Assembly: GCF_009668025.1 (NCBI RefSeq)
Contig: NZ_WJXZ01000014.1
Span: 516,448 to 580,447 of the forward strand
DNA: 64,000 bases
Direction of reading: 5' to 3'
Source: Larkinella terrae
Lineage (GTDB): Bacteria > Bacteroidota > Bacteroidia > Cytophagales > Spirosomataceae
The position numbers and the translations under genes were made by a program. Below, one piece after another: positions 1-64,000 of the stretch. A model generated the notes under the pieces. The model was given only the letters and a program-made list of their open reading frames with translations, was not told the origin of the DNA and made no database searches. Position 1 is the first letter of the stretch; each line of letters begins with the position of its first letter.

Positions 1-1685
1 GCCGGATAATTCGGGTTCAGATAGGCAATCAATTTCGCTTTGTCGGCGTCATCCGGCATCCCCGTGCGGGTAATCACCAGTTCCATCGCCCGCAAAACGT
101 CCAGTTGCTGTTGTTCGGTCAGCGGTTCCAGCTTGATTTTCAGCAGCGAATTGAACATCTGGCTTTTCAGCGAAGCGTCTCCCTGATGCGTCAGGGCAAT
201 GATGGCGTAAGTCGAGCGAACCGGATCGGTTTCGGCCAGCGCTTTTGCCTGCCACTCGGCAACCGGCTGGTGTTCGATAGCAACGCGGGCGGCATAGCGA
301 ACAAACCGGTCGGGGTGGTTCAGGTGCGGCCAGGCGGCAGCAACCGCACCGGCTGCGGGACCAAACTGGTATTGCTCCAGGCTGGTTCTCAGCTTGGCCT
401 CCGGCGTTGGGGCAGGAGCCTGATTAGCAGCAGCCGTCGATTCGGAGCCGGTATAGGTCACGCGATACAAATCCGATTCCAGCCGACGTCCACCCGCCAG
501 GAAGTAAATAGCCCCGTCCGGACCAATCATTCCGTCGGTCAGCGGCAGGGGAGAACCGGAGATAAATTCTTCACCCGTGGCCGAATAAGAAGCCCCTTTG
601 GGAGTCAGGTGAACGGCGTACATGATCCCGAAACTCCAGTCGAACGCAAAAACCGCCTTCTGGTATTTGGCCGGGAAACGACCTCCGCGACCGGCAAAAA
701 CACCGGTTGGCGAGCCCTGACCCATGTTCAGCACGGCCGGTAAACAATCGGCGAAAGTGGGCGACCAGTTGGTTGCCGCCGTCCGCCAGCCGAATTCTGC
801 ACCACTCGTGATGTGGCAGATACGGGTTGGTTTGTACCAGGGCAGACCGAAATCCCACTCCATATCGGAATCATAACCGAAGATGTCACCCGCATCGTTG
901 AACGCAAAATCGAAGGTATTCCGGAAACCACCGGCGATAAATTCCCATTTTTTACCATCCGGATCGACTTTCGCCAGCCAGCCGCCCGGCGCCATCCGAT
1001 CAGCCGCGTGGCCGCGTGGGTCTTTGATTTGCGGGAACAGGTTGTCTTCTTTCCAGACGGGCGGCAACCGATACGCATCCATTTTCGGAATGTCGGTGAA
1101 GTTACCGCACATGAAGTAGATCGATTGCTTGTCGGGCGACAAAACCAGGCTGTGCGGCCCGTGTTCGCCTTCGCCCTGCAGCTCGCGAAGCAGCGTGATT
1201 TTATCAAACTGATCGTCGTTATCGGTGTCCTGCAAACGGTACAAACCGCTGCCTTTTTTGAACGCCTGGTCGCTGCGGTGGTTCACCATGACGTACAGAC
1301 TGTTGAACGCGTACAGCAAGCCCTGCGCGTAGCCCATGCCAACCCGCGACGTATCGCCTTTAATACTCAGCTTTTCAACCTTTGGCTTGGCCGACGAACC
1401 CAGCGGGGGCAATTCCAGCCGGTATAAAAAACCGTATTGATCCGACGTAATCATCCGGCCCTTGTTGTCGAAGGTCATCGAAACCCACGAACCTTTTCCA
1501 TCCTCGGAAGGACTGTACAAATGTTCCGCCTTAAAACCGGGCTGGAGTTTGAGCTTGCCGACTTTGGGGTCGTCGGCTGCGTTCTTGTCTGTTCCCGAGC
1601 CCTGCATCGTGACCCAGGAGGCCCCGACCAGAACAAGTGCTGAAACAGCTAGTACGAGTTTGGCTGTGTTAAAGCGTGAAAGCAT
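1..1685 (-). CDS. PVC-type membrane-bound dehydrogenase / sorbosone-dehydrogenase-like protein (3' end beyond window)
   Basis: I translated this by hand from an ATG at 1685. The frame stays open to base 1, so the C-terminus lies outside the window. The protein starts with a signal-anchor (MLSRFNTAKLVLAVSALVLV) and continues as a beta-propeller-like domain with repeated GDxF and GPDGAIYFLAGGRR segments, typical of the glucose/sorbosone dehydrogenase fold of PVC-type membrane-bound dehydrogenases. An alpha-helical HEAT-like segment follows (about residues 430-560). In this family a C-terminal c-type haem domain often comes next; it is not visible here. The likely role is periplasmic or surface oxidation of a sugar or polyol with electrons passed to a cytochrome. 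It is co-oriented with the GH106 gene 85 bp upstream. The fold assignment is fairly firm; the substrate is unknown. Confidence 0.75.
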   Translation of the reverse strand, partial: MLSRFNTAKLVLAVSALVLVGASWVTMQGSGTDKNAADDPKVGKLKLQPGFKAEHLYSPSEDGKGSWVSMTFDNKGRMITSDQYGFLYRLELPPLGSSAKPKVEKLSIKGDTSRVGMGYAQGLLYAFNSLYVMVNHRSDQAFKKGSGLYRLQDTDNDDQFDKITLLRELQGEGEHGPHSLVLSPDKQSIYFMCGNFTDIPKMDAYRLPPVWKEDNLFPQIKDPRGHAADRMAPGGWLAKVDPDGKKWEFIAGGFRNTFDFAFNDAGDIFGYDSDMEWDFGLPWYKPTRICHITSGAEFGWRTAATNWSPTFADCLPAVLNMGQGSPTGVFAGRGGRFPAKYQKAVFAFDWSFGIMYAVHLTPKGASYSATGEEFISGSPLPLTDGMIGPDGAIYFLAGGRRLESDLYRVTYTGSESTAAANQAPAPTPEAKLRTSLEQYQFGPAAGAVAAAWPHLNHPDRFVRYAARVAIEHQPVAEWQAKALAETDPVRSTYAIIALTHQGDASLKSQMFNSLLKIKLEPLTEQQQLDVLRAMELVITRTGMPDDADKAKLIAYLNPNYP

Positions 1686-1770
1686 AATGAAGTAGATAAA
1701 GGTTTAATAATGTACTGTTACTAATCGACTGAATACCACCGGTAACAAGCCGGTTTTTAAATTATATTCG

Positions 1771-4722
1771 TTATTGTTGACTGTTCCGGCTAACGCCCAG
1801 AATCCGCACCGGCCCGGCTAATCCCGCCGGTAGTAAAGTGTTTTCTTTCCCTTTGAACTGCGCATACTTGTTATTTCCCTTGACGGCTTCGCCAATAAAG
1901 CCATTCCGGCGGGATGTCGTGACCTGTACTGTCAGGTTATTTTCACCCGGTTTTAGGAATTTGGTAACATCAAGTTGATAAGGTGCAAAGAGTCTTTTTC
2001 CTACTGATTGATTGTTGACGGTTACATTTGCCGTAAAAAACACCTTCCCCAAATCCACAACGTACTGAATGGCCGGGTCAACGGTTTTTACGTTGAAGGT
2101 TGCCGTATAAACGCTTTCGTCGGACTTGTATTTCAGTTGATCGTTCAAACGCCAATCCAGAAGCTGACTGTTTTTCAGGCTGACGTCGCCAACCGTAATG
2201 TTCCAGGTACTGAGCTTCAGCAATTCGCTGGTTTTGCTGGTCAGCGTGGGGTCCGGTGCCGAGACCAACGCGGCCGCAATTGGCGTTTTGACTGATGCAT
2301 ACAACATCACCGAACCGTACGGGGGTAATTCATAGCTGATGGCCTTGCCGGTTGCGGTTTCAATCTTGCCGTTTTCGGGGTTGAGCCAGTAACCCGACGT
2401 AAACATTCCGTCCAGATTCAGTGCTATCGTTTGCCACTGATCGGTTTTATTCCAGATGAATTTGAGCTGGCTGCCGTCCTGCATCAGCCGGGTAATCTGA
2501 CGCGAAAAATCCACCGGTTTGGCAAACCGGATCGACTGGCGAATGCTGGCGACGGCGGTTTCGTCGAACCCGGTTTTGGTCGTTTTCTGCTGCCCGACTT
2601 CGTTCATCAACTGCGCCGTCTGCTGATCATTGGCTGCGTAATCCAGGAACGAAGGCTGTTTCTGGGGTAGTTTCCCGACGGCCCAGATCGGTAAGCCCTG
2701 TTTGCTCAGCGCATTGACGTGTTTCGCGCTGGCTAGGTCAATGTAGGGCAGGTTGGCCAGAATAAGGCCCTGATACTGGCTTTCGTTAACCGTGAGTTTC
2801 CCGTTCGCGAACGTTGCTTTCTGCAAAGATTCGTCGTTGACAAACTCCCAGGAAATGCCGTTCGCTTCCAGCGCATTGACGGTTTTCCACAATTCTTTAT
2901 ACCAGGTATTGAGAGGGGTTTTGGGCGCTTCAAACGTACCGAACGCGCCAACCTCCTTCGGTTCAACGCCTTCAAAATAACCGCGATACAGAATTTCGTT
3001 CGGATTCAGGGCGAGCTGGTCTTCCGAAAAATCGTTGAAGGGCATGTAAATCAGCACATCGGTCTGCGGTTTTCCAGACCGGAGGGCGTACTGACAACGC
3101 GCCAGATACTGGTTGACGGTTTTGATGTCTTTCCAGAACGGGTCGGACTCGTTCATTCCCGTCGAAAAATTGACGAACGCATTAAAGGGCGACGACCAGG
3201 TGTTCCAGCCCTCTTTGCCGTATTCGCCGGGATTGTATTTATAGGGCGTTCCGTGGTAAATCAATTGGTTGATTCCGCAGGCAAACGACTTATCGGCCCA
3301 GACTTTGATTTTCTGGGGCGTGGTCATTTCGGCCCGGAAAATGGAGACGAACGACTCCTGCGTGATGACCGGTTTGTTGTACAGGTGCGCGCCCGATGTC
3401 ACCAGTTTCAGATAACCTTCCGAACCTTCAGCAAACAGTTGCTCGGCTTCCGGAATGTCGGCGGCTCCGGCGGCCCCGATCACATCGATCGGAAAACCGT
3501 AGGCCTGCGTGCGGTGGAGCATGCCGCGTTTTTGCATCCAGCCATCGCTCGCTTTGATGAAATTGGTTTTGAAAACCTCGTTGACGGCAAGGTCGTAGTC
3601 GTGCATCAACCGCCAGCCTTCCGTGATATTGAAGGTGAACGGCGGTTTCGCGCCTTTGTACATACTTGCCAGGTAGGTCGGGTGGTTGTAGCCTTTCTGG
3701 AAAACCGCCCCCAGGTACGGCGCAATGTCGTAGCCGTTTTTCTCCCTGAACACCTTCAGAAAATCCGGCGAAATAATCCGGTCGGTATGAAATTCGTAGC
3801 TGTCGTTGAAAACCGCCCGCAGCGGTTTTCCGTAATAAGCGGGCAAACCGGTTCGGTCGCCCAACAGGTAATCGTAGGTTTTGTCGACCACGACCGGATC
3901 GAGGTGATCAATGACGTAGTTGGTTTTTGATGAAGCAATGAGCGACGGTTTTTCGCCGGTCGGAATCGACCAGGCGGCAACGATGCGCCAGTTTCCACCG
4001 GTCGGAGCCTGCCAGTTGAGTTTCCCGCCCGAAACTTTGTCGGTCAGGTCCACAAGGGATTTCGGATCCAGAACGGCTTGATTGTCACTTTTACCGGTTT
4101 CGCGGGCAGCAATCACACTTTTCAGACTGGCCCATTCCGGTTTCACGGGATTCTTTTGCAGCATCATCGCCAGCATGCCCGTCGGTTTGCCGTGGGCTTC
4201 CTGCGGTCGGGGCAGTTCGCCCGAAAACGTTTGACCGCCCGCCAGACTGGTGTCGGTGATGGCGAGTGTTTTCATGCTTTCTTTCGGATCAAAAAAAGCA
4301 CCACCCAGCGGCCAGCCGCTTCCGCCGTTCATGTCCACGACGACCTCCGACTGCTGCGCCTGCTGCATGATCGCCCGCAGGTGTTCGTAAAAAGAGGGGG
4401 TATCCCAGCTATTGACCCGATCGACCTGCGCTTTGGGAGCGTTTGGATTGGTGCCCATCGTGAGGGGCTGTACTTCGACACCGGCGAAACCGTTGTCGGC
4501 CAGTGTTTTAATTTCGCGCTGGAGTTCTTCGCTCGTGATGTCGTTGCCGGGCAGCCACCAGCGGGTAAACGGGCCAAATGCCCGGGGCGCTTTTTGAAAG
4601 GTTGATGCGTCGAAGTCAAAATACGGAAACCATTCTTTGGACTCAGACGACGTTTTCGGTTCCGGCCCGCAGGCTAAACCGGCCAGACTGACCAACCCAA
4701 TGATTAACGTACTTTTTTTCAT
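1771..4722 (-). CDS. GH106-type glycoside hydrolase lipoprotein (alpha-L-rhamnosidase-like)
   Basis: A 983-residue exported lipoprotein: a short hydrophobic leader ends in LAGLAC with Cys18 as the probable lipidated residue. Around residues 50-85 it carries FTRWWLPGNDITSEELQREI followed by NGFAGVEVQPL, the N-terminal hallmark of the large GH106-like alpha-L-rhamnosidase superfamily. The C-terminal third has galactose-binding-like sheets (RLFAPYQLDVTKFLKPGENN), as in these multidomain enzymes. It would remove terminal L-rhamnose or a related sugar from a plant or bacterial polysaccharide outside the cell or in the periplasm. It lies downstream of SusC1/SusD1, from which it is separated by a strong terminator at 4784-4820, so it may have its own promoter or depend on read-through. 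The family call is good; the linkage specificity is not known. Confidence 0.8.
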   Translation of the reverse strand: MKKSTLIIGLVSLAGLACGPEPKTSSESKEWFPYFDFDASTFQKAPRAFGPFTRWWLPGNDITSEELQREIKTLADNGFAGVEVQPLTMGTNPNAPKAQVDRVNSWDTPSFYEHLRAIMQQAQQSEVVVDMNGGSGWPLGGAFFDPKESMKTLAITDTSLAGGQTFSGELPRPQEAHGKPTGMLAMMLQKNPVKPEWASLKSVIAARETGKSDNQAVLDPKSLVDLTDKVSGGKLNWQAPTGGNWRIVAAWSIPTGEKPSLIASSKTNYVIDHLDPVVVDKTYDYLLGDRTGLPAYYGKPLRAVFNDSYEFHTDRIISPDFLKVFREKNGYDIAPYLGAVFQKGYNHPTYLASMYKGAKPPFTFNITEGWRLMHDYDLAVNEVFKTNFIKASDGWMQKRGMLHRTQAYGFPIDVIGAAGAADIPEAEQLFAEGSEGYLKLVTSGAHLYNKPVITQESFVSIFRAEMTTPQKIKVWADKSFACGINQLIYHGTPYKYNPGEYGKEGWNTWSSPFNAFVNFSTGMNESDPFWKDIKTVNQYLARCQYALRSGKPQTDVLIYMPFNDFSEDQLALNPNEILYRGYFEGVEPKEVGAFGTFEAPKTPLNTWYKELWKTVNALEANGISWEFVNDESLQKATFANGKLTVNESQYQGLILANLPYIDLASAKHVNALSKQGLPIWAVGKLPQKQPSFLDYAANDQQTAQLMNEVGQQKTTKTGFDETAVASIRQSIRFAKPVDFSRQITRLMQDGSQLKFIWNKTDQWQTIALNLDGMFTSGYWLNPENGKIETATGKAISYELPPYGSVMLYASVKTPIAAALVSAPDPTLTSKTSELLKLSTWNITVGDVSLKNSQLLDWRLNDQLKYKSDESVYTATFNVKTVDPAIQYVVDLGKVFFTANVTVNNQSVGKRLFAPYQLDVTKFLKPGENNLTVQVTTSRRNGFIGEAVKGNNKYAQFKGKENTLLPAGLAGPVRILGVSRNSQQ

Positions 4723-4783
4723 AAAGCCAGGTGAGCAACTAAAAATCGTATTGACCAGCGATACGTAAAGCGAATAAAAAGAG

Positions 4784-4820
4784 TAAAAACCCGACCGGTT
4801 TTCGGAAAAACCGGTCGGGG
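4784..4820 (-). terminator. Rho-independent terminator after SusD1
   Basis: A perfect 13-bp stem (CCCGACCGGTTTT at 4790-4802 and its complement at 4807-4819) with a 4-nt loop is followed on the minus strand by a run of T. It starts 9 bp past the SusD1 stop codon. It should end most SusC1-SusD1 transcripts before the GH106 gene. Confidence 0.85.
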
Positions 4821-4828
4821 TAAGACCA

Positions 4829-6334
4829 TTAAAAATTGGGCGTCAAAGCGGCTTCAACGGCGGGCAAACCATAGTAGTCGTCCAGAACCGTAAAGGCGTT
4901 TGGTGGCGGAACGGCTCCTTTCGGGAAGTAATAATCCAGCGGATTGGCCTTCACTTTGGCACCGTACGCACCGATGATTTCCTTCACGCGTCCCGTGCGG
5001 GTCAAATCGAACCAGCGTTTGTTTTCAAAGGCCAGCTCAACGCGTCTTTCCTTGAAGATGGCTTCCCGCATCGTAGCCTGCGACGTAGCCGTTGTAGCGG
5101 CCAAACCGGCCCGGGCCCGTACCTGATTCAGGTAGGTCGCGGCATCAGCGGTTTTTCCCTGCTCGTTCAACGCTTCAGCCAGGAACAGCAGCACTTCCGC
5201 ATAGCGATAAACCGGCCAGTTCTGGCCCGTGTTGTTATGCAGCGAGTGCGGCCGAACGTATTTTTTGATGTACGGATACACCTTGTTGTCCCGCAGACTC
5301 TGACTCAGCGTTACGTAACCAATCGAAATATCCTTCCGTTTGTCACCGGCTTCGTAGGCGGCAATCAGATCCGGCGTCGGAATGTTGTTACTCTCCTGCG
5401 AAGTAGGCTGCGCATTCGAGGTTCCGGTAAACGGTTGCAACTCAGCCGCGGTGATCGGCGAAGGCATGAAGCGGTACATCTGGTTACCGTTGTAGCCCGC
5501 TGATCCTTCCATATACTGAATCTCAAAAACCGACTCCTGGTTGTTCTTGTTGGTAGCCGTGAACGAAAAGGCGTTGTTGTAATCGGGCATCAACATATAA
5601 CCGTCGTTAGCCACAACGTCCTTCAGCACGGTTTCCGCCTGAGCCCATTTTTTCTGGGTGATGTACAGGTTTGCCAGCAGCGTTTTAGCCGCCCCCGAAG
5701 TGGCGCGACCTGCTTCCTGTTTTGCCTTGTTCAGCAGCGATTTACTGGCTTCCGTCGCATCTTTTTCAATCTGCGCGTACACCTGATCGGCCGTTGCCAG
5801 CGGTGAAGCGGCATCTTCGCGGCTGGTGACCGGCGTTAAGTGCAGGGGAACTTTACCAAACAGGCGAATCAGATCAAAATAGGCAAAGGCCCGCAGAAAC
5901 TGCGCCTGTCCTTTCAAATTGTTCTTTGAATCGGCGGCAAAATTGATCGGATCGATCGTTGTCAGGATTTGATTAGCCCGGGCAATGATCTGGTAATTAA
6001 GGCGATACTGCACCAATACGTTATCATTGGCCGTTACACCGTTGGCCGTTGGAACCGCAAAATCGGCTACGTTTTCCGTGGCATCAACGGCACCATACAG
6101 GGTGTTCCGACCATAGTAGGTATTATCGGAGTGCATCTCCTCCAGAACCCACGCCCGTTCGTTAAACATCTGCCGAAGCGGTGCATAGGCCGCATTGACG
6201 GCCTGCTGAAAGTCAGCTTCTTTGGAGAAAAAAGTGGCCGAACTCAAAGCGGTTTCGGGTACAACAACTAAGAAATCTTTGCAACTGCTTAAGACAAAAG
6301 CCATAAGCCCGGCTGCGATATATTTTGTTTTCAT
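4829..6334 (-). CDS. SusD/RagB family nutrient-binding outer membrane lipoprotein (SusD1)
   Basis: A 501-residue SusD-type surface lipoprotein. The signal ends VLSSC at residue 19, followed by K-D, which fits the Bacteroidota lipoprotein export signal for surface display. TPR-like helices follow, and the C-terminal RagB/SusD segment contains YRYAEVLLFLAEALNEQGK and RRVELAFENKRWFDLTRTG, diagnostic of the family. It caps the SusC1 channel and captures an oligosaccharide or other ligand for TonB-dependent import. It starts 39 bp after the SusC1 stop, so the two are cotranscribed. The family is certain; the ligand is unknown, though the downstream GH106 gene hints at rhamnose-containing glycans. 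Confidence 0.95.
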   Translation of the reverse strand: MKTKYIAAGLMAFVLSSCKDFLVVVPETALSSATFFSKEADFQQAVNAAYAPLRQMFNERAWVLEEMHSDNTYYGRNTLYGAVDATENVADFAVPTANGVTANDNVLVQYRLNYQIIARANQILTTIDPINFAADSKNNLKGQAQFLRAFAYFDLIRLFGKVPLHLTPVTSREDAASPLATADQVYAQIEKDATEASKSLLNKAKQEAGRATSGAAKTLLANLYITQKKWAQAETVLKDVVANDGYMLMPDYNNAFSFTATNKNNQESVFEIQYMEGSAGYNGNQMYRFMPSPITAAELQPFTGTSNAQPTSQESNNIPTPDLIAAYEAGDKRKDISIGYVTLSQSLRDNKVYPYIKKYVRPHSLHNNTGQNWPVYRYAEVLLFLAEALNEQGKTADAATYLNQVRARAGLAATTATSQATMREAIFKERRVELAFENKRWFDLTRTGRVKEIIGAYGAKVKANPLDYYFPKGAVPPPNAFTVLDDYYGLPAVEAALTPNF

Positions 6335-6373
6335 TCCTGATCAGAATTAAATGAGTTTAAAAATCGGCCTGAC

Positions 6374-9300
6374 TTAGAAATTCAGATTGATGCCCAGCGT
6401 GTACGTACGCGGAACCGGGTAGCTGGAGAAGTCAACCCCCTGGCTCAGGTTCCCACCGTCACCATTTCCATCACCCTGTGCACTGGTTTCCGGATTCGGT
6501 CCACCGGTGTATTTCGTGAATACATACACCTGTTGGATGGAAGCGTACAGACGAGCCGATTTAAAGAATTTATTGATCGCGCCGATGTTGTAGCCCAGCG
6601 TGATGTTTTTGATCGTGAAAAACGAGGCATCGGCCAGGAATTGCGTACTGTTCCAGTCACGCTCGATACCGGTAAAGTTACCACCGTTGTTGGTCGCGCC
6701 GAACATGCCAGTACCCGGCGTGATGACGGTCGTAGCAACGCCCGCTGCGTTATTCTGCACCCGGAAGCGATCTTTCACACCAGCTACCATGTTGAAAACC
6801 GCATCGAGGTTAGCCGTGCTGTAGAGGTGGCGAACCCAAAGCTGGTTGCCGTATGAACCCGAGCCTACGACGGAGAAATCCCAGTTGCCGTACGTCAGGG
6901 TGTTGGTAATCCCGTAGAGGAATTTCGGGAACGGAGTTCCAATGATCGTCCGGTCGTCGGCGTCACCACCGTACGTAATCACACCATCGCCGTTCACATC
7001 TTTCATCTTGATCGTGCCGATGGCCGAACGACCCGGAATGATCGGTGAGTTTTTCAGCTCTTCCGCATTCTGGTAATAACCTTCTTTGATCAGACCGTAG
7101 AACTGACCGAATGGCTGACCAACCTGCGTAATGTGGAACGTACCGTATACGCGGTCGATGCCCGGAGCCAGCGAAACCACCTTGTTCCGGTTGAAGGAAA
7201 TGTTGGCGTTGGTCGTCCATTTCAGTTTGCCTTCCGTGTTGCGGGTTGTCAGAGCGAATTCGTGGCCCCAGAATTTAATCTCACCGATGTTATCGTTGAA
7301 GTTACCAAAACCGGCTTCCTGCGGAATCTGCACGGCGTACAACAGGTTGGTAGTCCGTTTCGAATAGTAATCATACGTAAACTGAATCCGGTCGTTGAGA
7401 ATACCCAGGTCTAAACCTAAGTCCAGCTGTTTGGTCGTTTCCCAGCCCAGGTTGTTGTTTGCCAGGGAGGTTACGGCAGCCCCCGTTGCCACGTTACTAC
7501 CAAAAACCGAGTTGACGGTGTTGTTCACCAGTGCATACTGCGTGTAGTTACCGATGTTGTTGTTACCGATTACCCCGTAGCTGGCCCGCAGTTTGGCAAA
7601 AGATACCTGTGAGATGCTTTTAACAAAATCTTCATCCGAAATAACCCAACCGGCTGATACCGATGGGAACGTACCCCAGCGGTTGGCCGAACCGAACCGC
7701 GACGAACCGTCCGTCCGGATGGCCGCGGTCAGCAGGTATTTTCCTTTGTAGTTATACGACAAACGCGATAGATACGACGTCAGTGTCCATTCGTTTACGC
7801 CATTGGTCGTACCACCCCGGTTGATGTTCAATGCGCCCTGAATGGTTGGCAGCCGGTCGTCGGCGTAGGTGTCGGCCTGAATCCGGGAGAATTCCTGACG
7901 ATACCGCTGATTGGTGAAACCGCCCAGCAGTTCAAAGTTGTGTTCGCCGAAAGACCGCGAGTAAGTGGCCGTGTTTTCGTTCAGCCAACCCACGTTTTCC
8001 AGGCTCTGACGGATTGAAACGGCGGTTGTCGGAATCGGAACGTTGATCGCGCTCGTGGCCGTCGACGGGTTGAAGAAGAAAAACTTGTTGTTTTCAAACT
8101 CGACGTTGATCGTCGATTTCAGGTTCAGACCCTTGATTGGGCTATATTGAATATAGGCATTGCTCAGGATCTTGGTCTGTTTGGTTTCGTTGACCAGTTC
8201 ATTCGCGGCCCGTACCCAGTTCGGATAGGCAAAGATGTTACCCGTGCTGCCCGGAAACTGGTTGTATTTGGTCAGTTCGCCGTTGGCATCGTAAATCGGC
8301 ATCACCGGCCAGGTGTGCAGCGCGTTGAACAGAATACCGGTTCCGCGATCACCATCGGTCCGGGGCGTGTTATCGAAAACGTACTGGGGAGCCACGTTGA
8401 AGCCCACCCGCACTTTTTCGGAGATATCATAATCCGTATTCATCCGGAGGGAATACCGGTTGTATTTGGTGTTCAAAACCACCCCTTCCTGGTTGAATAC
8501 CCCACCGACGATCGACGTTCTGGATTTTTCCGTGTTCGATGAAATACTCAGGTTGTAGCTTTGAATGGGAGCTTTCCGCAACAGGGCACCGTACCAGTCG
8601 TTGTTCTTGCCTTCATATTGCGACGGATTCTGGAATTCGACCGGAACCGCCTGGCCCTGATCTTCGTAGTATTCTTTCTTGAACTGCGCAAATTCAACGG
8701 CGTTCAGCATTTTAACCCGGCCTTTTTCCGGAACCTGCTGCATACCGTAATACGCGTTAAAGCTCACGCTGGTCTGACCGGCTTTTCCGCGTTTGGTCGT
8801 TACAAGCACCACGCCGTTGGCCGCCCGCGAACCGTACAGTGAAGTCGAAGAGGCATCTTTCAATACCGTAATTTCTTCAATTTCATCGGGGTTGATGGCA
8901 CCGATGCTACCGGTAATCGGAAAACCGTCGACGACATACAGCGGATCGCTACCGGCCGAAACCGACAACTGGCCCCGAATCCGGACCGACATCCCCTGAC
9001 CGGGTTTACCCGTAGTCTGGTTGATCTGAACCCCCGCCAGACGGCCCTGCAATTTCTGGGTCACCTGCGAAACCGGAATGTCTTTCAGTTCTTTGGCCGA
9101 TACGGTTTGAACGGCCCCCGTCACTTCTTTTTTCAACTGGCTACCGTAACCCACGACGACAACTTCCGACAGCGTCTGGTCGTCGGGTTTCATTTTGATG
9201 GTCAGGTTGGTTTGCGTGCCAACGGTAATTTCCTGTTTCAGGTAACCAACGGAACTGAAAACCAAAACCGCCCTTTCACTGGTTACTGAAATTCTGAATT

Positions 9301-9565
9301 TACCCTGCGCATCGGTGGTGGTTCCCTGGCTGGAGCCTTTCACGACGACGTTTACACCGGGCAGACCCACTCCGGCTTCGTCGGTTACCGTTCCGTTGAC
9401 ATCGGCTACAACGGCGGCTGTATGGGTTGTTGATTTGTTTTTATTGCCATCACCGTCGGTATTTGCCCAAACGGTGCTGGTTACTAAACTCACTAACAGA
9501 CACGGCACCAGCATCTGTTTTACATAAAATCGGGGATCACCCAATGGAGTAATGCATCTTTTCAT
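6374..9565 (-). CDS. SusC/RagA family TonB-linked outer membrane transporter (SusC1)
   Basis: A SusC-type TonB-dependent porin. I prefer the ATG at 9565 (MKRCITPLGDPRFY), which puts a hydrophobic signal peptide ending VWA near the N-terminus; the frame is open to another ATG at 9622, which would add 19 residues. After the signal comes a carboxypeptidase-regulatory-like domain (GVGLPGVNVVVKG), a TonB-box-like VVVVGYGSQ, the plug with LKDASSTSLYGSRAANGVV, and a 22-strand barrel ending in the usual aromatic residue (NLNF). No STN domain precedes the regulatory-like domain, so direct sigma/anti-sigma coupling is not expected. With SusD1 it imports a ligand across the outer membrane. The family is certain; the substrate is not. 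Confidence 0.95.
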   Translation of the reverse strand: MKRCITPLGDPRFYVKQMLVPCLLVSLVTSTVWANTDGDGNKNKSTTHTAAVVADVNGTVTDEAGVGLPGVNVVVKGSSQGTTTDAQGKFRISVTSERAVLVFSSVGYLKQEITVGTQTNLTIKMKPDDQTLSEVVVVGYGSQLKKEVTGAVQTVSAKELKDIPVSQVTQKLQGRLAGVQINQTTGKPGQGMSVRIRGQLSVSAGSDPLYVVDGFPITGSIGAINPDEIEEITVLKDASSTSLYGSRAANGVVLVTTKRGKAGQTSVSFNAYYGMQQVPEKGRVKMLNAVEFAQFKKEYYEDQGQAVPVEFQNPSQYEGKNNDWYGALLRKAPIQSYNLSISSNTEKSRTSIVGGVFNQEGVVLNTKYNRYSLRMNTDYDISEKVRVGFNVAPQYVFDNTPRTDGDRGTGILFNALHTWPVMPIYDANGELTKYNQFPGSTGNIFAYPNWVRAANELVNETKQTKILSNAYIQYSPIKGLNLKSTINVEFENNKFFFFNPSTATSAINVPIPTTAVSIRQSLENVGWLNENTATYSRSFGEHNFELLGGFTNQRYRQEFSRIQADTYADDRLPTIQGALNINRGGTTNGVNEWTLTSYLSRLSYNYKGKYLLTAAIRTDGSSRFGSANRWGTFPSVSAGWVISDEDFVKSISQVSFAKLRASYGVIGNNNIGNYTQYALVNNTVNSVFGSNVATGAAVTSLANNNLGWETTKQLDLGLDLGILNDRIQFTYDYYSKRTTNLLYAVQIPQEAGFGNFNDNIGEIKFWGHEFALTTRNTEGKLKWTTNANISFNRNKVVSLAPGIDRVYGTFHITQVGQPFGQFYGLIKEGYYQNAEELKNSPIIPGRSAIGTIKMKDVNGDGVITYGGDADDRTIIGTPFPKFLYGITNTLTYGNWDFSVVGSGSYGNQLWVRHLYSTANLDAVFNMVAGVKDRFRVQNNAAGVATTVITPGTGMFGATNNGGNFTGIERDWNSTQFLADASFFTIKNITLGYNIGAINKFFKSARLYASIQQVYVFTKYTGGPNPETSAQGDGNGDGGNLSQGVDFSSYPVPRTYTLGINLNF

Positions 9566-9901
9566 AATCGAGAAGGTAAATGGTTTTAGAAAAATGGAGT
9601 CTCCACCGTAGAGAGAGGACAATTTCTTTCAGTTCTGTCAGTGGAGGTGAGACTGGAATGATTCTGACATCCCGGAGTCTTTTCTAACAGGTTTTAATCA
9701 GAGCATGAGAGACGTTGGTTAGGTTCTACTTACGATGTTAAGGTGGTGCTTTTAGGAATGGACAAACCGGCCAGGGATTGCAGTATTATTCAATTAAATG
9801 CATGAGCAAACTGCAAGTAATTATCAAATTAATTCAATTTACGAAGATGTATGGCAACGACTATCCTTTACTCTGCTGTTTTAGCAAAAAAAAACGTTTT
9901 T
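9566..9901. other. 336-bp intergenic gap upstream of SusC1
   Basis: No gene is apparent. The gap must hold the promoter of the SusC1-SusD1 transcript and the 3' end of the DUF1501 gene. A weak AT-rich palindrome (seven A, CG, seven T) lies at about 9889-9904, right at the DUF1501 stop, and could act as a poor terminator. I see no clear -33/-7 Bacteroidota promoter and no conserved RNA. Confidence 0.4.
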
Positions 9902-11335
9902 TTAGGATAATAAGTCCATAACGGCTTTGCCTTTGCCGTCGGGCGTGGTGTAGAAGGGGCGTTTTTCGATTTCGTACTGGGTGTCGGGAGCGATGCCCAG
10001 CGCGTGGTAAATAGTCTGGTGAATGGCGTCGATTTTGACCGGATTTTCGATGGATTTGCAGGGGCGTTCGTCGGCGGTTTTTCCGTACACAAACCCACGT
10101 TTGATGCCGCCACCGAACATCAGGACCGAAGCTCCGTCGGTAAAATGGCGGTGCATTCCGTAAAATTTCATATCGGAGAGAATATCCGGCTGGTTCACTT
10201 GCTCTTTCACTTTCTCACCGGGCCGGCCTTCCACCATCATGTCACGGCTGAATTCGCTGGCCAGAATGATCATTGTCCGGTCCAGGTGACCGGTTTTGTC
10301 CAGATCCGCAACGAGTTGCGCCACCGGGCCGTCGATCAGTTTTTTCATATCCACCATCCGCGTGTGGCCATTTTCGTGCGTATCAAAACCCTTGAACGGT
10401 TCGTATTCGGTGGTGACGCTGATAAATCGGGCGCCCTGTTCCGTCAGTCGGCGCGCCAGCAGACAACCCAGACCAAATTTGCCGGTATTGTAGATGTCGT
10501 AACTCTCTTTCGGCTCGGTGCTCAGGTCAAAAACTTTCGCTTCGGGCGAATTCAGGAGCATGTACGCCTGTTCCATTGAGCGTTTCAGGGATTCTTTCTG
10601 GTAGTCGCTGCCGAATTCACCAATCGGGCTGTTGCTGACCAGATCGTTGTAAAGCTGATTGCGTCGTTCAAACCGGCTCGCGTTCATGCCCACCGGCGGG
10701 CGAACGCTTTCCAGGCCCTGGCTGGGGTCGGGAATGAAGAATGGCCCGAACTCGTTGCCCAGAAAACCGGCCGTGTGGAACGCTTTCAACTCCTCGGCTT
10801 CGCCCACCGTAAACCGCTGGCCGATGTCGATGAAAGCCGGAATAACCGGATTTTTGGGCCCCAATTCCTTGGCAATCCAGGAGCCAATGTGCGGAGCGGC
10901 AACGGTTTGGGGCGGTTCATAGCAAGTGTGCCAGTGGTACTGGTGCCTCGAGTGCAGAATAAAGCCCAGATCGGCCGAAACGTACGACCGGATGAGTGTG
11001 CCTTTGTCCATCACTTTTCCGATCGACTGGAGACCTTCCGAAAAGTTAATGCCGTCCAGAACCGTCGGAACCGGTTTGAACGTACTCAGAACCCGGTTTC
11101 CTTCCATTCCCGTTTCGAATGGCGTATAGCGTTTGGGGTCGAAGGTTTCGGTATGGGCCATGCCACCGGCCATCCATAGCAGAATAACCGTATCGGCGGT
11201 TCCGTTGGTCTGACCAATTTTCTTGGTTTTACAGCCTGACAGGAGACTGGCCATGGGAGCACCGGCCGCTAAAGCCGCCATTGTGGCTGCGCTGGCTTTT
11301 TGCAAAAACTCCCGTCTGTTCCAATTGGTTTTCAT
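9902..11335 (-). CDS. DUF1501 domain protein, Tat-exported
   Basis: A 477-residue DUF1501 protein, an uncharacterised branch of the alkaline phosphatase/sulfatase superfamily. The N-terminus has a twin-arginine signal (RREFLQKASAATMAAL), so it is exported folded, probably carrying a metal. Family signatures include TVILLWMAGGMAHTETFDPK (about residues 48-67), DTHENGHTRM and FGGGIKRGFVYGKTADE. DUF1501 genes are regularly paired with DUF1549/DUF1553 cytochrome genes, mostly in Planctomycetes and some Bacteroidota. Here the partner ends 19 bp upstream on the same strand, so the two form an operon. The biochemical role is unknown; a secreted hydrolase acting with the cytochrome partner is the usual guess. 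Confidence 0.9.
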   Translation of the reverse strand: MKTNWNRREFLQKASAATMAALAAGAPMASLLSGCKTKKIGQTNGTADTVILLWMAGGMAHTETFDPKRYTPFETGMEGNRVLSTFKPVPTVLDGINFSEGLQSIGKVMDKGTLIRSYVSADLGFILHSRHQYHWHTCYEPPQTVAAPHIGSWIAKELGPKNPVIPAFIDIGQRFTVGEAEELKAFHTAGFLGNEFGPFFIPDPSQGLESVRPPVGMNASRFERRNQLYNDLVSNSPIGEFGSDYQKESLKRSMEQAYMLLNSPEAKVFDLSTEPKESYDIYNTGKFGLGCLLARRLTEQGARFISVTTEYEPFKGFDTHENGHTRMVDMKKLIDGPVAQLVADLDKTGHLDRTMIILASEFSRDMMVEGRPGEKVKEQVNQPDILSDMKFYGMHRHFTDGASVLMFGGGIKRGFVYGKTADERPCKSIENPVKIDAIHQTIYHALGIAPDTQYEIEKRPFYTTPDGKGKAVMDLLS

Positions 11336-11354
11336 GGTTGTATGGTCTTTCCTG

Positions 11355-13715
11355 TTAATTAATCAGTTGAAATTCAGGGTGTAAGCTAATCGCCCACACC
11401 AGATCCTGGATACCTTCCACGCTGGGACTTTTACCGACAATTTTCTCGGCCACGGCCAGTTCTTTGGGTTGCGGTTCGCGGCCTAGTGCTTTTCGGTACA
11501 ACTCTTTCACAATCAGCTCCGACGACGGATATTTGGCTTTCCAGAGAATCGCACCATTTTTTAACGCCGTATTGAATTTGGCCCCGTTGGTCAGCTCGAG
11601 CGCCTGCAGGAGGTTGGCCTGCGAAGTCCGGCTGGTGCTGACGGTTTCGCGGTTCGGGCGACCCAGCGCCGTCAGGAACGGATCGTTTTTCACCAGCGAT
11701 GCGCGCGGGAACGGAATTTCCTGCTTGATGGTCTCGGGCAGCAATTTAGTCGCCAGGGAAGTGTCGCCGTAAACCGGGTTGAAAACGATGCTGACGGCAT
11801 CGGCAAACTGTTCGGCGGAAAGCCGTCGGCGCACCATGCCTTCAAAAACATAGGTCGGCGCCGTGAGCAGGGCCGGGTCTTTCACGCTGATCGACGGCAA
11901 CTGATACGTTTTCGACGTCAGAATGGAAGCCATTAATCGCTTGATGTCGTAGCCGTTGGTTGTAAAATCAGAGGCCAGCCAGTCGAGCAGATCCTGACTC
12001 CAGGGCTCATTATCCATCATATCGACGGGTTCGACGAGGCCGCGGCCCATCAGTTGCGCCCAGATCCGGTTCACCAGTGTGCGGTAAAGACGGCCATCTT
12101 TCGGCTGAACCATAAATTCGGCCAGTTGCCGAAGCCGTTCGGGCGTCGGAGCTTCGCCGTTGATCGTGCCCAGTTCCTTGAACAGAATCTTGCGTCCGGC
12201 CATTTTGCCGGTCGGTTTGTCGCAGCGGTGAATTTCCAGGGTGGTGTCGGAAAAGATGTTGGCGAAGGCGTACGAATCGGCCAGTTTCCAGTCGCTGATG
12301 AAGCTGTCGTGGCACGAAGCGCACTTCAGGTTCAGCCCCAGCAGCACCTGCGCCACGTTCTGAGCGGCCTGCATTTCGGTGCTCTGGCTCGAGTTGATCG
12401 TTCCGCGCCATTTGATGCCTTTGATAAATCCGGACGATTCTTCGGACGGACTGACCAGTTCCCGCACAAACTGGTTGTACGGTTTATTGTTTTTCAGCGA
12501 GGCATAGAGCCACTTCGTAATGTCGAACCGGCCTTTGGTAATGTAACCGGTTCCGGAATAATCGTTACGCAAGGCATCGTTCCAGAAGGTGAGCCAGTGC
12601 TGAGCGTAGTCCTGGTTCCGGTTGAGCAGTTCGGTCACGAGAATTTCGCGCTTGTTGGGGCGCGTATCCGCCGTAAAAGCCTGAATTTGTTCGGGCGTCG
12701 GCAACAGGCCCACCACGTCCAGGTAAACGCGCCGAAGGTACGTGTGATCGTCAACGACGGTTTTCCAGGCAATTTTATTCTTCTGAAAATACACATTGAC
12801 AAACCGGTCGATCGGGTTGGTCAGGTCACCGGTTGCGGCCGGAATTGCGGGCAGGCGCGGTTCCAGGGCGGCAACGCGGTAAATGCTTTTTTCGGCACCG
12901 CTGGGCCAGGGCGCTCCTTGCTTGATCCAGAATTCGAGCACGGCGATTTCTTTCTCGGTGAGCCGTTTGCCTTTGGTCGGCATGGCGTCGTCGTGACCCG
13001 CCGGAAGTTTGACCCGCCGGATCATGTCACTGTCTTCGGGGTGACCAACTTTCAGAATCGGGCCGTTTTCACCCCCTTTGAAAAGCAATTCTTTCTTGTC
13101 CAGCCGCAATTCGCCCTTGGTTTTGGTGGCGCTGTGGCAACTGTAACAGTTATGCGCCAGAATGGACCGGACTTCCAGGTTCAGGTCCTCAATCTGCTTG
13201 GGATTCAGGGGTTGATTTGTATTGCTGATGAAGGCAAGGTTGGGATTCGGGGCCGTGGGGGCCTCTTTTTCATTCCCGAAGGGCAAAACGCTGGTCAGGT
13301 AATCTTCGCCGTGCGTCAGTAGCGCGCCGTAATGACCGGCAATGGTTACGCCAAAAACCGTCAGAAAGAGCAGCGTCCGATACAACGCCTGACGCCCGGA
13401 ACGCAGCGCAAAAACCGTAATCAGGGCGAGGGTCATGGTCGCAAGCCCCGACCACTGGTGGACGGTTACGGTTTGGCCGCCGTATTCTTCCTGGTTGATC
13501 AAAATAAGTCCGAAGGCTGCAGCAATCACCGAGCTGATGGCGCCGATCCAGACCAGTGCGGTAATGCCGGCCCGCATATCGTTCGATTTCCGGGACCAGC
13601 CAATGATTTCCAGCAGCAGTGCCACACAAAGCAGACCAACCGGAAAGTGGACGATCAGCGGATGCAGACGACCCAGAAACTGCCAAAGCCAAAAAGATTC
13701 TGTTAAAACGGTCAC
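11355..13715 (-). CDS. DUF2231-PSCyt1-DUF1549-DUF1553 membrane cytochrome protein
   Basis: A 786-residue membrane protein. Residues 1-140 form about four transmembrane helices of DUF2231 type (RLHPLIVHFPVGLLCVALLL). A planctomycete-type cytochrome c domain has one haem motif, C190-Y-S-C193-H194. DUF1549 (residues about 300-500) contains a second CxxCH (C465-A-S-C468-H469), and DUF1553 makes up the C-terminus. The layout suggests an inner-membrane electron-transfer protein facing the periplasm. It precedes and probably partners the DUF1501 protein. Fusion of the DUF2231 membrane anchor to the PSCyt1-DUF1549-DUF1553 block is typical of Bacteroidota versions. The substrate is unknown, although position within a carbohydrate block suggests sugar oxidation. 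Confidence 0.88.
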   Translation of the reverse strand: MTVLTESFWLWQFLGRLHPLIVHFPVGLLCVALLLEIIGWSRKSNDMRAGITALVWIGAISSVIAAAFGLILINQEEYGGQTVTVHQWSGLATMTLALITVFALRSGRQALYRTLLFLTVFGVTIAGHYGALLTHGEDYLTSVLPFGNEKEAPTAPNPNLAFISNTNQPLNPKQIEDLNLEVRSILAHNCYSCHSATKTKGELRLDKKELLFKGGENGPILKVGHPEDSDMIRRVKLPAGHDDAMPTKGKRLTEKEIAVLEFWIKQGAPWPSGAEKSIYRVAALEPRLPAIPAATGDLTNPIDRFVNVYFQKNKIAWKTVVDDHTYLRRVYLDVVGLLPTPEQIQAFTADTRPNKREILVTELLNRNQDYAQHWLTFWNDALRNDYSGTGYITKGRFDITKWLYASLKNNKPYNQFVRELVSPSEESSGFIKGIKWRGTINSSQSTEMQAAQNVAQVLLGLNLKCASCHDSFISDWKLADSYAFANIFSDTTLEIHRCDKPTGKMAGRKILFKELGTINGEAPTPERLRQLAEFMVQPKDGRLYRTLVNRIWAQLMGRGLVEPVDMMDNEPWSQDLLDWLASDFTTNGYDIKRLMASILTSKTYQLPSISVKDPALLTAPTYVFEGMVRRRLSAEQFADAVSIVFNPVYGDTSLATKLLPETIKQEIPFPRASLVKNDPFLTALGRPNRETVSTSRTSQANLLQALELTNGAKFNTALKNGAILWKAKYPSSELIVKELYRKALGREPQPKELAVAEKIVGKSPSVEGIQDLVWAISLHPEFQLIN

Positions 13716-13748
13716 TGGTTAAGTTGGGTTGTATTGAGGTGAAACAGA

Positions 13749-13836
13749 TTTACGGTTTGCGGTCTTCGGTTTACGGTAGCGGACGCATTTTGTCTCTGCG
13801 CCAGCCCACCGTAAACCAAAAACCGTCTACCGTAAA
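13749..13836. repeat. Inverted repeat, GGTTTACGG family, with inner hairpin
   Basis: Degenerate 29-nt arms rich in TTTACGGT (13749-13777 and 13808-13836) enclose a small inner hairpin, CGCATTTTGTCTCTGCG, at 13784-13800. A second copy with a closely similar inner hairpin lies at 31177-31231. It occupies the gap between SusD2 and the DUF1549 gene and may act as an RNA stem in that transcript. Confidence 0.7.
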
Positions 13837-13870
13837 CTACTCTTTATTTTTAAACGAACCAAAACCGGTT

Positions 13871-15364
13871 TTAGTAGCCCGGGTTTTGGGTTAATTTACT
13901 GCTGATCAGGATTTGTGGGGCCGGAATCGGGAGGTAATATTCGTTGTCCGTGTACACATAATCCAGCGCGTTGAAGGCAATGCCACCCCGGTCGACCGTT
14001 GGTTTGGCCTTTTCCTTGGCGCCGTACGCACTCATGAAAGCCGATAACTCGGCGGGCGTTTTGGTTCTCCGCAAATCAAACCAGCGGTGGTTTTCGAAGG
14101 CCAGCTCAACCCGGCGTTCTTTCATGATCGCATCCCGGAGGGCCGCTTTATCCAGACCGGCTACAGCCGCCAGACCCGCCCGTTTCCGAACCTGATTCAG
14201 GTAGTCAAACACTTCGGCCGAAGGGCCGGTGGCTTCGTTGATCGACTCCGCCAGCATCAGCAACACATCGGCATACCGCAGCACCGGCCAGTTGTTGTCC
14301 GTCCGACCGGTAATGGTATGCGGATACGTAAACTTGATGATGTACGGGATGTTAACCACCGTTCCATTCAGCGTATAGCTGGTTTTCAGGGAAACATCCT
14401 TGCGCAGATCACCCGGCTCATAGGCCGCAATCATGTCGTTGGTTGGGATGTTCCGCCCGCCCGGTGTCGTGTTGGCAAAACCGGTAACGGCTCCGGCCGA
14501 CAACCGGGGCGCAAAGGTATAGGCAAACGTGCTCCACTCACCGAGGTCATTTCCACCCTGAAACTGAATTTCAAAGATGGATTCGGGACCGTTCTTTTTA
14601 GCCGGATTGAAGTTGTCGGCATACAGCGGATTCAGCGTGTAACCAGTAACCTGTTTCAGCGTCGTGACGGCGTCAGCGTATTTCTTTTGTGTCAGGTACG
14701 TTTTGCCCAGTAAGCTCAAGGCTGCCCCTTTCGTGACCCGTCCGGCCTGACCCGACGGATAAGTAGCGGGCAACAACGCCACGGCTTCTTTCAGGTCTTT
14801 CTCCACCTGCGCCCAGACTTCGGTTTGGGGAGACCGCGTCAGGTCAAAAGCCGCATCCGGTTTATCCAGCGTTTTGGTTACCAGCACGACATCGCCGAAA
14901 TACTGCACCAGATTAAAATACGAATACGCTCTGATAAACTTCAACTGCCCTTCGATCGGGCCTTTGACAGCCGCATCGACCGAACTCCCCGCCATTTTTT
15001 CAAGGGTGTAGTTGATGTTGTACATCATGGAATAATACTGGTTCCAGACGTTGGAAATTTCCCCGTTCCCCTGGTTGACAGTTGAAAATTCGAAGGCTTC
15101 CCAACCGGCTGCGCCCCCGCGGTCGAGCGGGTTGAAGTCGAGGGTGGTGTTGTCCGACGGAAATTCCTGAAAGATGTAAGCCGAAGTCGTAATGGTCTGT
15201 AATTGACCATATACGCCGTTCAAAGCCTGCAACAACTGGGTTTCCGTTTTGTAAAAGAGGTCGGAGCCGATCCGGGTCGGGTCGGTCGTCACCAGCATAT
15301 CATCTTTGCACGAAAATTGGGCAAGACAAAAAAGCAGCGTACCTATTGCGGTTATTTTTTTCAT
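13871..15364 (-). CDS. SusD/RagB family nutrient-binding outer membrane lipoprotein (SusD2)
   Basis: A 497-residue SusD-type lipoprotein: the signal ends AQFSC followed by K-D-D, again the surface-export pattern. C-terminal family motifs are clear (VLRYADVLLMLAESINEATG and RRVELAFENHRWFDLRRT). It starts 11 bp after the SusC2 stop, so it is translated from the same message. Its role is ligand capture for SusC2. The next gene downstream is the DUF1549 cytochrome protein, 155 bp away across an inverted repeat, which raises the possibility that import and periplasmic oxidation of the same sugar are linked. Confidence 0.95.
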   Translation of the reverse strand: MKKITAIGTLLFCLAQFSCKDDMLVTTDPTRIGSDLFYKTETQLLQALNGVYGQLQTITTSAYIFQEFPSDNTTLDFNPLDRGGAAGWEAFEFSTVNQGNGEISNVWNQYYSMMYNINYTLEKMAGSSVDAAVKGPIEGQLKFIRAYSYFNLVQYFGDVVLVTKTLDKPDAAFDLTRSPQTEVWAQVEKDLKEAVALLPATYPSGQAGRVTKGAALSLLGKTYLTQKKYADAVTTLKQVTGYTLNPLYADNFNPAKKNGPESIFEIQFQGGNDLGEWSTFAYTFAPRLSAGAVTGFANTTPGGRNIPTNDMIAAYEPGDLRKDVSLKTSYTLNGTVVNIPYIIKFTYPHTITGRTDNNWPVLRYADVLLMLAESINEATGPSAEVFDYLNQVRKRAGLAAVAGLDKAALRDAIMKERRVELAFENHRWFDLRRTKTPAELSAFMSAYGAKEKAKPTVDRGGIAFNALDYVYTDNEYYLPIPAPQILISSKLTQNPGY

Positions 15365-15375
15365 GTCTGATTCGA

Positions 15376-18300
15376 TTAGAAGTTTAATTTGATACCCGCA
15401 GCGAATGTTCTCGGAATGGGATACGACTCATCGTCGTTGTTCAGCTCGGTTCCACCGCGCACCCCGGCATCCGGGTTGTTACCCGGGTATTTCGTGAACA
15501 TGAGCAGGTTGTTGCCCGTCACGAAAATCCGCGCATCGCTCAGGATTGATTTCACTTTCGGCAGGTTGTAGCCAATGGTTACGGTCTTCAGCCACATGTA
15601 GCTACCGTCATAGACATAGCGCTCGCTACTTTCGCGCGACCATTTGAAGTAGCTGGTACCGCCCTGCGAGTTTTTCGCGTTCGGGTTTGAGCCCGGGTTT
15701 TCCGGTGACCGCCAGCGATCTTTGGCTTTGTCCAGCACGTTGAACACGCCGTCCATGTTCATCGTCGAAGCCTCGATGTTCCGATACACGTCGAAGTCCT
15801 GCGCACCTACGAACATCACGTTCAGGTCAAACCGCTTGTAATCGGCGGCAAAGGTCCAGGCCCAGGTAAAGGCCGGGTTTGGATTGCCGATTTCCACCAT
15901 GTCCTGCGTGTCGTAGGTAATCACTCCGTCGCCGTTGGTATCCGCAAATTTCATCGCACCCGGAATGGCACCATCCTGCTTCGGCCAGGCATCGATTTCG
16001 GCCTGTGTATTGAAAATACCCATTTTCTTGTAGCCGTAGATCATACCGATCGGGCGTCCCACTTTCTGTACGTTGTAACCGCCGTAGAAGCTACCGTAGT
16101 AGAGCATGTCGTTCGCACCTTTGATCGCCAGAATCTTGCTGCGGTTGAAGGTGATGTTGGCGTTGGTGCGGAAATTGACCGGCCCGATGTTGGTCCGGAA
16201 ATCGGCACCGATTTCAACCCCTCTGTTTTGAACCTTACCGATGTTGGCCAAGCTGGTGGTAAAACCGGATACCGCCGGAATCGAAATCGGCAGCAACATG
16301 TCGTTGGTAATCTTTTTGTAGTATTCCAGGTTCAGCGTCAGCTTGTTGTTGAACAGCGCAACGTCCATCCCCAGATCCAACTGGTTCGATTTTTCCCATT
16401 TCAGTTCGGAGTTGGCAAACGAGCTAACCACTTTCCCGGCTGCGAACGCATTGCCCAGGATGTAGTTGTTGGCGCCCACGAAGGCTAAGCTTGGGTAGTT
16501 ACCGATGTCGTTATTCCCCGTCACCCCAAAGCTGGCGCGGAGTTTCAGGTCGGAGAGCCAGTCCGTTTTTGGCATGAACGACTCTTCCGAAATGCGCCAG
16601 CCCACCGAAGCCGCCGGGAAATTACCGTACTTGTTTTTAGCCCCGAACCGGGAGCTACCTTCCCGACGGAACGAAGCCGACAGCAGGTATTTGTCTTTGT
16701 AGGAATAGTTGGCCCGGGCCAGAGCCGCCAGGTTCACCCAGCCGTATTCGTAGGAAGTCGACGAACGGATCGAGGCTGATCCTAAGAACGGAACCAGGTC
16801 ATCAGGAAACGTATTACCCGAACCGGTAAATCCGCGTACGCGCTCCTGCTGAGCCGTATAACCCACCAGGAAATCGAGGCTATGCTGATCACCGATTTTC
16901 GGATTGTAGGTCAGCAACTGATCCAATGAATAGTTGACCAGCTCTTCCGTGTTATCGGTTTCGGTCGCAATCCGCGGAGGAGCACCCGCCGTACCTGATG
17001 CAACGGACAAACCGATCGTCGACGGGACGTATTCCTTATACGTGTTATTGTTCAGCTTGATGTTCGCGGAAGTTCTGAATTTAAAGTCCTTCAGGAACGA
17101 GACTTCAACATACGCGTTGGTCAACAGGTCGGCGATGCTTCTTCGGCGCAGTACATTTTCCAGTACATACAGTGGGTTCGGGAAACCGAATACGCCGTCG
17201 ACGCCATTGCTGTATGGTTTGAGGCTTCCGTCCGCGTTGTAAGGCGTATCGCGGGGGTCCATCAGCAAGGCACCGCCCAGCAACGCACTCCTGCCGTCGG
17301 TGTTCGCCAGGTTTTGGCGTGTATACGTTCCGTTAATGTTCAAACCAACGTTGATGAATTTGTTGACCTGTCCACCGAGGTTGGAACGAATCGAAAACCG
17401 GTCATAATTGGTTTTCTTGACGGTTCCTTCTTCCTTATAATAACCCGCCGAAATCATGGCTTTCAAGGGGCCCTGACCGGAGGTAATGTTCAGGTTGGCG
17501 TCGGTATACGGAGCGTTGTTGTGCAGAATCAGGCCGTACCAGTCCGTTGAATACTTCGTTTGTTCCGGATAACGAAAACCGATGGGCACCTCGTCAAGTG
17601 TCGGCTCGCGTTTTTGCAGAATGCGGATCTGGTCTTCAAAAATCTCCTTCTTGAACTGGGCGAATTCCACTCCGTTCAGCATTTTCACCCGCCGGGTCAT
17701 CGGCAGCGACTGAATACCGTAGTCGAGCGAAAAACCCACATTGGTTTTTCCTTCTTTCGCATTTTTGGTCGTAATCAAAACGACCCCGTTGGAACCTCTG
17801 GCTCCGTAAATAGCGGTCGAAGCGGCATCTTTCAAAACCGAAATGCTTTCGATGTCATTCGGGTTCAGGTTCTGGCCGACAGATGTACCCACTGCAAAAC
17901 CGTCGATTACGTACAGCGGGTTACTACCAGCCCCCAGCGAACCGACACCCCGCACGCGCACTTCGAAGGCACCACCGGGCGTTCCCGCTTTCGTTTTGAC
18001 AACGACCCCCGCAGCGCGCCCCTGCAACATCTGGTTCATGTTGTTGGCGGGCTGCTCACCGATGTCTTTCATGTTGATAACCGAAACCGCAGACGTAATG
18101 TCCTGTTTCCGCTGCGAACCGTACCCCACCACGACGACTTCTTCGAGGGAGCGATCGCCTACGGCGAGTTGCACATCGACTTTGGTGCGATTACCAACTG
18201 CAACTTCCTGTGACTGGTAGCCAACGAACGAAAAGACCAGTGTAGCATTGTTTTCCGGAACATCCAACCGATAGCTTCCATCGGCAACGGAGGTTGTACC

Positions 18301-18504
18301 CCGGGTGGTGCCTTTCAGCACGACACTGACGCCCGGCAGCGCATCTCCTTTTTCATCTTTGACGCTCCCGGTGATGGTCCGGTCGAGTGGGGCATTTTCG
18401 TAGGCATACAGGCGCGTCGCAGCCAGCGTGAGCAGACACAGCAGAACGAACGAAGCCCGGATGAAGTTACCCGAAATGGGTATCAATTGTAAGGGTTTTT
18501 TCAT
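15376..18504 (-). CDS. SusC/RagA family TonB-linked outer membrane transporter (SusC2)
   Basis: A 1042-residue SusC-type transporter. After a signal peptide (about residues 1-35, ending near RLYAYENA) comes a carboxypeptidase-regulatory-like domain (ALPGVSVVLKGTTRGT), a VVVVGYGSQ motif, a plug segment VLKDAASTAIYGARGSNGVV, and a barrel ending IKLNF. There is no N-terminal STN domain, the part that normally contacts a FecR anti-sigma factor. Upstream on the same strand lies a FecR-like protein that is itself reduced to its cytoplasmic part, so the two losses match. The family is certain; the ligand is unknown. Confidence 0.95.
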   Translation of the reverse strand: MKKPLQLIPISGNFIRASFVLLCLLTLAATRLYAYENAPLDRTITGSVKDEKGDALPGVSVVLKGTTRGTTSVADGSYRLDVPENNATLVFSFVGYQSQEVAVGNRTKVDVQLAVGDRSLEEVVVVGYGSQRKQDITSAVSVINMKDIGEQPANNMNQMLQGRAAGVVVKTKAGTPGGAFEVRVRGVGSLGAGSNPLYVIDGFAVGTSVGQNLNPNDIESISVLKDAASTAIYGARGSNGVVLITTKNAKEGKTNVGFSLDYGIQSLPMTRRVKMLNGVEFAQFKKEIFEDQIRILQKREPTLDEVPIGFRYPEQTKYSTDWYGLILHNNAPYTDANLNITSGQGPLKAMISAGYYKEEGTVKKTNYDRFSIRSNLGGQVNKFINVGLNINGTYTRQNLANTDGRSALLGGALLMDPRDTPYNADGSLKPYSNGVDGVFGFPNPLYVLENVLRRRSIADLLTNAYVEVSFLKDFKFRTSANIKLNNNTYKEYVPSTIGLSVASGTAGAPPRIATETDNTEELVNYSLDQLLTYNPKIGDQHSLDFLVGYTAQQERVRGFTGSGNTFPDDLVPFLGSASIRSSTSYEYGWVNLAALARANYSYKDKYLLSASFRREGSSRFGAKNKYGNFPAASVGWRISEESFMPKTDWLSDLKLRASFGVTGNNDIGNYPSLAFVGANNYILGNAFAAGKVVSSFANSELKWEKSNQLDLGMDVALFNNKLTLNLEYYKKITNDMLLPISIPAVSGFTTSLANIGKVQNRGVEIGADFRTNIGPVNFRTNANITFNRSKILAIKGANDMLYYGSFYGGYNVQKVGRPIGMIYGYKKMGIFNTQAEIDAWPKQDGAIPGAMKFADTNGDGVITYDTQDMVEIGNPNPAFTWAWTFAADYKRFDLNVMFVGAQDFDVYRNIEASTMNMDGVFNVLDKAKDRWRSPENPGSNPNAKNSQGGTSYFKWSRESSERYVYDGSYMWLKTVTIGYNLPKVKSILSDARIFVTGNNLLMFTKYPGNNPDAGVRGGTELNNDDESYPIPRTFAAGIKLNF

Positions 18505-18685
18505 TGCTTTTTTAGTTAAGGATATTTTTCAGTTTATCAACGGGTTGATTAGTAGGTAGTTTGAGAACTACAGGTTAAAACGGGGATCACCGTGGGGCTG
18601 GCCTTTGGAAGGCGAGAGAGTAAAAGTTTCGGAGCATAGGTAGCGGGTTTAGTGAATAATGAAAAAGCGATTGGGCATTGGTAAA

Positions 18686-18937
18686 TTAACCGTCGTGCTG
18701 CCACCATTTTAAATGGATGGTCTGATTGTCGGTTTCTTTTTCGGCCTGTGTTCGGTGTAGAATTTTGGCCCAGAGGAGTTCTTCCAATTGATGTCTGGGC
18801 AGGCTGCCATTTTTGTCTTCGTTTTCCTGATCCAATAAATCATACCAATAGTCCATCATCTGTTTTTCTTCAGATGAGCAACTGCCGTCCATGTAGCGCT
18901 GGAGCAGTTCCAGAAAATCGCTGCGATTCGTTTGCAT
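18686..18937 (-). CDS. Short FecR-like anti-sigma protein, cytoplasmic domain only
   Basis: An 83-residue protein whose N-terminus (FLELLQRYMDGSCSSEEKQM, then DYWYDLL) resembles the cytoplasmic sigma-binding domain of FecR-type anti-sigma factors (the LLxRYxxGxCTxEE pattern). It stops at WWQHDG, where full-length relatives go on to a transmembrane helix and a periplasmic FecR domain. I read past the stop in other frames and found no continuation, so it is not a simple frameshift. It lies 181 bp upstream of SusC2 on the same strand and diverges from the ECF sigma gene at 19317. It could be a soluble constitutive anti-sigma, or a relic. Assignment rests on the sequence pattern only. Confidence 0.55.
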   Translation of the reverse strand: MQTNRSDFLELLQRYMDGSCSSEEKQMMDYWYDLLDQENEDKNGSLPRHQLEELLWAKILHRTQAEKETDNQTIHLKWWQHDG

Positions 18938-19316
18938 TCTCAGTATAAAACCGGAATAATCAGTTCAGGGGAAGGAATAGCCTTTATATATACGTCAATC
19001 CTGAGAAAAAAAACCGCAAATCGTTCTGTAAAATAGTAGAATATTTATATTATCTTAACGAAAGACACTAAAAGTTCTTTGTTTTGTCTCATCAGCGATC
19101 GCAAACGTGAAACACTTACCCGATGGTTATTATACTAAGTGAAAATTGAAATAAACCAAGCTCCGGTTTTTAGTGATTTTTTTATCAAAAAGTTTAGCAC
19201 AGGTAAGTACAGGATAGGGCGTAGGGTTAAAATGGAAATCTTAGAATATAATTTTAGTCTTTTCGGAGAGCGAACGCTGCAAAAACGTTCAGGTAGACCC
19301 ACTATAGCAAGCTTCT
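18938..19316. promoter_or_regulatory. Divergent regulatory gap between FecR-like gene and sigma factor
   Basis: A 379-bp AT-rich gap between divergent genes must contain both promoters. I see no convincing -33/-7 pair and no strong operator. A 66-codon frame at 19139-19339 overlaps the sigma factor start and looks like chance. Confidence 0.4.
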
Positions 19317-19874
19317 ATGGAATACTCGGTTTTAAGTGATGTCGTATTGGTAAAACTTCTCCAGACTGGTGATGAAGAGGCTTTTCAGGCGATTTATCGC
19401 AAATACTGGCATCCTCTTTTTGTCGTGGCCCGGAAGAAACTTTACTCACAGGAGAACGCTGAAGAACTGATTCAGGACCTTTTTGTGGACTTGTGGGAAC
19501 GACGGGAGACAATTCAGATCGACGAACTGAAGAAGTATTTATATGGAGCGGTGAAATACAAAATCCTGAACCATATCAAGGCCCTGCTTATTCGGCAGAA
19601 ATACGAAAATTTCAAGATTGCCGATCTTTCCGAATCCGACTACCAGACCGAAAACCTGCTGGCTTACGAAGATCTGAACAAAGCCCTCGAAGTTGGCATC
19701 GCGCATCTGCCCGATAAAACCCGGCAAATCTTCCGCCTGAACCGCCTGGAAAACCACTCGGTTCGCCAGATTTCCCTGCTGCTGCGTATCCCCGAACGGA
19801 CGGTCGAATACCACATCATGCAGTCGCTGCGAACCCTCCGGTTTCACCTCAAAGAATACGTAGGAGCGGTTTAA
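19317..19874 (+). CDS. ECF RNA polymerase sigma factor (FecI-like)
   Basis: A 185-residue ECF sigma factor. Region 2 is visible as DEEAFQAIYRKYWHPLFVVA and ENAEELIQDLFVDLWERRE (residues about 18-65). Region 4 is LPDKTRQIFRLNRLENHSVR then ISLLLRIPERTVEYHIMQSL (residues about 128-175). It belongs to the Bacteroidota group that usually works with a FecR anti-sigma and a SusC carrying an STN domain. It is divergent from the short FecR-like gene and SusC2, which are its likely regulator and target. The start is the ATG giving MEYSVLSDVVLVKLLQ, matching family length. Confidence 0.93.
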   Translation: MEYSVLSDVVLVKLLQTGDEEAFQAIYRKYWHPLFVVARKKLYSQENAEELIQDLFVDLWERRETIQIDELKKYLYGAVKYKILNHIKALLIRQKYENFKIADLSESDYQTENLLAYEDLNKALEVGIAHLPDKTRQIFRLNRLENHSVRQISLLLRIPERTVEYHIMQSLRTLRFHLKEYVGAV

Positions 19875-19897
19875 CAGTTTTGCCGGAGCGGTTTTGG

Positions 19898-20170
19898 CTA
19901 TTCTTTGTACTTCTTATTCAGAATTAGCTTGATTCCGTTTAACTCATCAACCACAAAGACATTTTCCGGTGGTACAATACCGCGGGCAATCCAATTGCTC
20001 ACAACCATTGTACTTTTCAGATTGTGTCGTTTTGTATATTCCTGAAGTGTAATCCAATCACTCAGGTCGAGCACTTTCCCTTCCGACACCAGAAAACGTT
20101 TTCCTTCTTCAATCAGCTTATCCGATTCAGCCAGGAGTTCCTGTACGCTCTTTTTTTGCGTAATTTCCAT
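19898..20170 (-). CDS. Small putative helix-turn-helix protein
   Basis: A 90-residue protein of unknown family. The N-terminal half is predicted helix (VQELLAESDKLIEEGKRFLV). The second half, WITLQEYTKRHNLKSTMVVS then NWIARGIVPPENV, resembles excisionase/MerR-like winged helices in which a tyrosine-rich helix is followed by a recognition helix and a short wing. It follows a 54-residue gene by 30 bp on the same strand, so the two probably form an operon transcribed from the palindromic site at 20383-20419. It converges on the sigma factor gene with a 23-bp gap. It could be an antitoxin-like or phage-derived regulator; function is not established. Confidence 0.6.
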   Translation of the reverse strand: MEITQKKSVQELLAESDKLIEEGKRFLVSEGKVLDLSDWITLQEYTKRHNLKSTMVVSNWIARGIVPPENVFVVDELNGIKLILNKKYKE

Positions 20171-20200
20171 ATGATTTATTGTTGAAAAACACCGCTCGTT

Positions 20201-20365
20201 CTACGCTTCTTCGAGCCCCCGGATAATTTTCAGGAGTTCTGCTATCCGGTCAATCAGTTGATTCTTTTCGTTTTCAGTTAATTCATCAGCTTGATCTCGT
20301 AATACTTGCTTAAGCGTTGCGAGCTGCATCCGAAGGTGTAAAATCAGTAGTTGTTTTCGGGTCAT
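20201..20365 (-). CDS. Small helical protein, unknown function
   Basis: I take the ATG at 20365, giving a 54-residue, highly charged, almost wholly helical protein (MTRKQLLILHLRMQLATLKQ then a Glu/Asn/Lys-rich middle and IAELLKIIRGLEEA). The frame extends to 20476, but a start there would place the palindrome at 20383-20419 inside the gene. The leucine spacing suggests a coiled coil or a dimerisation helix. It heads a probable two-gene operon with the 90-residue HTH-like protein. Small size, tandem arrangement and an upstream palindrome fit an autoregulated toxin-antitoxin-like or small regulatory pair, but no known family was recognised. Confidence 0.5.
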   Translation of the reverse strand: MTRKQLLILHLRMQLATLKQVLRDQADELTENEKNQLIDRIAELLKIIRGLEEA

Positions 20366-20382
20366 AGGAACTACTATCCTGT

Positions 20383-20419
20383 AATATACTTTTGTTTTGT
20401 AACAAAACAAAAGTATATT
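20383..20419. promoter_or_regulatory. Perfect 37-bp palindrome, candidate operator
   Basis: Two perfect 18-nt arms (AATATACTTTTGTTTTGT and its complement) are separated by a single A. It sits 18 bp upstream of the small-protein start at 20365 and 97 bp upstream of the GH9 start. Each arm contains TACTTTTG, which fits the Bacteroidota -7 consensus TAnnTTTG on its own strand. It could therefore be a bidirectional promoter/operator or a strong cruciform. The structure is seen directly; the function is inferred. Confidence 0.7.
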
Positions 20420-20515
20420 TTTCGAAAGTTCTGTTTGTTCAGCTTTAATGAGACGGTGTTTGCCGGGAAGTGTCACAATTTTCAGATAATTTCAACGTAA
20501 CTTCACCCGAAAACG

Positions 20516-22294
20516 ATGCGATTTCCCAAAACCGCCCGACTTCAAATCCTGATGGCCATTTTCTGGGCTATCAGGATCAATATTCTTCAAGCCCAGTCAA
20601 TTGCACCCGCCATTCGCCTGAACCAGATCGGTTTTTACCCGAAAGCCGCCAAAATCGCCATTGTGGTGGGCGACAGCCCGACGGCGTTTCAGGTAACGAC
20701 ACCGGATCTGAAGAAAGTCGTTTTCAAGGGGCAACTCAGTGAAGTCCGTCAGAACAGCATTTCCGGAAAAACCGCCCGAACCGCCGACTTCTCGGCCCTG
20801 AAAACCGCCGGGATATTCGTCGTTCTGATTCCCGGCCTGGGTCATTCCCAACCGTTTGAAATCAAAACCGACGTGCACCGCGCCGTGGCAATCGGTTCGC
20901 TGAAAGGCTTTTATTACCAGCGCGTTTCGGTTGGCTTACCGGAAAAATATGCGGGCCGCTGGAGCCGTCCGGCGGGGCATGTGAAAGAAGATAATCAGGT
21001 GCTGGTGCATCCGTCGGCGGTGTCAGCGGGTCGTCCGGCGGGCACGGTTTTGTCGTCGCCGAGGGGTTGGTACGATGCGGGCGATTACAACAAATACATT
21101 GTCAATTCGGGGATTACGACCGGCACTTTGCTTTCGTTGTACGAAGATTTTCCGCCGTTTTGCCGGACATTCAAAACCGCTATTCCCGAAAGCGGCAATG
21201 CACTGCCGGACATTCTGGACGAATCGCTCTGGAACCTGCGCTGGATGCTGACGATGCAGGACCCGGCCGACGGTGGGGTGTACCACAAGCTGACCAACGC
21301 CCGCTTCGACGGCATGGTGATGCCGGATAAAGCCACGAAAGAACGATATGTGGTGCAGAAAAGCGTGACGGCAGCCCTCGATTTTGCCGCTGTCATGGCA
21401 CAGGCCAGCCGGATTTTCAAACCGTTCAACCGCGAGTTGCCTGGTTTGGCGGATTCCTGCCTGACGGCGGCCGTGCGGGCTTGGGAGTGGGCAAAGAAAA
21501 ATCCGGATCAACTCTACCGCCAGAATGTCCTGAATGAGAAATTCGACCCGGATGTGGTCACCGGCGAGTATGGCGACCGCGACGCGAGCGATGAGTGGAT
21601 CTGGGCCGCAGCTGAGTTATACGTGACGACAAAAGATGATACGTATTACAAAACCGTCAACCTGTTTCCGGACAACAAAATGCCCCTGCCGTCCTGGGCG
21701 CAGGTTCGGTTGCTGGGCTATTACACCCTGGCCCGGTTTGAAAAAACGCTAACGCCATTGGGAAAAAAGGATTTTCCGCGACTGAAACAACAGCTAACCG
21801 GTTTGGCCGACGAACTGATTCAGGACGTCGACAAACAGGCTTATCAGACGGTTATGGGCAAAACCGCCCGCGATTACATCTGGGGCAGCAGTTCGGTGGC
21901 GGCCAATCAGGGCGTCGCGCTCATTCAGGCGTATCGGTTGACGAACGACAAAAAATACCTGCGGGCTGCGCTGACGAACCTCGATTACCTGCTGGGCCGG
22001 AACGCGACGGGATACTGCTTCGTCACCGGTTTTGGCGATAAACCGGTCATGAATCCGCACCACCGTCCGTCGGTGGCCGATGGCATCGAAGCGCCGGTTC
22101 CCGGTTTGCTGTCGGGCGGCCCGAATGGCAATGCGCCCAAACAGGACAAATGCGAGGGCTACACGGCGACCTCGGCGGATGAGATGTTTATCGACGCATC
22201 GTGTTCCTACGCGTCCAACGAAATCGCTATTAACTGGAACGCTCCGCTGGTGTATCTGGCGGGCGCGCTGGAAGCGTTGCAGGCGGATCTGTAG
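20516..22294 (+). CDS. GH9 family endoglucanase/cellulase
   Basis: A 592-residue exported enzyme. After a signal sequence (about residues 1-27) comes a CelD-type N-terminal Ig-like domain beginning PAIRLNQIGFYPKAAKIAIV, then a GH9 (alpha/alpha)6 catalytic domain. The GH9 motif D187-A-G-D190-Y-N-K-Y holds the catalytic base aspartates. The C-terminal N-E-I-A-I-N-W-N-A-P segment supplies the proton-donor glutamate (about E569). HHRPS (about residue 518) is the conserved His/Arg substrate-binding stretch. It hydrolyses beta-1,4-glucan or a related beta-glucan in the periplasm or outside. It stands alone with its own terminator and is not next to a SusCD pair. Confidence 0.93.
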   Translation: MRFPKTARLQILMAIFWAIRINILQAQSIAPAIRLNQIGFYPKAAKIAIVVGDSPTAFQVTTPDLKKVVFKGQLSEVRQNSISGKTARTADFSALKTAGIFVVLIPGLGHSQPFEIKTDVHRAVAIGSLKGFYYQRVSVGLPEKYAGRWSRPAGHVKEDNQVLVHPSAVSAGRPAGTVLSSPRGWYDAGDYNKYIVNSGITTGTLLSLYEDFPPFCRTFKTAIPESGNALPDILDESLWNLRWMLTMQDPADGGVYHKLTNARFDGMVMPDKATKERYVVQKSVTAALDFAAVMAQASRIFKPFNRELPGLADSCLTAAVRAWEWAKKNPDQLYRQNVLNEKFDPDVVTGEYGDRDASDEWIWAAAELYVTTKDDTYYKTVNLFPDNKMPLPSWAQVRLLGYYTLARFEKTLTPLGKKDFPRLKQQLTGLADELIQDVDKQAYQTVMGKTARDYIWGSSSVAANQGVALIQAYRLTNDKKYLRAALTNLDYLLGRNATGYCFVTGFGDKPVMNPHHRPSVADGIEAPVPGLLSGGPNGNAPKQDKCEGYTATSADEMFIDASCSYASNEIAINWNAPLVYLAGALEALQADL

Positions 22295-22315
22295 AACCGG
22301 TTGTCGGAAAAAGCG

Positions 22316-22362
22316 AAGGAGGTTTACCAACCCATTGCGGTCGACAAACCTCCTTTTTTATG
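22316..22362 (+). terminator. Terminator after GH9 gene
   Basis: A 10-bp stem, AAGGAGGTTT (22316-22325) with AAACCTCCTT (22346-22355), is followed by T residues on the plus strand. It begins 22 bp past the GH9 stop. Confidence 0.8.
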
Positions 22363-22378
22363 AAGTGGGCTAGTGTAC

Positions 22379-24631
22379 TTAATTGGTTTTCAGAAGCTTG
22401 ATGGTTTGCGATTCACGCAGGTTCGACACGCGGAGCAGGAGAATTCCCGATGTGGTGTTATTTACCGAAAACCGCTGATGTTCCGTCGCTGTGGCCTGTT
22501 CGATGTGCCGTTCGGCGAGCGGGCGGCCCTGCAGGTCAGTGAGCAAAAACCGGAGCGGTCCTCCTTCAGCACCCCGCACATTGACTTCCACCTGATTATT
22601 CTGGATCGGATTTCCCAGCACCGTTACCTCAAGCGGTTTTTGCGATTCGGCTGATTCGGTCGCCAGTCGACTGCCGCTCGGACAGGTCAGGGTTTTCGGT
22701 GCCCATTTCAGGACATAAGTGCTGTTGTAAACTTTCGCACTGATCGAGTACGTCTGCCCGTTTTTGATGCTTGCCGGGGTCGGGAAACTGTACGCATGCT
22801 CGCCGTTGCCTTTGCCCTGGTCTTTCAAATCCTGCCGGAAAATGTTGGCGTCGATGGTGCCGATGGAGTTGCCGTTGGCGAAAAACTCCAGTTTCATCAC
22901 CGTATTGGGTTTGTCTTTGTCCCAGACCCAACCCCGGATGGTGCCGCATTCGACCTTGTCGAGATAGCCTTCAAAGTTACCGGTAACCGATCCGGGGTTA
23001 CCGCCCGGATTGGGGTTATTGACCACCGGCTGCACCACAACCGTCGCGCTCGCTGCCGGGCTGAGGCAGGCATTGACCAGGCAGGTGGCCGAGTACACGT
23101 ACGTTCCGGTGAAGGAGGTTGGAACGGTGATGTTGCCCGTACCGGTATTGTTGTTCGGTCCGCCGGGGCCGGACCAGTTCAATTGGCCGTTGCAGTTGGA
23201 AGCCGATAACACAACGGGGGCCGAATTCTGGGTGACAGTTACTTTATTTTGACCATTGGCCCCCAGGTTGGGCGCGGGCGGATTCACGCAGGGATTCAGG
23301 CGGAACAGTTGTTTCTGGCCGTTGGAGCCGGTGGCCGCAAAATACAGGACACCGTTAATCGGAGTTAGCTCAAAAGGCGATGCATCCGCCGGACCGGGGT
23401 TAATTTCTCCAACGGGTAAGGTTCCGGCTTCGGTTCCGTCGCTTTTCCATAGTTCGAAACCGGTCGCAGCGGTTTTGGCGTTCATGTATAAAACGCCGTT
23501 CATTTCCGTTAGATTGGTCGGTTCCGAAGCATCCAGACCCGGACTGATGTCTTTCACCAGTTTTGTTCCGATAGCTGTACCGTCGCTTTTCCAAAGCTCG
23601 CGGCTGAGGTTGGGATAATAAGCGGCAAAGAAAAGCTGGTTGTTCATAACGGTCAGGCCACCGGGCGATCCGCCCTGCTCGCTGCCGGGGAAAATGTCTT
23701 TCACCATGACGGTTCCGGCGGTCGTGCCGTCGCTTTTCCAGAGTTCCGAACTGCAGTTAAAGTCATACGCTTTAAAATAAGTGGTTCCGTTCAGGTTCGT
23801 AAAACCGTAGGCTTCAGAAGGTGAGGGGCCGGGATAAATGTCTTTCACCATGACGGTTCCGGCCGCCGTGCCATCGCTTTTCCAGACTTCGTTACCCGTG
23901 CTGCTTTGCCAGGCCACAAAGTAAAGGGTGCCATTCATGTTGGCCAGGTACGAAATGCTGGATTCGTTCGGGCCGGGGTTGATGTCTTTCACCATGACCG
24001 TTCCGTTAAACGTGCCGTCGCTTTTCCAGAGTTCGAGGCCGCTGGAACCGTTATTGGCTTTGAAAAAGAGCGTACCGTTGACATTGGTCAGGTATTGCGG
24101 ATTGGCTTCACCGATGCCGTAGTTGATGTCTTTCACCAAAACCGTACCCGCTTCAGTACCGTTGGATTTCCAGACTTCCGAGCCGTTGATGCCGTTGTTG
24201 GCCCGGAAATAGAGCGTACCGTTAACGTCGGTCATCCAGGCCGGGGTGGAGTCGAGGGCTCCGGCGCGAATGTCTTTCACCATGACGGTTCCGGCGGTCG
24301 TGCCGTCGCTTTTCCAGAGTTCAACGCCCGCCGTGCCGTTTGAAGCGGCAAAATACAGGACGCCGTTGACGACAATCATCCGAACCGGTGACGAGCTGCC
24401 CGCGCCGGGATTGATGTCTTTCACCAAAACCGTACCGGCGGCCGTGCCGTCACTTTTCCAGAGTTCAAAACCGTTGACGCCATCGTTGGCGCTGAAAAGG
24501 ATTTTTCCGTTGAGATTGATGATTTCGGTAATTCCGCCGGGAAAACTTTTGAGGGAAATCGGTTGGGCATTCGCCGAAAGGAAGGGAAGCCAGCAGGTCA
24601 GCATAAGAGAAAGAAACGTAAATTTCTTCAT
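22379..24631 (-). CDS. ELWxxDGT-repeat surface protein with type IX secretion sorting domain
   Basis: I take the ATG at 24631 (MKKFTFLSLMLTCWLPFLSA), giving 750 residues with a clean signal peptide; the open frame reaches 24808 but that extension has no signal character. Eight tandem repeats of about 48 residues follow, each centred on ELWKSDGTxAGTVxVKDIxPG, forming a probable beta-propeller or solenoid. Next come an Ig-like segment (about residues 460-540), a domain around VECGTIRGWVWDKDKPNTV, and a C-terminal sorting domain (PLEVTVLGNPIQNNQVEVNV to QTIKLLKTN) that directs type IX secretion and surface attachment. The ligand or partner is unknown; such proteins may bind surfaces or polysaccharides. 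It is divergent from nothing obvious and follows the GH9 gene convergently. Confidence 0.87.
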   Translation of the reverse strand: MKKFTFLSLMLTCWLPFLSANAQPISLKSFPGGITEIINLNGKILFSANDGVNGFELWKSDGTAAGTVLVKDINPGAGSSSPVRMIVVNGVLYFAASNGTAGVELWKSDGTTAGTVMVKDIRAGALDSTPAWMTDVNGTLYFRANNGINGSEVWKSNGTEAGTVLVKDINYGIGEANPQYLTNVNGTLFFKANNGSSGLELWKSDGTFNGTVMVKDINPGPNESSISYLANMNGTLYFVAWQSSTGNEVWKSDGTAAGTVMVKDIYPGPSPSEAYGFTNLNGTTYFKAYDFNCSSELWKSDGTTAGTVMVKDIFPGSEQGGSPGGLTVMNNQLFFAAYYPNLSRELWKSDGTAIGTKLVKDISPGLDASEPTNLTEMNGVLYMNAKTAATGFELWKSDGTEAGTLPVGEINPGPADASPFELTPINGVLYFAATGSNGQKQLFRLNPCVNPPAPNLGANGQNKVTVTQNSAPVVLSASNCNGQLNWSGPGGPNNNTGTGNITVPTSFTGTYVYSATCLVNACLSPAASATVVVQPVVNNPNPGGNPGSVTGNFEGYLDKVECGTIRGWVWDKDKPNTVMKLEFFANGNSIGTIDANIFRQDLKDQGKGNGEHAYSFPTPASIKNGQTYSISAKVYNSTYVLKWAPKTLTCPSGSRLATESAESQKPLEVTVLGNPIQNNQVEVNVRGAEGGPLRFLLTDLQGRPLAERHIEQATATEHQRFSVNNTTSGILLLRVSNLRESQTIKLLKTN

Positions 24632-24807
24632 GATGTTCAATAGTAAATGGTGTGGAATCGTGACGAATGCCGTAAAAGTAGAACCGGGATGTAACCAGAT
24701 GCGAGTCAGAATAAATAACCGGTCTCTCTGACCCAATAACCGGCGGCATTCGGAAATACCTGACAAATCCGGTTTTGATAGGGGGGGACAAATGGAGAAA
24801 TGTATCA

Positions 24808-24853
24808 AAAAATGGCCATGACCGCCGGAAAACCGGTGGTCATGGCCATTTTT
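24808..24853 (-). terminator. Terminator after the zinc dehydrogenase
   Basis: A stem of about 21 bp (ATGGCCATGACC paired with GGTCATGGCCAT, one mismatch) has a four-A loop and T/A flanks. It lies 31 bp beyond the stop of the minus-strand dehydrogenase and reads as a terminator in either direction. Confidence 0.85.
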
Positions 24854-24884
24854 CTTATAAATCTTGATGAAAACCGCTCTCCGT

Positions 24885-25898
24885 TTACATTTCCACCATC
24901 GCTTTGATGACGCCGTTGGCCGGATTCAGCCAACTGGCGAACTGGTCTTTGACCTCACCAAACTGCACCCGATGCGTAATGTAAGTTACCGGATCGATCA
25001 ATCCCTGTTTCAGCGAGTTCAAAACGTGTTCGAAATCCTGCCGCGTGGCGTTCCGGCTGCTCATCAGCGTGGCTTCCCGCTTGTGAAATTCCGGATGGCT
25101 CAGGGTGATTTCCCCGCGCTGAAGCCCTACCAGCACATACCGCGCGCCGTGGGCCATGTATTGAAAAGCATTGTTGATGGCCGCCTGATTACCCGTCGCA
25201 TCGATCACGACCGTCGGCATGTCGCCGTTGGTAATCTCGCGGAGCTGTTCGGTGACATCACCGGCGCGGGCGTTGAGGGTGTAGGGGACCTGCAATTTTT
25301 CCCGGCAGAAAGCCAGCCGGGCTTCGTTGACGTCCATGGCAATAACGCGCCCGCCCGCAATCCGGGCAAATTCCATGACGCCCAGGCCGATCGGTCCGGC
25401 ACCAATAACCAGCACAAACTCACCCGGCTGAACGCCCGCCCGCCGAATGCCGTGCGCGCCAATTGCCAGCGGCTCGGCCAGCGCCAGTTCGTCCAGACTC
25501 AGGCCGTCGCCGTGCACCAGCGAATACGACGGCACTTTCAGGTATTCGACCATGCCGCCGTCCATGTGGACGCCCGACACCTTGAGCTGAACGCAGCAGT
25601 TGGTTTTTCCGGCGCGGCAGGCCACGCAGGTTCCGCAATAGAAATAGGGGAGAATGGTTACTTTTTCGCCTATTTCAAAACCGGGTGCACCGTCGAACTC
25701 GACCAGCTCGCCCGCCAGTTCATGCCCTAAAATGCGCGGGTATTCAAAAAACGGCTGCGTTCCCTGAAACGAATGCAGGTCGGTTCCGCAGACTCCGATG
25801 CGTTTCATTTTGATGATGGCGTGGTCCGGGCTCAGTTCCGGTTTGACACCGGTCCGGTATTCAAACTGGCCGGGTGTTGTGCATACTAAGGTTTCCAT
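24885..25898 (-). CDS. Zinc-binding medium-chain alcohol/sugar-acid dehydrogenase
   Basis: A 337-residue zinc-dependent MDR dehydrogenase. The catalytic zinc site is C37 (VCGTD) with H59-E60 (GHELAGE). The structural zinc site has four cysteines, C88, C91, C94 and C102. The Rossmann motif is VIGAGPIGLG (about 164-173). The closest familiar pattern is the L-gulonate/L-galactonate/L-idonate 5-dehydrogenase type (KRIGVCGTDLHSFQGTQPFF), which oxidises a sugar acid with NAD+. It stands alone with its own terminator downstream. The cofactor and zinc sites are well supported; the substrate is inferred from similarity of pattern only. Confidence 0.85.
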   Translation of the reverse strand: METLVCTTPGQFEYRTGVKPELSPDHAIIKMKRIGVCGTDLHSFQGTQPFFEYPRILGHELAGELVEFDGAPGFEIGEKVTILPYFYCGTCVACRAGKTNCCVQLKVSGVHMDGGMVEYLKVPSYSLVHGDGLSLDELALAEPLAIGAHGIRRAGVQPGEFVLVIGAGPIGLGVMEFARIAGGRVIAMDVNEARLAFCREKLQVPYTLNARAGDVTEQLREITNGDMPTVVIDATGNQAAINNAFQYMAHGARYVLVGLQRGEITLSHPEFHKREATLMSSRNATRQDFEHVLNSLKQGLIDPVTYITHRVQFGEVKDQFASWLNPANGVIKAMVEM

Positions 25899-26231
25899 GT
25901 TCTCTCAATGACCGGCTTCTCTGATGTGCTGAATCGGCAATACAAAGGAAAGACAAGTGATTGAAGAATTCTTCTATTTTATTACCACTATAGTAGGATA
26001 TTTTAACATCCTTTCGGCTATAAATCTCCATCCATATGAAAACAGGCTCTTGGGGTCTAATTAGGGGTTAGTAATATATTTATTTTATAGAGACAGTATA
26101 AAATACGGTTTTCTTCGTTATAGATTTTACACAGTCCATTGTGGACCAATAGCACAAATAGAATCAGGGGAGCGAATACGGTCGTCAGGAGTAATTGGTT
26201 GACAGGTGCCTTGTAACCCGGCAAATGAAAT
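25899..26231. promoter_or_regulatory. Divergent gap between dehydrogenase and desaturase
   Basis: A 333-bp AT-rich gap between two divergent genes, so it should hold both promoters. I see no clear promoter boxes, repeats or RNA structure. A 105-codon minus-strand frame that overlaps the desaturase start has no coding character. Confidence 0.4.
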
Positions 26232-27386
26232 ATGACGACGACAAACGTTAAGTTCCTCAACAAGGACAAATCTACTTTTTTCCCGGTACTCCGAACGCGA
26301 ATTGAGCAGTACTTCCAGGAAAACAAAATCTGCAAGTCCGGCGGCTCCCCAATCGTTGGCAAGGCCATCTGCATGTTGAGCCTTTATCTGGTTCCTTATG
26401 TGTTGATTCTGAGTAATTTATTTCCGGCCTGGGCAATGCTCGTCCTGTCGGGGATCATGGGAATCGGTATTGCCGGTGTTGGCATGTCGGTGATGCACGA
26501 TGCCAATCATGGCTCGTTTTCTACCTCTCCCTGGATTAACCAACTGTTCAGCGGCAGTCTTTATCTGCTGGGGGGAAATGTGTATAACTGGAAAATTCAG
26601 CACAATACGCTGCATCATACCTACACCAACATTGACCAGTTGGACAGCGATATCACGGGCAAGCCGTTTCTTCGGCTCTGCGATCAGCAACGGCTGCACA
26701 AAATGCACCGCTATCAGCACCTTTACGCGTTTTTGCTGTACGGCCTGATGACATTTTCGTTCCTGGTCAAGGATTTTCGGCAAGTGGCCGAGTTCAATCG
26801 GAAGGCGAAACAGAAATTAACAAAAGCATTTTCAACCCGCGAAATTGCAGTTTTACTGGTCAGTAAACTGCTTTACGTCTTTTTTGTGGGCGTATTGCCT
26901 TTGCTGCTGACGGATATCACGTTCGGGCAGTGGGTGATCGGTTTTCTGCTGATGAATTTCGTGGCCGGTTTTGTGTTGAGTGTTATTTTTCAACTGGCTC
27001 ACATTATTGAAGAAGTTCATTCACCGATTCAGAACGACCAGGGAAACATCGAAAATGCCTGGGCCATTCATCAACTCGAAAGTACGGCCAATTTTTCGGG
27101 CCACTGGCTGATGTCGTGGTGCATCGGTGGGCTCAATTATCAGATCGAACATCACTTGTTCCCATCGATCAGCCACGTTCATTATCCGGCTATTGCACCG
27201 ATTGTTCGGGAAACCGCCCGGCAATATGGCCTTCCTTATTACCAGAAAACGTCGATTTTCGATGCGCTCGGTTCTCACATTAATATGCTGAAAAAACTGG
27301 GACGACACGCCGGGCAAACCGTAGCCGCCCAGCGTGTCGTCTGTACTCCCCAACAGGTGATCAGTAGTTCTCAACCGATTGGATAA
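26232..27386 (+). CDS. Acyl-lipid/acyl-CoA fatty acid desaturase
   Basis: A 384-residue integral membrane di-iron desaturase. The three histidine boxes are present: H89-D-A-N-H93, H124-N-T-L-H128-H129 and Q304-I-E-H307-H308. The QIEHH form of the third box is typical of front-end (delta-5/6-like) or linoleoyl-CoA-type desaturases. Hydrophobic stretches at about 45-85 and 205-255 form the membrane hairpins. An N-terminal cytochrome b5 domain is absent, so electrons must come from a separate ferredoxin or reductase. Its role is membrane lipid unsaturation, possibly in the cold response. It is monocistronic. Confidence 0.92.
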   Translation: MTTTNVKFLNKDKSTFFPVLRTRIEQYFQENKICKSGGSPIVGKAICMLSLYLVPYVLILSNLFPAWAMLVLSGIMGIGIAGVGMSVMHDANHGSFSTSPWINQLFSGSLYLLGGNVYNWKIQHNTLHHTYTNIDQLDSDITGKPFLRLCDQQRLHKMHRYQHLYAFLLYGLMTFSFLVKDFRQVAEFNRKAKQKLTKAFSTREIAVLLVSKLLYVFFVGVLPLLLTDITFGQWVIGFLLMNFVAGFVLSVIFQLAHIIEEVHSPIQNDQGNIENAWAIHQLESTANFSGHWLMSWCIGGLNYQIEHHLFPSISHVHYPAIAPIVRETARQYGLPYYQKTSIFDALGSHINMLKKLGRHAGQTVAAQRVVCTPQQVISSSQPIG

Positions 27387-27410
27387 ACCGGGAGAGATCC
27401 TCTTTTATGG

Positions 27411-27830
27411 TCAACGCTTCAGTACTTTTATCGTCTGAATCTGATCACCACCGCCGATGCCCAGCAGCTACAGCTCTGCTGGTAGATTGGCCTACTACGG
27501 TTGGCGATCTTCCGCCGAAATCATCTGGCTGCCACTGTGGCAGGTCAGCGTATAATCGCTATTCTGAACTTTGGCCGGAAAGACATGCGGTTGACCATCT
27601 TTCACGCTGGCCAGAGTGATAAACATGTTTGCCGTTTCTTTCTCCGCTTAGGGTGTAGCTGGATTGTTCAGGCTTTAAAACGACCCGCCCGACATCCTGA
27701 CGACTGAAAGCCACGTACCTGCCCGCCAAAAGGTGCCGATCAAATGAAGGAGTGAATGTGTGAACGGTTTTGTATACAGAAAACCGTTTATCGGAAACTT
27801 GCGCATATTTGCCCGATCCTTCTTAATTTG
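27411..27830 (-). pseudogene. Decayed gene remnant, unknown family
   Basis: The 470-bp gap 27387-27856 has no intact gene, but the minus strand reads like protein in three successive frames. One frame gives GSGKYAQVSDKRFSVYKTVH and on to LKPEQSSYTLSGE. A second continues near 27630 with FITLASVKDGQPHVFPAKVQ. A third ends LLGIGGGDQIQTIKVLKR before a TGA at 27411. This looks like a gene broken by at least two frameshifts and short stops. The fragments have the feel of a beta-rich secreted protein, but I cannot name a family. It overlaps the upstream region of the M20 gene. Confidence 0.4.
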
Positions 27831-27856
27831 AGTCGCAACCGGATGATTTTCACAAC

Positions 27857-29140
27857 ATGACTAAATTTGTACTGACTGCTGTTGCCCTGCTCGGCTTTGA
27901 CCTTGCCACTCATTCTCAATCCCTTTCGCCCGTCGAGAAAAAAGTCCTTGCCACCGCCCGGCAACTGCAACCCGAAACCGAGAAATTTCTGGAGAAAACC
28001 GTCAACATCAACAGCGGGACGCTCAATCTGGAGGGCGTTCGGGAAAACGGCAAACTGCTGGCCGCTGAATTTGAAAAGCTGGGCTTCAAAACCGAGTGGA
28101 TCAAACTGCCCGACTCGCTCAACCGTGCCGGGCATCTCGTGGCGACTCGAGTCGGAAAACGCGGCAAAAAGCTGTTTCTGATTGGTCACCTGGATACGGT
28201 TTTTGAAAAAAGCCTGCCGTTCGAACCTTTCACGCGGGTCAATGATTCAACAGCGACCGGCCAGGGTACCAACGACATAAAAGGCGGTAATGTGCTGATT
28301 CTGGCGGCTTTGAAAGCCTTGCACACCCACGGTTTATTGGACGATGTGTCGATCACAGCCTATTTTACCGGCGACGAAGAAAGCAGCGGTGGCCCCGAAA
28401 GTCGCCGGGATTTTATTGAACGAGCTAAAAAATGCGACCTGGCGCTGGCGTTCGAAGGAGCGCAGGGACTGAACGTGGTTACAACCGGTCGCCGGGGATC
28501 GAGCAGCTGGACGTTGAAAGTGGCTTCCCGAACCGGGCATTCGTCGCGGGTCTTTACCGATCTGGGTTACGGTGCCATTTTTGAAACCGCCCGGATTCTG
28601 AACGAGTTTCGGCGCGTGCTGGGGCAGGAACAATACCTGACGTTCAACCCCGGTTTGATCGTGGGCGGTTCGGATGTGAAATACGACGAAAAATCAGCCC
28701 GCGCCGAGACCACCGGCAAAACCAACATCGTGGCGCCCTCGGCGCTGGTAAAAGGCGACCTGCGGTTTATTTCCGAAAAACAGAAGGAAAGCGCCCGCAC
28801 CCGAATGCGCGAAATTGTGGAGAAAAGCCTGCCGATTACGAAGGCCACGATCAGCTTTCAGGACGGGATTCCGGCGATGGAGCCGTCGGAAAAGAATGAA
28901 AACCTGCGGAAAGTGGTAGATCAGGTCAGCCGGGACATGGGCCTGGGGCCGGTGCAATCGGGTGATCCGGGTTCGCGGGGGGCGGGCGATGTCTCGTTCG
29001 TGGCCGAATACCTGCCTTGTCTGGACGGCCTTGGTGCGTCCGGCAAAGGTGCGCATAGCATTGAAGAAAATATCAATCTGAAAGAATATCCTTTCCTGAT
29101 TCAGCGAACGGCGGTGTTGTTGTATCGCCTGACGCGTTAA
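27857..29140 (+). CDS. M20 family metallopeptidase (carboxypeptidase G2-like)
   Basis: A 427-residue exported di-zinc peptidase. A signal peptide covers about residues 1-21. The metal and catalytic motifs of family M20 are in order: H111-L-D113 (GHLDTV), D140 in GTNDIKGG, E174-E175 in FTGDEESSGG, a C-terminal aspartate region GSRGAGDVS, and the last zinc ligand in GKGAHSIEE (about H403). A dimerisation lid domain lies between about 210 and 330. It probably cleaves a C-terminal amino acid or an aminoacyl conjugate in the periplasm. The following flavoprotein starts 42 bp downstream, so they may be cotranscribed. Confidence 0.92.
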   Translation: MTKFVLTAVALLGFDLATHSQSLSPVEKKVLATARQLQPETEKFLEKTVNINSGTLNLEGVRENGKLLAAEFEKLGFKTEWIKLPDSLNRAGHLVATRVGKRGKKLFLIGHLDTVFEKSLPFEPFTRVNDSTATGQGTNDIKGGNVLILAALKALHTHGLLDDVSITAYFTGDEESSGGPESRRDFIERAKKCDLALAFEGAQGLNVVTTGRRGSSSWTLKVASRTGHSSRVFTDLGYGAIFETARILNEFRRVLGQEQYLTFNPGLIVGGSDVKYDEKSARAETTGKTNIVAPSALVKGDLRFISEKQKESARTRMREIVEKSLPITKATISFQDGIPAMEPSEKNENLRKVVDQVSRDMGLGPVQSGDPGSRGAGDVSFVAEYLPCLDGLGASGKGAHSIEENINLKEYPFLIQRTAVLLYRLTR

Positions 29141-29182
29141 CACCGTCCGGGATTTGTCCGACAAAACCATTCTACCCTTACC

Positions 29183-30325
29183 ATGAACCACGATTCCGAA
29201 ACCCTGATTATCGGCGCCGGTCCCTTCGGGCTGGGCCTGGCGGCTTATCTTCAAAACCGGCAGCACGATTTCCGGCTGGTCGGGTATCCCATGGAATTCT
29301 GGAAACGCCACATGCCCGCCGGAATGTTACTGCGATCGGGGGTAGAATGGCACCTTGATCCGGATAATCAGTGGACGATTGAGCGGTTTTTGACTGAGCG
29401 CGGGGAATCAACAGAACAGCTTGAACCGTTGCCGTTGGAGTTATATCTGGCTTATTGTGAGTGGTTTATTCGTCAAACACAACTTCCAATTCAGGAAACC
29501 TACGTGACGCAACTGAGTCGAAACGGAGCCGGTTTTCGCGCTACATTGGCGGATGGTTCAAACCTGGAAGCCCGGCAGGTGGTGGTGGCAACCGGTTTTT
29601 ATTCCTATTCCCACGTGCCGGATTCGGTATCGGAACTGATTCCGGTCGCCCGACTGCGACATACCCGCGATGCCAACGATTTAGCGGCTTACCGGGATAA
29701 ACGAGTCCTGATTGTGGGCGGTCGTCAGAGCGCATTTGAGTGGGCGGCTTTGTTGCGGGAAGCCGGAGCGGCCCGCGTCGATCTGAGTTACCGGCACGAT
29801 ACGCCCCAGTTTACGGTTTCGGACTGGTCGTGGGTGGAAGCGCTGGTGACCGGGATGGTCGATCAACCCGGCTGGTTCCGGCGATTATCGTCCGAAGAAA
29901 AAGAAGTCCAGCGCCTTCGGCTCTGGACAGAAGGGCGGCTGAAGCTGGAGCCCTGGCTGGCCGAACGGATTTTTCGGCCGGAGGTGCACTTACACCCCCG
30001 AACGCAGGTGCGGGCGGTTTCCGAAAAACCGGGTGGTTTGTCCGTAACGCTGGACTCGGGCGAGGAACTGGCTGTGGATGAGGTGATTGCCGCAACGGGC
30101 TACCAGGTGGATATCCGGCGATTGCCGTTTCTGAGCGAATCGTTGCTAACCGAATTGGAAATTACGAACGGTTTTCCGGTTCTGGACGAAGGGTTTCAGA
30201 GCAACGTGACGGGCTTGTATTTCAGTAGTTTCCCGGCGGGGCAGGCATTCGGGCCATTCTTTGGATTTACCATCGGCGTTCGGGCGGCTTCCCGCATTTT
30301 GGGTGCGGTTTTGAACGGGGAATAG
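29183..30325 (+). CDS. FAD/NAD(P)-binding flavoprotein (monooxygenase-like)
   Basis: A 380-residue cytosolic flavoprotein with two nucleotide-binding folds. The FAD motif is IIGAGPFGLGLAAYL at residues about 8-22. The NAD(P) motif is VLIVGGRQSAFEWAALL at about 174-190. ATGYQVD near 300 is the conserved ATG motif of the pyridine nucleotide-disulfide/flavin monooxygenase group. WKRHMPAGMLLRSG resembles the substrate-facing loop seen in N-hydroxylating and Baeyer-Villiger-like monooxygenases. The substrate is unknown. It follows the M20 gene closely and ends just before an inverted repeat (30325-30368). Confidence 0.82.
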   Translation: MNHDSETLIIGAGPFGLGLAAYLQNRQHDFRLVGYPMEFWKRHMPAGMLLRSGVEWHLDPDNQWTIERFLTERGESTEQLEPLPLELYLAYCEWFIRQTQLPIQETYVTQLSRNGAGFRATLADGSNLEARQVVVATGFYSYSHVPDSVSELIPVARLRHTRDANDLAAYRDKRVLIVGGRQSAFEWAALLREAGAARVDLSYRHDTPQFTVSDWSWVEALVTGMVDQPGWFRRLSSEEKEVQRLRLWTEGRLKLEPWLAERIFRPEVHLHPRTQVRAVSEKPGGLSVTLDSGEELAVDEVIAATGYQVDIRRLPFLSESLLTELEITNGFPVLDEGFQSNVTGLYFSSFPAGQAFGPFFGFTIGVRAASRILGAVLNGE

Positions 30326-30368
30326 GTTTACGGTTGTCGGTATACTGAAAACCGCATACCGAAAACCA
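30325..30368. repeat. Short inverted repeat, GGTTTACGG family
   Basis: Arms GGTTTACGGTTGTCGGTAT (from 30325) and the complement-like sequence at 30349-30368 (reading GGTTTTCGGTATGCGGTTTT on the minus strand) are separated by about 4 nt. It begins at the last base of the flavoprotein stop codon and may act as its terminator. It has the same degenerate arm motif as the repeats at 13749 and 31177. Confidence 0.6.
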
Positions 30369-30412
30369 TTCACGCAATAACGGGTTTATCCGATGTCCAC
30401 ACTTTACATCGT

Positions 30413-31162
30413 ATGAGCCGTATTTCTGTTTCGCGGGCGCTTGCGCCGATTTTTTTACTCCTGCTGGCATTGCCGCTGCGGGCCCAGTTGAAGCTCGATC
30501 TTGAATCGGGGGTTGTTCTTGGAACGGCGTATACCGATGTCCGGATTCCGAATCGGGGCGGGACGCTGGTTGATTTGGCGAAGGAATTGAGCGCTAATCC
30601 GAAAGTTTTTTACCGGGCTCGCCTGGGGTACACGATCGCCAATCGCCATACCATCTCGGCTTTATACGCTCCCCTGACGGTTCGGTATCAGGGACGTTTC
30701 GGGCAGGATATCAACTACAATAATGTCGTCTTTCCAGCTAATCAGCCCACCACGGTTTTTTACAAATTCAATTCCTATCGGCTGACGTATCGCTACGACT
30801 TCGTGGTTCGTGACCATTGGCGGGTCGGGGCCGGGCTGACGGCCAAAATCCGGGATGCCAATATTCGGTTTGAAGGCGAATCCAATCAGACGGGCTATGA
30901 TAACGTCGGTTTTGTGCCGCTGCTGAATTTTTACGCGGCTTATTCGCCCACCGATCGCTGGACGGTTTTGCTGGAGGGAGATGCCCTGGGCGCGAAGGCG
31001 GGCCGGGCGGAAGATATTTTTGTGGGCGCGGCTTATAACATTAGCTCCAAGCTGGGGATTAAACTTGGGTATCGCGTGGTTGAAGGCGGGGCCGATTCGG
31101 ACGAAATCTACACGTTTACCTGGATCAATTATGCCTCCGCGGGTTTGCTGCTGACGTTTTGA
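30413..31162 (+). CDS. Outer membrane beta-barrel protein (OmpW-like)
   Basis: A 249-residue predicted outer membrane barrel. A signal peptide (about residues 1-24, ending LRAQ) is followed by alternating amphipathic strands with aromatic girdles, for example YRLTYRYDFVVRDHWRVGAG and LGIKLGYRVVEGGAD, and the chain ends with phenylalanine (LLLTF), the usual barrel-assembly signal. Eight strands fit the length, as in OmpW/OmpX-type barrels. The role is unknown: small-molecule passage or envelope stability. The fold is inferred from pattern rather than from a named motif. Confidence 0.7.
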   Translation: MSRISVSRALAPIFLLLLALPLRAQLKLDLESGVVLGTAYTDVRIPNRGGTLVDLAKELSANPKVFYRARLGYTIANRHTISALYAPLTVRYQGRFGQDINYNNVVFPANQPTTVFYKFNSYRLTYRYDFVVRDHWRVGAGLTAKIRDANIRFEGESNQTGYDNVGFVPLLNFYAAYSPTDRWTVLLEGDALGAKAGRAEDIFVGAAYNISSKLGIKLGYRVVEGGADSDEIYTFTWINYASAGLLLTF

Positions 31163-31176
31163 TTCGGCAATAAAAA

Positions 31177-31231
31177 ACGGTTTTCGGTGGCTGGCGCATT
31201 CATTGTTTCATGCGTTAACTACCGAAAACCG
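31177..31231. repeat. Inverted repeat with nested hairpin between convergent genes
   Basis: Perfect 12-bp arms ACGGTTTTCGGT (31177-31188) and ACCGAAAACCGT (31220-31231) enclose a second hairpin, CGCATTCATTGTTTCATGCG, at 31195-31214. It lies between the convergent barrel gene and the propeller lipoprotein gene, so it probably terminates both. The inner hairpin resembles that at 13784-13800. Confidence 0.75.
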
Positions 31232-31267
31232 TACACTGAAAACCGAAAACTAAAACCCCAATTTGGA

Positions 31268-32341
31268 TTACAAACCTTTTCCTTTCAGCTTCAGAATGGT
31301 ACCGTAGCCGTAGTCGAGCAGGTAATAGGTATCACCCATCGTTTCGCTTAATTCGATGTCGATAGCATGACTAATGGGGTAGGCAGGATCCAGCGGTAAA
31401 GTAACTGCATTCTCATTCGCTATCCGGGTAGGATTGCCGGGATTGAATGGCCAGCCGTATTCCGTTACAATCGGTTTTCCGCCCGGAGTCAACAGGATGT
31501 CCGTACATGATGTAAAGCCGGTTTTGTATTCTGCAACAGCAGGTGTAGAACCAGGAGTTATCTGAAGAATCCGTGAAGCACCGGGAGTAAAAGGTCCACC
31601 GGTCAAGGTTGATATTAAGAATTTGGTTCCGTTGTAAACAATGCCCGTCGGTACAGCATCCGGAGAGCCAGCGGCAGGGAGAAATGGGCCTACGCGTGCG
31701 TAAACGCTGAGTTCTTTTGAAGTTTTGTTCCGACGAATAATCAGGTTGGCAGCTGCATCAGCAATAAATATGTCGCCATCCGGTCCCCAGGTCAGGTTAT
31801 ACGGATCTGATTCACCCGGCGTTTTACCGCTTAAGGGCTTGATAACGGAACCAATGTCTTCACTTGCCAGGGTACTGGCTGCTACCGGAACGGTTACCCC
31901 CGGAACAAAACCCGAAACGTCATAAATGTATAGTTTTGCATCAATGCCATGCAGAATATAGAGCTTGCCATCTTTGTACTTGAGGTGTGCCAAGCCTTCG
32001 GCAAATCCGGATTCCTGCGTCGTATACGAGTTAAAGCCGGTAATTACCGGGTATTTCATTCCCCCCGTAATGGCGGATACACTTCCGTCATTATGGCCCG
32101 TTCCGTTTTCGGTTACAAATAACACTTCGTTTTTTCCAACCGTCAGTCCAATGGGTGACTGCAAATTTTCACCGGTTCCCCGGGCAGTAGGAGGAGCTCC
32201 GAAAAGAAGTTCAGCCGTAAAACCGGCTGGGTCCGGAGCTTTGTGATCTTCCAACGTGCCACAACTTTCGGCGACAAAAAGTAAACTGCCGACAACCGTT
32301 AATGTCAGCAAAAACTGAAACGTAGAGCGTATTGTATTCAT
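31268..32341 (-). CDS. ScyD/ScyE-like beta-propeller lipoprotein
   Basis: A 357-residue predicted lipoprotein; the signal ends FVAESC. The mature part resembles the ScyD/ScyE group of NHL-type propellers: NLQSPIGLTVGKNEVLFVTE, DPYNLTWGPDGDIFIADAAA and a final YYLLDYGYGTILKLKG blade. It may bind a small molecule or act as a surface scaffold; ScyD/ScyE are named from the scytonemin cluster, but these Bacteroidota proteins have no demonstrated role there. It is monocistronic, with the inverted repeat at 31177-31231 as probable terminator. Confidence 0.75.
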   Translation of the reverse strand: MNTIRSTFQFLLTLTVVGSLLFVAESCGTLEDHKAPDPAGFTAELLFGAPPTARGTGENLQSPIGLTVGKNEVLFVTENGTGHNDGSVSAITGGMKYPVITGFNSYTTQESGFAEGLAHLKYKDGKLYILHGIDAKLYIYDVSGFVPGVTVPVAASTLASEDIGSVIKPLSGKTPGESDPYNLTWGPDGDIFIADAAANLIIRRNKTSKELSVYARVGPFLPAAGSPDAVPTGIVYNGTKFLISTLTGGPFTPGASRILQITPGSTPAVAEYKTGFTSCTDILLTPGGKPIVTEYGWPFNPGNPTRIANENAVTLPLDPAYPISHAIDIELSETMGDTYYLLDYGYGTILKLKGKGL

Positions 32342-33254
32342 AATTGTAATTGAAAATTGTTAGGGTGAAAATTAAGCGGCATTGGGGAACAGAATTTGTA
32401 AAGAGAGAGGACGCAAGTTAGCCTGACCTCAAAATTGAAGTATCTATTTTTTATCCTATGGTGACATTTTTTTAGGTTGGAACAGCCATTTCCACAGATG
32501 AATCGTTTTTGATTCATCACCTGCGTATTTCTGCCGTAAATTAATCAAAGTGAATAAGTAGTAACAGCTAATTTATTACACGGCAATTGCTTTACCTGTT
32601 ACTGGTTCATTCTTCGCCAGAGGTTGGTTACAAACGGCTGCAAAATGGTTCAGCATATTCGTTCGAACCGGAATTTGCTGGTAAGCGGTTGGCAGTCAAA
32701 TAGGGAAAAGAACGGGCATGCTATTGAAATTTTGGTGAATTTGTTAGCCGCAAACCTACAGGAAGAAACACAGACCGATGATAACGCATGTTCCAAAAAC
32801 GATAACGGATGTTCCAACTTCCCGTCCAATCCCGGCCAGACGGTTTTTATTTACGATTAGCATCAGTGCTGGCAGACCAGGTGGGTTTGGGTTTAATATC
32901 AGGGAGTTGAGACTGAAACCGGTGCCGGAAAACCGTTGAAAAGGTGAATAAACAACGCCATTGAATCCGGCCAGTCAACCCCGGTTTTGACTATTTTACG
33001 CTGGCATACTTGGTTTTTACGCTCGGCACTACTATTTTTAAAATTACTATTTAGTACAGTAAGGTGCTTCAGTTCATCTGAAAACAGGGCCGCTCATATC
33101 GGCAACCTGTTATGTCTTCCATTTTTTCAGATGAATGTAGACGGATTTGTTTTCCGAATAGTGGATCTGTGACACTCAACGTTGCGAATTTCTTGAATGA
33201 ATTGCTTAGTTTGTTTTTATCACTAGGCAAGCACGCTCATTAATTCCTCTAGGA
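32342..33254. other. 913-bp gap with little recognisable content
   Basis: This is the longest gap in the window. It contains a small perfect hairpin at 32497-32518 (GATGAATC, 6-nt loop, GATTCATC) and a direct repeat of GATAACGnATGTTCCAA near 32777-32815. It also holds a possible 35-residue membrane peptide gene at 32754-32861. The plus-strand frames of 78 and 61 codons look random in composition. I see no tRNA or riboswitch. Confidence 0.4.
32754..32861 (-). CDS. Possible 35-residue single-span membrane peptide
   Basis: A short minus-strand frame from an ATG at 32861 encodes a basic N-terminus (MLIVNKNRLAGIGREVG) followed by one hydrophobic helix (TSVIVFGTCVIIGLCFFL) and a stop. A positive N-terminal tail plus one helix is the form of real small membrane peptides, but the frame is short and I see no promoter or ribosome-binding support. 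It could be chance or a decayed 5' end. Confidence 0.25.
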
Positions 33255-34034
33255 ATGGTAAACAAACCGCATGAAGTTGTCCTGTCCATTACTACCATTA
33301 TCTTGCTGATACTGCTGTTGGTCGGCGTTGTTTTTGCTTTCTTTTTCGTGTTCCGCCAACGTTGGAAACAGCGGCTTTTACAGGAGTCTTCCGTTCGTGA
33401 AACGCTGCAGTCCCAGCTTGACATTCAAAAGCGGACGGTTCAACAGATTGGGCAGGAGTTGCAGGATTACATCGGGCCGCCGTTGGCGCTGACGGTCAAT
33501 CAGTTGAATGTCCTCGAAAAGAAGTTGGCAGCAACTCCTCAGGGACCGGCCATAAAACAGACTTTAGAAAAGCTCACGCAGACTCAGGACGCCGTTCAGC
33601 ACCTTTTCGATCGGATCGGAAGCGGCACCGCCCGTCAGTATAAAATCAAAGAAATAATTGCGCTGGAACTTGAGCAGATTCAGCGGGTCGGCCAGTTTCA
33701 AACCCGATTCCATTCGGTTGGCACGCCCTATATACTGGACGAAAAAACCGAGAAGATTCTCTTCAGCATCATTCAGGAGTCGCTCACCAACGCGGTCAAA
33801 CACTCCGGCGGTAGCCAACTGACGGTGACGACGAATTACGGCCCCGACCAGTTTATTCTGATAATTGCCGATGACGGCTGCGGTTTTGACGTTGAAAAAA
33901 CGGCAAACCAGGTCGGCTCGGGCTTAAAGAACGTACAGGAACGCACCCGTTTATTGGGTGGAGAAAGCATCCTCAACAGCGAGCCGGGGTGGGGAACGCG
34001 GATTGAAATCCGGTTGCCACGCGCGATTGCGTAG
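33255..34034 (+). CDS. Membrane sensor histidine kinase lacking the phospho-acceptor histidine
   Basis: A 259-residue LuxR-partner-type kinase with one transmembrane helix (residues about 9-33), a coiled linker and a HATPase_c domain. The ATP lid motifs are intact: N179 in QESLTNAVKHS, DDGCG at 206-210, and GSGLKNVQERTRLLGG at 221-236. In the dimerisation helix the normal HisKA_3 motif (ELHDxIGQ) reads E-L-Q70-D-Y-I-G-P, so the acceptor histidine is glutamine (codon CAG). It therefore probably binds ATP but cannot autophosphorylate at the usual place. The response regulator gene follows 103 bp downstream. It could act as an allosteric regulator or be inactive. Confidence 0.88.
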   Translation: MVNKPHEVVLSITTIILLILLLVGVVFAFFFVFRQRWKQRLLQESSVRETLQSQLDIQKRTVQQIGQELQDYIGPPLALTVNQLNVLEKKLAATPQGPAIKQTLEKLTQTQDAVQHLFDRIGSGTARQYKIKEIIALELEQIQRVGQFQTRFHSVGTPYILDEKTEKILFSIIQESLTNAVKHSGGSQLTVTTNYGPDQFILIIADDGCGFDVEKTANQVGSGLKNVQERTRLLGGESILNSEPGWGTRIEIRLPRAIA

Positions 34035-34137
34035 GCTCCGGTTTTAAGTAAAAGTACTGCTTGAAAATAGGTAAATATTTCTTGTTTGGATATTAGATTT
34101 CGCTTAATTTCAAGGCGTTAACTAATCTCTATCCCCC

Positions 34138-34779
34138 GTGAAAACCTTCCTCGCTATTGTCGGCACTGAGCCCCTGGCCGCTCAGGCGCTCGTCGGATTG
34201 ATTCAGAAATTTGACAAGTATGAAGTGCGGTTTATTGCCGGAACGAGCCTTGAGCTAATCAGGCACCTCAATCGGGGAGATTGTCCGGAAATTGTACTGG
34301 TGGATGGCCGCATGCCAAAAATCGATGGATATGAGGTGGCCGCTTATCTGAAATTAAGATGTCCGGCTATTAAAGTACTGGCGTTGATGGATCCGGAAGA
34401 AAATGTCGTTCAAATGGCGCGGAACGGCATTCTGGGCTATTTACTCAAAAACTGCCGATCCAGTGAACTGCTTCACGCCCTGGACGATCTCAATGCCAAA
34501 GGATATCACTACCCCGATTTCCTCACCGACCGGCTGGTTCGAAGCCTGAACGCAATCGGAATTAATAAACCGGCGGTTCATTTTCCTTTCAGTGATCGGG
34601 AACACGCCTTTTTGAAAATGGCCTGCAGCGACCTTACCTACGCCCAGATTGCCGACCAGATGTGTGTCAGCACCCGCACCGTGGATGGCTACCGGGAGGC
34701 TTTGTTCCAGAAAATGAATGTAAAAAGCCGGGTTGGCATGGCACTGGAAGCCGTTCGGCGGGGGCTGGTTCAGCTCTAA
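34138..34779 (+). CDS. LuxR-type response regulator with degenerate receiver
   Basis: A 213-residue regulator starting at a GTG codon. The receiver keeps the acceptor-type aspartate D56 (VLVDGRMP) and lysine K104 (GYLLK). The N-terminal acidic pair that binds magnesium is absent (G9-T10 in AIVGTEPLAAQ, where relatives have DDHPL), and the switch threonine/serine position is M84. The C-terminal LuxR helix-turn-helix is intact (FSDREHAFLKMACSDLTYAQ to YREALFQKMNVKSRVGMALE). It should bind DNA but probably does not accept phosphate normally. It follows the His-less kinase, making a matched degenerate pair. Confidence 0.88.
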   Translation: MKTFLAIVGTEPLAAQALVGLIQKFDKYEVRFIAGTSLELIRHLNRGDCPEIVLVDGRMPKIDGYEVAAYLKLRCPAIKVLALMDPEENVVQMARNGILGYLLKNCRSSELLHALDDLNAKGYHYPDFLTDRLVRSLNAIGINKPAVHFPFSDREHAFLKMACSDLTYAQIADQMCVSTRTVDGYREALFQKMNVKSRVGMALEAVRRGLVQL

Positions 34780-34905
34780 ACGGATTATCTCCGATTTTTC
34801 CAGTATTTTTGCGGTTGAGTAAGGCTGGGTGGTAACTACAGCGTTACGTTTCCTAATTTCCGCTTCGGCACCGGGCAAACCGCGCCGTACTGTTCCAAAA
34901 ATCGC

Positions 34906-35865
34906 ATGGCTAAAGTTTCTGATCACATCCGTCAGGCAAACGGAAAAACGATCTTTTCAATTGAAGTTATTCCTCCCATCAAAGGCGACAATCTCAAAAA
35001 TCTGTTAGACAATATCGAGCCGCTGATGGAGTTCAAGCCGCCCTTCATCGACGTAACGTACCACCGCGAAGAGTACATCGAACGGCCCGAGCCCGACGGA
35101 ACAATCAAAAAAATCATTACCCGAAAACGTCCCGGCACAGTGGGCATCTGCTCGGCAATTCTGCACAAATTCGGCGTCGACCCGGTTCCGCACGTGCTGT
35201 GTGGCGGTTTTACGAAGGAAGAAACCGAAGACTTCCTGATCGATCTGCATTACCTGGGAATCGATAATGTGCTGGTGTTGCGGGGTGATCCGGCCAAACC
35301 GTTCAGCACCTTCAAACCGAAAGCAAACGGGTATTCCTACGCCAGTGAACTGGTGGCGCAGGTGACCAACATGAACCGGGGCATTTATCTGCACGAAGGC
35401 GAAAACGCAATGGCGCCCAGCAATTTCTGCATTGGCGTGGCGGCTTATCCCGAAAAACATTTCGAAGCGATCGACCACGATACCGATTTCAAATACCTGA
35501 AACTGAAAGTCGAAAATGGCGCCGATTACATTGTTACGCAGATGTTTTTCGATAACCGGAAATACTTTGATTTCGTGAAACGATGCCGGCAGGAAGGCAT
35601 TACCGTGCCGATTATTCCGGGACTAAAACCGCTCAGTACGCGCAAACAGCTACAAGTTCTGCCCCGGCTTTTTCACCTCGAAATGCCTCCGGATTTCGTT
35701 AAAGCGGTGGAAGTCTGTGAAAACGACACCCAGGCGCGGCAGGTCGGCATCGAGTGGTGCGTGCAACAGTGCCGCGAACTGACTCAGGCCGGTGCGCCGG
35801 GACTCCATTTTTATACGATGGGAAAATCGGATAATATCGTTAAGATTGCCCGGGAAATTTTTTGA
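34906..35865 (+). CDS. metF: Methylenetetrahydrofolate reductase
   Basis: A 319-residue FAD-dependent TIM-barrel enzyme that reduces 5,10-methylene-THF to 5-methyl-THF for methionine synthesis. The N-terminus has FSIEVIPPIKGDN with the conserved catalytic glutamate. TYHREEY corresponds to the family's TxG/TWG region, and NVLVLRGDPA is the folate/FAD-binding strand. YIVTQMFFDNRKYFDFVKRC and IIPGLKPLS are also conserved. Length is normal. It stands alone with a 126-bp upstream gap in which I could not identify a SAM or cobalamin riboswitch. Confidence 0.95.
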   Translation: MAKVSDHIRQANGKTIFSIEVIPPIKGDNLKNLLDNIEPLMEFKPPFIDVTYHREEYIERPEPDGTIKKIITRKRPGTVGICSAILHKFGVDPVPHVLCGGFTKEETEDFLIDLHYLGIDNVLVLRGDPAKPFSTFKPKANGYSYASELVAQVTNMNRGIYLHEGENAMAPSNFCIGVAAYPEKHFEAIDHDTDFKYLKLKVENGADYIVTQMFFDNRKYFDFVKRCRQEGITVPIIPGLKPLSTRKQLQVLPRLFHLEMPPDFVKAVEVCENDTQARQVGIEWCVQQCRELTQAGAPGLHFYTMGKSDNIVKIAREIF

Positions 35866-35910
35866 CGCGACTACCGGTTTTTCTGATTTCCCTAAACTCA
35901 ACTGTTTACC

Positions 35911-37428
35911 ATGAAAAATCCACGCAACTGGTTTCTTTTCGGTCTGATTCTCCAGGCGCTGTCGAGTTTGGGGCAGGATACGGCTTATAATCAGCCTTTT
36001 CGTCCGCAGTATCATTTTTCACCCCGTATCAACTGGACCAACGACCCGAATGGGCTGGTGTATTACGACGGGGAATATCACCTTTTTTACCAGTATAATC
36101 CGAAAGGAATTCGCTGGGGGCACATGACGTGGGGGCACGCCGTCAGTCCGGATTTGTTTCACTGGAACGAATTGCCGCCCGCCATTGCCGAAGACGAAAA
36201 AGGAATGATTTTTTCGGGGAGCTGCGTGGTTGACGCGAAGAATACGAGCGGTTTTGGCAAAAACGGTCAAATTCCGATGGTTGCTATTTATACCAACCAC
36301 CGCGAAACGAACCAGAGCCAGCACCTCGCCTACAGCCTGGACCGGGGCCGGGCCTGGACGAAGTACGAAAATAACCCGGTTATTGATGTCCAGAAGAAAG
36401 ACTTTCGCGATCCGAATGTATTCTGGCACGAACCGTCGAAACGCTGGGTGATGACGGTGGTGTTACCAACCGAGAAGAAGGCGGTTTTCTACCGTTCTGC
36501 CAATCTGAAACAGTGGGAAAAAACCGGTGAGTTTGCGTCGGCCGACTCGCCGGGAAATATCTGGGAGTGTCCGGCGTTGCTGGAAATGCCCGTTGCGGGC
36601 TCGAAACGCACCAAATGGCTGCTGTTGATGTCGATCGGCGCGGGCACACCGGCGGGCGGTTCGGGCATGCAGTATTACATTGGGGATTTCGACGGCAAAA
36701 GCTTCCGCAGCGATTTCAAGCAGGGCGATGTGCGGTTTGTCGATTACGGGAAGGATTATTACGCGGCCATTACCTTCAACAACACGCCCCGCAAAATCAG
36801 CCTCGGCTGGCTGAATAACTGGCAATACGCCAACGACATTCCGACCAATCCGTTTCGGGGAGCGATGACGCTGCCCCGCGACCTGAAAATTGTTCAGTCC
36901 AAAAACGGGTACGAACTTCGGCAGGAAGCGGCCCGGGAAATCCGCCCGCTGACGTCGGACAGTTTCCAATGGCGTGGTTTGGATACGAAAGAATTAAACC
37001 GCAGTATCGATTCCAACCGCATCAAAGGCGATGCATACGTATTGACCCTGGAGGCCGAATTGCCCGGCCAGACGGCGACCGGCGACCTTGGCGTGAAAGT
37101 GCGGAAAGGAGCGGGCGAAGAAACGATTGTTGGCTACAACGTGGCCCGACAGGAAGTTTACGTGGATCGAACCCATTCGGGACAAACCGGTTTCAAGAAA
37201 GAATTTAGCGGTCGTTTTTCGGCACCTTTGAAGCGGGAAGACAGTCCAAACGGCCGGATTAAAATGCAAATTTTTGTCGATCGTTCGTCGGTGGAAGTTT
37301 TCGTGAATGACGGACAGGTTGCCTTAACGAACCTGATTTTTCCAAAACCGGCCAGCCAGGGTTTTGAATTTTTCGGCGACGGCTTTCGGGCGGTCACCAT
37401 CCGAAATATTGAATCGGTTTGGCCGTGA
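35911..37428 (+). CDS. GH32 family fructan hydrolase (levanase/inulinase/invertase type)
   Basis: A 505-residue exported GH32 enzyme. The signal peptide spans about residues 1-21. The catalytic residues of the five-blade propeller are visible: nucleophile D45 in W-T-N-D-P-N-G, transition-state aspartate D167 in F-R-D-P, and acid/base E219 in W-E-C-P. The C-terminal beta-sandwich (about residues 350-500) includes MQIFVDRSSVEVFVNDGQ, typical of the family. It cleaves beta-fructosyl bonds in levan, inulin or sucrose. No SusCD pair or fructokinase is adjacent. It starts 45 bp after metF, probably by chance rather than shared function. Confidence 0.94.
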   Translation: MKNPRNWFLFGLILQALSSLGQDTAYNQPFRPQYHFSPRINWTNDPNGLVYYDGEYHLFYQYNPKGIRWGHMTWGHAVSPDLFHWNELPPAIAEDEKGMIFSGSCVVDAKNTSGFGKNGQIPMVAIYTNHRETNQSQHLAYSLDRGRAWTKYENNPVIDVQKKDFRDPNVFWHEPSKRWVMTVVLPTEKKAVFYRSANLKQWEKTGEFASADSPGNIWECPALLEMPVAGSKRTKWLLLMSIGAGTPAGGSGMQYYIGDFDGKSFRSDFKQGDVRFVDYGKDYYAAITFNNTPRKISLGWLNNWQYANDIPTNPFRGAMTLPRDLKIVQSKNGYELRQEAAREIRPLTSDSFQWRGLDTKELNRSIDSNRIKGDAYVLTLEAELPGQTATGDLGVKVRKGAGEETIVGYNVARQEVYVDRTHSGQTGFKKEFSGRFSAPLKREDSPNGRIKMQIFVDRSSVEVFVNDGQVALTNLIFPKPASQGFEFFGDGFRAVTIRNIESVWP

Positions 37429-37434
37429 TGAATT

Positions 37435-37534
37435 TCTGAACCGGGATTACGCGGATTGTGGAATTAAGGGAATTCATTAATCAGTAAAGAAACCCCAGTT
37501 AATCCTTTAATCCGTGTAATCCCAGTTCAAGACG
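37435..37534. repeat. Inverted repeat, GGATTA family
   Basis: Degenerate arms (37435-37474 and 37495-37534) read outward as TGAACYGGGATTACRCGGAT followed by short GGATTAA-like steps. One arm recurs on the plus strand at 39759-39800 with few mismatches. It fills the gap between the GH32 gene and the NTF2-like gene. Confidence 0.75.
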
Positions 37535-37553
37535 ATTCAGGACCTTTTTTCTT

Positions 37554-37985
37554 ATGAAACCCTTCCTTCTTTTTGCAGGCCTATTCATCAGTTCAATCGC
37601 TTACGCTCAAAACTCGGCGGCCGAGAAAGCCGTGCTGGAGGTTGAGAAACAACGTTTTGAGGCCCAGGTGACCCGTAATTATGCGGTTTTGGAAAAAACT
37701 TTGGGCGACGAACTGACCTACAACCATTCCAACGGCAACCAGGATACCAAGCAATCCTTCATTCAATCGCTGAAAGACGGGAAACAGTCGTACGAATCGA
37801 TCGGTGCGCAGGAACAAACCATTCATTTGTACGGCAACACGGCGGTGATTACCGGTGTTTGCCTGGTCAAAGCAACCAATAACGGGCAGACGATCAACAC
37901 GAAACTTCGTTACACGGACGTGTACGTCAAGAAAGGTTCGCAGTGGCAAATGGTTGCCTGGCAGTCGTTGAAGTTGGCTAACTGA
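37554..37985 (+). CDS. Exported NTF2-like (DUF4440/SnoaL-type) protein
   Basis: A 143-residue protein with a signal peptide (about residues 1-19, ending AYAQ) and an NTF2-like cone fold pattern: AAEKAVLEVEKQRFEAQVTR (helix), LEKTLGDELTYNHSNGNQDT, NTAVITGVCLVKATNNGQ, and a final RYTDVYVKKGSQWQMVAWQS. The family ranges from ketosteroid-isomerase-like enzymes to binding proteins, so the role cannot be named. Its stop codon touches the inverted repeat at 37986-38122. Confidence 0.78.
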   Translation: MKPFLLFAGLFISSIAYAQNSAAEKAVLEVEKQRFEAQVTRNYAVLEKTLGDELTYNHSNGNQDTKQSFIQSLKDGKQSYESIGAQEQTIHLYGNTAVITGVCLVKATNNGQTINTKLRYTDVYVKKGSQWQMVAWQSLKLAN

Positions 37986-38122
37986 ACTATGATTACGGTG
38001 ATTTTGATGATAAAAAGTGGTTTTGCTGATTATGGTGATTTTGCTGATTACAACTCTTGAATTCAAGTATCATTTTCATTACTAAAATCACTTTTTATCA
38101 TCAAAATCACCGTAATCATAGT
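37986..38122. repeat. Inverted repeat with 39-bp arms, TGATTACGGTGATTT family
   Basis: Arms at 37986-38024 and 38084-38122 match over 39 nt with one mismatch (ACTATGATTACGGTGATTTT and on). The loop contains the 12-bp palindrome CTTGAATTCAAG. The right arm encodes the last residues and stop codon of the thioesterase on the minus strand. A second, shorter copy sits on the other side of that gene at 38682-38768. Confidence 0.9.
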
Positions 38123-38663
38123 CCACGACGCACCTTTCCTTTTTCAATAATTCCAGCCCGCCGTCTTCGAGACGCATCCGGGATTTTTCGTTGTTGAAAT
38201 CTTCCTTGTAGGCTTCTTTGAGTTCCTTGCGTTTGATGGCTTCCAGAAACCGCCGGGTTTCGTCGGGCGTTTCGAGCAGGAGGGGCGGCACTTCGGTTGG
38301 TTTGTGGTCGTCGTCGGTGGCTACCATCGTGAAATACGAGGTATTGGTGTGTTTGACGGTTCCGGTGCGAACGTTTTCGGCAATCACTTTAATGCCGATC
38401 ACCATCGACGTGCGGCCGACGTAATTGACCGACGCCATCAGCGAAACCAGTTCGCCGACTTCCACGGCCTGCCGGAAATTCACGCCATCGACCGAAACTG
38501 TCACGCAGTAAGCTCCCGAATGTTTGGACGCGCAGGCAAACGCCACTTTGTCCATCAGCGACAGCAGAATACCGCCGTGAATTTTGCCGCCAAAATTGGC
38601 GTAAGAAGGAATCATCAGCTCAGTGAGCGTGGTGCGGGAAGAAGCGACGGATTTGGGGGCCAT
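38088..38663 (-). CDS. Acyl-CoA thioesterase, hotdog fold
   Basis: A 191-residue cytosolic thioesterase of the YciA/BFIT-like hotdog group. Family features are IPSYANFGGKIHGGILLSLM (the active-site asparagine/aspartate region with HGG), then FACASKHSGAYCVTVSVDGV, NYVGRTSMVIGIKVIAENVR and NTSYFTMVATDDDHKPTEVP. It hydrolyses acyl-CoA to free acid and CoA. The C-terminal tail VVDYDYGDFDDKK is encoded by the right arm of a dispersed inverted repeat, so it is unlikely to be an ancestral part of the enzyme. The gene is bracketed by two copies of the same repeat family. Confidence 0.92.
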   Translation of the reverse strand: MAPKSVASSRTTLTELMIPSYANFGGKIHGGILLSLMDKVAFACASKHSGAYCVTVSVDGVNFRQAVEVGELVSLMASVNYVGRTSMVIGIKVIAENVRTGTVKHTNTSYFTMVATDDDHKPTEVPPLLLETPDETRRFLEAIKRKELKEAYKEDFNNEKSRMRLEDGGLELLKKERCVVDYDYGDFDDKK

Positions 38664-38681
38664 AAAGGACTGTGCTTACGG

Positions 38682-38768
38682 ACTATGATTACGGTGATTT
38701 TTATGATAATAATGATAAATCAATTTTTTAAAAAATCATAAACATCAGAAGCATCACCGTAATCATAG
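38682..38768. repeat. Inverted repeat, second copy of TGATTACGGTGATTT family
   Basis: Arms ACTATGATTACGGTGAT (38682-38698) and ATCACCGTAATCATAG (38753-38768) bracket an AT-rich loop containing TTTTTTAAAAAA. It lies 18 bp upstream of the thioesterase start. Confidence 0.85.
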
Positions 38769-38776
38769 CTCATAAA

Positions 38777-38808
38777 AAAGGCACCGCGTGGAAGCCGACG
38801 GTGCCTTT
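38777..38808 (-). terminator. Terminator after the IscA-type gene
   Basis: A 10-bp stem (AAAGGCACCG at 38777-38786, CGGTGCCTTT at 38799-38808) is followed by T residues on the minus strand, 24 bp beyond the IscA-type stop codon. Confidence 0.85.
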
Positions 38809-38831
38809 AACAAACCTAATCAAGAAATAGC

Positions 38832-39158
38832 TTAGACCGAAAAACTCTCTCCGCAGCCGCAGGTCCGGCTGGCGTTGGGGTTTTTAAACTGGAATCCTTT
38901 GCCGTTCAGGCCGTCGGAAAAATCCAGTTCGGTGCCCGCCAGGTAGAGCAGGCTCTTGCGGTCGACGTAAATTTTAATGCCTTTGTCCTCCACGATGTGG
39001 TCGTTGGGTTGCTGATCCGTATCGAATTGCAGATCGTACATCAGACCGGAGCATCCCCCGCCCTGCACCGCCACGCGGATGGCATAGTTGTCGTTCAGGC
39101 CATCTTTCTGGCGGAGTTCGACAATTTTATCTTTGGCTTTGTCCGTTACCGAAACCAT
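38832..39158 (-). CDS. HesB/IscA-type iron-sulfur cluster assembly protein
   Basis: A 108-residue A-type carrier. The three conserved cysteines are present: one in GGGCSGL (about residue 36) and two in the C-terminal C-G-C-G motif (RTCGCGESFSV). LYLAGTELDFSDGLNGKGFQ and FKNPNA are further family signatures. It holds or transfers an iron-sulfur cluster to target apoproteins, as ErpA/SufA/IscA do; I cannot tell which of these it replaces. It is not in a suf operon here. The upstream gap to mce carries a CGGAG-type repeat. Confidence 0.95.
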   Translation of the reverse strand: MVSVTDKAKDKIVELRQKDGLNDNYAIRVAVQGGGCSGLMYDLQFDTDQQPNDHIVEDKGIKIYVDRKSLLYLAGTELDFSDGLNGKGFQFKNPNASRTCGCGESFSV

Positions 39159-39224
39159 GTTATTACGTAATAGTTAGACGCTAAGGTAAAAACCGCTTCC
39201 CAAAAAGAAAAGTTTCTTCAAAAA

Positions 39225-39352
39225 CTCCGCTTAACTCCGCTCATCGCTGTTTAACCGCATGGGCGGTCCCATCTGCGAAATATTCTTTAACTTGGGCACC
39301 GGAAGAGTGCTATTTCGCGGAGATTCGCAGAGGACAGCAGAGGTAAGCGGAG
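39225..39352. repeat. CGGAG-family inverted repeat upstream of mce, with hairpin core
   Basis: The left side, CTCCGCTTAACTCCGCT (39225-39241), is complementary to motifs on the right (TTTCGCGGAG at 39313 and GGTAAGCGGAG at 39342). The loop holds AACCGC-ATGGG-CGGT-CCCAT-C (39253-39273), a 5-bp hairpin that recurs inside a different repeat at 43888-43908. The right arm ends 7 bp before the mce start codon. Confidence 0.75.
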
Positions 39353-39358
39353 AAAATA

Positions 39359-39766
39359 ATGACGAATGTAGAACATATTGGGATTGCGGTGAAGAGCCTG
39401 GCGGTTTCCAATGACTTGTTTACGAGGTTGTTGGGCTGTAACCCGTACAAATCCGAAGCCGTGGCGTCGGAGGGCGTGACCACCTCTTTTTTCAAAATCA
39501 ACCAGACGAAGATCGAACTGCTGGAAGCCACCAACCCCGACAGCCCGATTGCGAAATTTCTGGAAAAAAAGGGCGAAGGCATCCACCACATCGCGTTTGA
39601 AGTCGCGGATATTTACGCCGAAATCGAACGACTGAAAGGCGAAGGCTTCACTCCGCTTAACGAAACCCCTAAACGGGGCGCCGACAACAAGCTGGTTTGC
39701 TTCCTGCACCCCAAAGAAACGAACGGCGTGCTGGTGGAGTTGTGTCAGGAGATTAAACCGTCTTGA
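39359..39766 (+). CDS. mce: Methylmalonyl-CoA epimerase
   Basis: A 135-residue VOC-fold enzyme that interconverts (R)- and (S)-methylmalonyl-CoA for propionate metabolism. Metal-ligand and family motifs: VEHIGIAVKSL (His5), FFKINQTKIELLEATN, GEGIHHIAFEV (His near residue 79) and GVLVELCQE (Glu near 129). Length is typical. Its start lies just beyond one repeat (39225-39352), and its TGA stop falls inside another repeat arm (39759-39800), so the gene is bordered on both sides by repeat sequence. Confidence 0.93.
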   Translation: MTNVEHIGIAVKSLAVSNDLFTRLLGCNPYKSEAVASEGVTTSFFKINQTKIELLEATNPDSPIAKFLEKKGEGIHHIAFEVADIYAEIERLKGEGFTPLNETPKRGADNKLVCFLHPKETNGVLVELCQEIKPS

Positions 39767-39800
39767 ACTGGGATTTCACAGATTAAAGGATTAACTGAGA
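39759..39800 (+). repeat. Single arm of GGATTA-family repeat
   Basis: This 42-bp stretch matches the minus strand of 37495-37534 with few differences (TTGAACTGGGATTnCACnGA then TTAAAGGATTAACTG). No opposing arm is seen nearby. It contains the mce stop codon and ends 9 bp before the ATPase start at 39809. Confidence 0.75.
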
Positions 39801-39808
39801 TTACTATT

Positions 39809-40921
39809 ATGCTAAAGCGCGTTTCCATCCAGAATTTTAAAAGCCTGAAAGACGTCACGCTTGATCTTCAGAAAGTCAATCTGTTGATTGGTCCGAATAA
39901 CTCGGGGAAGACGAATTTTTTGAAGGCGCTGGAGTATATGGTGAAGGATAATACGAATCAGGCCGAACTGGAGTATAAGCGTTTGTCTTTTAATCAAAAT
40001 GCTGAAAGCCAAATTAAAATTCAATTTGAATATGATCATGATCAAGACTATAAAGTTAATATAGTATTTGAAACTAAAATCAATGAAAGCTCCGAGATTA
40101 GTAAATCCTATTGGATATATCAGGATAAGGAATTGGTAAGCCATAAGCGATCTGATAGAGGGGCATATGATACAAATGAGTTAAAGTCTAGAACAGGGGA
40201 ATTGAAAATTTATAAGCCCGATTCTAATAGAATTGACAAACCTGGACCAGTTGGTACAGGTGAAGAAGTTGTAAATGCTGATGCCTCTAATATTGTAGGA
40301 TTCTTGGACTTGATGCTTAGCAGGTATAGAAGGAATATATTTGACCAAATAGAATTATATATTCATCAATGCATTCCTGAATTTGATGAAATTAAATTAG
40401 ACGATGTACAGCCTAATGACAATTTAAAAAAAATATATAGTGAGGACAAAATTAATAATTCCTTCAAACGATTTGGGTTAGCAAACGGAAAACAAAATAT
40501 TACTTTTTGGTCTAATGAACTTTCTGAAGGGACATTATATTTTCTTGCCCTTTTATGTATTATTCATCAGCCTAACCCTCCAAAACTTCTTCTTCTTGAA
40601 GAGCCCGAAAAAGGCATTCACCCACGGCGTATAAAAGAAGTTGTCAATTTTATATTTAGGCTGGCAGACGAAAAAGATATTCAGGTTATTATGACAACAC
40701 ATAGCCCGATTGTGCTTGATATGTTTAAAGATATGCCGGAAAGCGTATTTATTTTTGATAAAAACAATGATGAAGGCGCTACGAAAGTAAAAAATCTACA
40801 ACGCGATGTAATCGAACCTGATACGAAACGCAGTGAGGACTTAGGTATTGAGCCCCCGCATTATACGGACTCGTTAGGCGATTCCTGGACCGTTGGCTTT
40901 TTGGGAGGAGTACCGAAATGA
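39809..40921 (+). CDS. AAA/ABC-type ATPase, OLD/AriA-like, candidate defence gene
   Basis: A 370-residue SMC/ABC-type ATPase of the AAA_15/AAA_21 group. It opens MLKRVSIQNFKSLKDVTLDL, with Walker A GPNNSGKT (about 32-39). The signature-like LSEGTLYFLAL (about 234-244), Walker B LLLLEEPEKGIHPRR and the switch histidine in TTHSPIVLDMF follow. There is no long coiled coil and no C-terminal nuclease domain, unlike OLD proteins; a separate TOPRIM-like gene overlaps its stop by ATGA. The DNA is visibly AT-richer than its neighbours and the codons differ, which suggests transfer. This layout resembles PARIS, AbiL and split-OLD systems, but I cannot assign it to any. Confidence 0.85.
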   Translation: MLKRVSIQNFKSLKDVTLDLQKVNLLIGPNNSGKTNFLKALEYMVKDNTNQAELEYKRLSFNQNAESQIKIQFEYDHDQDYKVNIVFETKINESSEISKSYWIYQDKELVSHKRSDRGAYDTNELKSRTGELKIYKPDSNRIDKPGPVGTGEEVVNADASNIVGFLDLMLSRYRRNIFDQIELYIHQCIPEFDEIKLDDVQPNDNLKKIYSEDKINNSFKRFGLANGKQNITFWSNELSEGTLYFLALLCIIHQPNPPKLLLLEEPEKGIHPRRIKEVVNFIFRLADEKDIQVIMTTHSPIVLDMFKDMPESVFIFDKNNDEGATKVKNLQRDVIEPDTKRSEDLGIEPPHYTDSLGDSWTVGFLGGVPK

Positions 40922-41493
40922 GTAGGCCATTTAAATACGGTTTTTTCGGCGAAGACGAAGCCCAGAAAACATTCCTAACTAATTACCTGATTACCGTATA
41001 TCCGAATCGATTTGTTGAAGAGGAAAATTTTGGATGGCAGATTCAGGCTACCAATAAACGAGAAGTTGATAATAATGTAGCGATTGCGCTGTGGCAAGGA
41101 ATTGCCAAATTTGGTTTAGATGTATTGTTTATTGGGCGGGATACGGACTCGATAGAGAAGGCAACGATCCAGAAAGTGAAAACCCATTTGAAAGATGCTT
41201 GCAAAGGGGACCAGAAAGCAATCCTTATGATACCTGTTCAATGCATTGAGCATTGGTTCTGGTATTTGAAATGGCGTCGGACAAATCCTCATTCTACCAA
41301 AAACGAATCGTTAGAAAGTTTCACGCGGACGCAGGCTAAGCGCGAGATCTACGGTGATAAACACAATTCGGATAGGCGTTTACAGTCAGCTCGCGAACTT
41401 CTGTCGGGCTTAGATATTGTCTGGCTCGAAAGCCGTTCCGAAAGTTTTCGCGACTTTCACCAGCAAGTCGTTACCTTTCTGGCGAAATACTAA
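40918..41493 (+). CDS. TOPRIM-like (DUF4276/AriB-like) partner of the ATPase
   Basis: A 191-residue protein whose start overlaps the ATPase stop (ATGA at 40918-40921), implying translational coupling. The N-terminal F-F-G-E-D-E-A-Q-K-T-F-L resembles the glutamate motif of TOPRIM nucleases (EGxTExxFL). V-L-F-I-G-R-D-T-D-S-I at about residues 61-71 resembles the D-x-D metal motif. A conserved-looking IEHWFWY follows near 115. This fits small TOPRIM-like effectors such as AriB or RloB-type proteins next to ABC ATPases. It might cut DNA or tRNA on trigger. Assignment is by motif and context, with no family match available here. Confidence 0.6.
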   Translation: MSRPFKYGFFGEDEAQKTFLTNYLITVYPNRFVEEENFGWQIQATNKREVDNNVAIALWQGIAKFGLDVLFIGRDTDSIEKATIQKVKTHLKDACKGDQKAILMIPVQCIEHWFWYLKWRRTNPHSTKNESLESFTRTQAKREIYGDKHNSDRRLQSARELLSGLDIVWLESRSESFRDFHQQVVTFLAKY

Positions 41494-41505
41494 AACCACA
41501 AACCT

Positions 41506-42882
41506 ATGAAATATTACAATTCCATCATCGATACCATCGGCGATACGCCCCTGGTGAAGTTGAATAAGGTGACGAAAGGCATTCGGGGGACGGTTTTGGC
41601 GAAGGTCGAATATTTCAACCCCGGCAACTCGGTGAAGGACCGCATCGCCATTCGCATGATCGAGGACGCCGAAAAGGCCGGAACCATTCAGCCGGGTGGC
41701 ACGATCATCGAAGGGACGAGCGGCAATACCGGTTTTGGACTGGCGCTGGCGGCCATTGCGAAAGGCTACAAGTGCATTTTCACGATGGCGGATAAGCAGT
41801 CGAAGGAGAAAATTGATATTCTGCGGGCCGTGGGCGCCGATGTGGTGGTTTGCCCGACGAACGTCGAACCCGATGACCCACGCTCGTATTATTCCGTCGC
41901 CAAGCGCCTGAACCGCGAAATTCCGAACTCGATTTACCCCAATCAATACGATAATCTTTCCAATACCGCAGCCCATTACGACACAACCGGCCCCGAAATC
42001 TGGCGCGATACCGAAGGTAAAATCACGCATTTTGCTGCGGGCGTCGGCACGGGCGGGACGATTTGCGGCACGGCCAAATTCCTGAAAGAGCAAAACCCGA
42101 ACGTCGTGACGATTGGCATCGATACGTACGGTTCGGTATTCAAGAAATACAAGGAAACCGGTATTTTCGACGAACGCGAGATTTACCCGTACCTCACAGA
42201 AGGCATTGGCGAAGACATTCTGCCGCAAAACGTCGATTTTAGCCTGATCGATCATTTTGTGAAAGTGACCGACAAGGACGCAGCGATTATGGCCCGACGG
42301 TTGTCGAAAGAAGAAGGATTATTCGTCGGCTGGTCGACGGGCTCGGCAGTGCACGGGGCGCTGGAATGGGCGCGCGAACACCTGACCGACGACGATATCA
42401 TGATCATTCTGTTGCCGGACCACGGAACGCGGTACCTTGCCAAGATCTACAACGACACCTGGATGAAAGACCACGGTTTTCTGGAAGCCCGCGAATTTTC
42501 GACAGCCCGCGACATCGTTCGGAGTAAAAATGGGAAAGGGGCTTTGACGACCGTAGATCGCGATCTGAAAGTGGGCGATGCGATTCGGCTGCTCAATCAG
42601 CAAAGCATTTCCCAGATTCCGGTGACGGAAGCCAACGGCGAAATCGTGGGCAGTCTGACCGATTCAACGATTCTTTCCAAACTGATCGAAGACCCTGCCG
42701 TTAAAGACCTGACCGTGGGCGAAGTGATGGACAAACCGTTCAAATTTGTCGGGCTGGACAATACCGTCGACGTTCTTTCGTCCCTGATCGACCGCGACAA
42801 CAAGGCGTTGCTGGTGCGCGACGAAAGCCAGCAGGTGCACATCATCACCCAAGCCGATTTGCTGGCCGCGATCACCAATTAA
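41506..42882 (+). CDS. Cystathionine beta-synthase (PLP enzyme with CBS pair)
   Basis: A 458-residue fold-type II PLP enzyme. The Schiff-base lysine is K44 in N-S-V-K-D-R. The PLP phosphate and ring contacts are TSGNTG (71-76) and GVGTGGT near residue 183. A C-terminal CBS-domain pair follows (about 340-458, with ISQIPVTEANGEIVGSLTDS and NKALLVRDESQQVHIITQAD). It condenses serine (or O-acetylserine) with homocysteine or sulfide; the CBS pair favours cystathionine beta-synthase over plain cysteine synthase. It begins 12 bp after the TOPRIM-like gene on the same strand and may be partly read through from it. Confidence 0.92.
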   Translation: MKYYNSIIDTIGDTPLVKLNKVTKGIRGTVLAKVEYFNPGNSVKDRIAIRMIEDAEKAGTIQPGGTIIEGTSGNTGFGLALAAIAKGYKCIFTMADKQSKEKIDILRAVGADVVVCPTNVEPDDPRSYYSVAKRLNREIPNSIYPNQYDNLSNTAAHYDTTGPEIWRDTEGKITHFAAGVGTGGTICGTAKFLKEQNPNVVTIGIDTYGSVFKKYKETGIFDEREIYPYLTEGIGEDILPQNVDFSLIDHFVKVTDKDAAIMARRLSKEEGLFVGWSTGSAVHGALEWAREHLTDDDIMIILLPDHGTRYLAKIYNDTWMKDHGFLEAREFSTARDIVRSKNGKGALTTVDRDLKVGDAIRLLNQQSISQIPVTEANGEIVGSLTDSTILSKLIEDPAVKDLTVGEVMDKPFKFVGLDNTVDVLSSLIDRDNKALLVRDESQQVHIITQADLLAAITN

Positions 42883-43839
42883 ATGATGAACGAGGAACGA
42901 TGGGTTGAAAAACCGCAATCAACCCAATCAGGCCGCAGGGATTTTCTGAAAACCGCCCTGGCGAGCGGGCCGCTGTTGGCAACGGTTCCGTTAATCGGTC
43001 AATCGGGTTCGCCGACTGAACGGGCGGAGATGAAGAATGTGCGGCTGAGTTGCAATCTCTATTCGTTCAATGAACCGCTGACGAAAGGCCAGATGACGCT
43101 GGAACAGGTGCTGGAATTTTGCGCCGACCTGGGCTTCGACGCGGTTGATCCGACCGGTTATTACTTTCCGAATTACCCGGTTTTGCCCGACGACAGCTAC
43201 GTCTACCAGATCAAGCGCAAAGCGTTTCGGCTGGGGCTCGACATCAGCGGAACGGGGGTGCGGAACGACTTTACGTTGCCTGATCCCGCACGTCGGAAAG
43301 CGGAAGTTGAGCTGGTTCGCAAATGGATCGGTTTTGCCGCCCGCCTGGGAGCACCGGTTTTACGGATTTTCTCCGGAATCGGCAAGGAACTGAAACCCGG
43401 CTATAACCGGGACGAGGTGACGACCTGGGTGGTCGATGCCATTCGGGAATGCACTGAACAGGCGGCCCGTCAGGGTGTTATCATTGTCCTGCAAAATCAC
43501 GCGGATTTTATCCAGACGGCGGACCATGTGCTCGAAATCGTCAAACGGGTTGATTCGGAATGGCTGGCGGTTAATCTGGACATTGGCAGCTTCAAAATCG
43601 GCGATCCGTACGCGCAAATCGCCCGCGTTGCACCGGTTGCCGCGACTTGGCAGATCAAAGAAAACCTCTTTGTCGATGGGCAGGAAACCGTCACGGACCT
43701 GGACAAAATCATGCGGATCGTCCGCCAATCCGGCTACCGGGGCTATCTCCCCATCGAAACCCTCGGCAAAGGAGACCCCAAACAGAAAGTCCCCGTCTTT
43801 TACGAAAAAGTCAAAAAAGCCCTAAGGAGTTATGAATGA
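42883..43839 (+). CDS. Tat-exported sugar phosphate isomerase/epimerase-like protein
   Basis: A 318-residue AP-endonuclease-2-type TIM barrel (xylose-isomerase-like). The N-terminus has a twin-arginine signal (GRRDFLKTALASGPLLATV), so it is exported folded, which fits a carbohydrate role outside the cytosol. Metal-site features include VLQNHADF, NLDIGSF and YLPIETLGKGD. The start codon follows the cystathionine beta-synthase stop without a gap, so the genes are co-transcribed although not evidently related. The last codons and TGA lie in an inverted repeat (43826-43931). The substrate is unknown. Confidence 0.88.
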   Translation: MMNEERWVEKPQSTQSGRRDFLKTALASGPLLATVPLIGQSGSPTERAEMKNVRLSCNLYSFNEPLTKGQMTLEQVLEFCADLGFDAVDPTGYYFPNYPVLPDDSYVYQIKRKAFRLGLDISGTGVRNDFTLPDPARRKAEVELVRKWIGFAARLGAPVLRIFSGIGKELKPGYNRDEVTTWVVDAIRECTEQAARQGVIIVLQNHADFIQTADHVLEIVKRVDSEWLAVNLDIGSFKIGDPYAQIARVAPVAATWQIKENLFVDGQETVTDLDKIMRIVRQSGYRGYLPIETLGKGDPKQKVPVFYEKVKKALRSYE

Positions 43840-43931
43840 TGGGTTATGAATTCAAATAGGATTATCATGTTGAAAACTGCGGCAGCCAACCGCGCGGGTG
43901 GTCCCGTCATAACTCATCATTCATAACTCCC
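43826..43931. repeat. Inverted repeat, GAGTTATGAATGATG family, with hairpin core
   Basis: Arms at 43826-43850 and 43906-43931 (GGAGTTATGAATGATG and onward) pair with few mismatches. The loop contains AACCGC-GCGGG-TGGT-CCCGT-C at 43888-43908, the same core as at 39253-39273 but with a compensating base-pair change. It lies between convergent genes and includes the stop codon of the isomerase-like gene. Confidence 0.85.
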
Positions 43932-43934
43932 AAC

Positions 43935-44867
43935 TCACTTCCGGTTATCTTCGCCCGAAACCATGCCGATGTAGCTCCAGTAGCGGCTTTCGGCGATTTC
44001 TTCATTGCCGACAGCTTCTTTGATGGCGCAGCCGGGTTCATTGATGTGCAGGCAGTTGTGAAACCGGCACTGGTTCAGGCGGTCGCGCATTTCGGGAAAA
44101 TAATGGCTGATTTCCTCCTTCGCCATGTCGGCCAGCCCCAATTCCTTGATGCCGGGCGTATCGATAATGTAGGTGTCGGGCGCAATTTCGAACATTTCGG
44201 CGAAGGTCGTTGTGTGAACGCCCTTGTTGGCGAAGGTCGAAACCTCACTCGTGCGAAGTTGCAGGTCGGGCGCGACGGCATTAACCAGCGACGATTTTCC
44301 AACGCCCGAATGACCCGCTAACAGACTGATTTTCTGATCCAGCAAGTTTCGAAACACATCGACATTGGCACCTTCAGTGGCCGATGTTTCCAGACAGTCG
44401 TAGCCGATTTTTTCGTAGAGATCGATGATTTCGCGCTGGTAGTCAAGGGCTTCGTCTTTCAGAATGTCGGCTTTGTTGAAAACCAGGGTGGTCGGGATGC
44501 GGAACGATTCGGAGGTGACTAAAAACCGGTCGATGAAACCGAGAGAGGTGCGCGGAAACGCCAGCGTGACGATCAAAACCGCCTGGTCGAGGTTGGCGGC
44601 CAGAATGTGTCCGTGACCGGTTTTGTGAACGGATTTCCGAATGATGTAATTCTCGCGGGGCTCGATGTCGGTGATGACGACGGTATTTTCGAGTTCGTCT
44701 TCCAGTTCGAACTGCACGCGGTCGCCCACGGCAATCGGATTGGTGACTTTCAGCCCCTGAATCTTGAATTTGCCTTTCAGCCGGGCGCGGTAAATGTGTC
44801 CGTCGTCGTTGCGGACTTCGTACCAGGAACCGGTGGAGCGTATGACTAAGCCAGTTTGAGTTTGCAA
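43935..44867 (-). CDS. rsgA: Ribosome small subunit-dependent GTPase A
   Basis: A 310-residue circularly permuted GTPase that matures the 30S subunit. It has an N-terminal OB fold (YRARLKGKFKIQ), G4 in VFNKAD, then G1 GHSGVGKSSLVNAV, G3 DTPGIKEL, and a C-terminal zinc finger with C-x4-C-x-H (CRFHNCLH) and a further Cys in EPGCAIKEAV. The start is a TTG at 44867; no upstream ATG is available because the terminal repeat of the 44876-45350 unit begins 8 bp away. Loss of an original ATG through that insertion is possible but unproven. The nearest upstream same-strand gene outside the unit is waaA. Confidence 0.95.
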   Translation of the reverse strand: MQTQTGLVIRSTGSWYEVRNDDGHIYRARLKGKFKIQGLKVTNPIAVGDRVQFELEDELENTVVITDIEPRENYIIRKSVHKTGHGHILAANLDQAVLIVTLAFPRTSLGFIDRFLVTSESFRIPTTLVFNKADILKDEALDYQREIIDLYEKIGYDCLETSATEGANVDVFRNLLDQKISLLAGHSGVGKSSLVNAVAPDLQLRTSEVSTFANKGVHTTTFAEMFEIAPDTYIIDTPGIKELGLADMAKEEISHYFPEMRDRLNQCRFHNCLHINEPGCAIKEAVGNEEIAESRYWSYIGMVSGEDNRK

Positions 44868-44875
44868 AGTTTTGT

Positions 44876-45350
44876 GTTGTTTCGCGGAGTTGAGCGGAGT
44901 ATGCAGAGTTAAGCGGAGTTTTTTAGTTCGGGATTGAGGACTCGGCTTACTCCTTCTTTTAACAAGGTTACGTGAAAATTGATTAATAAACCTAACCGAA
45001 ATTGACCTAATTTCAGATAGGTGAGCAGTTGGGCAAAATGAACATCCGTTAGGGCTTCAACGGTTTTTGTTTCCACAACGATTCGGCCTTCCACCAGTAA
45101 ATCCATTCGGTAACCGTGATTTAACCGAACTTCTTTGTAAACGATTGGCATCGGCTTCTCCCGCTCAACATATAAACCGTATTCCGATAGTTCGTATTGT
45201 AAACATTCCTGATATGCGGATTCCAGTAAACCCGGCCCCAAAGCCCGATGTACCTCAATCGCACCCTTAATAATCTGATAAGATAATTGGCGATCCTCCA
45301 TTTTTTCTCCGCTAAACTCTATGCAACTCCGCTCAACTTCGCGAAACAAC
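44876..45350 (-). mobile_element. 475-bp inverted-repeat-bounded GxxExxY unit
   Basis: Two near-identical inverted ends of about 49 bp, each starting GTTGTTTCGCG and containing AGTTGAGCGGAGT (44876-44924; 45301-45350 on the opposite strand), enclose a single gene encoding a GxxExxY protein. The unit separates waaA from rsgA and supplies the waaA stop codon. Gene-less relatives with the same arms occur at 54571-54665 and, more weakly, at 39225-39352. This looks like a small mobile unit, but no target-site duplication was identified. Confidence 0.6.
44909..45301 (-). CDS. GxxExxY protein (PD-(D/E)XK nuclease-like)
   Basis: A protein of about 130 residues from the ATG at 45301 (MEDRQLSYQIIKGAIEVHRA); the frame extends 16 codons further into the terminal repeat and I treat that part as non-native. 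It carries the family-naming motif in LGPGLLESAYQECL and a nuclease-like core, YRMDLLVEGRIVVETKTVEA, with D...ExK residues of the PD-(D/E)XK fold. GxxExxY proteins are widespread in Bacteroidota with no established role. The start and stop codons both abut or lie in the unit's inverted ends, so gene and repeats behave as one block. Confidence 0.88.
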   Translation of the reverse strand: MEDRQLSYQIIKGAIEVHRALGPGLLESAYQECLQYELSEYGLYVEREKPMPIVYKEVRLNHGYRMDLLVEGRIVVETKTVEALTDVHFAQLLTYLKLGQFRLGLLINFHVTLLKEGVSRVLNPELKNSA

Positions 45351-46580
45351 CGTGTCCTTCACGATTTTCATCACTTTAGACGTTGCACCGGTATTCAGAG
45401 TAACGTAATCGCCCGCAATCGCCGAAGCTTGCGACGGGTCTTCGTAAATCCGCCGGAAAACCGTGTTGAGCTGAGCGGAGTCGGAAACCGGAAAAGCCGC
45501 CCCGGCCTTCACCAGATCGACCGCTTCCTGAAATTTCCCGTAGTTCGGCCCGAAAAAGAGCGGAACCCGGAAAGTCGCGGCTTCCAGAATATTATGCAGC
45601 CCCTTCCCAAATGCCCCGCCGATGTACGCAAATTCGCCGTATTGATACAGCGACGACAGCATGCCGATGTTGTCGATGATTAGGTGGTTGAATGGTTTGA
45701 GGGTTGGATGGTTAACCGCTTCGGAAAACCGCACGGTTTGGCCGGGGAGCTGGCTTCGCCAACGCTCGATTTCGTCGTCGTGAATTTCGTGGGGCGCAAT
45801 GATGACCTTCAGCGGCTGATCGAACTGCTTCAGGAAAGGAATCAGCACGTCCATGTCGGCCTGCCAGGCACTGCCCACGACCAGCAGGGGCTTACCAGCT
45901 TTGAAATGGCGGGCAATTGGAATGTCTTTCTTGGCTTCCGCAACCTGCTTCACCCGGTCGAACCGCGTGTCGCCCGCCAGCGTAACTTTCTTTATGCCGA
46001 TGCTTTTCAGCAGGTCAACCGACTCCTGATTCTGCACCAGAATGTGATCGAAAAATCGCAGAAAGCCCCGGTAAAAACCACCGTAGGGTTTGAAGAAAAT
46101 CTGATCGGGACGGAAAATGGCCGAAAACGAAAGGATTGGAATATGCCGGGCGTGGAGTTCCCGCAGGTAATGGTACCAGAATTCATACTTGATGAAAAAC
46201 GCAACGACCGGTTTCACACGTTCGATAAATTGCCGGGCGTTGGCGGGCGTATCGAAAGGTAAATAGAAAATATAATCCGCCCCCGCGTAGTTTTTCCGGA
46301 CTTCGTAACCCGAGGGCGAGAAAAAGGTGAGCAGAATTTTGTAACCGGGATACTGCTGCCGAAAAACCTCCATCACCGGGCGTCCCTGCTCAAATTCGCC
46401 CAACGACGCGGCATGAAACCAGGCAATCGGTGCTGAATTATCAGCCAATTTTGCGTTAATTTGTTGTAACCATCCGTTGCGCCCCTGGATCGCCAGCCGG
46501 GCTTTGGGATGAAATAAAGCCGCAGCCCGGAGTGTGGCCTGATAAAGTCGGATCGACGTGGTATAGAGTGCTGAAAGCAA
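45333..46580 (-). CDS. waaA: 3-deoxy-D-manno-octulosonic acid (Kdo) transferase
   Basis: A 415-residue GT30 enzyme that adds Kdo to lipid A precursor at the inner face of the cytoplasmic membrane. A hydrophobic N-terminal anchor precedes FHAASLGEFEQGRPV, with the catalytic glutamate. The C-terminal GT-B half shows FAYIGGAFGKGLHNILEAAT and PLFFGPNYGKFQEA, the nucleotide-sugar binding region. Length is normal. The final residues VVSRS and the TGA stop come from the right end of the GxxExxY unit (45333-45350), which was probably inserted at or just before the original stop. Confidence 0.95.
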   Translation of the reverse strand: MLSALYTTSIRLYQATLRAAALFHPKARLAIQGRNGWLQQINAKLADNSAPIAWFHAASLGEFEQGRPVMEVFRQQYPGYKILLTFFSPSGYEVRKNYAGADYIFYLPFDTPANARQFIERVKPVVAFFIKYEFWYHYLRELHARHIPILSFSAIFRPDQIFFKPYGGFYRGFLRFFDHILVQNQESVDLLKSIGIKKVTLAGDTRFDRVKQVAEAKKDIPIARHFKAGKPLLVVGSAWQADMDVLIPFLKQFDQPLKVIIAPHEIHDDEIERWRSQLPGQTVRFSEAVNHPTLKPFNHLIIDNIGMLSSLYQYGEFAYIGGAFGKGLHNILEAATFRVPLFFGPNYGKFQEAVDLVKAGAAFPVSDSAQLNTVFRRIYEDPSQASAIAGDYVTLNTGATSKVMKIVKDTVVSRS

Positions 46581-46648
46581 GCGGATGGTTCGTTGGTTCG
46601 AATCCGCAAAACTACAAACTCAATCGGTATCTTTTAACGCATAAGCCC

Positions 46649-46948
46649 ATGCAATCGTATGACACGCTCGTCGAAGCCCTCGACGACCTGAAAAAGAAAG
46701 GGTATACGCTCGACTTCAATCTGGCGAACGACGGCCTGGTTTGCCTCGATAAAGACCTGCAACTCAGCCCCCGACAATTTCACATTGTGGATTATTTCCG
46801 GTTTGAGGGAATGAGCGATCCGGACGACAACACGGTTTTGTACACCATCGAATCCGTCGATGGCCAAAAAGGCACGCTGATCAGTGCGTACGGGCCTTAC
46901 GCGGACGAAGTGTCGGGGGAGATGGTGGAAAAGTTAAAAATTGTCTGA
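46649..46948 (+). CDS. Small conserved protein (often labelled phosphoribosylpyrophosphate synthetase)
   Basis: I start this at the ATG at 46649 (MQSYDTLVEALDDLKKKGYT), giving 99 residues; the longer frame from 46532 runs antisense into waaA. Proteins of this form are common in Bacteroidota and are sometimes named phosphoribosylpyrophosphate synthetase, but I see no PRPP synthetase motif. FHIVDYFRFEGMSDPDDNTV and GTLISAYGPYADEVSGEMVE are the most distinctive parts. The function is unknown. It is divergent from waaA with a 68-bp gap. Confidence 0.72.
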   Translation: MQSYDTLVEALDDLKKKGYTLDFNLANDGLVCLDKDLQLSPRQFHIVDYFRFEGMSDPDDNTVLYTIESVDGQKGTLISAYGPYADEVSGEMVEKLKIV

Positions 46949-47000
46949 TTCAGGACGAAACTTTTCCGACCCAATATGGCTTATATGCACGTAGTTACGT

Positions 47001-47351
47001 GTGAACAAGCATATGAACTGGAACAAACTGCAGGACAACGCCCAATTAGCCCAAATCAAACAAGAGTCGGCTGAACAGCCGGTTTTGATTTTCAAACACA
47101 GCACCCGCTGCTCCATCAGTTCAACGGCTTTAAGCCGTTTAGAGCGCAACTGGAGCGATTCGGTCGGCATCAAACCGTATTATTTAGATCTGATTTCGTA
47201 CCGTTCGGTGTCGGGCGAGGTGGCTGAAACCTTCGGAGTTGATCACCAGTCTCCGCAGGTTCTGCTGATTCAGAACGGCGAATGCATTTACGATGCCTCC
47301 CATTTTGAAATTTCGTTCGATGAGTTGAAACAACAGGTCGTCACGGTATAA
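47001..47351 (+). CDS. ytxJ: Bacillithiol system redox-active protein YtxJ
   Basis: A 116-residue thioredoxin-like protein of the YtxJ group (MNWNKLQDNAQLAQIKQESA, then VLIFKHSTRCSISSTALSRL). The active site is a single cysteine in T-R-C-S-I-S, followed by the cis-proline region QSPQVLLIQNGECIYDASH. It would reduce bacillithiol-mixed disulfides; bacillithiol use is known in some Bacteroidota. A second possible start lies at the internal ATG at 47013. A terminator follows at 47376-47409. Confidence 0.88.
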   Translation: MNKHMNWNKLQDNAQLAQIKQESAEQPVLIFKHSTRCSISSTALSRLERNWSDSVGIKPYYLDLISYRSVSGEVAETFGVDHQSPQVLLIQNGECIYDASHFEISFDELKQQVVTV

Positions 47352-47375
47352 TTCAATTATTGACATCATCCAGAG

Positions 47376-47409
47376 CACCCGCATCTTGCTGTAGATCGGG
47401 TGTTTTTTT
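47376..47409 (+). terminator. Terminator after ytxJ
   Basis: CACCCG (47376-47381) pairs with CGGGTG (47397-47402), extended by an inner ATCT/AGAT pairing, followed by seven T residues. It lies 24 bp past the ytxJ stop. Confidence 0.85.
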
Positions 47410-47412
47410 GTG

Positions 47413-47510
47413 CGAAACCCTGTCAGCGGTTGTAAACCCTGACAGCGGTTGAGTATATTTTGTTATGACTTAAACCGCTGTCAGGGTTTACAACCGCTGA
47501 CAGGGTTTCG
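47413..47510. repeat. Perfect 38-bp inverted repeat, AACCCTGWCAGCGGTT family
   Basis: Arms at 47413-47450 and 47473-47510 are perfectly complementary over 38 nt. Each arm contains two steps of a near-palindromic unit, AACCCTGTCAGCGGTT and AACCCTGACAGCGGTT. The loop is 22 nt and AT-rich. It sits between ytxJ and the GntR gene. Confidence 0.9.
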
Positions 47511-47624
47511 GACCCCACATTTGGCACTTTAGGCAAGACTGTTGTAATTTCGTTTATAATCGCTATCGCAGGTGATCTTCTGATCGGAATCGGGCGGTGA
47601 TGACCTTTATTTTTATCAGCAAAA

Positions 47625-48389
47625 ATGACATCAAAATTCATTTCGATCAGTGATAGCATTATCGAAAAGATTAAGACGGGTGAATTGCAGCCGGGCGATC
47701 AGATTCCATCCGAAAATGAGCTGATAAAACATTTTCAAATCAGTAATACAACGGCGCGGAAAGCGCTGCTCGAAATCGAATCAAAAGGCTGGGCCAAACG
47801 GATAAAAGGAAAGGGAACTTACGTATTAAACCGGACTGATGACCATCATTTAATCCGTACGCTGGGATCGATTTACGCGACCCGACGCGGTTTTCACGAC
47901 AGCCTGATTGCCGAAGGGTTTACGCCAAAAAATATTGTTCTGGAAAAGACAATTCTGGATGATGGAATCTCGTCGGAAATAAACGGCCGTCATTTTATCA
48001 TTGATGGGCCGGTTTTAAAATTGCACCAGCTCCGCTATGCCGACGATTTATTGATCAAAGACGAGGTGAAATACATTTCGTTAACCCTGTGCCCGAAGAT
48101 CAATAAAATGCCGACGGAAATTTCATATTTCAAAGTTTACGAAAATTCGTACCATCTGAAAATCAGTGAAGTGCAGCAGACCTTGGGCGTAACGATTATG
48201 CAACCCAATACCAATAATTTCGATCTGGTTAAACCCACGCCGGCCTTCGTTCTGGACAGTGCGGTGATCTGTACGGGTGAAAAAGTGGTCGAAATTGAAC
48301 AGTCGTATTACCACGGCGATAAATACAAATTCGCCGTCATTGCCAGCCCCGACCACGATTACCGACCCACCAAACCGATTACTTCGTAA
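47625..48389 (+). CDS. GntR family transcriptional regulator with UTRA domain
   Basis: A 254-residue HutC/YvoA-type regulator. The winged helix is at the N-terminus (IIEKIKTGELQPGDQIPSEN then ELIKHFQISNTTARKALLEI, residues about 13-70). A UTRA ligand-binding domain fills the rest (FHDSLIAEGFTPKNIVLEKT, VLKLHQLRYADDLLIKDEVK). UTRA domains bind sugars or sugar phosphates. The gene converges on the long minus-strand utilisation locus (overlapping the SGNH gene end by 11 bp), so it is the likely regulator of that locus, perhaps through the TTAACGCACTAAGTTA sites at 60906 and 62404. Confidence 0.92.
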   Translation: MTSKFISISDSIIEKIKTGELQPGDQIPSENELIKHFQISNTTARKALLEIESKGWAKRIKGKGTYVLNRTDDHHLIRTLGSIYATRRGFHDSLIAEGFTPKNIVLEKTILDDGISSEINGRHFIIDGPVLKLHQLRYADDLLIKDEVKYISLTLCPKINKMPTEISYFKVYENSYHLKISEVQQTLGVTIMQPNTNNFDLVKPTPAFVLDSAVICTGEKVVEIEQSYYHGDKYKFAVIASPDHDYRPTKPITS

Positions 48390-49083
48390 ACCACTTGATC
48401 AACTCATTTGCAATCAGTTGATGGCCTGCCAGATTGGGATGGTTGACGGACGCCATATACTTCACTAAATCACCGCGAGTCGCTATTTTATTGAATTGGG
48501 CGTACGAATCGACCAATCCGATATGGTTCGTTTCGGCCAGTTTTATAATCTGATTGGTGTGCAATTCCAGATCGTTTCCGGCGACTTTTATATCGACTCG
48601 CTGATCGGGTGAGGGTGTCAGCAAAATCACTTTTATATTTTTTGAAAGCGCCGATTGAATCATTTTATCCCAGGCTTCTTTTGCTTTTTCGAGCCCGGCA
48701 CCGCGGTCGTTCAGCGCGTAATCGATGAAGAGAACATCCGGTTTATGGACGAGCACATCTTTTTCAAACCGCTCCTGGCCTTTGATCGAATTTTCACCAC
48801 CAATCGCCGTAACAATCACATTGATAACCGCATACGGATACTTTTCTTTCAATTTGGTCAGCACCAGATTTGGGTACGATTCCAGCGTATGGACTTCATG
48901 GTTCTCCCAATAACCGGCGGGAACCGAATGCCCGTGAAACACCAGATTGATCGTGCGGTTTTTCGGCCATTCTATTATCAGCTCCTTTTTCAGGTCAGAT
49001 AAATACATCTCTGAATCAGCAACCTGGGCTTTCAGGGTGAACGAAAATCCCAGAAACAGGGCAATCAAAAGGGCATTTTTCAT
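48379..49083 (-). CDS. SGNH/GDSL-family hydrolase (probable sugar esterase)
   Basis: A 234-residue exported hydrolase with a signal peptide (about residues 1-19). The SGNH blocks are present with a variant nucleophile context: F-H-G-H-S-V-P-A-G-Y holds the serine, DYALNDRG supplies the block III asparagine, and VNHPNLAGHQL is the block V histidine region. Such enzymes remove acetyl or other acyl groups from polysaccharides. It starts 7 bp after the GH106 gene and is the last gene of the locus, consistent with deacylating the same glycan. Confidence 0.85.
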   Translation of the reverse strand: MKNALLIALFLGFSFTLKAQVADSEMYLSDLKKELIIEWPKNRTINLVFHGHSVPAGYWENHEVHTLESYPNLVLTKLKEKYPYAVINVIVTAIGGENSIKGQERFEKDVLVHKPDVLFIDYALNDRGAGLEKAKEAWDKMIQSALSKNIKVILLTPSPDQRVDIKVAGNDLELHTNQIIKLAETNHIGLVDSYAQFNKIATRGDLVKYMASVNHPNLAGHQLIANELIKWFTK

Positions 49084-49090
49084 ACTTCGA

Positions 49091-51934
49091 TTAGTAGACG
49101 GTTTTTACAGTGTTAATCGTCACCGGTCCCAGCAAACCCGACTCGATCAGGGGTAATTCGCCCCAGGGAACGAGGTTTTTATTAGCCTTGGTAATATTGG
49201 TTTTCGTGAATTTCTCGCCAGTAATGGCGTCGCCGGTTAGCCGATTCGACCAGGTATTGGCGACTTCCACTTTTAACGTATTGTTCCCGGTTTTCACAAC
49301 ATCGGTAATATCGCAACGATACGGCGGTGTCCAGACGATGCCCAACGGCTGGTTGTTCAGCCAGACCTCACCGACTTTTGATACATTTCCCAGATCGAGA
49401 TAAACCCGCTGATTTTGCGCGGAACCCGTTGCCGGTTTGTAATCAAAAGACGTTTGGTAGGCGGCTATACCCGAAAAATAGCGAATACCTGGCTGATCCG
49501 ATTGCGTCCAGGAAATCAGCTTCGGAAAGGTGGCGGTTTCGGGAGCGCCCCAGCCTTTGGGAAAGCTGAGCTGCCACGGACCGGTCAGGGTCACCGCCGG
49601 TGAGGTATTGTCAACCTGCTCAAAACCAGCTTCTTTCTTTAATTCAAACGCGCCGGATTGAAAAAGCGTCAATCCGTTGGGCGTAAACGCCAATTGGGGT
49701 GGGTAAGTGCCGGAACCGGCCAGTTCGGTAAAATGCGACGGGGCGGTTTCCTTTGAAAAAACGACAAAACAGGACCCGTAAGGCGGCAGCGAAACCGGCA
49801 GTTGAATGCGCCCATCGGCCTGATTATAGACCGTAATCGGAGCGGTTTCGCCTGTTTCCGGATTCCAGATTTCGGGCGTTTTGTCCGTTTGGCGGAAGAA
49901 GCAATTCCGCGTAATCCATTGATGGGTCGTGTTACGGATCAGGTAAAAATCCAACTCACCATTTCGGTGGTGAATGTAATCCAGGGGCGTTTCCCGCTGA
50001 TCGACTTTCTGATCGGCGTAGCTGAAATCGGGCGAAAGTTTCAACTCCTGCAAAACTGGTAAAGCCGGTTTTTGCTCGACAAAACGACCACCCTGTTCGG
50101 TCAGTCTTTTCAACTTCTCCCGAACTTCGAAAGGAATACGTCCCTCATTCCCAATGCTTAACACCTTGTAGCGGCCGACACCGGGTAACACCCATTCGCC
50201 GTTTTCAACGGTCAGATCGCGGAGTAATACTTCCGTATTGACAACCTCATAATCATAGCCGGGCCCTACCGAAAACCGGGTGTTTTTGGGCGGAATCAGG
50301 TTCGGTACCTTGTCGCCGTAATAATGCAGCACATCGGCGACGAACGCGGTTTTTTGCAAAATATACGATACCCGGCTGAGGTAGTCGTTGAACGGTTTTA
50401 CCTTCGGCCACCAGGTCGTTCGGTCGTTGTAGTGCGTTCCGGCAAAATACGCGATTCCCGGATGTCCCATAATCGCGGGGTTGTGCGGAAAACCGTGGAT
50501 CACCAACCGGTTCATGCCTTCGCAGAACGCCCGGTCGGCGATGATTTTCAGGTCGGAGGGGCCTTCCTGCCAGTCCCAATAACTCGTAAAAGACTCTTCC
50601 TCGACCATGCCGCGCTTGTAAATGTGCGAAGCTGCCGCGATTTCCTTCACCAGCCAGATCATGTCGACCAGACTATCTTTATCGTTTTCCATGAAAAACG
50701 TGCGATTGTACCAGTATTCCCCGCGCGGAACGTCCAGCGAACCCAGCGCTTTCAGCGTTTCGACCGGAATGTGGTGCAAATGCCCCGGCCCGCCCGATTC
50801 GGAAATGATCTGCAAACCGTAGCTGTTGCAGATTTCTTTGGCTTTCCGGTAATGGTTGTGGATCATCAGTTCGGACAGCGTTTTGTCAAAATCGAACTGG
50901 AAATTTTCCGCAACCTCCGGCCGATACCAGTCTTTGTTGTAAATGGCGGGCAGAAATTTATAGAGATCGTAACCATTCAGCTTCTTGAAAGCCGCTGGTA
51001 GGGTGGGTGTCCAGGTAAACTCTTTGGCTTCGTAACTGGCTAGATACAAGTTCTTTAACGCGCTTTTGCTGAAATCGCCGATAGCTGGTTTTAGGCGATC
51101 GATGAAATACATGACGTGCATGCGCGTGGCTGTCGAATCAAAATGATCGATGATCGGGCCGAGCGAATTAGGCGTAGGGCGGATCAACTGCTCACCGGAA
51201 TTGGAGCAAACATAGCGGTAAACATCCCACGCGCCCGCTGGAGCTTTCCAGTTGAGCTGCTCGGCTTTGGGATCAAAAAAAGCCGTTACGTTGATGACTT
51301 TCGTGGTATCAAGCTGCGAGGTTTGACCGGCAGGCAAAGCAATCACAGCCACTTCTTCGTGGTACGCCGGTTTGCCGTCGGCTCCGTACACAATGGGCCG
51401 GGGCTGGCCTTTTTTGTCGGGGGTAATGGTTGGAAATGGTAGTTTAATAGCCTGATCGCCAGCGGTTTTCAGCGTTGTTTTGGAGTAGTAAATGGTTTTG
51501 GCCGCGTGTTGCGGTTTTACCCAGCTTCCTCCGGCGTTCCAACTGCTGGCGAGGTTCAGGCCCACTTCCAGATCGAGTTTTCCGGCTTCCCGAATCGCCA
51601 TCGCAATGTTTTTCACCGACTCGTCGCTCATGAAAGCCGGGCCCGCCGGAATGAGCTGGTTGGGGTCGCTGGCGGGTGGTAAGCCGATCTCGAACAGATC
51701 GACGCCCCCAAGTCCGGCGTTTTTAATGGCCACCAGTTCTTCCTTCAGCCGAAGCGTATCGACATATCCGTTCAGCCACCACCAATAGACTTTCGGTCGG
51801 GCCGGAATCGGCGGATTTTTGAAACCTTCTTTCAGGGTTGAGTAACTCAACGTTTCGGTTTCGGGAGCGGTTTTCCGGCACGAAACCAACGAAACGATGA
51901 GTCCGATTCCCAACAGGCAGGAGGTGAATTTCAT
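49091..51934 (-). CDS. GH106-type glycoside hydrolase lipoprotein (second copy)
   Basis: I use the ATG at 51934 (MKFTSCLLGIGLIVSLVSCR), giving 947 residues and a proper lipoprotein signal ending LVSC. The N-terminal motif VYWWWLNGYVDTLRLKEELV and then KNAGLGGVDLFEIG is the GH106-like hallmark. The C-terminus has a galactose-binding-like fold (NNTLKVEVANTWSNRLTGDA). It is distantly related to the enzyme at 1771-4722 rather than a recent copy. The likely activity is alpha-L-rhamnosidase or a related exo-glycosidase. It stands between an unknown 840-residue protein and the SGNH esterase in the locus. Confidence 0.82.
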   Translation of the reverse strand: MKFTSCLLGIGLIVSLVSCRKTAPETETLSYSTLKEGFKNPPIPARPKVYWWWLNGYVDTLRLKEELVAIKNAGLGGVDLFEIGLPPASDPNQLIPAGPAFMSDESVKNIAMAIREAGKLDLEVGLNLASSWNAGGSWVKPQHAAKTIYYSKTTLKTAGDQAIKLPFPTITPDKKGQPRPIVYGADGKPAYHEEVAVIALPAGQTSQLDTTKVINVTAFFDPKAEQLNWKAPAGAWDVYRYVCSNSGEQLIRPTPNSLGPIIDHFDSTATRMHVMYFIDRLKPAIGDFSKSALKNLYLASYEAKEFTWTPTLPAAFKKLNGYDLYKFLPAIYNKDWYRPEVAENFQFDFDKTLSELMIHNHYRKAKEICNSYGLQIISESGGPGHLHHIPVETLKALGSLDVPRGEYWYNRTFFMENDKDSLVDMIWLVKEIAAASHIYKRGMVEEESFTSYWDWQEGPSDLKIIADRAFCEGMNRLVIHGFPHNPAIMGHPGIAYFAGTHYNDRTTWWPKVKPFNDYLSRVSYILQKTAFVADVLHYYGDKVPNLIPPKNTRFSVGPGYDYEVVNTEVLLRDLTVENGEWVLPGVGRYKVLSIGNEGRIPFEVREKLKRLTEQGGRFVEQKPALPVLQELKLSPDFSYADQKVDQRETPLDYIHHRNGELDFYLIRNTTHQWITRNCFFRQTDKTPEIWNPETGETAPITVYNQADGRIQLPVSLPPYGSCFVVFSKETAPSHFTELAGSGTYPPQLAFTPNGLTLFQSGAFELKKEAGFEQVDNTSPAVTLTGPWQLSFPKGWGAPETATFPKLISWTQSDQPGIRYFSGIAAYQTSFDYKPATGSAQNQRVYLDLGNVSKVGEVWLNNQPLGIVWTPPYRCDITDVVKTGNNTLKVEVANTWSNRLTGDAITGEKFTKTNITKANKNLVPWGELPLIESGLLGPVTINTVKTVY

Positions 51935-51960
51935 CGGAAGAATGTAGTTAAGGGTTAAAA

Positions 51961-52029
51961 TTGCCCCCAACCCCCTAAAAGGGGCTTAGAAATACGATTG
52001 TATAAACCCCTTTTGGGGGTTGGGGGCAA
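51961..52029. repeat. Inverted repeat, GCCCCCAACCCCC family
   Basis: Arms TTGCCCCCAACCCCC... (51961-51984) and CCCCTTTTGGGGGTTGGGGG (from 52007 to 52029) pair with a single extra T. It lies inside the locus between the 840-residue gene and the GH106 gene, where it could reduce read-through. Confidence 0.88.
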
Positions 52030-52037
52030 AAGTGGGA

Positions 52038-54560
52038 TTACCAGAACGCGACCAGATCACCGGTTACATTCTCGACGACGTAATGTTTACCGTACTTTTT
52101 ATCACCGGTTTTGAAGGCGGTTTTTCCTTTTTTCCAGGGATAACCCGCATTGGTATAGACGTTTAAGCCCTGTTCCGTGACCTCATCATCCGGGTAGATC
52201 CGCACGGTCGCATTTTTCAGGCCCGTCAGTTTAACGCAGCGTTTCATCCGTTGGACGCCTGACGTCATTTCCTGGCAGGAAACCATGCCGTCGGGCTGGT
52301 CAATGAAAAACCGGCTTTCGCGGTGCCAGGCTTTGGGCAGGGAATACACCGAAAAACCGTCGGCCAGTTCGGTTTCGTAACCCGTCAGAATCGGCGCGCC
52401 CTGCGGCAGTTTGAACCGGTGCGTGATGGTCGTGTTCGGGCAATAACCGGAAAACAGGAAACCGTTGCTACTGCGGGAAATCGTCAAAACGGGGTTTTTG
52501 ACCGATGGATTCCGTTTGTCGATCCGGTAATCGACGCCGAACTCCTTCAATACGTACCGCATCAGCAGCGGCCCGGTGAACAGTTCCTCCGGATTGTCGG
52601 GCGCCAGCAGTTTCCCGCCGGTGAACCTGCTCGAATTGGTGCCGCGCACGTAGGCCACTTTTCCGCCGTTCCATTCCGGTTTTTCGCGCACCCAAACGAC
52701 CTCGCGTTCATTGCCGGATTGGGTCACTCTGGCCAGGATTTTGGTTCCGCCATCGGCTTTGTTTTTCACCTGCGTAGCGATTCCGCCCCCCGAAAACAGC
52801 GCCTGATGGATCATTTTGTCTGGATAATTTCTTGTCAGCTTGTCGACATTAATCGATGAATTGACCTGAAATTCGTCCTCCAGCGCCGGACCATTCCGGA
52901 GATTCAGCAAGTTGAGAAAAGCCGCTCCGGCGTGGTCGGCGGGGCCGTAAACCAGTAATTTGCCGCCGTTCTGCACGAAATCGATCAGCTTTTTCTCGAA
53001 CGCCGAACCGGTTTCCGGTACAATCGAAACCAGAATCGATTCATTGAAAAAAGCCGGTTTTTCGGTCATCACTTGCTGGAATGAACCGGTCGAAAGAATG
53101 GTATTCAGCGGAAAACCGTTGTTGATGGCCTGGCGGATGAGCCAGTCGCCGTAGTAAATTTCCGGTAATCGATCCGGCTGTTTGTAAGCCCAGGTGTGGT
53201 ATTCGTCGAACGGATAGACCCAGACAAGCGGCCCCGGAGCCGTCGGCGAATCGTAGCGGGCTTTCAGAATGTGCGGAATCACCTCATCGGGCACCTGGGC
53301 GGGCAACTCGCCGTACGAATTATCGGCGGTCAGGAAATTCAGGTGCGTCGGAAGCCGGATTTCACCCTTTGCGTTGATACGGGCTACGGCCATCGGCAGG
53401 TAAATATCGTGCGGTTCCTGTCCGTAGCGATCCAGCCACGGACTGTTGACCCACCACGGATCGTGGGTGTAATACCGGAACAGATACCGCTCGTCGGGCA
53501 GCTCGGCCATGCGCGACATATAACCCACCATTTCCAGCCCAAAATCGCCGTCCAGAGCGGCCCAGGGCGAATTCGGGGGCGGCAGCATGTTGTATTTTCC
53601 GCCGTAAATCTGCTTCAGATCGACGCCATCGCGCGCCAGATCCGCGCCGGTTGAGAGGTTGGTGCCGCGCGTCTGGATTTGAAATTTCGGGCATTCTTTC
53701 CGAAACAGGTTCCAGAAACCGGCGATCAGTTCTTTCGTGTTCGCCAGTTTTTCCGGTAAAAACGCCTTACCCGTAAAGGTTGCGCCGGTCGACGACCAGC
53801 CTTCGACGCCAAACCCAAAACCGTTGCTGAGCCAGATGAAATCGTAGCCCAGATCCGTCAGAAAATGCTGACTCTGGCGACCGAGAAACGTGCCGAATGG
53901 CGTATTGGCCGGAATGCCTTTCGGAAAACCGGCATAGGCTTCGGTATCGGCGTTCAGGGTCGAGTAGCAACTGACCATCGTTTTGTGGCCCATCGCGTTG
54001 CCGCCGAGAATTTCGGGGTGTTTTTTGTACTTAAACTCCGATTTGGCAAATTCCGGACCGGGGTCAAACGTCGCGCCGATCCGAACGGGTTTGCCGGTGA
54101 TTTTCTGCCCGGTTTCTTTCAGCGTCTGAATGATGAATTTCAGGTCACCGTAGGTGAATTTGGGCGGATTTTCGAGGTATAAGTAGGCGCGTTCGTGCAG
54201 CGATAAGTCTTTCGGCCCCGAACCCACTTCGTGTTCCGTATTCGGATTGCCGATGTAGCGCGCCCATTCCAGCGGCTGGTTCAGGTTGCCTTTGTAATCC
54301 AGAATTTCCGAACCGTCGGAGGTCCAGAGCATGACGGAAACCGTGTCGGTGTGACGCAGGAGCGACTGCCACTGGGTGAAAAGTTCCGTCGCAACCTGCT
54401 GAATATAAGCCTTGTCGTTTTTCTTGAACGGCTTGAGCGAGGCTTCCAGCGTGATGTTGTGGAACGGTTTTCCTTTTAAGGTCGAGTTATCCAGATTCGG
54501 GGTTTCGACCGGATTTGTAAAACCGGTTAGAAGCAGGATTAGTAAGATAGCTAAGCGCAT
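52038..54560 (-). CDS. Secreted 840-residue protein of unknown family, putative glycosidase
   Basis: An 840-residue exported protein (signal about residues 1-17). I do not recognise a named family. The N-terminal two thirds read like a TIM-barrel enzyme with many aromatic and acidic loops (FHNITLEASLKPFKKNDKAY, DFIWLSNGFGFGVEGWSSTG, FRYYTHDPWWVNSPWLDRYG). Around residues 520-580 it has a class I amidotransferase-like fold pattern (KKLIDFVQNGGKLLVYGPAD), as in the middle domain of beta-galactosidase-type GH42 and similar enzymes. It lies between SusD3 and GH106 in the locus. A glycosidase of a new or distant family is the best inference. Confidence 0.6.
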   Translation of the reverse strand: MRLAILLILLLTGFTNPVETPNLDNSTLKGKPFHNITLEASLKPFKKNDKAYIQQVATELFTQWQSLLRHTDTVSVMLWTSDGSEILDYKGNLNQPLEWARYIGNPNTEHEVGSGPKDLSLHERAYLYLENPPKFTYGDLKFIIQTLKETGQKITGKPVRIGATFDPGPEFAKSEFKYKKHPEILGGNAMGHKTMVSCYSTLNADTEAYAGFPKGIPANTPFGTFLGRQSQHFLTDLGYDFIWLSNGFGFGVEGWSSTGATFTGKAFLPEKLANTKELIAGFWNLFRKECPKFQIQTRGTNLSTGADLARDGVDLKQIYGGKYNMLPPPNSPWAALDGDFGLEMVGYMSRMAELPDERYLFRYYTHDPWWVNSPWLDRYGQEPHDIYLPMAVARINAKGEIRLPTHLNFLTADNSYGELPAQVPDEVIPHILKARYDSPTAPGPLVWVYPFDEYHTWAYKQPDRLPEIYYGDWLIRQAINNGFPLNTILSTGSFQQVMTEKPAFFNESILVSIVPETGSAFEKKLIDFVQNGGKLLVYGPADHAGAAFLNLLNLRNGPALEDEFQVNSSINVDKLTRNYPDKMIHQALFSGGGIATQVKNKADGGTKILARVTQSGNEREVVWVREKPEWNGGKVAYVRGTNSSRFTGGKLLAPDNPEELFTGPLLMRYVLKEFGVDYRIDKRNPSVKNPVLTISRSSNGFLFSGYCPNTTITHRFKLPQGAPILTGYETELADGFSVYSLPKAWHRESRFFIDQPDGMVSCQEMTSGVQRMKRCVKLTGLKNATVRIYPDDEVTEQGLNVYTNAGYPWKKGKTAFKTGDKKYGKHYVVENVTGDLVAFW

Positions 54561-54570
54561 ATGGAGCTAA

Positions 54571-54665
54571 GTTGTTTCGCAGAGTTGAGCGGAGTAAAAA
54601 TGAGTTACGCAGAGGTTTTATTTATCTCCGCTTATCTCTTTTTAGCTCTGCTTAACTCCGCGAAA
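54571..54665. repeat. Gene-less relative of the GxxExxY unit ends
   Basis: A left arm starting GTTGTTTCGCAGAGTTGAGC (54571-54615) and a right arm (54625-54665) that on the minus strand reads TTTCGCGGAGTTAAGCAGAG are separated by 9 nt. The arms have the same order of CGGAG/AGAG steps as the ends at 44876 and 45350, but no gene between. It lies between SusD3 and the unknown 840-residue gene. Confidence 0.8.
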
Positions 54666-54673
54666 GTAAAAAA

Positions 54674-56113
54674 TCAATACCCCGGATTCTGCTTGATGAC
54701 CGTCGGATTCAGGTCGACTTCGTTCTGCGGAATCGGGAAGATCAGCTCGAAATCATCGACTTTGAAGTTCAGTTTCAGGCTGGCGTAGTGCGCATTCAGG
54801 ACGGTTTGCGCCCGTCCCGTCCGCACCAGGTCGAACCAGCGCTGGCCTTCGAACAGAAATTCGAGCCGCCGTTCTTTCTCGATCGCCAGCCGCAAACCGG
54901 CCTGCGTGGTTTCGGTTACATTCGCTAGTTTGGCCCGATTCCGCACCTGATTGATAAAGGGCAGGGCATCGGCGGTTTTACCCTGTTCGTTCAACACTTC
55001 GGCATACATCAGCAGCACGTCGGCATACCGCAGTTCGGTGAACGTCACGCTGCCGTCGGACAGGTCGATGGCTTTGAAATCCACGAATTTCAGGCCGTAG
55101 CGGCTGTAGGATTTCTTGCCGCCGATCAGCAACACCGAGTCATTGACCGAAACCGCCTTGCGGGCGTCGCCGGGTTCGTAAGCCCGAATTACATCCAGCG
55201 TTGGCACAATCCGGCCGGAACCTTGCAGGTTGCCCGTAAAAATCGCCATGCTGGTAATGGCCGGGGTAAACAGGGACGAATAATTGTTGCCCATGCTGCG
55301 CCCCGACACGTATTCGACCTCAAAAATGGATTCGCTCAGGTTGTTATTGCCGTTGGTAAACAGCGTTTTATAGTCAGCAACGAGCGAATACGTTTTGGCA
55401 TCGATGACTTCTTTCAACTTGGCGGCAGCCTGGTCGTAATTTTTTAAGGTCAGATACACTTTGCCCAAAACCGCTTTTACCGTTGAGCGCGACGCCCGGG
55501 TGCGGTCGGTATTGAGCGTAGCTGGCAACAGGGTTTCGGCGCTCCCCAAATCCGCCAGAATCACTTGATACACCTGTGCGGCCGGTTTGAGTGACAGATC
55601 AGCGGCTGCGACTTCTTCCGGACTGCTAAATTCCTTGTCGATGATGGGCACGTTGCCGAACAACCGGACCAGGTAAAAATAGCTGTAAGCCCGCAGGAAT
55701 TTGGCTTCGCCCTTGATGCGGTCTTTGGTGGTCTGATCGAAACTGACGCCGTCGATGCGGTTAATGATCGCATTGCTGCGCGAGATGGTATACAGGCAGG
55801 TATTCCAGGCGCCCTGAATGTTACTGTTCGTCGAAACCACCGCGTTCTGGTCCAGCTGCATCTCGTTCACCGAGGGCGACGACCACTGAATTTCGGCGTT
55901 GTCGGTTGTCAGATCGCCCAGGTATTGCGCATTGCTGGTGTTGAACATACCACGCAAGGTACTGTAAACGCCCGTCAGAGCCGTCTCAAAATCGTTCTGA
56001 TTTTTGTAAAAGGTCTGGTCACTGATCTGATATTCAGGACTCAGGGCCAGAAAGTCCTTGCAGGATGTGGCCGTTGCAAGTACGAGAAGGAAGAGGATTA
56101 TGTTCTTTTTCAT
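54674..56113 (-). CDS. SusD/RagB family nutrient-binding outer membrane lipoprotein (SusD3)
   Basis: A 479-residue SusD-type lipoprotein; the signal ends TATSC followed by K-D. Family signatures are FTELRYADVLLMYAEVLNEQ and RRLEFLFEGQRWFDLVRTGR. It starts 32 bp after the SusC3 stop. It binds the oligosaccharide imported by SusC3. The ligand is unknown, though the sugar isomerase, GH106 enzyme and esterase of the locus suggest a deoxyhexose- or pentose-containing, acylated glycan. Confidence 0.95.
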   Translation of the reverse strand: MKKNIILFLLVLATATSCKDFLALSPEYQISDQTFYKNQNDFETALTGVYSTLRGMFNTSNAQYLGDLTTDNAEIQWSSPSVNEMQLDQNAVVSTNSNIQGAWNTCLYTISRSNAIINRIDGVSFDQTTKDRIKGEAKFLRAYSYFYLVRLFGNVPIIDKEFSSPEEVAAADLSLKPAAQVYQVILADLGSAETLLPATLNTDRTRASRSTVKAVLGKVYLTLKNYDQAAAKLKEVIDAKTYSLVADYKTLFTNGNNNLSESIFEVEYVSGRSMGNNYSSLFTPAITSMAIFTGNLQGSGRIVPTLDVIRAYEPGDARKAVSVNDSVLLIGGKKSYSRYGLKFVDFKAIDLSDGSVTFTELRYADVLLMYAEVLNEQGKTADALPFINQVRNRAKLANVTETTQAGLRLAIEKERRLEFLFEGQRWFDLVRTGRAQTVLNAHYASLKLNFKVDDFELIFPIPQNEVDLNPTVIKQNPGY

Positions 56114-56145
56114 GGCAGTATCAAGTTGATCATCCGATGACTGAA

Positions 56146-59100
56146 TTAGAAAGTTACCCGTAACCCGATGGTGTACGTCCGTGGATTGGGATAAGCAAAG
56201 AAGTCGATACCGCTCCGGGCAATGTTGTCGCCGGTGGTGCTGCCTTCGGGGTCGTAGCCGGGGTATTTCGTGAACGTGTAGAGGTTCGTCGCGTCGAGGT
56301 AAACCGATAAAGCCTGCAATTTAAGCCGTGTCACAAGGGATTGTGGAAAGGCATAATTGAGGTTGACGTTCCGGATGCGGAGGTAAGAACCGTCGAACAA
56401 ATACTTGGTAGTTCCGGCGCTGAAACCAAACGCGTAGTCGTTCCGGATGGCGCGCGAATACGTTCCCGCACCGGGAGCTGAGGACGATCGCCAGCGGTCG
56501 GCCATGACGCTGAGCTGGTTCTGAACCCCGGCACCGTTCAGCGAAACTTCCCCGCCCTGAAAGTAAATCTCGTTGCCCTGCGATCCGTTGACACTGATAT
56601 TCAGGGAGAAATTTTTGTAGGAAAACCGGTTGCCCAATCCCCACGTAAAATCCGGCCAGGGATTACCGACAATCGTGCGGTCGTTTTGCGTAATGGTTCC
56701 GTTGCCGTCGGCATCCTGGTAGCGGAAGTCGCCCGGCTGTACCTGCGGGTGCTGTTTCGGGCTGGAATTGACCTCTTCCTGCGTCTTGAAGACGCCCAGA
56801 ATATTCAACAGCCGGAAGCTGGAAATCGGATAGCCGACCTGAGCGACCTGGTAATCCGAAGTGGCAATGCGGCTCGTAGCCGAGTTGAGCGCCAGCACTT
56901 TGTTCCGGTTCCAGCTGATGTTAAAATCCGTGTTCCACTGAAAACCTCCCTTGCGGATATTTTCCGAATTAATCGTCAATTCAAGACCCTTATTCTCTAC
57001 CTCGCCGATGTTCTGGAGCGAACTGCTAAAACCGGACGCTGCGGGCAGGATTACGTTCAGCAAGAGGTCTTTTTTATGGGTCCGATACGCATCGACGGTC
57101 AGGCTCAGGCGGTTTTGAAACAACGCCAGATCAATTCCGACGTTGGTTTGCACCGATTGCTCCCAGGTCAGGACGTTGTTGGCCAGACTGCTCGGCACGA
57201 CGCCCGAAACGACCTGACCGTTCGACACATTCCGCGAAATGCCCAGCAAACCCTGACTGGCGTAATTCGGAATCAGGTTGTTACCGGCAATCCCGTAGCT
57301 CGCCCGGATTTTCAGGTCGCTGATGAAGCTGACCGGTTTCATGAACGATTCGTCGGAAAGTCGGTAAGCCGCTGAAAACGAAGGGAATGTACCCCAGCGG
57401 TTTTCTCGACCAAACCGGGAACTGCCGTCCTGCCGGATGGTGGCCGTAAACAGGTATTTGCCAGCCAGTGTGTAATTGACACGCGCCAGCCACGATAGCA
57501 TCGACCACTCACTTTTATAATTGGTTCCGGACGTAACGGCTCCGGCGGCCAGGTAATGCACGTCGTCGGTCGGGAAATCGGACGCTCCGGCCTGGACTAT
57601 TTCATCGGTATTTTTCTGAACGGTATAGCCGACCAGTGCGTCGAGATCGTGTTTTTCGCCAAACCGGTGGCGGTAATTCAGGGTGTTCTCGTTCAGCCAG
57701 TTCAGGCTTTTTCCTTCCGTCACACCCGCCGTGGCCGCGCCCGTCCGGCTAGTTGCCAGACCGACTTTCGAGGATTTCCACAAACGCGTGATGTTGTTGG
57801 AATAATTGACCCCAACCGACGTTTTAAAAATCAATCCGTTGGCAATTTCGTACTGTAAATAATTGTTGGTGAATACGTTTGTGTTGTTTCGTTTGTCCGA
57901 AAATTCGGCTGCAATGATCAGCGGGTGCTCGACCGGGATGCCCGTCGGATCGGAAAATTCGGAGTAATAATTGCCGTTGGCGTCGTAGATCGGAATGGTG
58001 GGATCGCTGGCCAAAGCCGCCGAAATCAGGCCCCGGTATTGCAGGTGACCTTCGGCGCGGGCAAAATCCCCGTAGGAATGCGCCCCCGAAAACGACGCTC
58101 CCAGTTTCAGTCGCGGAGACAACTGGGCGTCGATGTTGGTCCGCAGCGTAAACTTCTTGAAGTTAGAGCCAATGATGATGCCTTTCTGATCGAAAAAACC
58201 GCCCGAAACGTAATAACTGACATCTTTGCCGGTTCCGCTGGCCGCCAGCTGGTAATTCTGAACCAGCCCCTGCTGGAAAATAACATCCTGCCAGTCGGTG
58301 CCATAACCGGAATTGGCAAACTGATCCGGCGTTCGAAAACCGGGTTTAACCTGCGTGGCCGTGCTGCGGACGTTGTTGGGATCGGAGGCTTTTCCGCCCG
58401 CAAACACCCAGGCGTTGTCCCGACCTTCGGCCACATATTCGGCGTATTCGCGGGGCGTCAGCAGTTTCAGTTTTTTCGCCAGTTGCTGAATGCCCGTCGA
58501 ATGTTCGAAACTGATCGTGGTTTTGCCCTGCTTGCCGCGTTTGGTCGTAATAAGCACGACCCCGTTTGCCCCGCGCGACCCGTAAATCGCAGTGGCCGAC
58601 GCATCTTTCAGGACCTGAATGGACTCGATGTCGGAAGGGTTGATGGTGCTGAGCGGGTTGATCCGGTTGGTCGAACTACTGCTGGCAATGCCGCTGGCCG
58701 AATACGAACTGGAACTGAACGTGCTCAAATCGGAACCGCCCCCGCCCGTGCCGATGGCATATCCATCGACCACGTACAAAGGCGAATTACCGCCCGTAAT
58801 CGAGCTGATGCCGCGAATGACGACATTGACGTTACCGCCCGGTGCACCCGAGGTTTGCGTGATCTGAACCCCGGCCACTTTTCCCTGCATCATCTGATCG
58901 ACGCTCGTGGCCGAGGGCACCGGCACCAGATCTTTGCTGGACAGATTGACAATCGAGCCCGTCAAATCCTTTTTGCGCTGGGTTCCGTAGCCGACCACCA
59001 CCACGTCCTGCAATTGCTGCTGATCGGTTTTCAAGACGACATTGAGTACCGAGCGGTTTTTTATAGCGGTTTCGAAGGGTGAATACCCAATGAAACTGAC

Positions 59101-59346
59101 GACGACGGTGGCGTTGGGGGAGATTGACAGCTTGAAATTACCTTCGGCATCCGAGGTCGTTCCGTTGGTAGTTCCTTTTTCCGTGATGGTGGCGCCAACC
59201 AGCGGCTGGCCATCTTCCTCGGCGGTTACTTTCCCGCCAATGGACACGCGGGAACCCGACTGTGCCCAGGCCACGTTGCCCAGGGTGACGATTAACAGGC
59301 TGACAATCAGAAATGATTGCAGACGATGGGATAAAAAATAGTTCAT
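56146..59346 (-). CDS. SusC/RagA family TonB-linked outer membrane transporter (SusC3)
   Basis: I prefer the ATG at 59346 (MNYFLSHRLQSFLIVSLLIV), which gives a normal signal peptide ending AWAQ; the frame is open to 59385, overlapping the isomerase stop. After the signal come a carboxypeptidase-regulatory-like domain (LVGATITEKGTTNGTT), VVVVGYGTQ, and a plug with LKDASATAIYGSRGANGVV. A glycine/serine-rich insert lies in the plug (GGGGSDLSTFSSSSYSASGI). The barrel ends LRVTF. No STN domain is present. It lies 35 bp after the isomerase gene, so they share a transcript. Confidence 0.95.
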   Translation of the reverse strand: MNYFLSHRLQSFLIVSLLIVTLGNVAWAQSGSRVSIGGKVTAEEDGQPLVGATITEKGTTNGTTSDAEGNFKLSISPNATVVVSFIGYSPFETAIKNRSVLNVVLKTDQQQLQDVVVVGYGTQRKKDLTGSIVNLSSKDLVPVPSATSVDQMMQGKVAGVQITQTSGAPGGNVNVVIRGISSITGGNSPLYVVDGYAIGTGGGGSDLSTFSSSSYSASGIASSSSTNRINPLSTINPSDIESIQVLKDASATAIYGSRGANGVVLITTKRGKQGKTTISFEHSTGIQQLAKKLKLLTPREYAEYVAEGRDNAWVFAGGKASDPNNVRSTATQVKPGFRTPDQFANSGYGTDWQDVIFQQGLVQNYQLAASGTGKDVSYYVSGGFFDQKGIIIGSNFKKFTLRTNIDAQLSPRLKLGASFSGAHSYGDFARAEGHLQYRGLISAALASDPTIPIYDANGNYYSEFSDPTGIPVEHPLIIAAEFSDKRNNTNVFTNNYLQYEIANGLIFKTSVGVNYSNNITRLWKSSKVGLATSRTGAATAGVTEGKSLNWLNENTLNYRHRFGEKHDLDALVGYTVQKNTDEIVQAGASDFPTDDVHYLAAGAVTSGTNYKSEWSMLSWLARVNYTLAGKYLFTATIRQDGSSRFGRENRWGTFPSFSAAYRLSDESFMKPVSFISDLKIRASYGIAGNNLIPNYASQGLLGISRNVSNGQVVSGVVPSSLANNVLTWEQSVQTNVGIDLALFQNRLSLTVDAYRTHKKDLLLNVILPAASGFSSSLQNIGEVENKGLELTINSENIRKGGFQWNTDFNISWNRNKVLALNSATSRIATSDYQVAQVGYPISSFRLLNILGVFKTQEEVNSSPKQHPQVQPGDFRYQDADGNGTITQNDRTIVGNPWPDFTWGLGNRFSYKNFSLNISVNGSQGNEIYFQGGEVSLNGAGVQNQLSVMADRWRSSSAPGAGTYSRAIRNDYAFGFSAGTTKYLFDGSYLRIRNVNLNYAFPQSLVTRLKLQALSVYLDATNLYTFTKYPGYDPEGSTTGDNIARSGIDFFAYPNPRTYTIGLRVTF

Positions 59347-59381
59347 AGGACAAGGATTTAGAAATAATTCACCGGGTGTTA

Positions 59382-60875
59382 TCAATTGATAATGACGGAT
59401 TCAATTTTCAGGTAATCGGCAATTTTTTGAATCGTTTCGGCGTGGTGACCAACGCCCAGCGCGAAATGGTGCGTCGGCCCGGCTTTGATCCACCGTTTCA
59501 GGAAAGTCCGGACATCGGGTTTGAAAAAACCGCGCGTATTCGTGTTGCCCGTCGGCGGAATCGGCCCGGCCAGCGACTCGCCTTCGGCAATGATGAATTT
59601 CATTTTTCCTTCGTACGTCGAGCTGATACTCAGCATTGTAATCGGTCCCTGTTTGATTTTGAACTCGACGCCAGCGCCAAAACCGGGTTTGCCGTGGTAT
59701 TTTTTCAGGCTCCGTAAAACCGGTTGACCGTCGGCGATGGCGATGTTGTGTGGTCCGTCGTGGCCCACCAGCACAAAGTCTTCCTTGAAATCGACCGGGT
59801 GAAACTCGGCGAAACTGCCCCCGATGCCCAGGCGCTCCATGATCAGCATGGCGATGCAGGTTTTCAGGTCGGATTCGCCACACATCGGAAAACCGGCGCC
59901 CTGCAGCAGCGAATTGCCCACGATCAGGTTCGACATCACCACGCGGGTGTCGCTGCCCTCGGGACCGTCGTAGTAATAGGCCAGCCCATCCAGTTTTTTC
60001 GCCTTGACAAATTTTTCCAGTGCCACGGCCACCTGGGCGGCAATGCGCAGATCCGAGTCGCGGAGCTTTTCGGAAATTGGGTCAGAAACCGGGTCGGGCG
60101 TGTCGAAAAAGGCCAGAATTCGATCCTGAACCCGTTCAATTTCGTTCTCCGTGGCCTGCTGGTACTGCGAAACGATTTCGTGTGCTTCACACTGGACGAT
60201 GTGCACGCCGAAGTGGGCCGTCAGCATCGTCGAGTCGGAATGCATGTCCAGCATGGCTTCGATCGGGTGGCCGATGTGCCCGATTTTGGAGGTTTTGAGA
60301 TCGTGCAAAACCGTGGCAATGCGGCAATATTCTTCAATTTCAGCGTCGGCTGCGGGATCGTCGAACAGCGTTCCGATGATCGTCTGGGGCACCTTTTTTC
60401 CCATCCGGACGGCGACTCCCGCAAATTCGGGCAGCGAGCAGATGTCGTCGTTGTAAAGCTGCAGATAGGTCGATGCGCGACTGTAATCCATCGCTTTGTC
60501 GGGTTGCAGCGCAACGAGGACAATGGGCGTGTCGATGCTTTTGATGACGACCCCAAACGTGCTCGAGGTAGCGTAGGTGAGCATGTCGCAGAAAATCAGG
60601 TCGAGGTTTGCCGCCTGGAGTTTCGGAACCAGTTCGTAAGCCTTGTTGACGTCGTCGACCAGCCCGAAGTCGATGATTTCCACCGAATTGAGGGATTCGA
60701 TTTTTTCGATGAAAACCGCCTGCTTTTTCAGCATATCCTCGAGCAATCCGTCAAACTGACTCCAGTACTTAAAATAGCCGACGCCAAAGACTCCAATCCG
60801 GGCGCGTGTTTTTTTTCGTTGGATAAAACCCGTCTGATCGGCGGCAGCTACGTGGTTCAGCGATTCGTTTTCCAT
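59382..60875 (-). CDS. L-fucose/L-arabinose isomerase family protein
   Basis: A 497-residue cytosolic sugar isomerase of the fucose/arabinose isomerase fold. RIGVFGVGYFKYWSQFDGLL, LIFCDMLTYATSSTFG and IVLVALQPDKAMDY form the N-terminal Rossmann-like parts; CGESDLKTCIAMLIMERLG and GPTHHFALGVGHH near the C-terminus hold likely metal and substrate ligands. It would convert an aldose taken up by the locus to a ketose. It is the first gene of a run continuing with SusC3 and SusD3, and has the 16-bp site at 60906-60921 31 bp upstream of its start. Confidence 0.82.
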   Translation of the reverse strand: MENESLNHVAAADQTGFIQRKKTRARIGVFGVGYFKYWSQFDGLLEDMLKKQAVFIEKIESLNSVEIIDFGLVDDVNKAYELVPKLQAANLDLIFCDMLTYATSSTFGVVIKSIDTPIVLVALQPDKAMDYSRASTYLQLYNDDICSLPEFAGVAVRMGKKVPQTIIGTLFDDPAADAEIEEYCRIATVLHDLKTSKIGHIGHPIEAMLDMHSDSTMLTAHFGVHIVQCEAHEIVSQYQQATENEIERVQDRILAFFDTPDPVSDPISEKLRDSDLRIAAQVAVALEKFVKAKKLDGLAYYYDGPEGSDTRVVMSNLIVGNSLLQGAGFPMCGESDLKTCIAMLIMERLGIGGSFAEFHPVDFKEDFVLVGHDGPHNIAIADGQPVLRSLKKYHGKPGFGAGVEFKIKQGPITMLSISSTYEGKMKFIIAEGESLAGPIPPTGNTNTRGFFKPDVRTFLKRWIKAGPTHHFALGVGHHAETIQKIADYLKIESVIIN

Positions 60876-60905
60876 AGTATAAGATTGTGTCTTTGTTTCA
60901 GTATG

Positions 60906-60921
60906 TTAACGCACTAAGTTA
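60906..60921. promoter_or_regulatory. Shared operator-like site upstream of the isomerase
   Basis: TTAACGCACTAAGTTA, identical over 16 nt to 62404-62419 upstream of the MFS gene. The next base here (A) completes a TTAAC/GTTAA inverted pair spaced by 7 nt, a form suited to a dimeric winged-helix regulator such as the GntR protein at 47625. Confidence 0.65.
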
Positions 60922-61051
60922 AAAGAGGTAAAGTTTTTGGAATTCACCGTTAGAAATAAGAAAAATTGAGAATTACTGACGGTTATCTACCAGCTCACGG
61001 TTAAATCGCAACGGTCCCTGGGCTGATAGAGATTCGACTTTGGTTCATTCG

Positions 61052-62302
61052 TCAATCCGCCTGGACACCATTCGGAATGATTGCCACCGGTTGGGAATGG
61101 TTGAACAAGGGTACTATTTTGGGAATCAGCCAGATAAGTAACAGAAACGCCAGCGGATACAGCAAACCCGACGCGACCCAGAGGGGCCGATACGAATAGT
61201 TTTGAATCACTACGCCCATCAGCGGATTAAGCAGTAAACCCGAAACCGCACCAGCCGTGCCCGACAAACCGACGACGGTGGAAGTGGCTTTTTGTCCGAA
61301 CATGTCGGAAATGGCGGTGATGTAATTGGTAATCCAGAAACCATGGGCGAACATGAAAACCGCCATGAGGGAAATCGCTAGGTTGACCGAGGATACCCAT
61401 TCGATCAAGGGTGTGGAAAGGGTGAGCGCGGCCGCAATACCCATGACGGTTTTACGGGCTTTGTTCACCGAGAAGCCACGGGCAATCAACTGGCCGGAAA
61501 ACCAGCCGCCGAGAATGTTGGCGATGCCCAGCGCCAGAAACGGAATCCAGAAAAGGCTTCCAATCTGCTCAAATGATACATTTCGGACCGAACTCAGGTA
61601 TTTCGGAATCCAGAACATCATGAAATAGAAAACCGGGTCGAGCAGAAAACGGATCAGGATAAACACCCAGGTGGGCTGCTTTTTGAATAATTCCAGAAAG
61701 GCGATTTTTTCCACTTTTTCGGATTCAACGGCAATCCGGTTTTCTTTCTTCCACGGAATGAGCAACCAGGCTACCACCCAGGCAATACCGATTAAACCGG
61801 GAATCAGAAAACCGCCCCGCCAGCCGTAATGAGAAGATAGCCAGATGGTTAGAGGAGGTGCAACAACGGCCCCGATGGCCGAACCACCGATGGCAATGCC
61901 GTTGGCGAGCGCCCGTTCTTTTTTGTCGAACCAGCGAAAAACCGTCCAGGCGGCACCGGGAAAACAACCGCCTTCGCCCACACCGAGCAAAAACCGAAAG
62001 GTCAGCAGTTGCGAAAAACTGGTCATAACCGCGTGCAGACTGTTGGCAATCGACCAGAGCCCGACCGAAACCGCCAGTCCCATTCGGCCGCCAATCCGGT
62101 CGATGAGCCAGCCACCCAGCGTAAACATAATGGCGTAACTGATCAGAAAACTGGTATTGATCATGCCATACTGCACATCCGTAATGTGAAATTCCTCCTG
62201 AATCTTCAGAATGGCAATCGACAGCACCTGCCGGTCCAGAAAGCTCAGGCCGGTTGCGATGAAAAGCAGGAAGACGATCAGCCAGCGGATGTTTTTTTGC
62301 AT
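61052..62302 (-). CDS. MFS transporter, anion:cation symporter (hexuronate/sugar-acid) type
   Basis: A 416-residue inner-membrane permease with about 12 transmembrane helices. The motif GGWLIDRIGGRMGLAVSVGL after helix 2 is the MFS loop 2-3 signature, and GVGEGGCFPGAAWTVFRWFD is typical of the ACS family (ExuT/GarP-like) that takes up hexuronates and sugar acids with protons. It lies 176 bp upstream of the isomerase on the same strand and shares its 16-bp upstream site, so it probably imports the monosaccharide released by the locus. The exact substrate is not known. Confidence 0.9.
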   Translation of the reverse strand: MQKNIRWLIVFLLFIATGLSFLDRQVLSIAILKIQEEFHITDVQYGMINTSFLISYAIMFTLGGWLIDRIGGRMGLAVSVGLWSIANSLHAVMTSFSQLLTFRFLLGVGEGGCFPGAAWTVFRWFDKKERALANGIAIGGSAIGAVVAPPLTIWLSSHYGWRGGFLIPGLIGIAWVVAWLLIPWKKENRIAVESEKVEKIAFLELFKKQPTWVFILIRFLLDPVFYFMMFWIPKYLSSVRNVSFEQIGSLFWIPFLALGIANILGGWFSGQLIARGFSVNKARKTVMGIAAALTLSTPLIEWVSSVNLAISLMAVFMFAHGFWITNYITAISDMFGQKATSTVVGLSGTAGAVSGLLLNPLMGVVIQNYSYRPLWVASGLLYPLAFLLLIWLIPKIVPLFNHSQPVAIIPNGVQAD

Positions 62303-62319
62303 GGGTTGGGAATTTCGAA

Positions 62320-62397
62320 TTTAGAAGTGAGACAATAGACAAGAGAATAAAGAGGAAACAGGTCGCACATCTCTTGTCTCACCTCTTTTGTCTAACG
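62320..62397. repeat. Inverted repeat in the MFS gene leader
   Basis: The left arm, TTTAGAAGTGAGACAATAGA onward (62320-62347), pairs imperfectly with the right arm (62370-62397; minus strand GTTAGACAAAAGAGGTGAGA). It lies between the operator-like site at 62404 and the start codon at 62302. Confidence 0.75.
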
Positions 62398-62403
62398 TTA
62401 ACC

Positions 62404-62419
62404 TTAACGCACTAAGTTA
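62404..62419. promoter_or_regulatory. Shared operator-like site upstream of the MFS gene
   Basis: TTAACGCACTAAGTTA, the second of two identical 16-nt copies (other at 60906-60921). Here it is flanked by CTAACGTTAACC on the left and GCG on the right, giving a broader CTAAC...GTTAG symmetry. Confidence 0.65.
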
Positions 62420-62542
62420 GCGTGAACAAAGATAGAAGCCTATTGATGAGAAAATCAAGGGGTAGTGGTACTTTTTTTTAAATAAATTGCAGGAATCCAA
62501 TCATGATGTTGCCTGACTGGAGTGGCAGAAACGGTGGATTAT

Positions 62543-64000
62543 TTACAGCGCAACTTCGGTCGGTTGCTGGTACCATTTTTCAAATTTCAGCATGAGTTCC
62601 TCCAGTTTGATCGGTTTATTGAGGAAATCATCCATTCCGGCTTCCAGGCATTCCTGTTCCGTTCCTTCGATGGTATTGGCGGTTAGGGCCACAATAACCG
62701 GTTGTTTGATCGGCATTTGCCGAATCAGCCGGGTCGCTTCCAGTCCATCCATCACGGGCATTTGCATGTCCATCAGGATGATGCTGTACGGTTTGTTGCG
62801 GATCGCTTCCAGTGCTTCCTGCCCGTTTCCAACCACATCGGGCTGATAGCCCAGTTTCTGGAGGATATACAAAATAACCCGCTGGTTCATGGCATTGTCC
62901 TCGGCCACCAGGATGACGAAGGGGTATTTTTCGCAATAATCAGCTGATAACTTTTTCTGCAAAACCGGTTCCGGGGATTTCGGGATTTGCTGCTGAAGCG
63001 CATTCTGAATGTGTTTAATCAGGACGTGCTGCTTGATGGGTTTGTTCAGAACCGAAACGAAAAGCTGCCGCTGTTCTTCTTTTAATTCCTCGCCAATGGA
63101 ACTGAGCAGAATAAGCGGAAGCTTGGGCGAACGTTCGCGGATCTGCCGGGCCAGCATCAGGCCATCCATACCCGGCATTTGCATATCCGTAATGACCAGA
63201 TCGATTTCCGGGTTTGTCGCCAGAATTTCCAGTGCTTCATCCCCGCCCGTGGCCAATACCGGCCGGAGTTTCCAGATTTCAAATTGACGCTTCAGAATGG
63301 TCAGGTTGGTCGCATTATCGTCTACCACCAGCACCTGTTTTCCTTCCAGATTAATCAGACTGTAGCGGGTGTAGGGCGTTAGCGTTTTTGTTCCGACGCG
63401 CGTCCGGATTGTAAAGGAAAACGTTGAGCCTACGCCCGGTTTGCTCATAACGCTGATTTCTCCGTTCATCAACTGGACCAGCTTCAGCGAAATTGCCAGA
63501 CCTAAACCGGTGCCGCCGTATTGTCGGGTGGTGGAAGTATCCACCTGCGAAAATGATTTGAACAGGCGCCCCAGTTTATCTTCCGGAATACCGATACCGC
63601 TATCCTGCACGTCAAACCGGATCGTCAGCGTGCCGTCCGGAGCAACCTGATCCGGTTTTACAAAGACACAGACTTCACCCTGTTTGGTAAACTTCAGGGC
63701 GTTGCCGACCAGGTTGGTCAAGATCTGCCGCAGCCGCAGCGCATCGCCCACGATTTGGGTCGGGACGTTTTCGTCGAGTTCGTAAATAAGGTCCAATCCG
63801 AGCTGCGTGGCCTTGGTTCCGAAAATGTCCAGCGTGTCTTCGATGCATTGCCGAAGGTTAAAATCTTCGTTTTCCAGCTCCAGATTGCCCGATTCGATTT
63901 TGGAAAAATCCAGGATGTCGTTGATCACATTGAGCAGCGTATCTCCGCAACTGGCAATGGTTTCGGTAAACATTCGCTGCTCTTCCGTCAGCGACGTTTC
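62543..64000 (-). CDS. Hybrid histidine kinase, C-terminal part (5' end beyond window)
   Basis: The frame is open to the right edge, adding nine codons (ETSLTEEQR) before the first visible ATG at 63973; the true start is outside. Visible parts are the end of the HisKA helix (NVINDILDFSKIESG), a HATPase_c domain (RLRQILTNLVGNALKFTKQG, then DSGIGIPEDKLGRLFKSFSQ and GGTGLGLAIS), and two receivers. REC1 has VLVVDDNATN and D in VITDMQMPGMDG. REC2 has ILVAEDNAMN and D in ILMDMQMPVMDG. No Hpt domain follows. All visible catalytic motifs are intact. Sensor input and targets are unknown. Confidence 0.92.
   Translation of the reverse strand, partial: ETSLTEEQRMFTETIASCGDTLLNVINDILDFSKIESGNLELENEDFNLRQCIEDTLDIFGTKATQLGLDLIYELDENVPTQIVGDALRLRQILTNLVGNALKFTKQGEVCVFVKPDQVAPDGTLTIRFDVQDSGIGIPEDKLGRLFKSFSQVDTSTTRQYGGTGLGLAISLKLVQLMNGEISVMSKPGVGSTFSFTIRTRVGTKTLTPYTRYSLINLEGKQVLVVDDNATNLTILKRQFEIWKLRPVLATGGDEALEILATNPEIDLVITDMQMPGMDGLMLARQIRERSPKLPLILLSSIGEELKEEQRQLFVSVLNKPIKQHVLIKHIQNALQQQIPKSPEPVLQKKLSADYCEKYPFVILVAEDNAMNQRVILYILQKLGYQPDVVGNGQEALEAIRNKPYSIILMDMQMPVMDGLEATRLIRQMPIKQPVIVALTANTIEGTEQECLEAGMDDFLNKPIKLEELMLKFEKWYQQPTEVAL

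Follow-up and report, generated by a model that had tools for sequence, protein, structure and literature searches.

The genes waaA and rsgA of Larkinella terrae are separated by a short unit comprising a single GxxExxY gene enclosed by inverted arms. We analyzed this locus within a stretch of 64,000 nucleotides (hereafter, the window) from the 7.85 Mb genome of this Larkinella species (G000), where a waaA/kdtA-like ORF, GxxExxY, and rsgA follow one another on the minus strand (Table 1). The arm cores, at 44876–44900 and 45326–45350, are 25 nt long, inverted, and 96% complementary, and a gapped alignment extends the arms to 43 and 44 nt (44876–44918 and 45307–45350) with a local score of 59, while none of 50 shuffles scored above 24. 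The likely ATG of the gene (45299–45301) lies 5 nt from the inner end of arm 2, and its stop codon (44909–44911) falls within arm 1. An earlier sequence-only reading had described a lone PD-(D/E)XK-like GxxExxY gene whose start and stop touch inverted ends of about 49 bp; the inversion, the gene identity, and the contact with the ends all stand. That reading did not mention that the waaA-like ORF terminates at 45333, inside arm 2. GxxExxY has a single match genome-wide in G000 (E 0.001). A known structured RNA was rejected as an explanation of the locus, an Rfam search of window positions 44800–45400 having returned no matches at E up to 1.

Table 1. Features of the window at the GxxExxY locus and at two related palindromic sites.
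Feature	Position	Strand	Remarks
rsgA, downstream neighbor of GxxExxY	43935..44867	-	ORF and profile matches
Arm 1, type A: GTTGTTTCGCGGAGTTGAGCGGAG...GAGTTAAGCGGAG	44876..44918	+	contains the GxxExxY stop codon
Longer TTG-started ORF of GxxExxY	44909-45349		
GxxExxY / PDDEXK_3 gene	44912..45301	-	130 aa from the likely ATG; AlphaFold2 pLDDT 93.3
Arm 2, units of arm 1 inverted	45307..45350	-	contains the last codons and stop of the waaA-like ORF
waaA/kdtA-like ORF, upstream neighbor of GxxExxY	45333..46580	-	3' end formed by arm 2
Inside-out type A arm pair with linker	39224..39352	.	outer limits by inspection
Gene-less type A palindrome	54571..54665	.	type B at the same site in G108

The encoded protein belongs to the GxxExxY family, matching TIGR04256 at E 1.8e-43 (147.6 bits against a cut-off of 35) and PF13366 (PDDEXK_3) at E 1.5e-40. 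The motif residues G, E, and Y show no variation in either of two alignments of GxxExxY proteins. Across 40 sequences, D67, E77-x-K79, Q91, and Y95 are likewise invariant, and we take D, ExK, and QxxxY to be the RecB-type motif set. The AlphaFold2 model (mean pLDDT 93.3, pTM 0.87) has a mixed alpha/beta fold, which, together with the invariant D67/E77/K79 and the Pfam PDDEXK_3 assignment, places the protein in the PD-(D/E)XK superfamily. Foldseek best matches include Cas4 SSO0001 (E 4.7e-3), lambda exonuclease (E 1.5e-2), LHK-Exo, and AdnAB, with none at E 0.001 or below; PADLOC defense models gave weak Cas4 matches only (E 0.0034 and 0.016), and a sequence search for a solved relative returned none at E up to 1. 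Judged by the predicted model, GxxExxY looks most like the RecB/Cas4/lambda-exonuclease folds within its superfamily, but it is shorter (130 aa) and tied to palindromic repeats, and its immediate neighbors are waaA and rsgA, with no CRISPR or recombination partner.

GxxExxY is very common, scoring above the cut-off in 131 of 200 genomes of the window's bacterial family. In all 10 pairs of five type A genes (113 codons), dN/dS lies between 0.011 and 0.035, values that point to strong purifying selection on the gene. Carriage as phage or plasmid cargo was rejected, with homologs in 0 of 50,697 phage records and just 8 of 72,556 plasmid records; the sole PHROG match is to a family of unknown function (E 0.0046). 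We found neither a described role for GxxExxY nor an account of these arms in the open-licence PMC literature. PMC8934634 mentions GxxExxY in passing.

Gene-less palindromes in the Larkinella terrae genome

The arm motif CTYMGCKYAACTCYGC has 79 matches across G000 against 0 for the reversed-pattern control, and on inspection most of them belong to gene-less inverted pairs of about 90 bp. Within each arm, about four ~10-bp units follow one another over ~43 nt, and two inverted arms yield a hairpin of ~90 bp. As seen in the DNA surrounding the G000 matches, the common layout runs from GTTGTTTCGCGGAGTTGAGCGGAG through a spacer of ~6 and GGAGTTAAGCGGAG to a variable-length loop, beyond which the inverse follows. 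Some copies are inside-out, with their outer ends face to face, and some are irregular. Gene-less hairpins are the common form in G000 and the gene copy is the exception, and the data support treating the GxxExxY gene and its arms as one unit, the gene-bearing copy of a dispersed palindrome family.

As single-stranded DNA, three gene-less copies fold at -47.3 kcal/mol (L045, z -15.8), -50.1 kcal/mol (L047, z -15.3), and -41.3 kcal/mol (L053, z -14.4), and the less perfect window copy, already singled out by the sequence-only reading as sharing the ends of the gene unit, also folds as a hairpin (54569–54670, -20 kcal/mol, z -4.6). The single arms of the gene copy gave no fold on their own (z -0.15 and 0.14). 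Among 17 aligned palindromes, standard pairs occupy 94.3% of paired cells and both sides have changed in 12 of 40 pairs, with 0 of 500 shuffles matching any of five measures of this covariation. A permutation test on 18 palindromes also shows that the two arms of an element are more alike than arms across elements: no permutation out of 5000 did as well for the whole arm, for its outer 20 nt, or for the spacer, whereas 340 did for the inner unit, which fails the test on its own. No very recent duplicate was seen in G000, since nearest-neighbor identities among 18 elements are only 0.81–0.93.

Several type A elements carry a GC-rich insert of ~15 bp (CGGGGCCGCCCGGCG) within their arms, apparently at the same position, as if a second repeat targets the first; the carriers are L015, L037, and L051 in G000, G071:C17 at about 165608, and G043 at site 111441.

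Arm types at conserved sites across Larkinella

At the waaA–rsgA site, GxxExxY or a remnant of it is present in eight of nine Larkinella genomes. Type A arms, as in the window, enclose the site in G000, G071, G091, G082, and G043, and type B arms (GTTGTTACACAGGGTT...) in G058, G108, and G100. The protein beside type B arms is ~76% identical to the type A protein (G100 against the window), and arms and gene differ together in type at this site. The gene copy of G058 has an internal stop codon and that of G108 is shortened. The rsgA-side flanks of G082 (type A) and G108 (type B) are nearly identical up to the element.

The remaining genome, G016, has neither gene nor arms between waaA and rsgA and diverges most among the nine, its rsgA being 83% identical to the window's copy. 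The sequence-only reading had proposed a search for empty sites at this place; the site in G016 may represent either an original vacancy or a loss, the latter because G016 clusters with G043 and G100 in a midpoint-rooted tree that has open forks. At two sites elements are absent in G016 alone, and its divergence is too great for reading the junction in a target-site duplication test.

Eight site entries were comparable in at least two genomes, with types assigned from unit patterns and by eye and a subset of the genomes mapped at each site. Three of these entries (G000 85633, G071 153189, and G071 155483) represent one locus, and the set therefore comprises six loci, at five of which, the gene site included, arm type differs between species. 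At window position 39224, type A occurs in G000, G071, G082, G043, and G100 and type B in G091, G058, and G108; the linker between the arms is conserved there, and a similar stretch without arms is found in G016. At 54569, type A is present in G000, G071, G091, G082, and G058 and type B in G108. The merged locus shows type B in G000 and G043 and type A in G100 (85633 entry), type A in G071 and G091 and type B in G058 (153189 entry), and type A in both G071 and G058 (155483 entry). Site 95846 carries type B in G000, G058, and G043 and type A in G071 and G100; G000 and G071, which form a supported pair in the tree, are of unlike type here. At the sixth locus, 111441, type A occurs in G000, G071, and G058 and mixed units occur in G043 and G100.

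Ten distinct sites, from 52 G000 elements with sufficient flanks, map into 1.08 Mb of G071, and all ten are occupied in both genomes in this comparison, which ran from G000 to G071 only; in the reverse direction, among 15 G071 clusters, 9 have flanks in the compared G000 DNA and 6 are without counterpart. Spreading to new sites was not seen, because the ten comparable G000 sites are all occupied in G071. Elements thus persist in place, and their arms differ in type between species amid conserved flanks, differences that could also reflect short-tract exchange with related strains. Seven G000/G071 site pairs were compared, of which five could be parsed; in three of the five, the G071 copy resembles an element from a different G000 site more than it does its ortholog, and in the other two the ortholog is the nearest element, as under ordinary descent.

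One of the ten shared sites has two elements in G071 and one in G000. A 721-aa ORF (L224:13292-15457; G071:C17 153291-155483) lies between two G071 elements, and the corresponding place holds a single element in G000, G043, and G100, a pattern suggestive of gain or loss via recombination between elements. Within G000, element L033 (about 3449–3594) combines type A outer arms with inner units of type B and could be an intermediate of type switching.

Arms beside GxxExxY genes in other genomes and phyla

The public loci comprised the best 80 of at least 587, whose titles are mostly from Bacteroidota, with others from Ignavibacteriales, Melioribacteraceae, Marinimicrobia, Kiritimatiellaeota, and Pyrinomonadaceae, the last of which we take to be Acidobacteriota. 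Flanks were long enough in 75 of them for a unit test, which demands that each side of the gene carry two or more correctly oriented CRC[AGT]RAG units within 150 bp. It was passed by 50 of these 75 loci from the best 80 of at least 587, and failed by 25, against 0 of 293 control windows taken from the same loci at 600 bp or more away. Correctly oriented units average 2.28 on the left and 2.45 on the right in the first 100 bp and at most 0.12 beyond 500 bp over the same 75 loci (again from the best 80 of at least 587). By inspection, the unit variants include CACAGAG, CGCAAAG, CACAAAG, CGCAATRG, and CGCAGAGA, with CACGAATT, CGCGAAA, or CGGATT near more divergent GxxExxY proteins. Other arm units, also read by inspection, adjoin the divergent proteins of L273, L274, L280, and L281 (GGATTAAAGGATTAAG, CGCGGATTCAGCGGATT, CACGAATTAACACGAATT, and CGCGAAATA).

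Shuffled flanks provide a weaker test of arm similarity than the units. Inverted flank similarity exceeds all 50 shuffles in 22 of 30 loci of the bacterial family, five of the 30 being shorter than 3.3 kb, where the assumed gene position may be off; 37 of 74 named loci beat all 100 shuffles (6 of 80 dropped for short flanks; best 80 of at least 587). Arms were further matched across 99 of 110 loci (the 30 family loci plus the best 80 of at least 587), and a locus's own right arm proved the best match of 99 to its own left arm in 20 of the 99, where ~1 is expected (median rank 9.5). Over these 99 loci, protein similarity correlates with arm similarity at rho 0.36, the highest of 500 permutations being 0.098, with the trend confined to pairs above about 0.65 protein similarity.

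The paired-unit pattern was also counted in 22 genomes reached via the named loci. A Kiritimatiellota draft genome (G216) with one gene has 313 matches (control 23) and 80 matches to its own arm motif (control 0), and its gene copy and the fetched gene-less copies have a common arm design. An Ignavibacteriales genome with three GxxExxY matches has 266 paired-unit matches (control 5), a Pyrinomonadaceae genome with nine has 440 (control 16), and G203, with three, has merely 4 (control 4). In G216, the loops of L371 and L373 hold arrays of another unit, CAGGATT, and in L374 such an array adjoins the element.

Gene number and excess matches correlate across the family of the window (200 genomes) at Spearman 0.61 (0.55 without genus g13), a figure inflated by the matches that each gene's own arms add. 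With this generic pattern, 45 of 133 gene-bearing genomes have at most 5 excess matches, and 4 of 67 gene-less genomes (G008, G010, G037, and G053) have more than 20, reflecting either gene loss or another driver. The generic pattern is insensitive, because it misses Larkinella type A; the type A pattern GMGRAGNNNNGCRGAG has 37 to 141 matches in the eight Larkinella genomes with the gene and 9 in the genome without it (controls 0 to 2).

The association between GxxExxY and its arms is thus general across several phyla, and because the pairing with palindromes recurs in distant phyla, the hairpins are the likely target of the family. GxxExxY thereby acquires a concrete DNA partner, hairpin arms of matching type, and simple DNA substrates would suffice for a direct test of its function. 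Should the link hold, REPIN-type dispersed palindromes have formed around enzymes of an unrelated class, and an explanation would be gained for many repeats of Bacteroidota, Acidobacteriota, Kiritimatiellota, and other groups.

Candidate mechanisms

Taken together, a resident, selected nuclease-like gene within hairpin arms, many gene-less hairpins of the same type, positions that outlast speciation, and arms that remain matched but differ in type at one place fit best with a nuclease acting on hairpins of its own type, with repair copying between elements. We lean toward this reading, giving it slightly better than an even chance: GxxExxY would act on hairpins of its own arm type, and repair copying would rewrite the elements in place. 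The gene takes the loop position in one G000 palindrome copy; its product would recognize, and then cut or resect, hairpins made by own-type arms; and the break would be repaired from another copy, rewriting the element in place, keeping its arms matched, and switching them between A and B. New copies would arise from repair copying only rarely. We infer the hairpin cutting, its specificity, and thus any action of GxxExxY on its own ends, and repair copying is our presumed cause of type switching. More tentatively, and short of an even chance, GxxExxY proteins of several phyla may be palindrome-rewriting nucleases, each recognizing hairpins with its own type of multi-unit arm, whose predicted cutting, followed by templated repair, would keep and convert a genome-wide palindrome population. 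Were this true, a replicating repeat system would be run by a PD-(D/E)XK nuclease alone, without a transposase and mainly by in-place conversion.

I-Ssp6803I is a homing endonuclease of the same PD-(D/E)XK superfamily, and in the manner of such enzymes the GxxExxY protein could spread its own surroundings by repair copying; the differences are that no intron or intein was seen at GxxExxY and that many gene-less copies carry target-like arms. A closer parallel in layout is the REPIN–RAYT system, which is described as dispersed intergenic hairpin doublets with a cognate gene flanked by repeats, the RAYT gene being single-copy, vertically inherited, and not seen on plasmids, with more repeats where the gene is present (PMC8049555, PMC3733652, PMC3116915). 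Here too, dispersed hairpin-forming inverted pairs share sequence with the flanks of the gene. However, the only gene between the arms encodes a PDDEXK_3 protein, nearest to RecB/Cas4-type nucleases, rather than the HUH tyrosine transposase of RAYT, and the GxxExxY system is therefore not a member of REPIN–RAYT. Its arms also differ in consisting of about four ~10-bp units over ~43 nt, with no GTAG tag in their consensus (by inspection), and in varying in type at conserved places. By analogy, the GxxExxY system may nevertheless work like REPIN–RAYT. TIRtrons (TIRYT) are described as a gene between inverted repeats, with dispersed repeat copies in some genomes (PMC3733652). The GxxExxY unit shares both traits but has a PD-(D/E)XK protein in place of the tyrosine transposase.

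Among the alternatives, the one that survives best, though we consider it unlikely, is that the hairpins are host-domesticated as two-way terminators, mRNA ends, or chromosome structure, with GxxExxY as a conserved binder or processor and with arms changing by selection rather than copying. Consistent with such a role are the low dN/dS of the gene, the placement of 48 of 50 motif clusters (one cluster being the gene's own arm) outside genes, often near gene ends, as judged with a crude ORF caller, and the spacers of type A, which are terminator-like A/T-rich tracts beside the inner stem. Type B elements, however, were seen on inspection without such a tract, and the genes around elements (30 tandem, 13 convergent, and 5 divergent) are oriented close to background (59, 20, and 20). 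Type differences amid conserved flanks are, moreover, hard to obtain from point mutation.

Less probable still is the reading closest to the one first drawn from the sequence, a minimal transposon whose nuclease excises and inserts the unit via its ends, with gene-less copies as non-autonomous passengers. MITEs of DDE insertion sequences are short and gene-less, and they have inverted ends in common with a gene-bearing copy. The gene-less copies described here are likewise short, match the ends of the gene copy, and are many for each gene, and the lack of gene and arms at the waaA–rsgA site in G016 also fits. The GxxExxY unit differs in having no DDE transposase and in forming long near-perfect palindromes rather than terminal repeats with unrelated sequence between them. 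As the main process, recent transposition of the gene was rejected on the presence of the gene or its remnant at one site in eight of nine Larkinella genomes, and all ten comparable G000 sites are occupied in G071 (in one direction, 6 of 15 G071 clusters being without counterpart in the other). No target-site duplication could be shown at the G016 junction, which is too diverged, and the scarcity of homologs in plasmid records (8 of 72,556) and phage records (0 of 50,697) also argues against a transposon. The sequence-only reading had tied its mobility claim partly to inverted arms, differing between loci, at other GxxExxY genes; these were found, so that half of its grounds survives, whereas recent mobility of a minimal element is not supported by the site comparisons. 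Nor do the gene-less copies need to be its supposed deletion derivatives, being themselves the common form.

Improbable, finally, is a scenario in which the palindromes are produced and dispersed by some other machinery and GxxExxY genes simply came to lie in the loops. It is favored by the four genomes with more than 20 excess matches and no GxxExxY match and by the presence of a second palindrome family in G000. Against it stand the recurrence of the association in several phyla, the joint difference of arm and protein type at one site, and the correlation of gene number with repeat number (Spearman 0.61 in the 200 family genomes and 0.55 when g13 is left out, values raised by the genes' own arms).

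A further near-perfect palindrome, separate from this family, occupies window positions 47412–47510 and has ~41-bp arms made up of CCCTGWCAGCGGTT units. The motif of this palindrome, ACCGCTGWCAGGGTTT, has 29 matches in G000 (reversed control 0), four of them at 47412–47510; in the other Larkinella genomes it has 0 matches in G043, G100, G058, and G016, 2 in G071, 3 in G108, 8 in G091, and 9 in G082.
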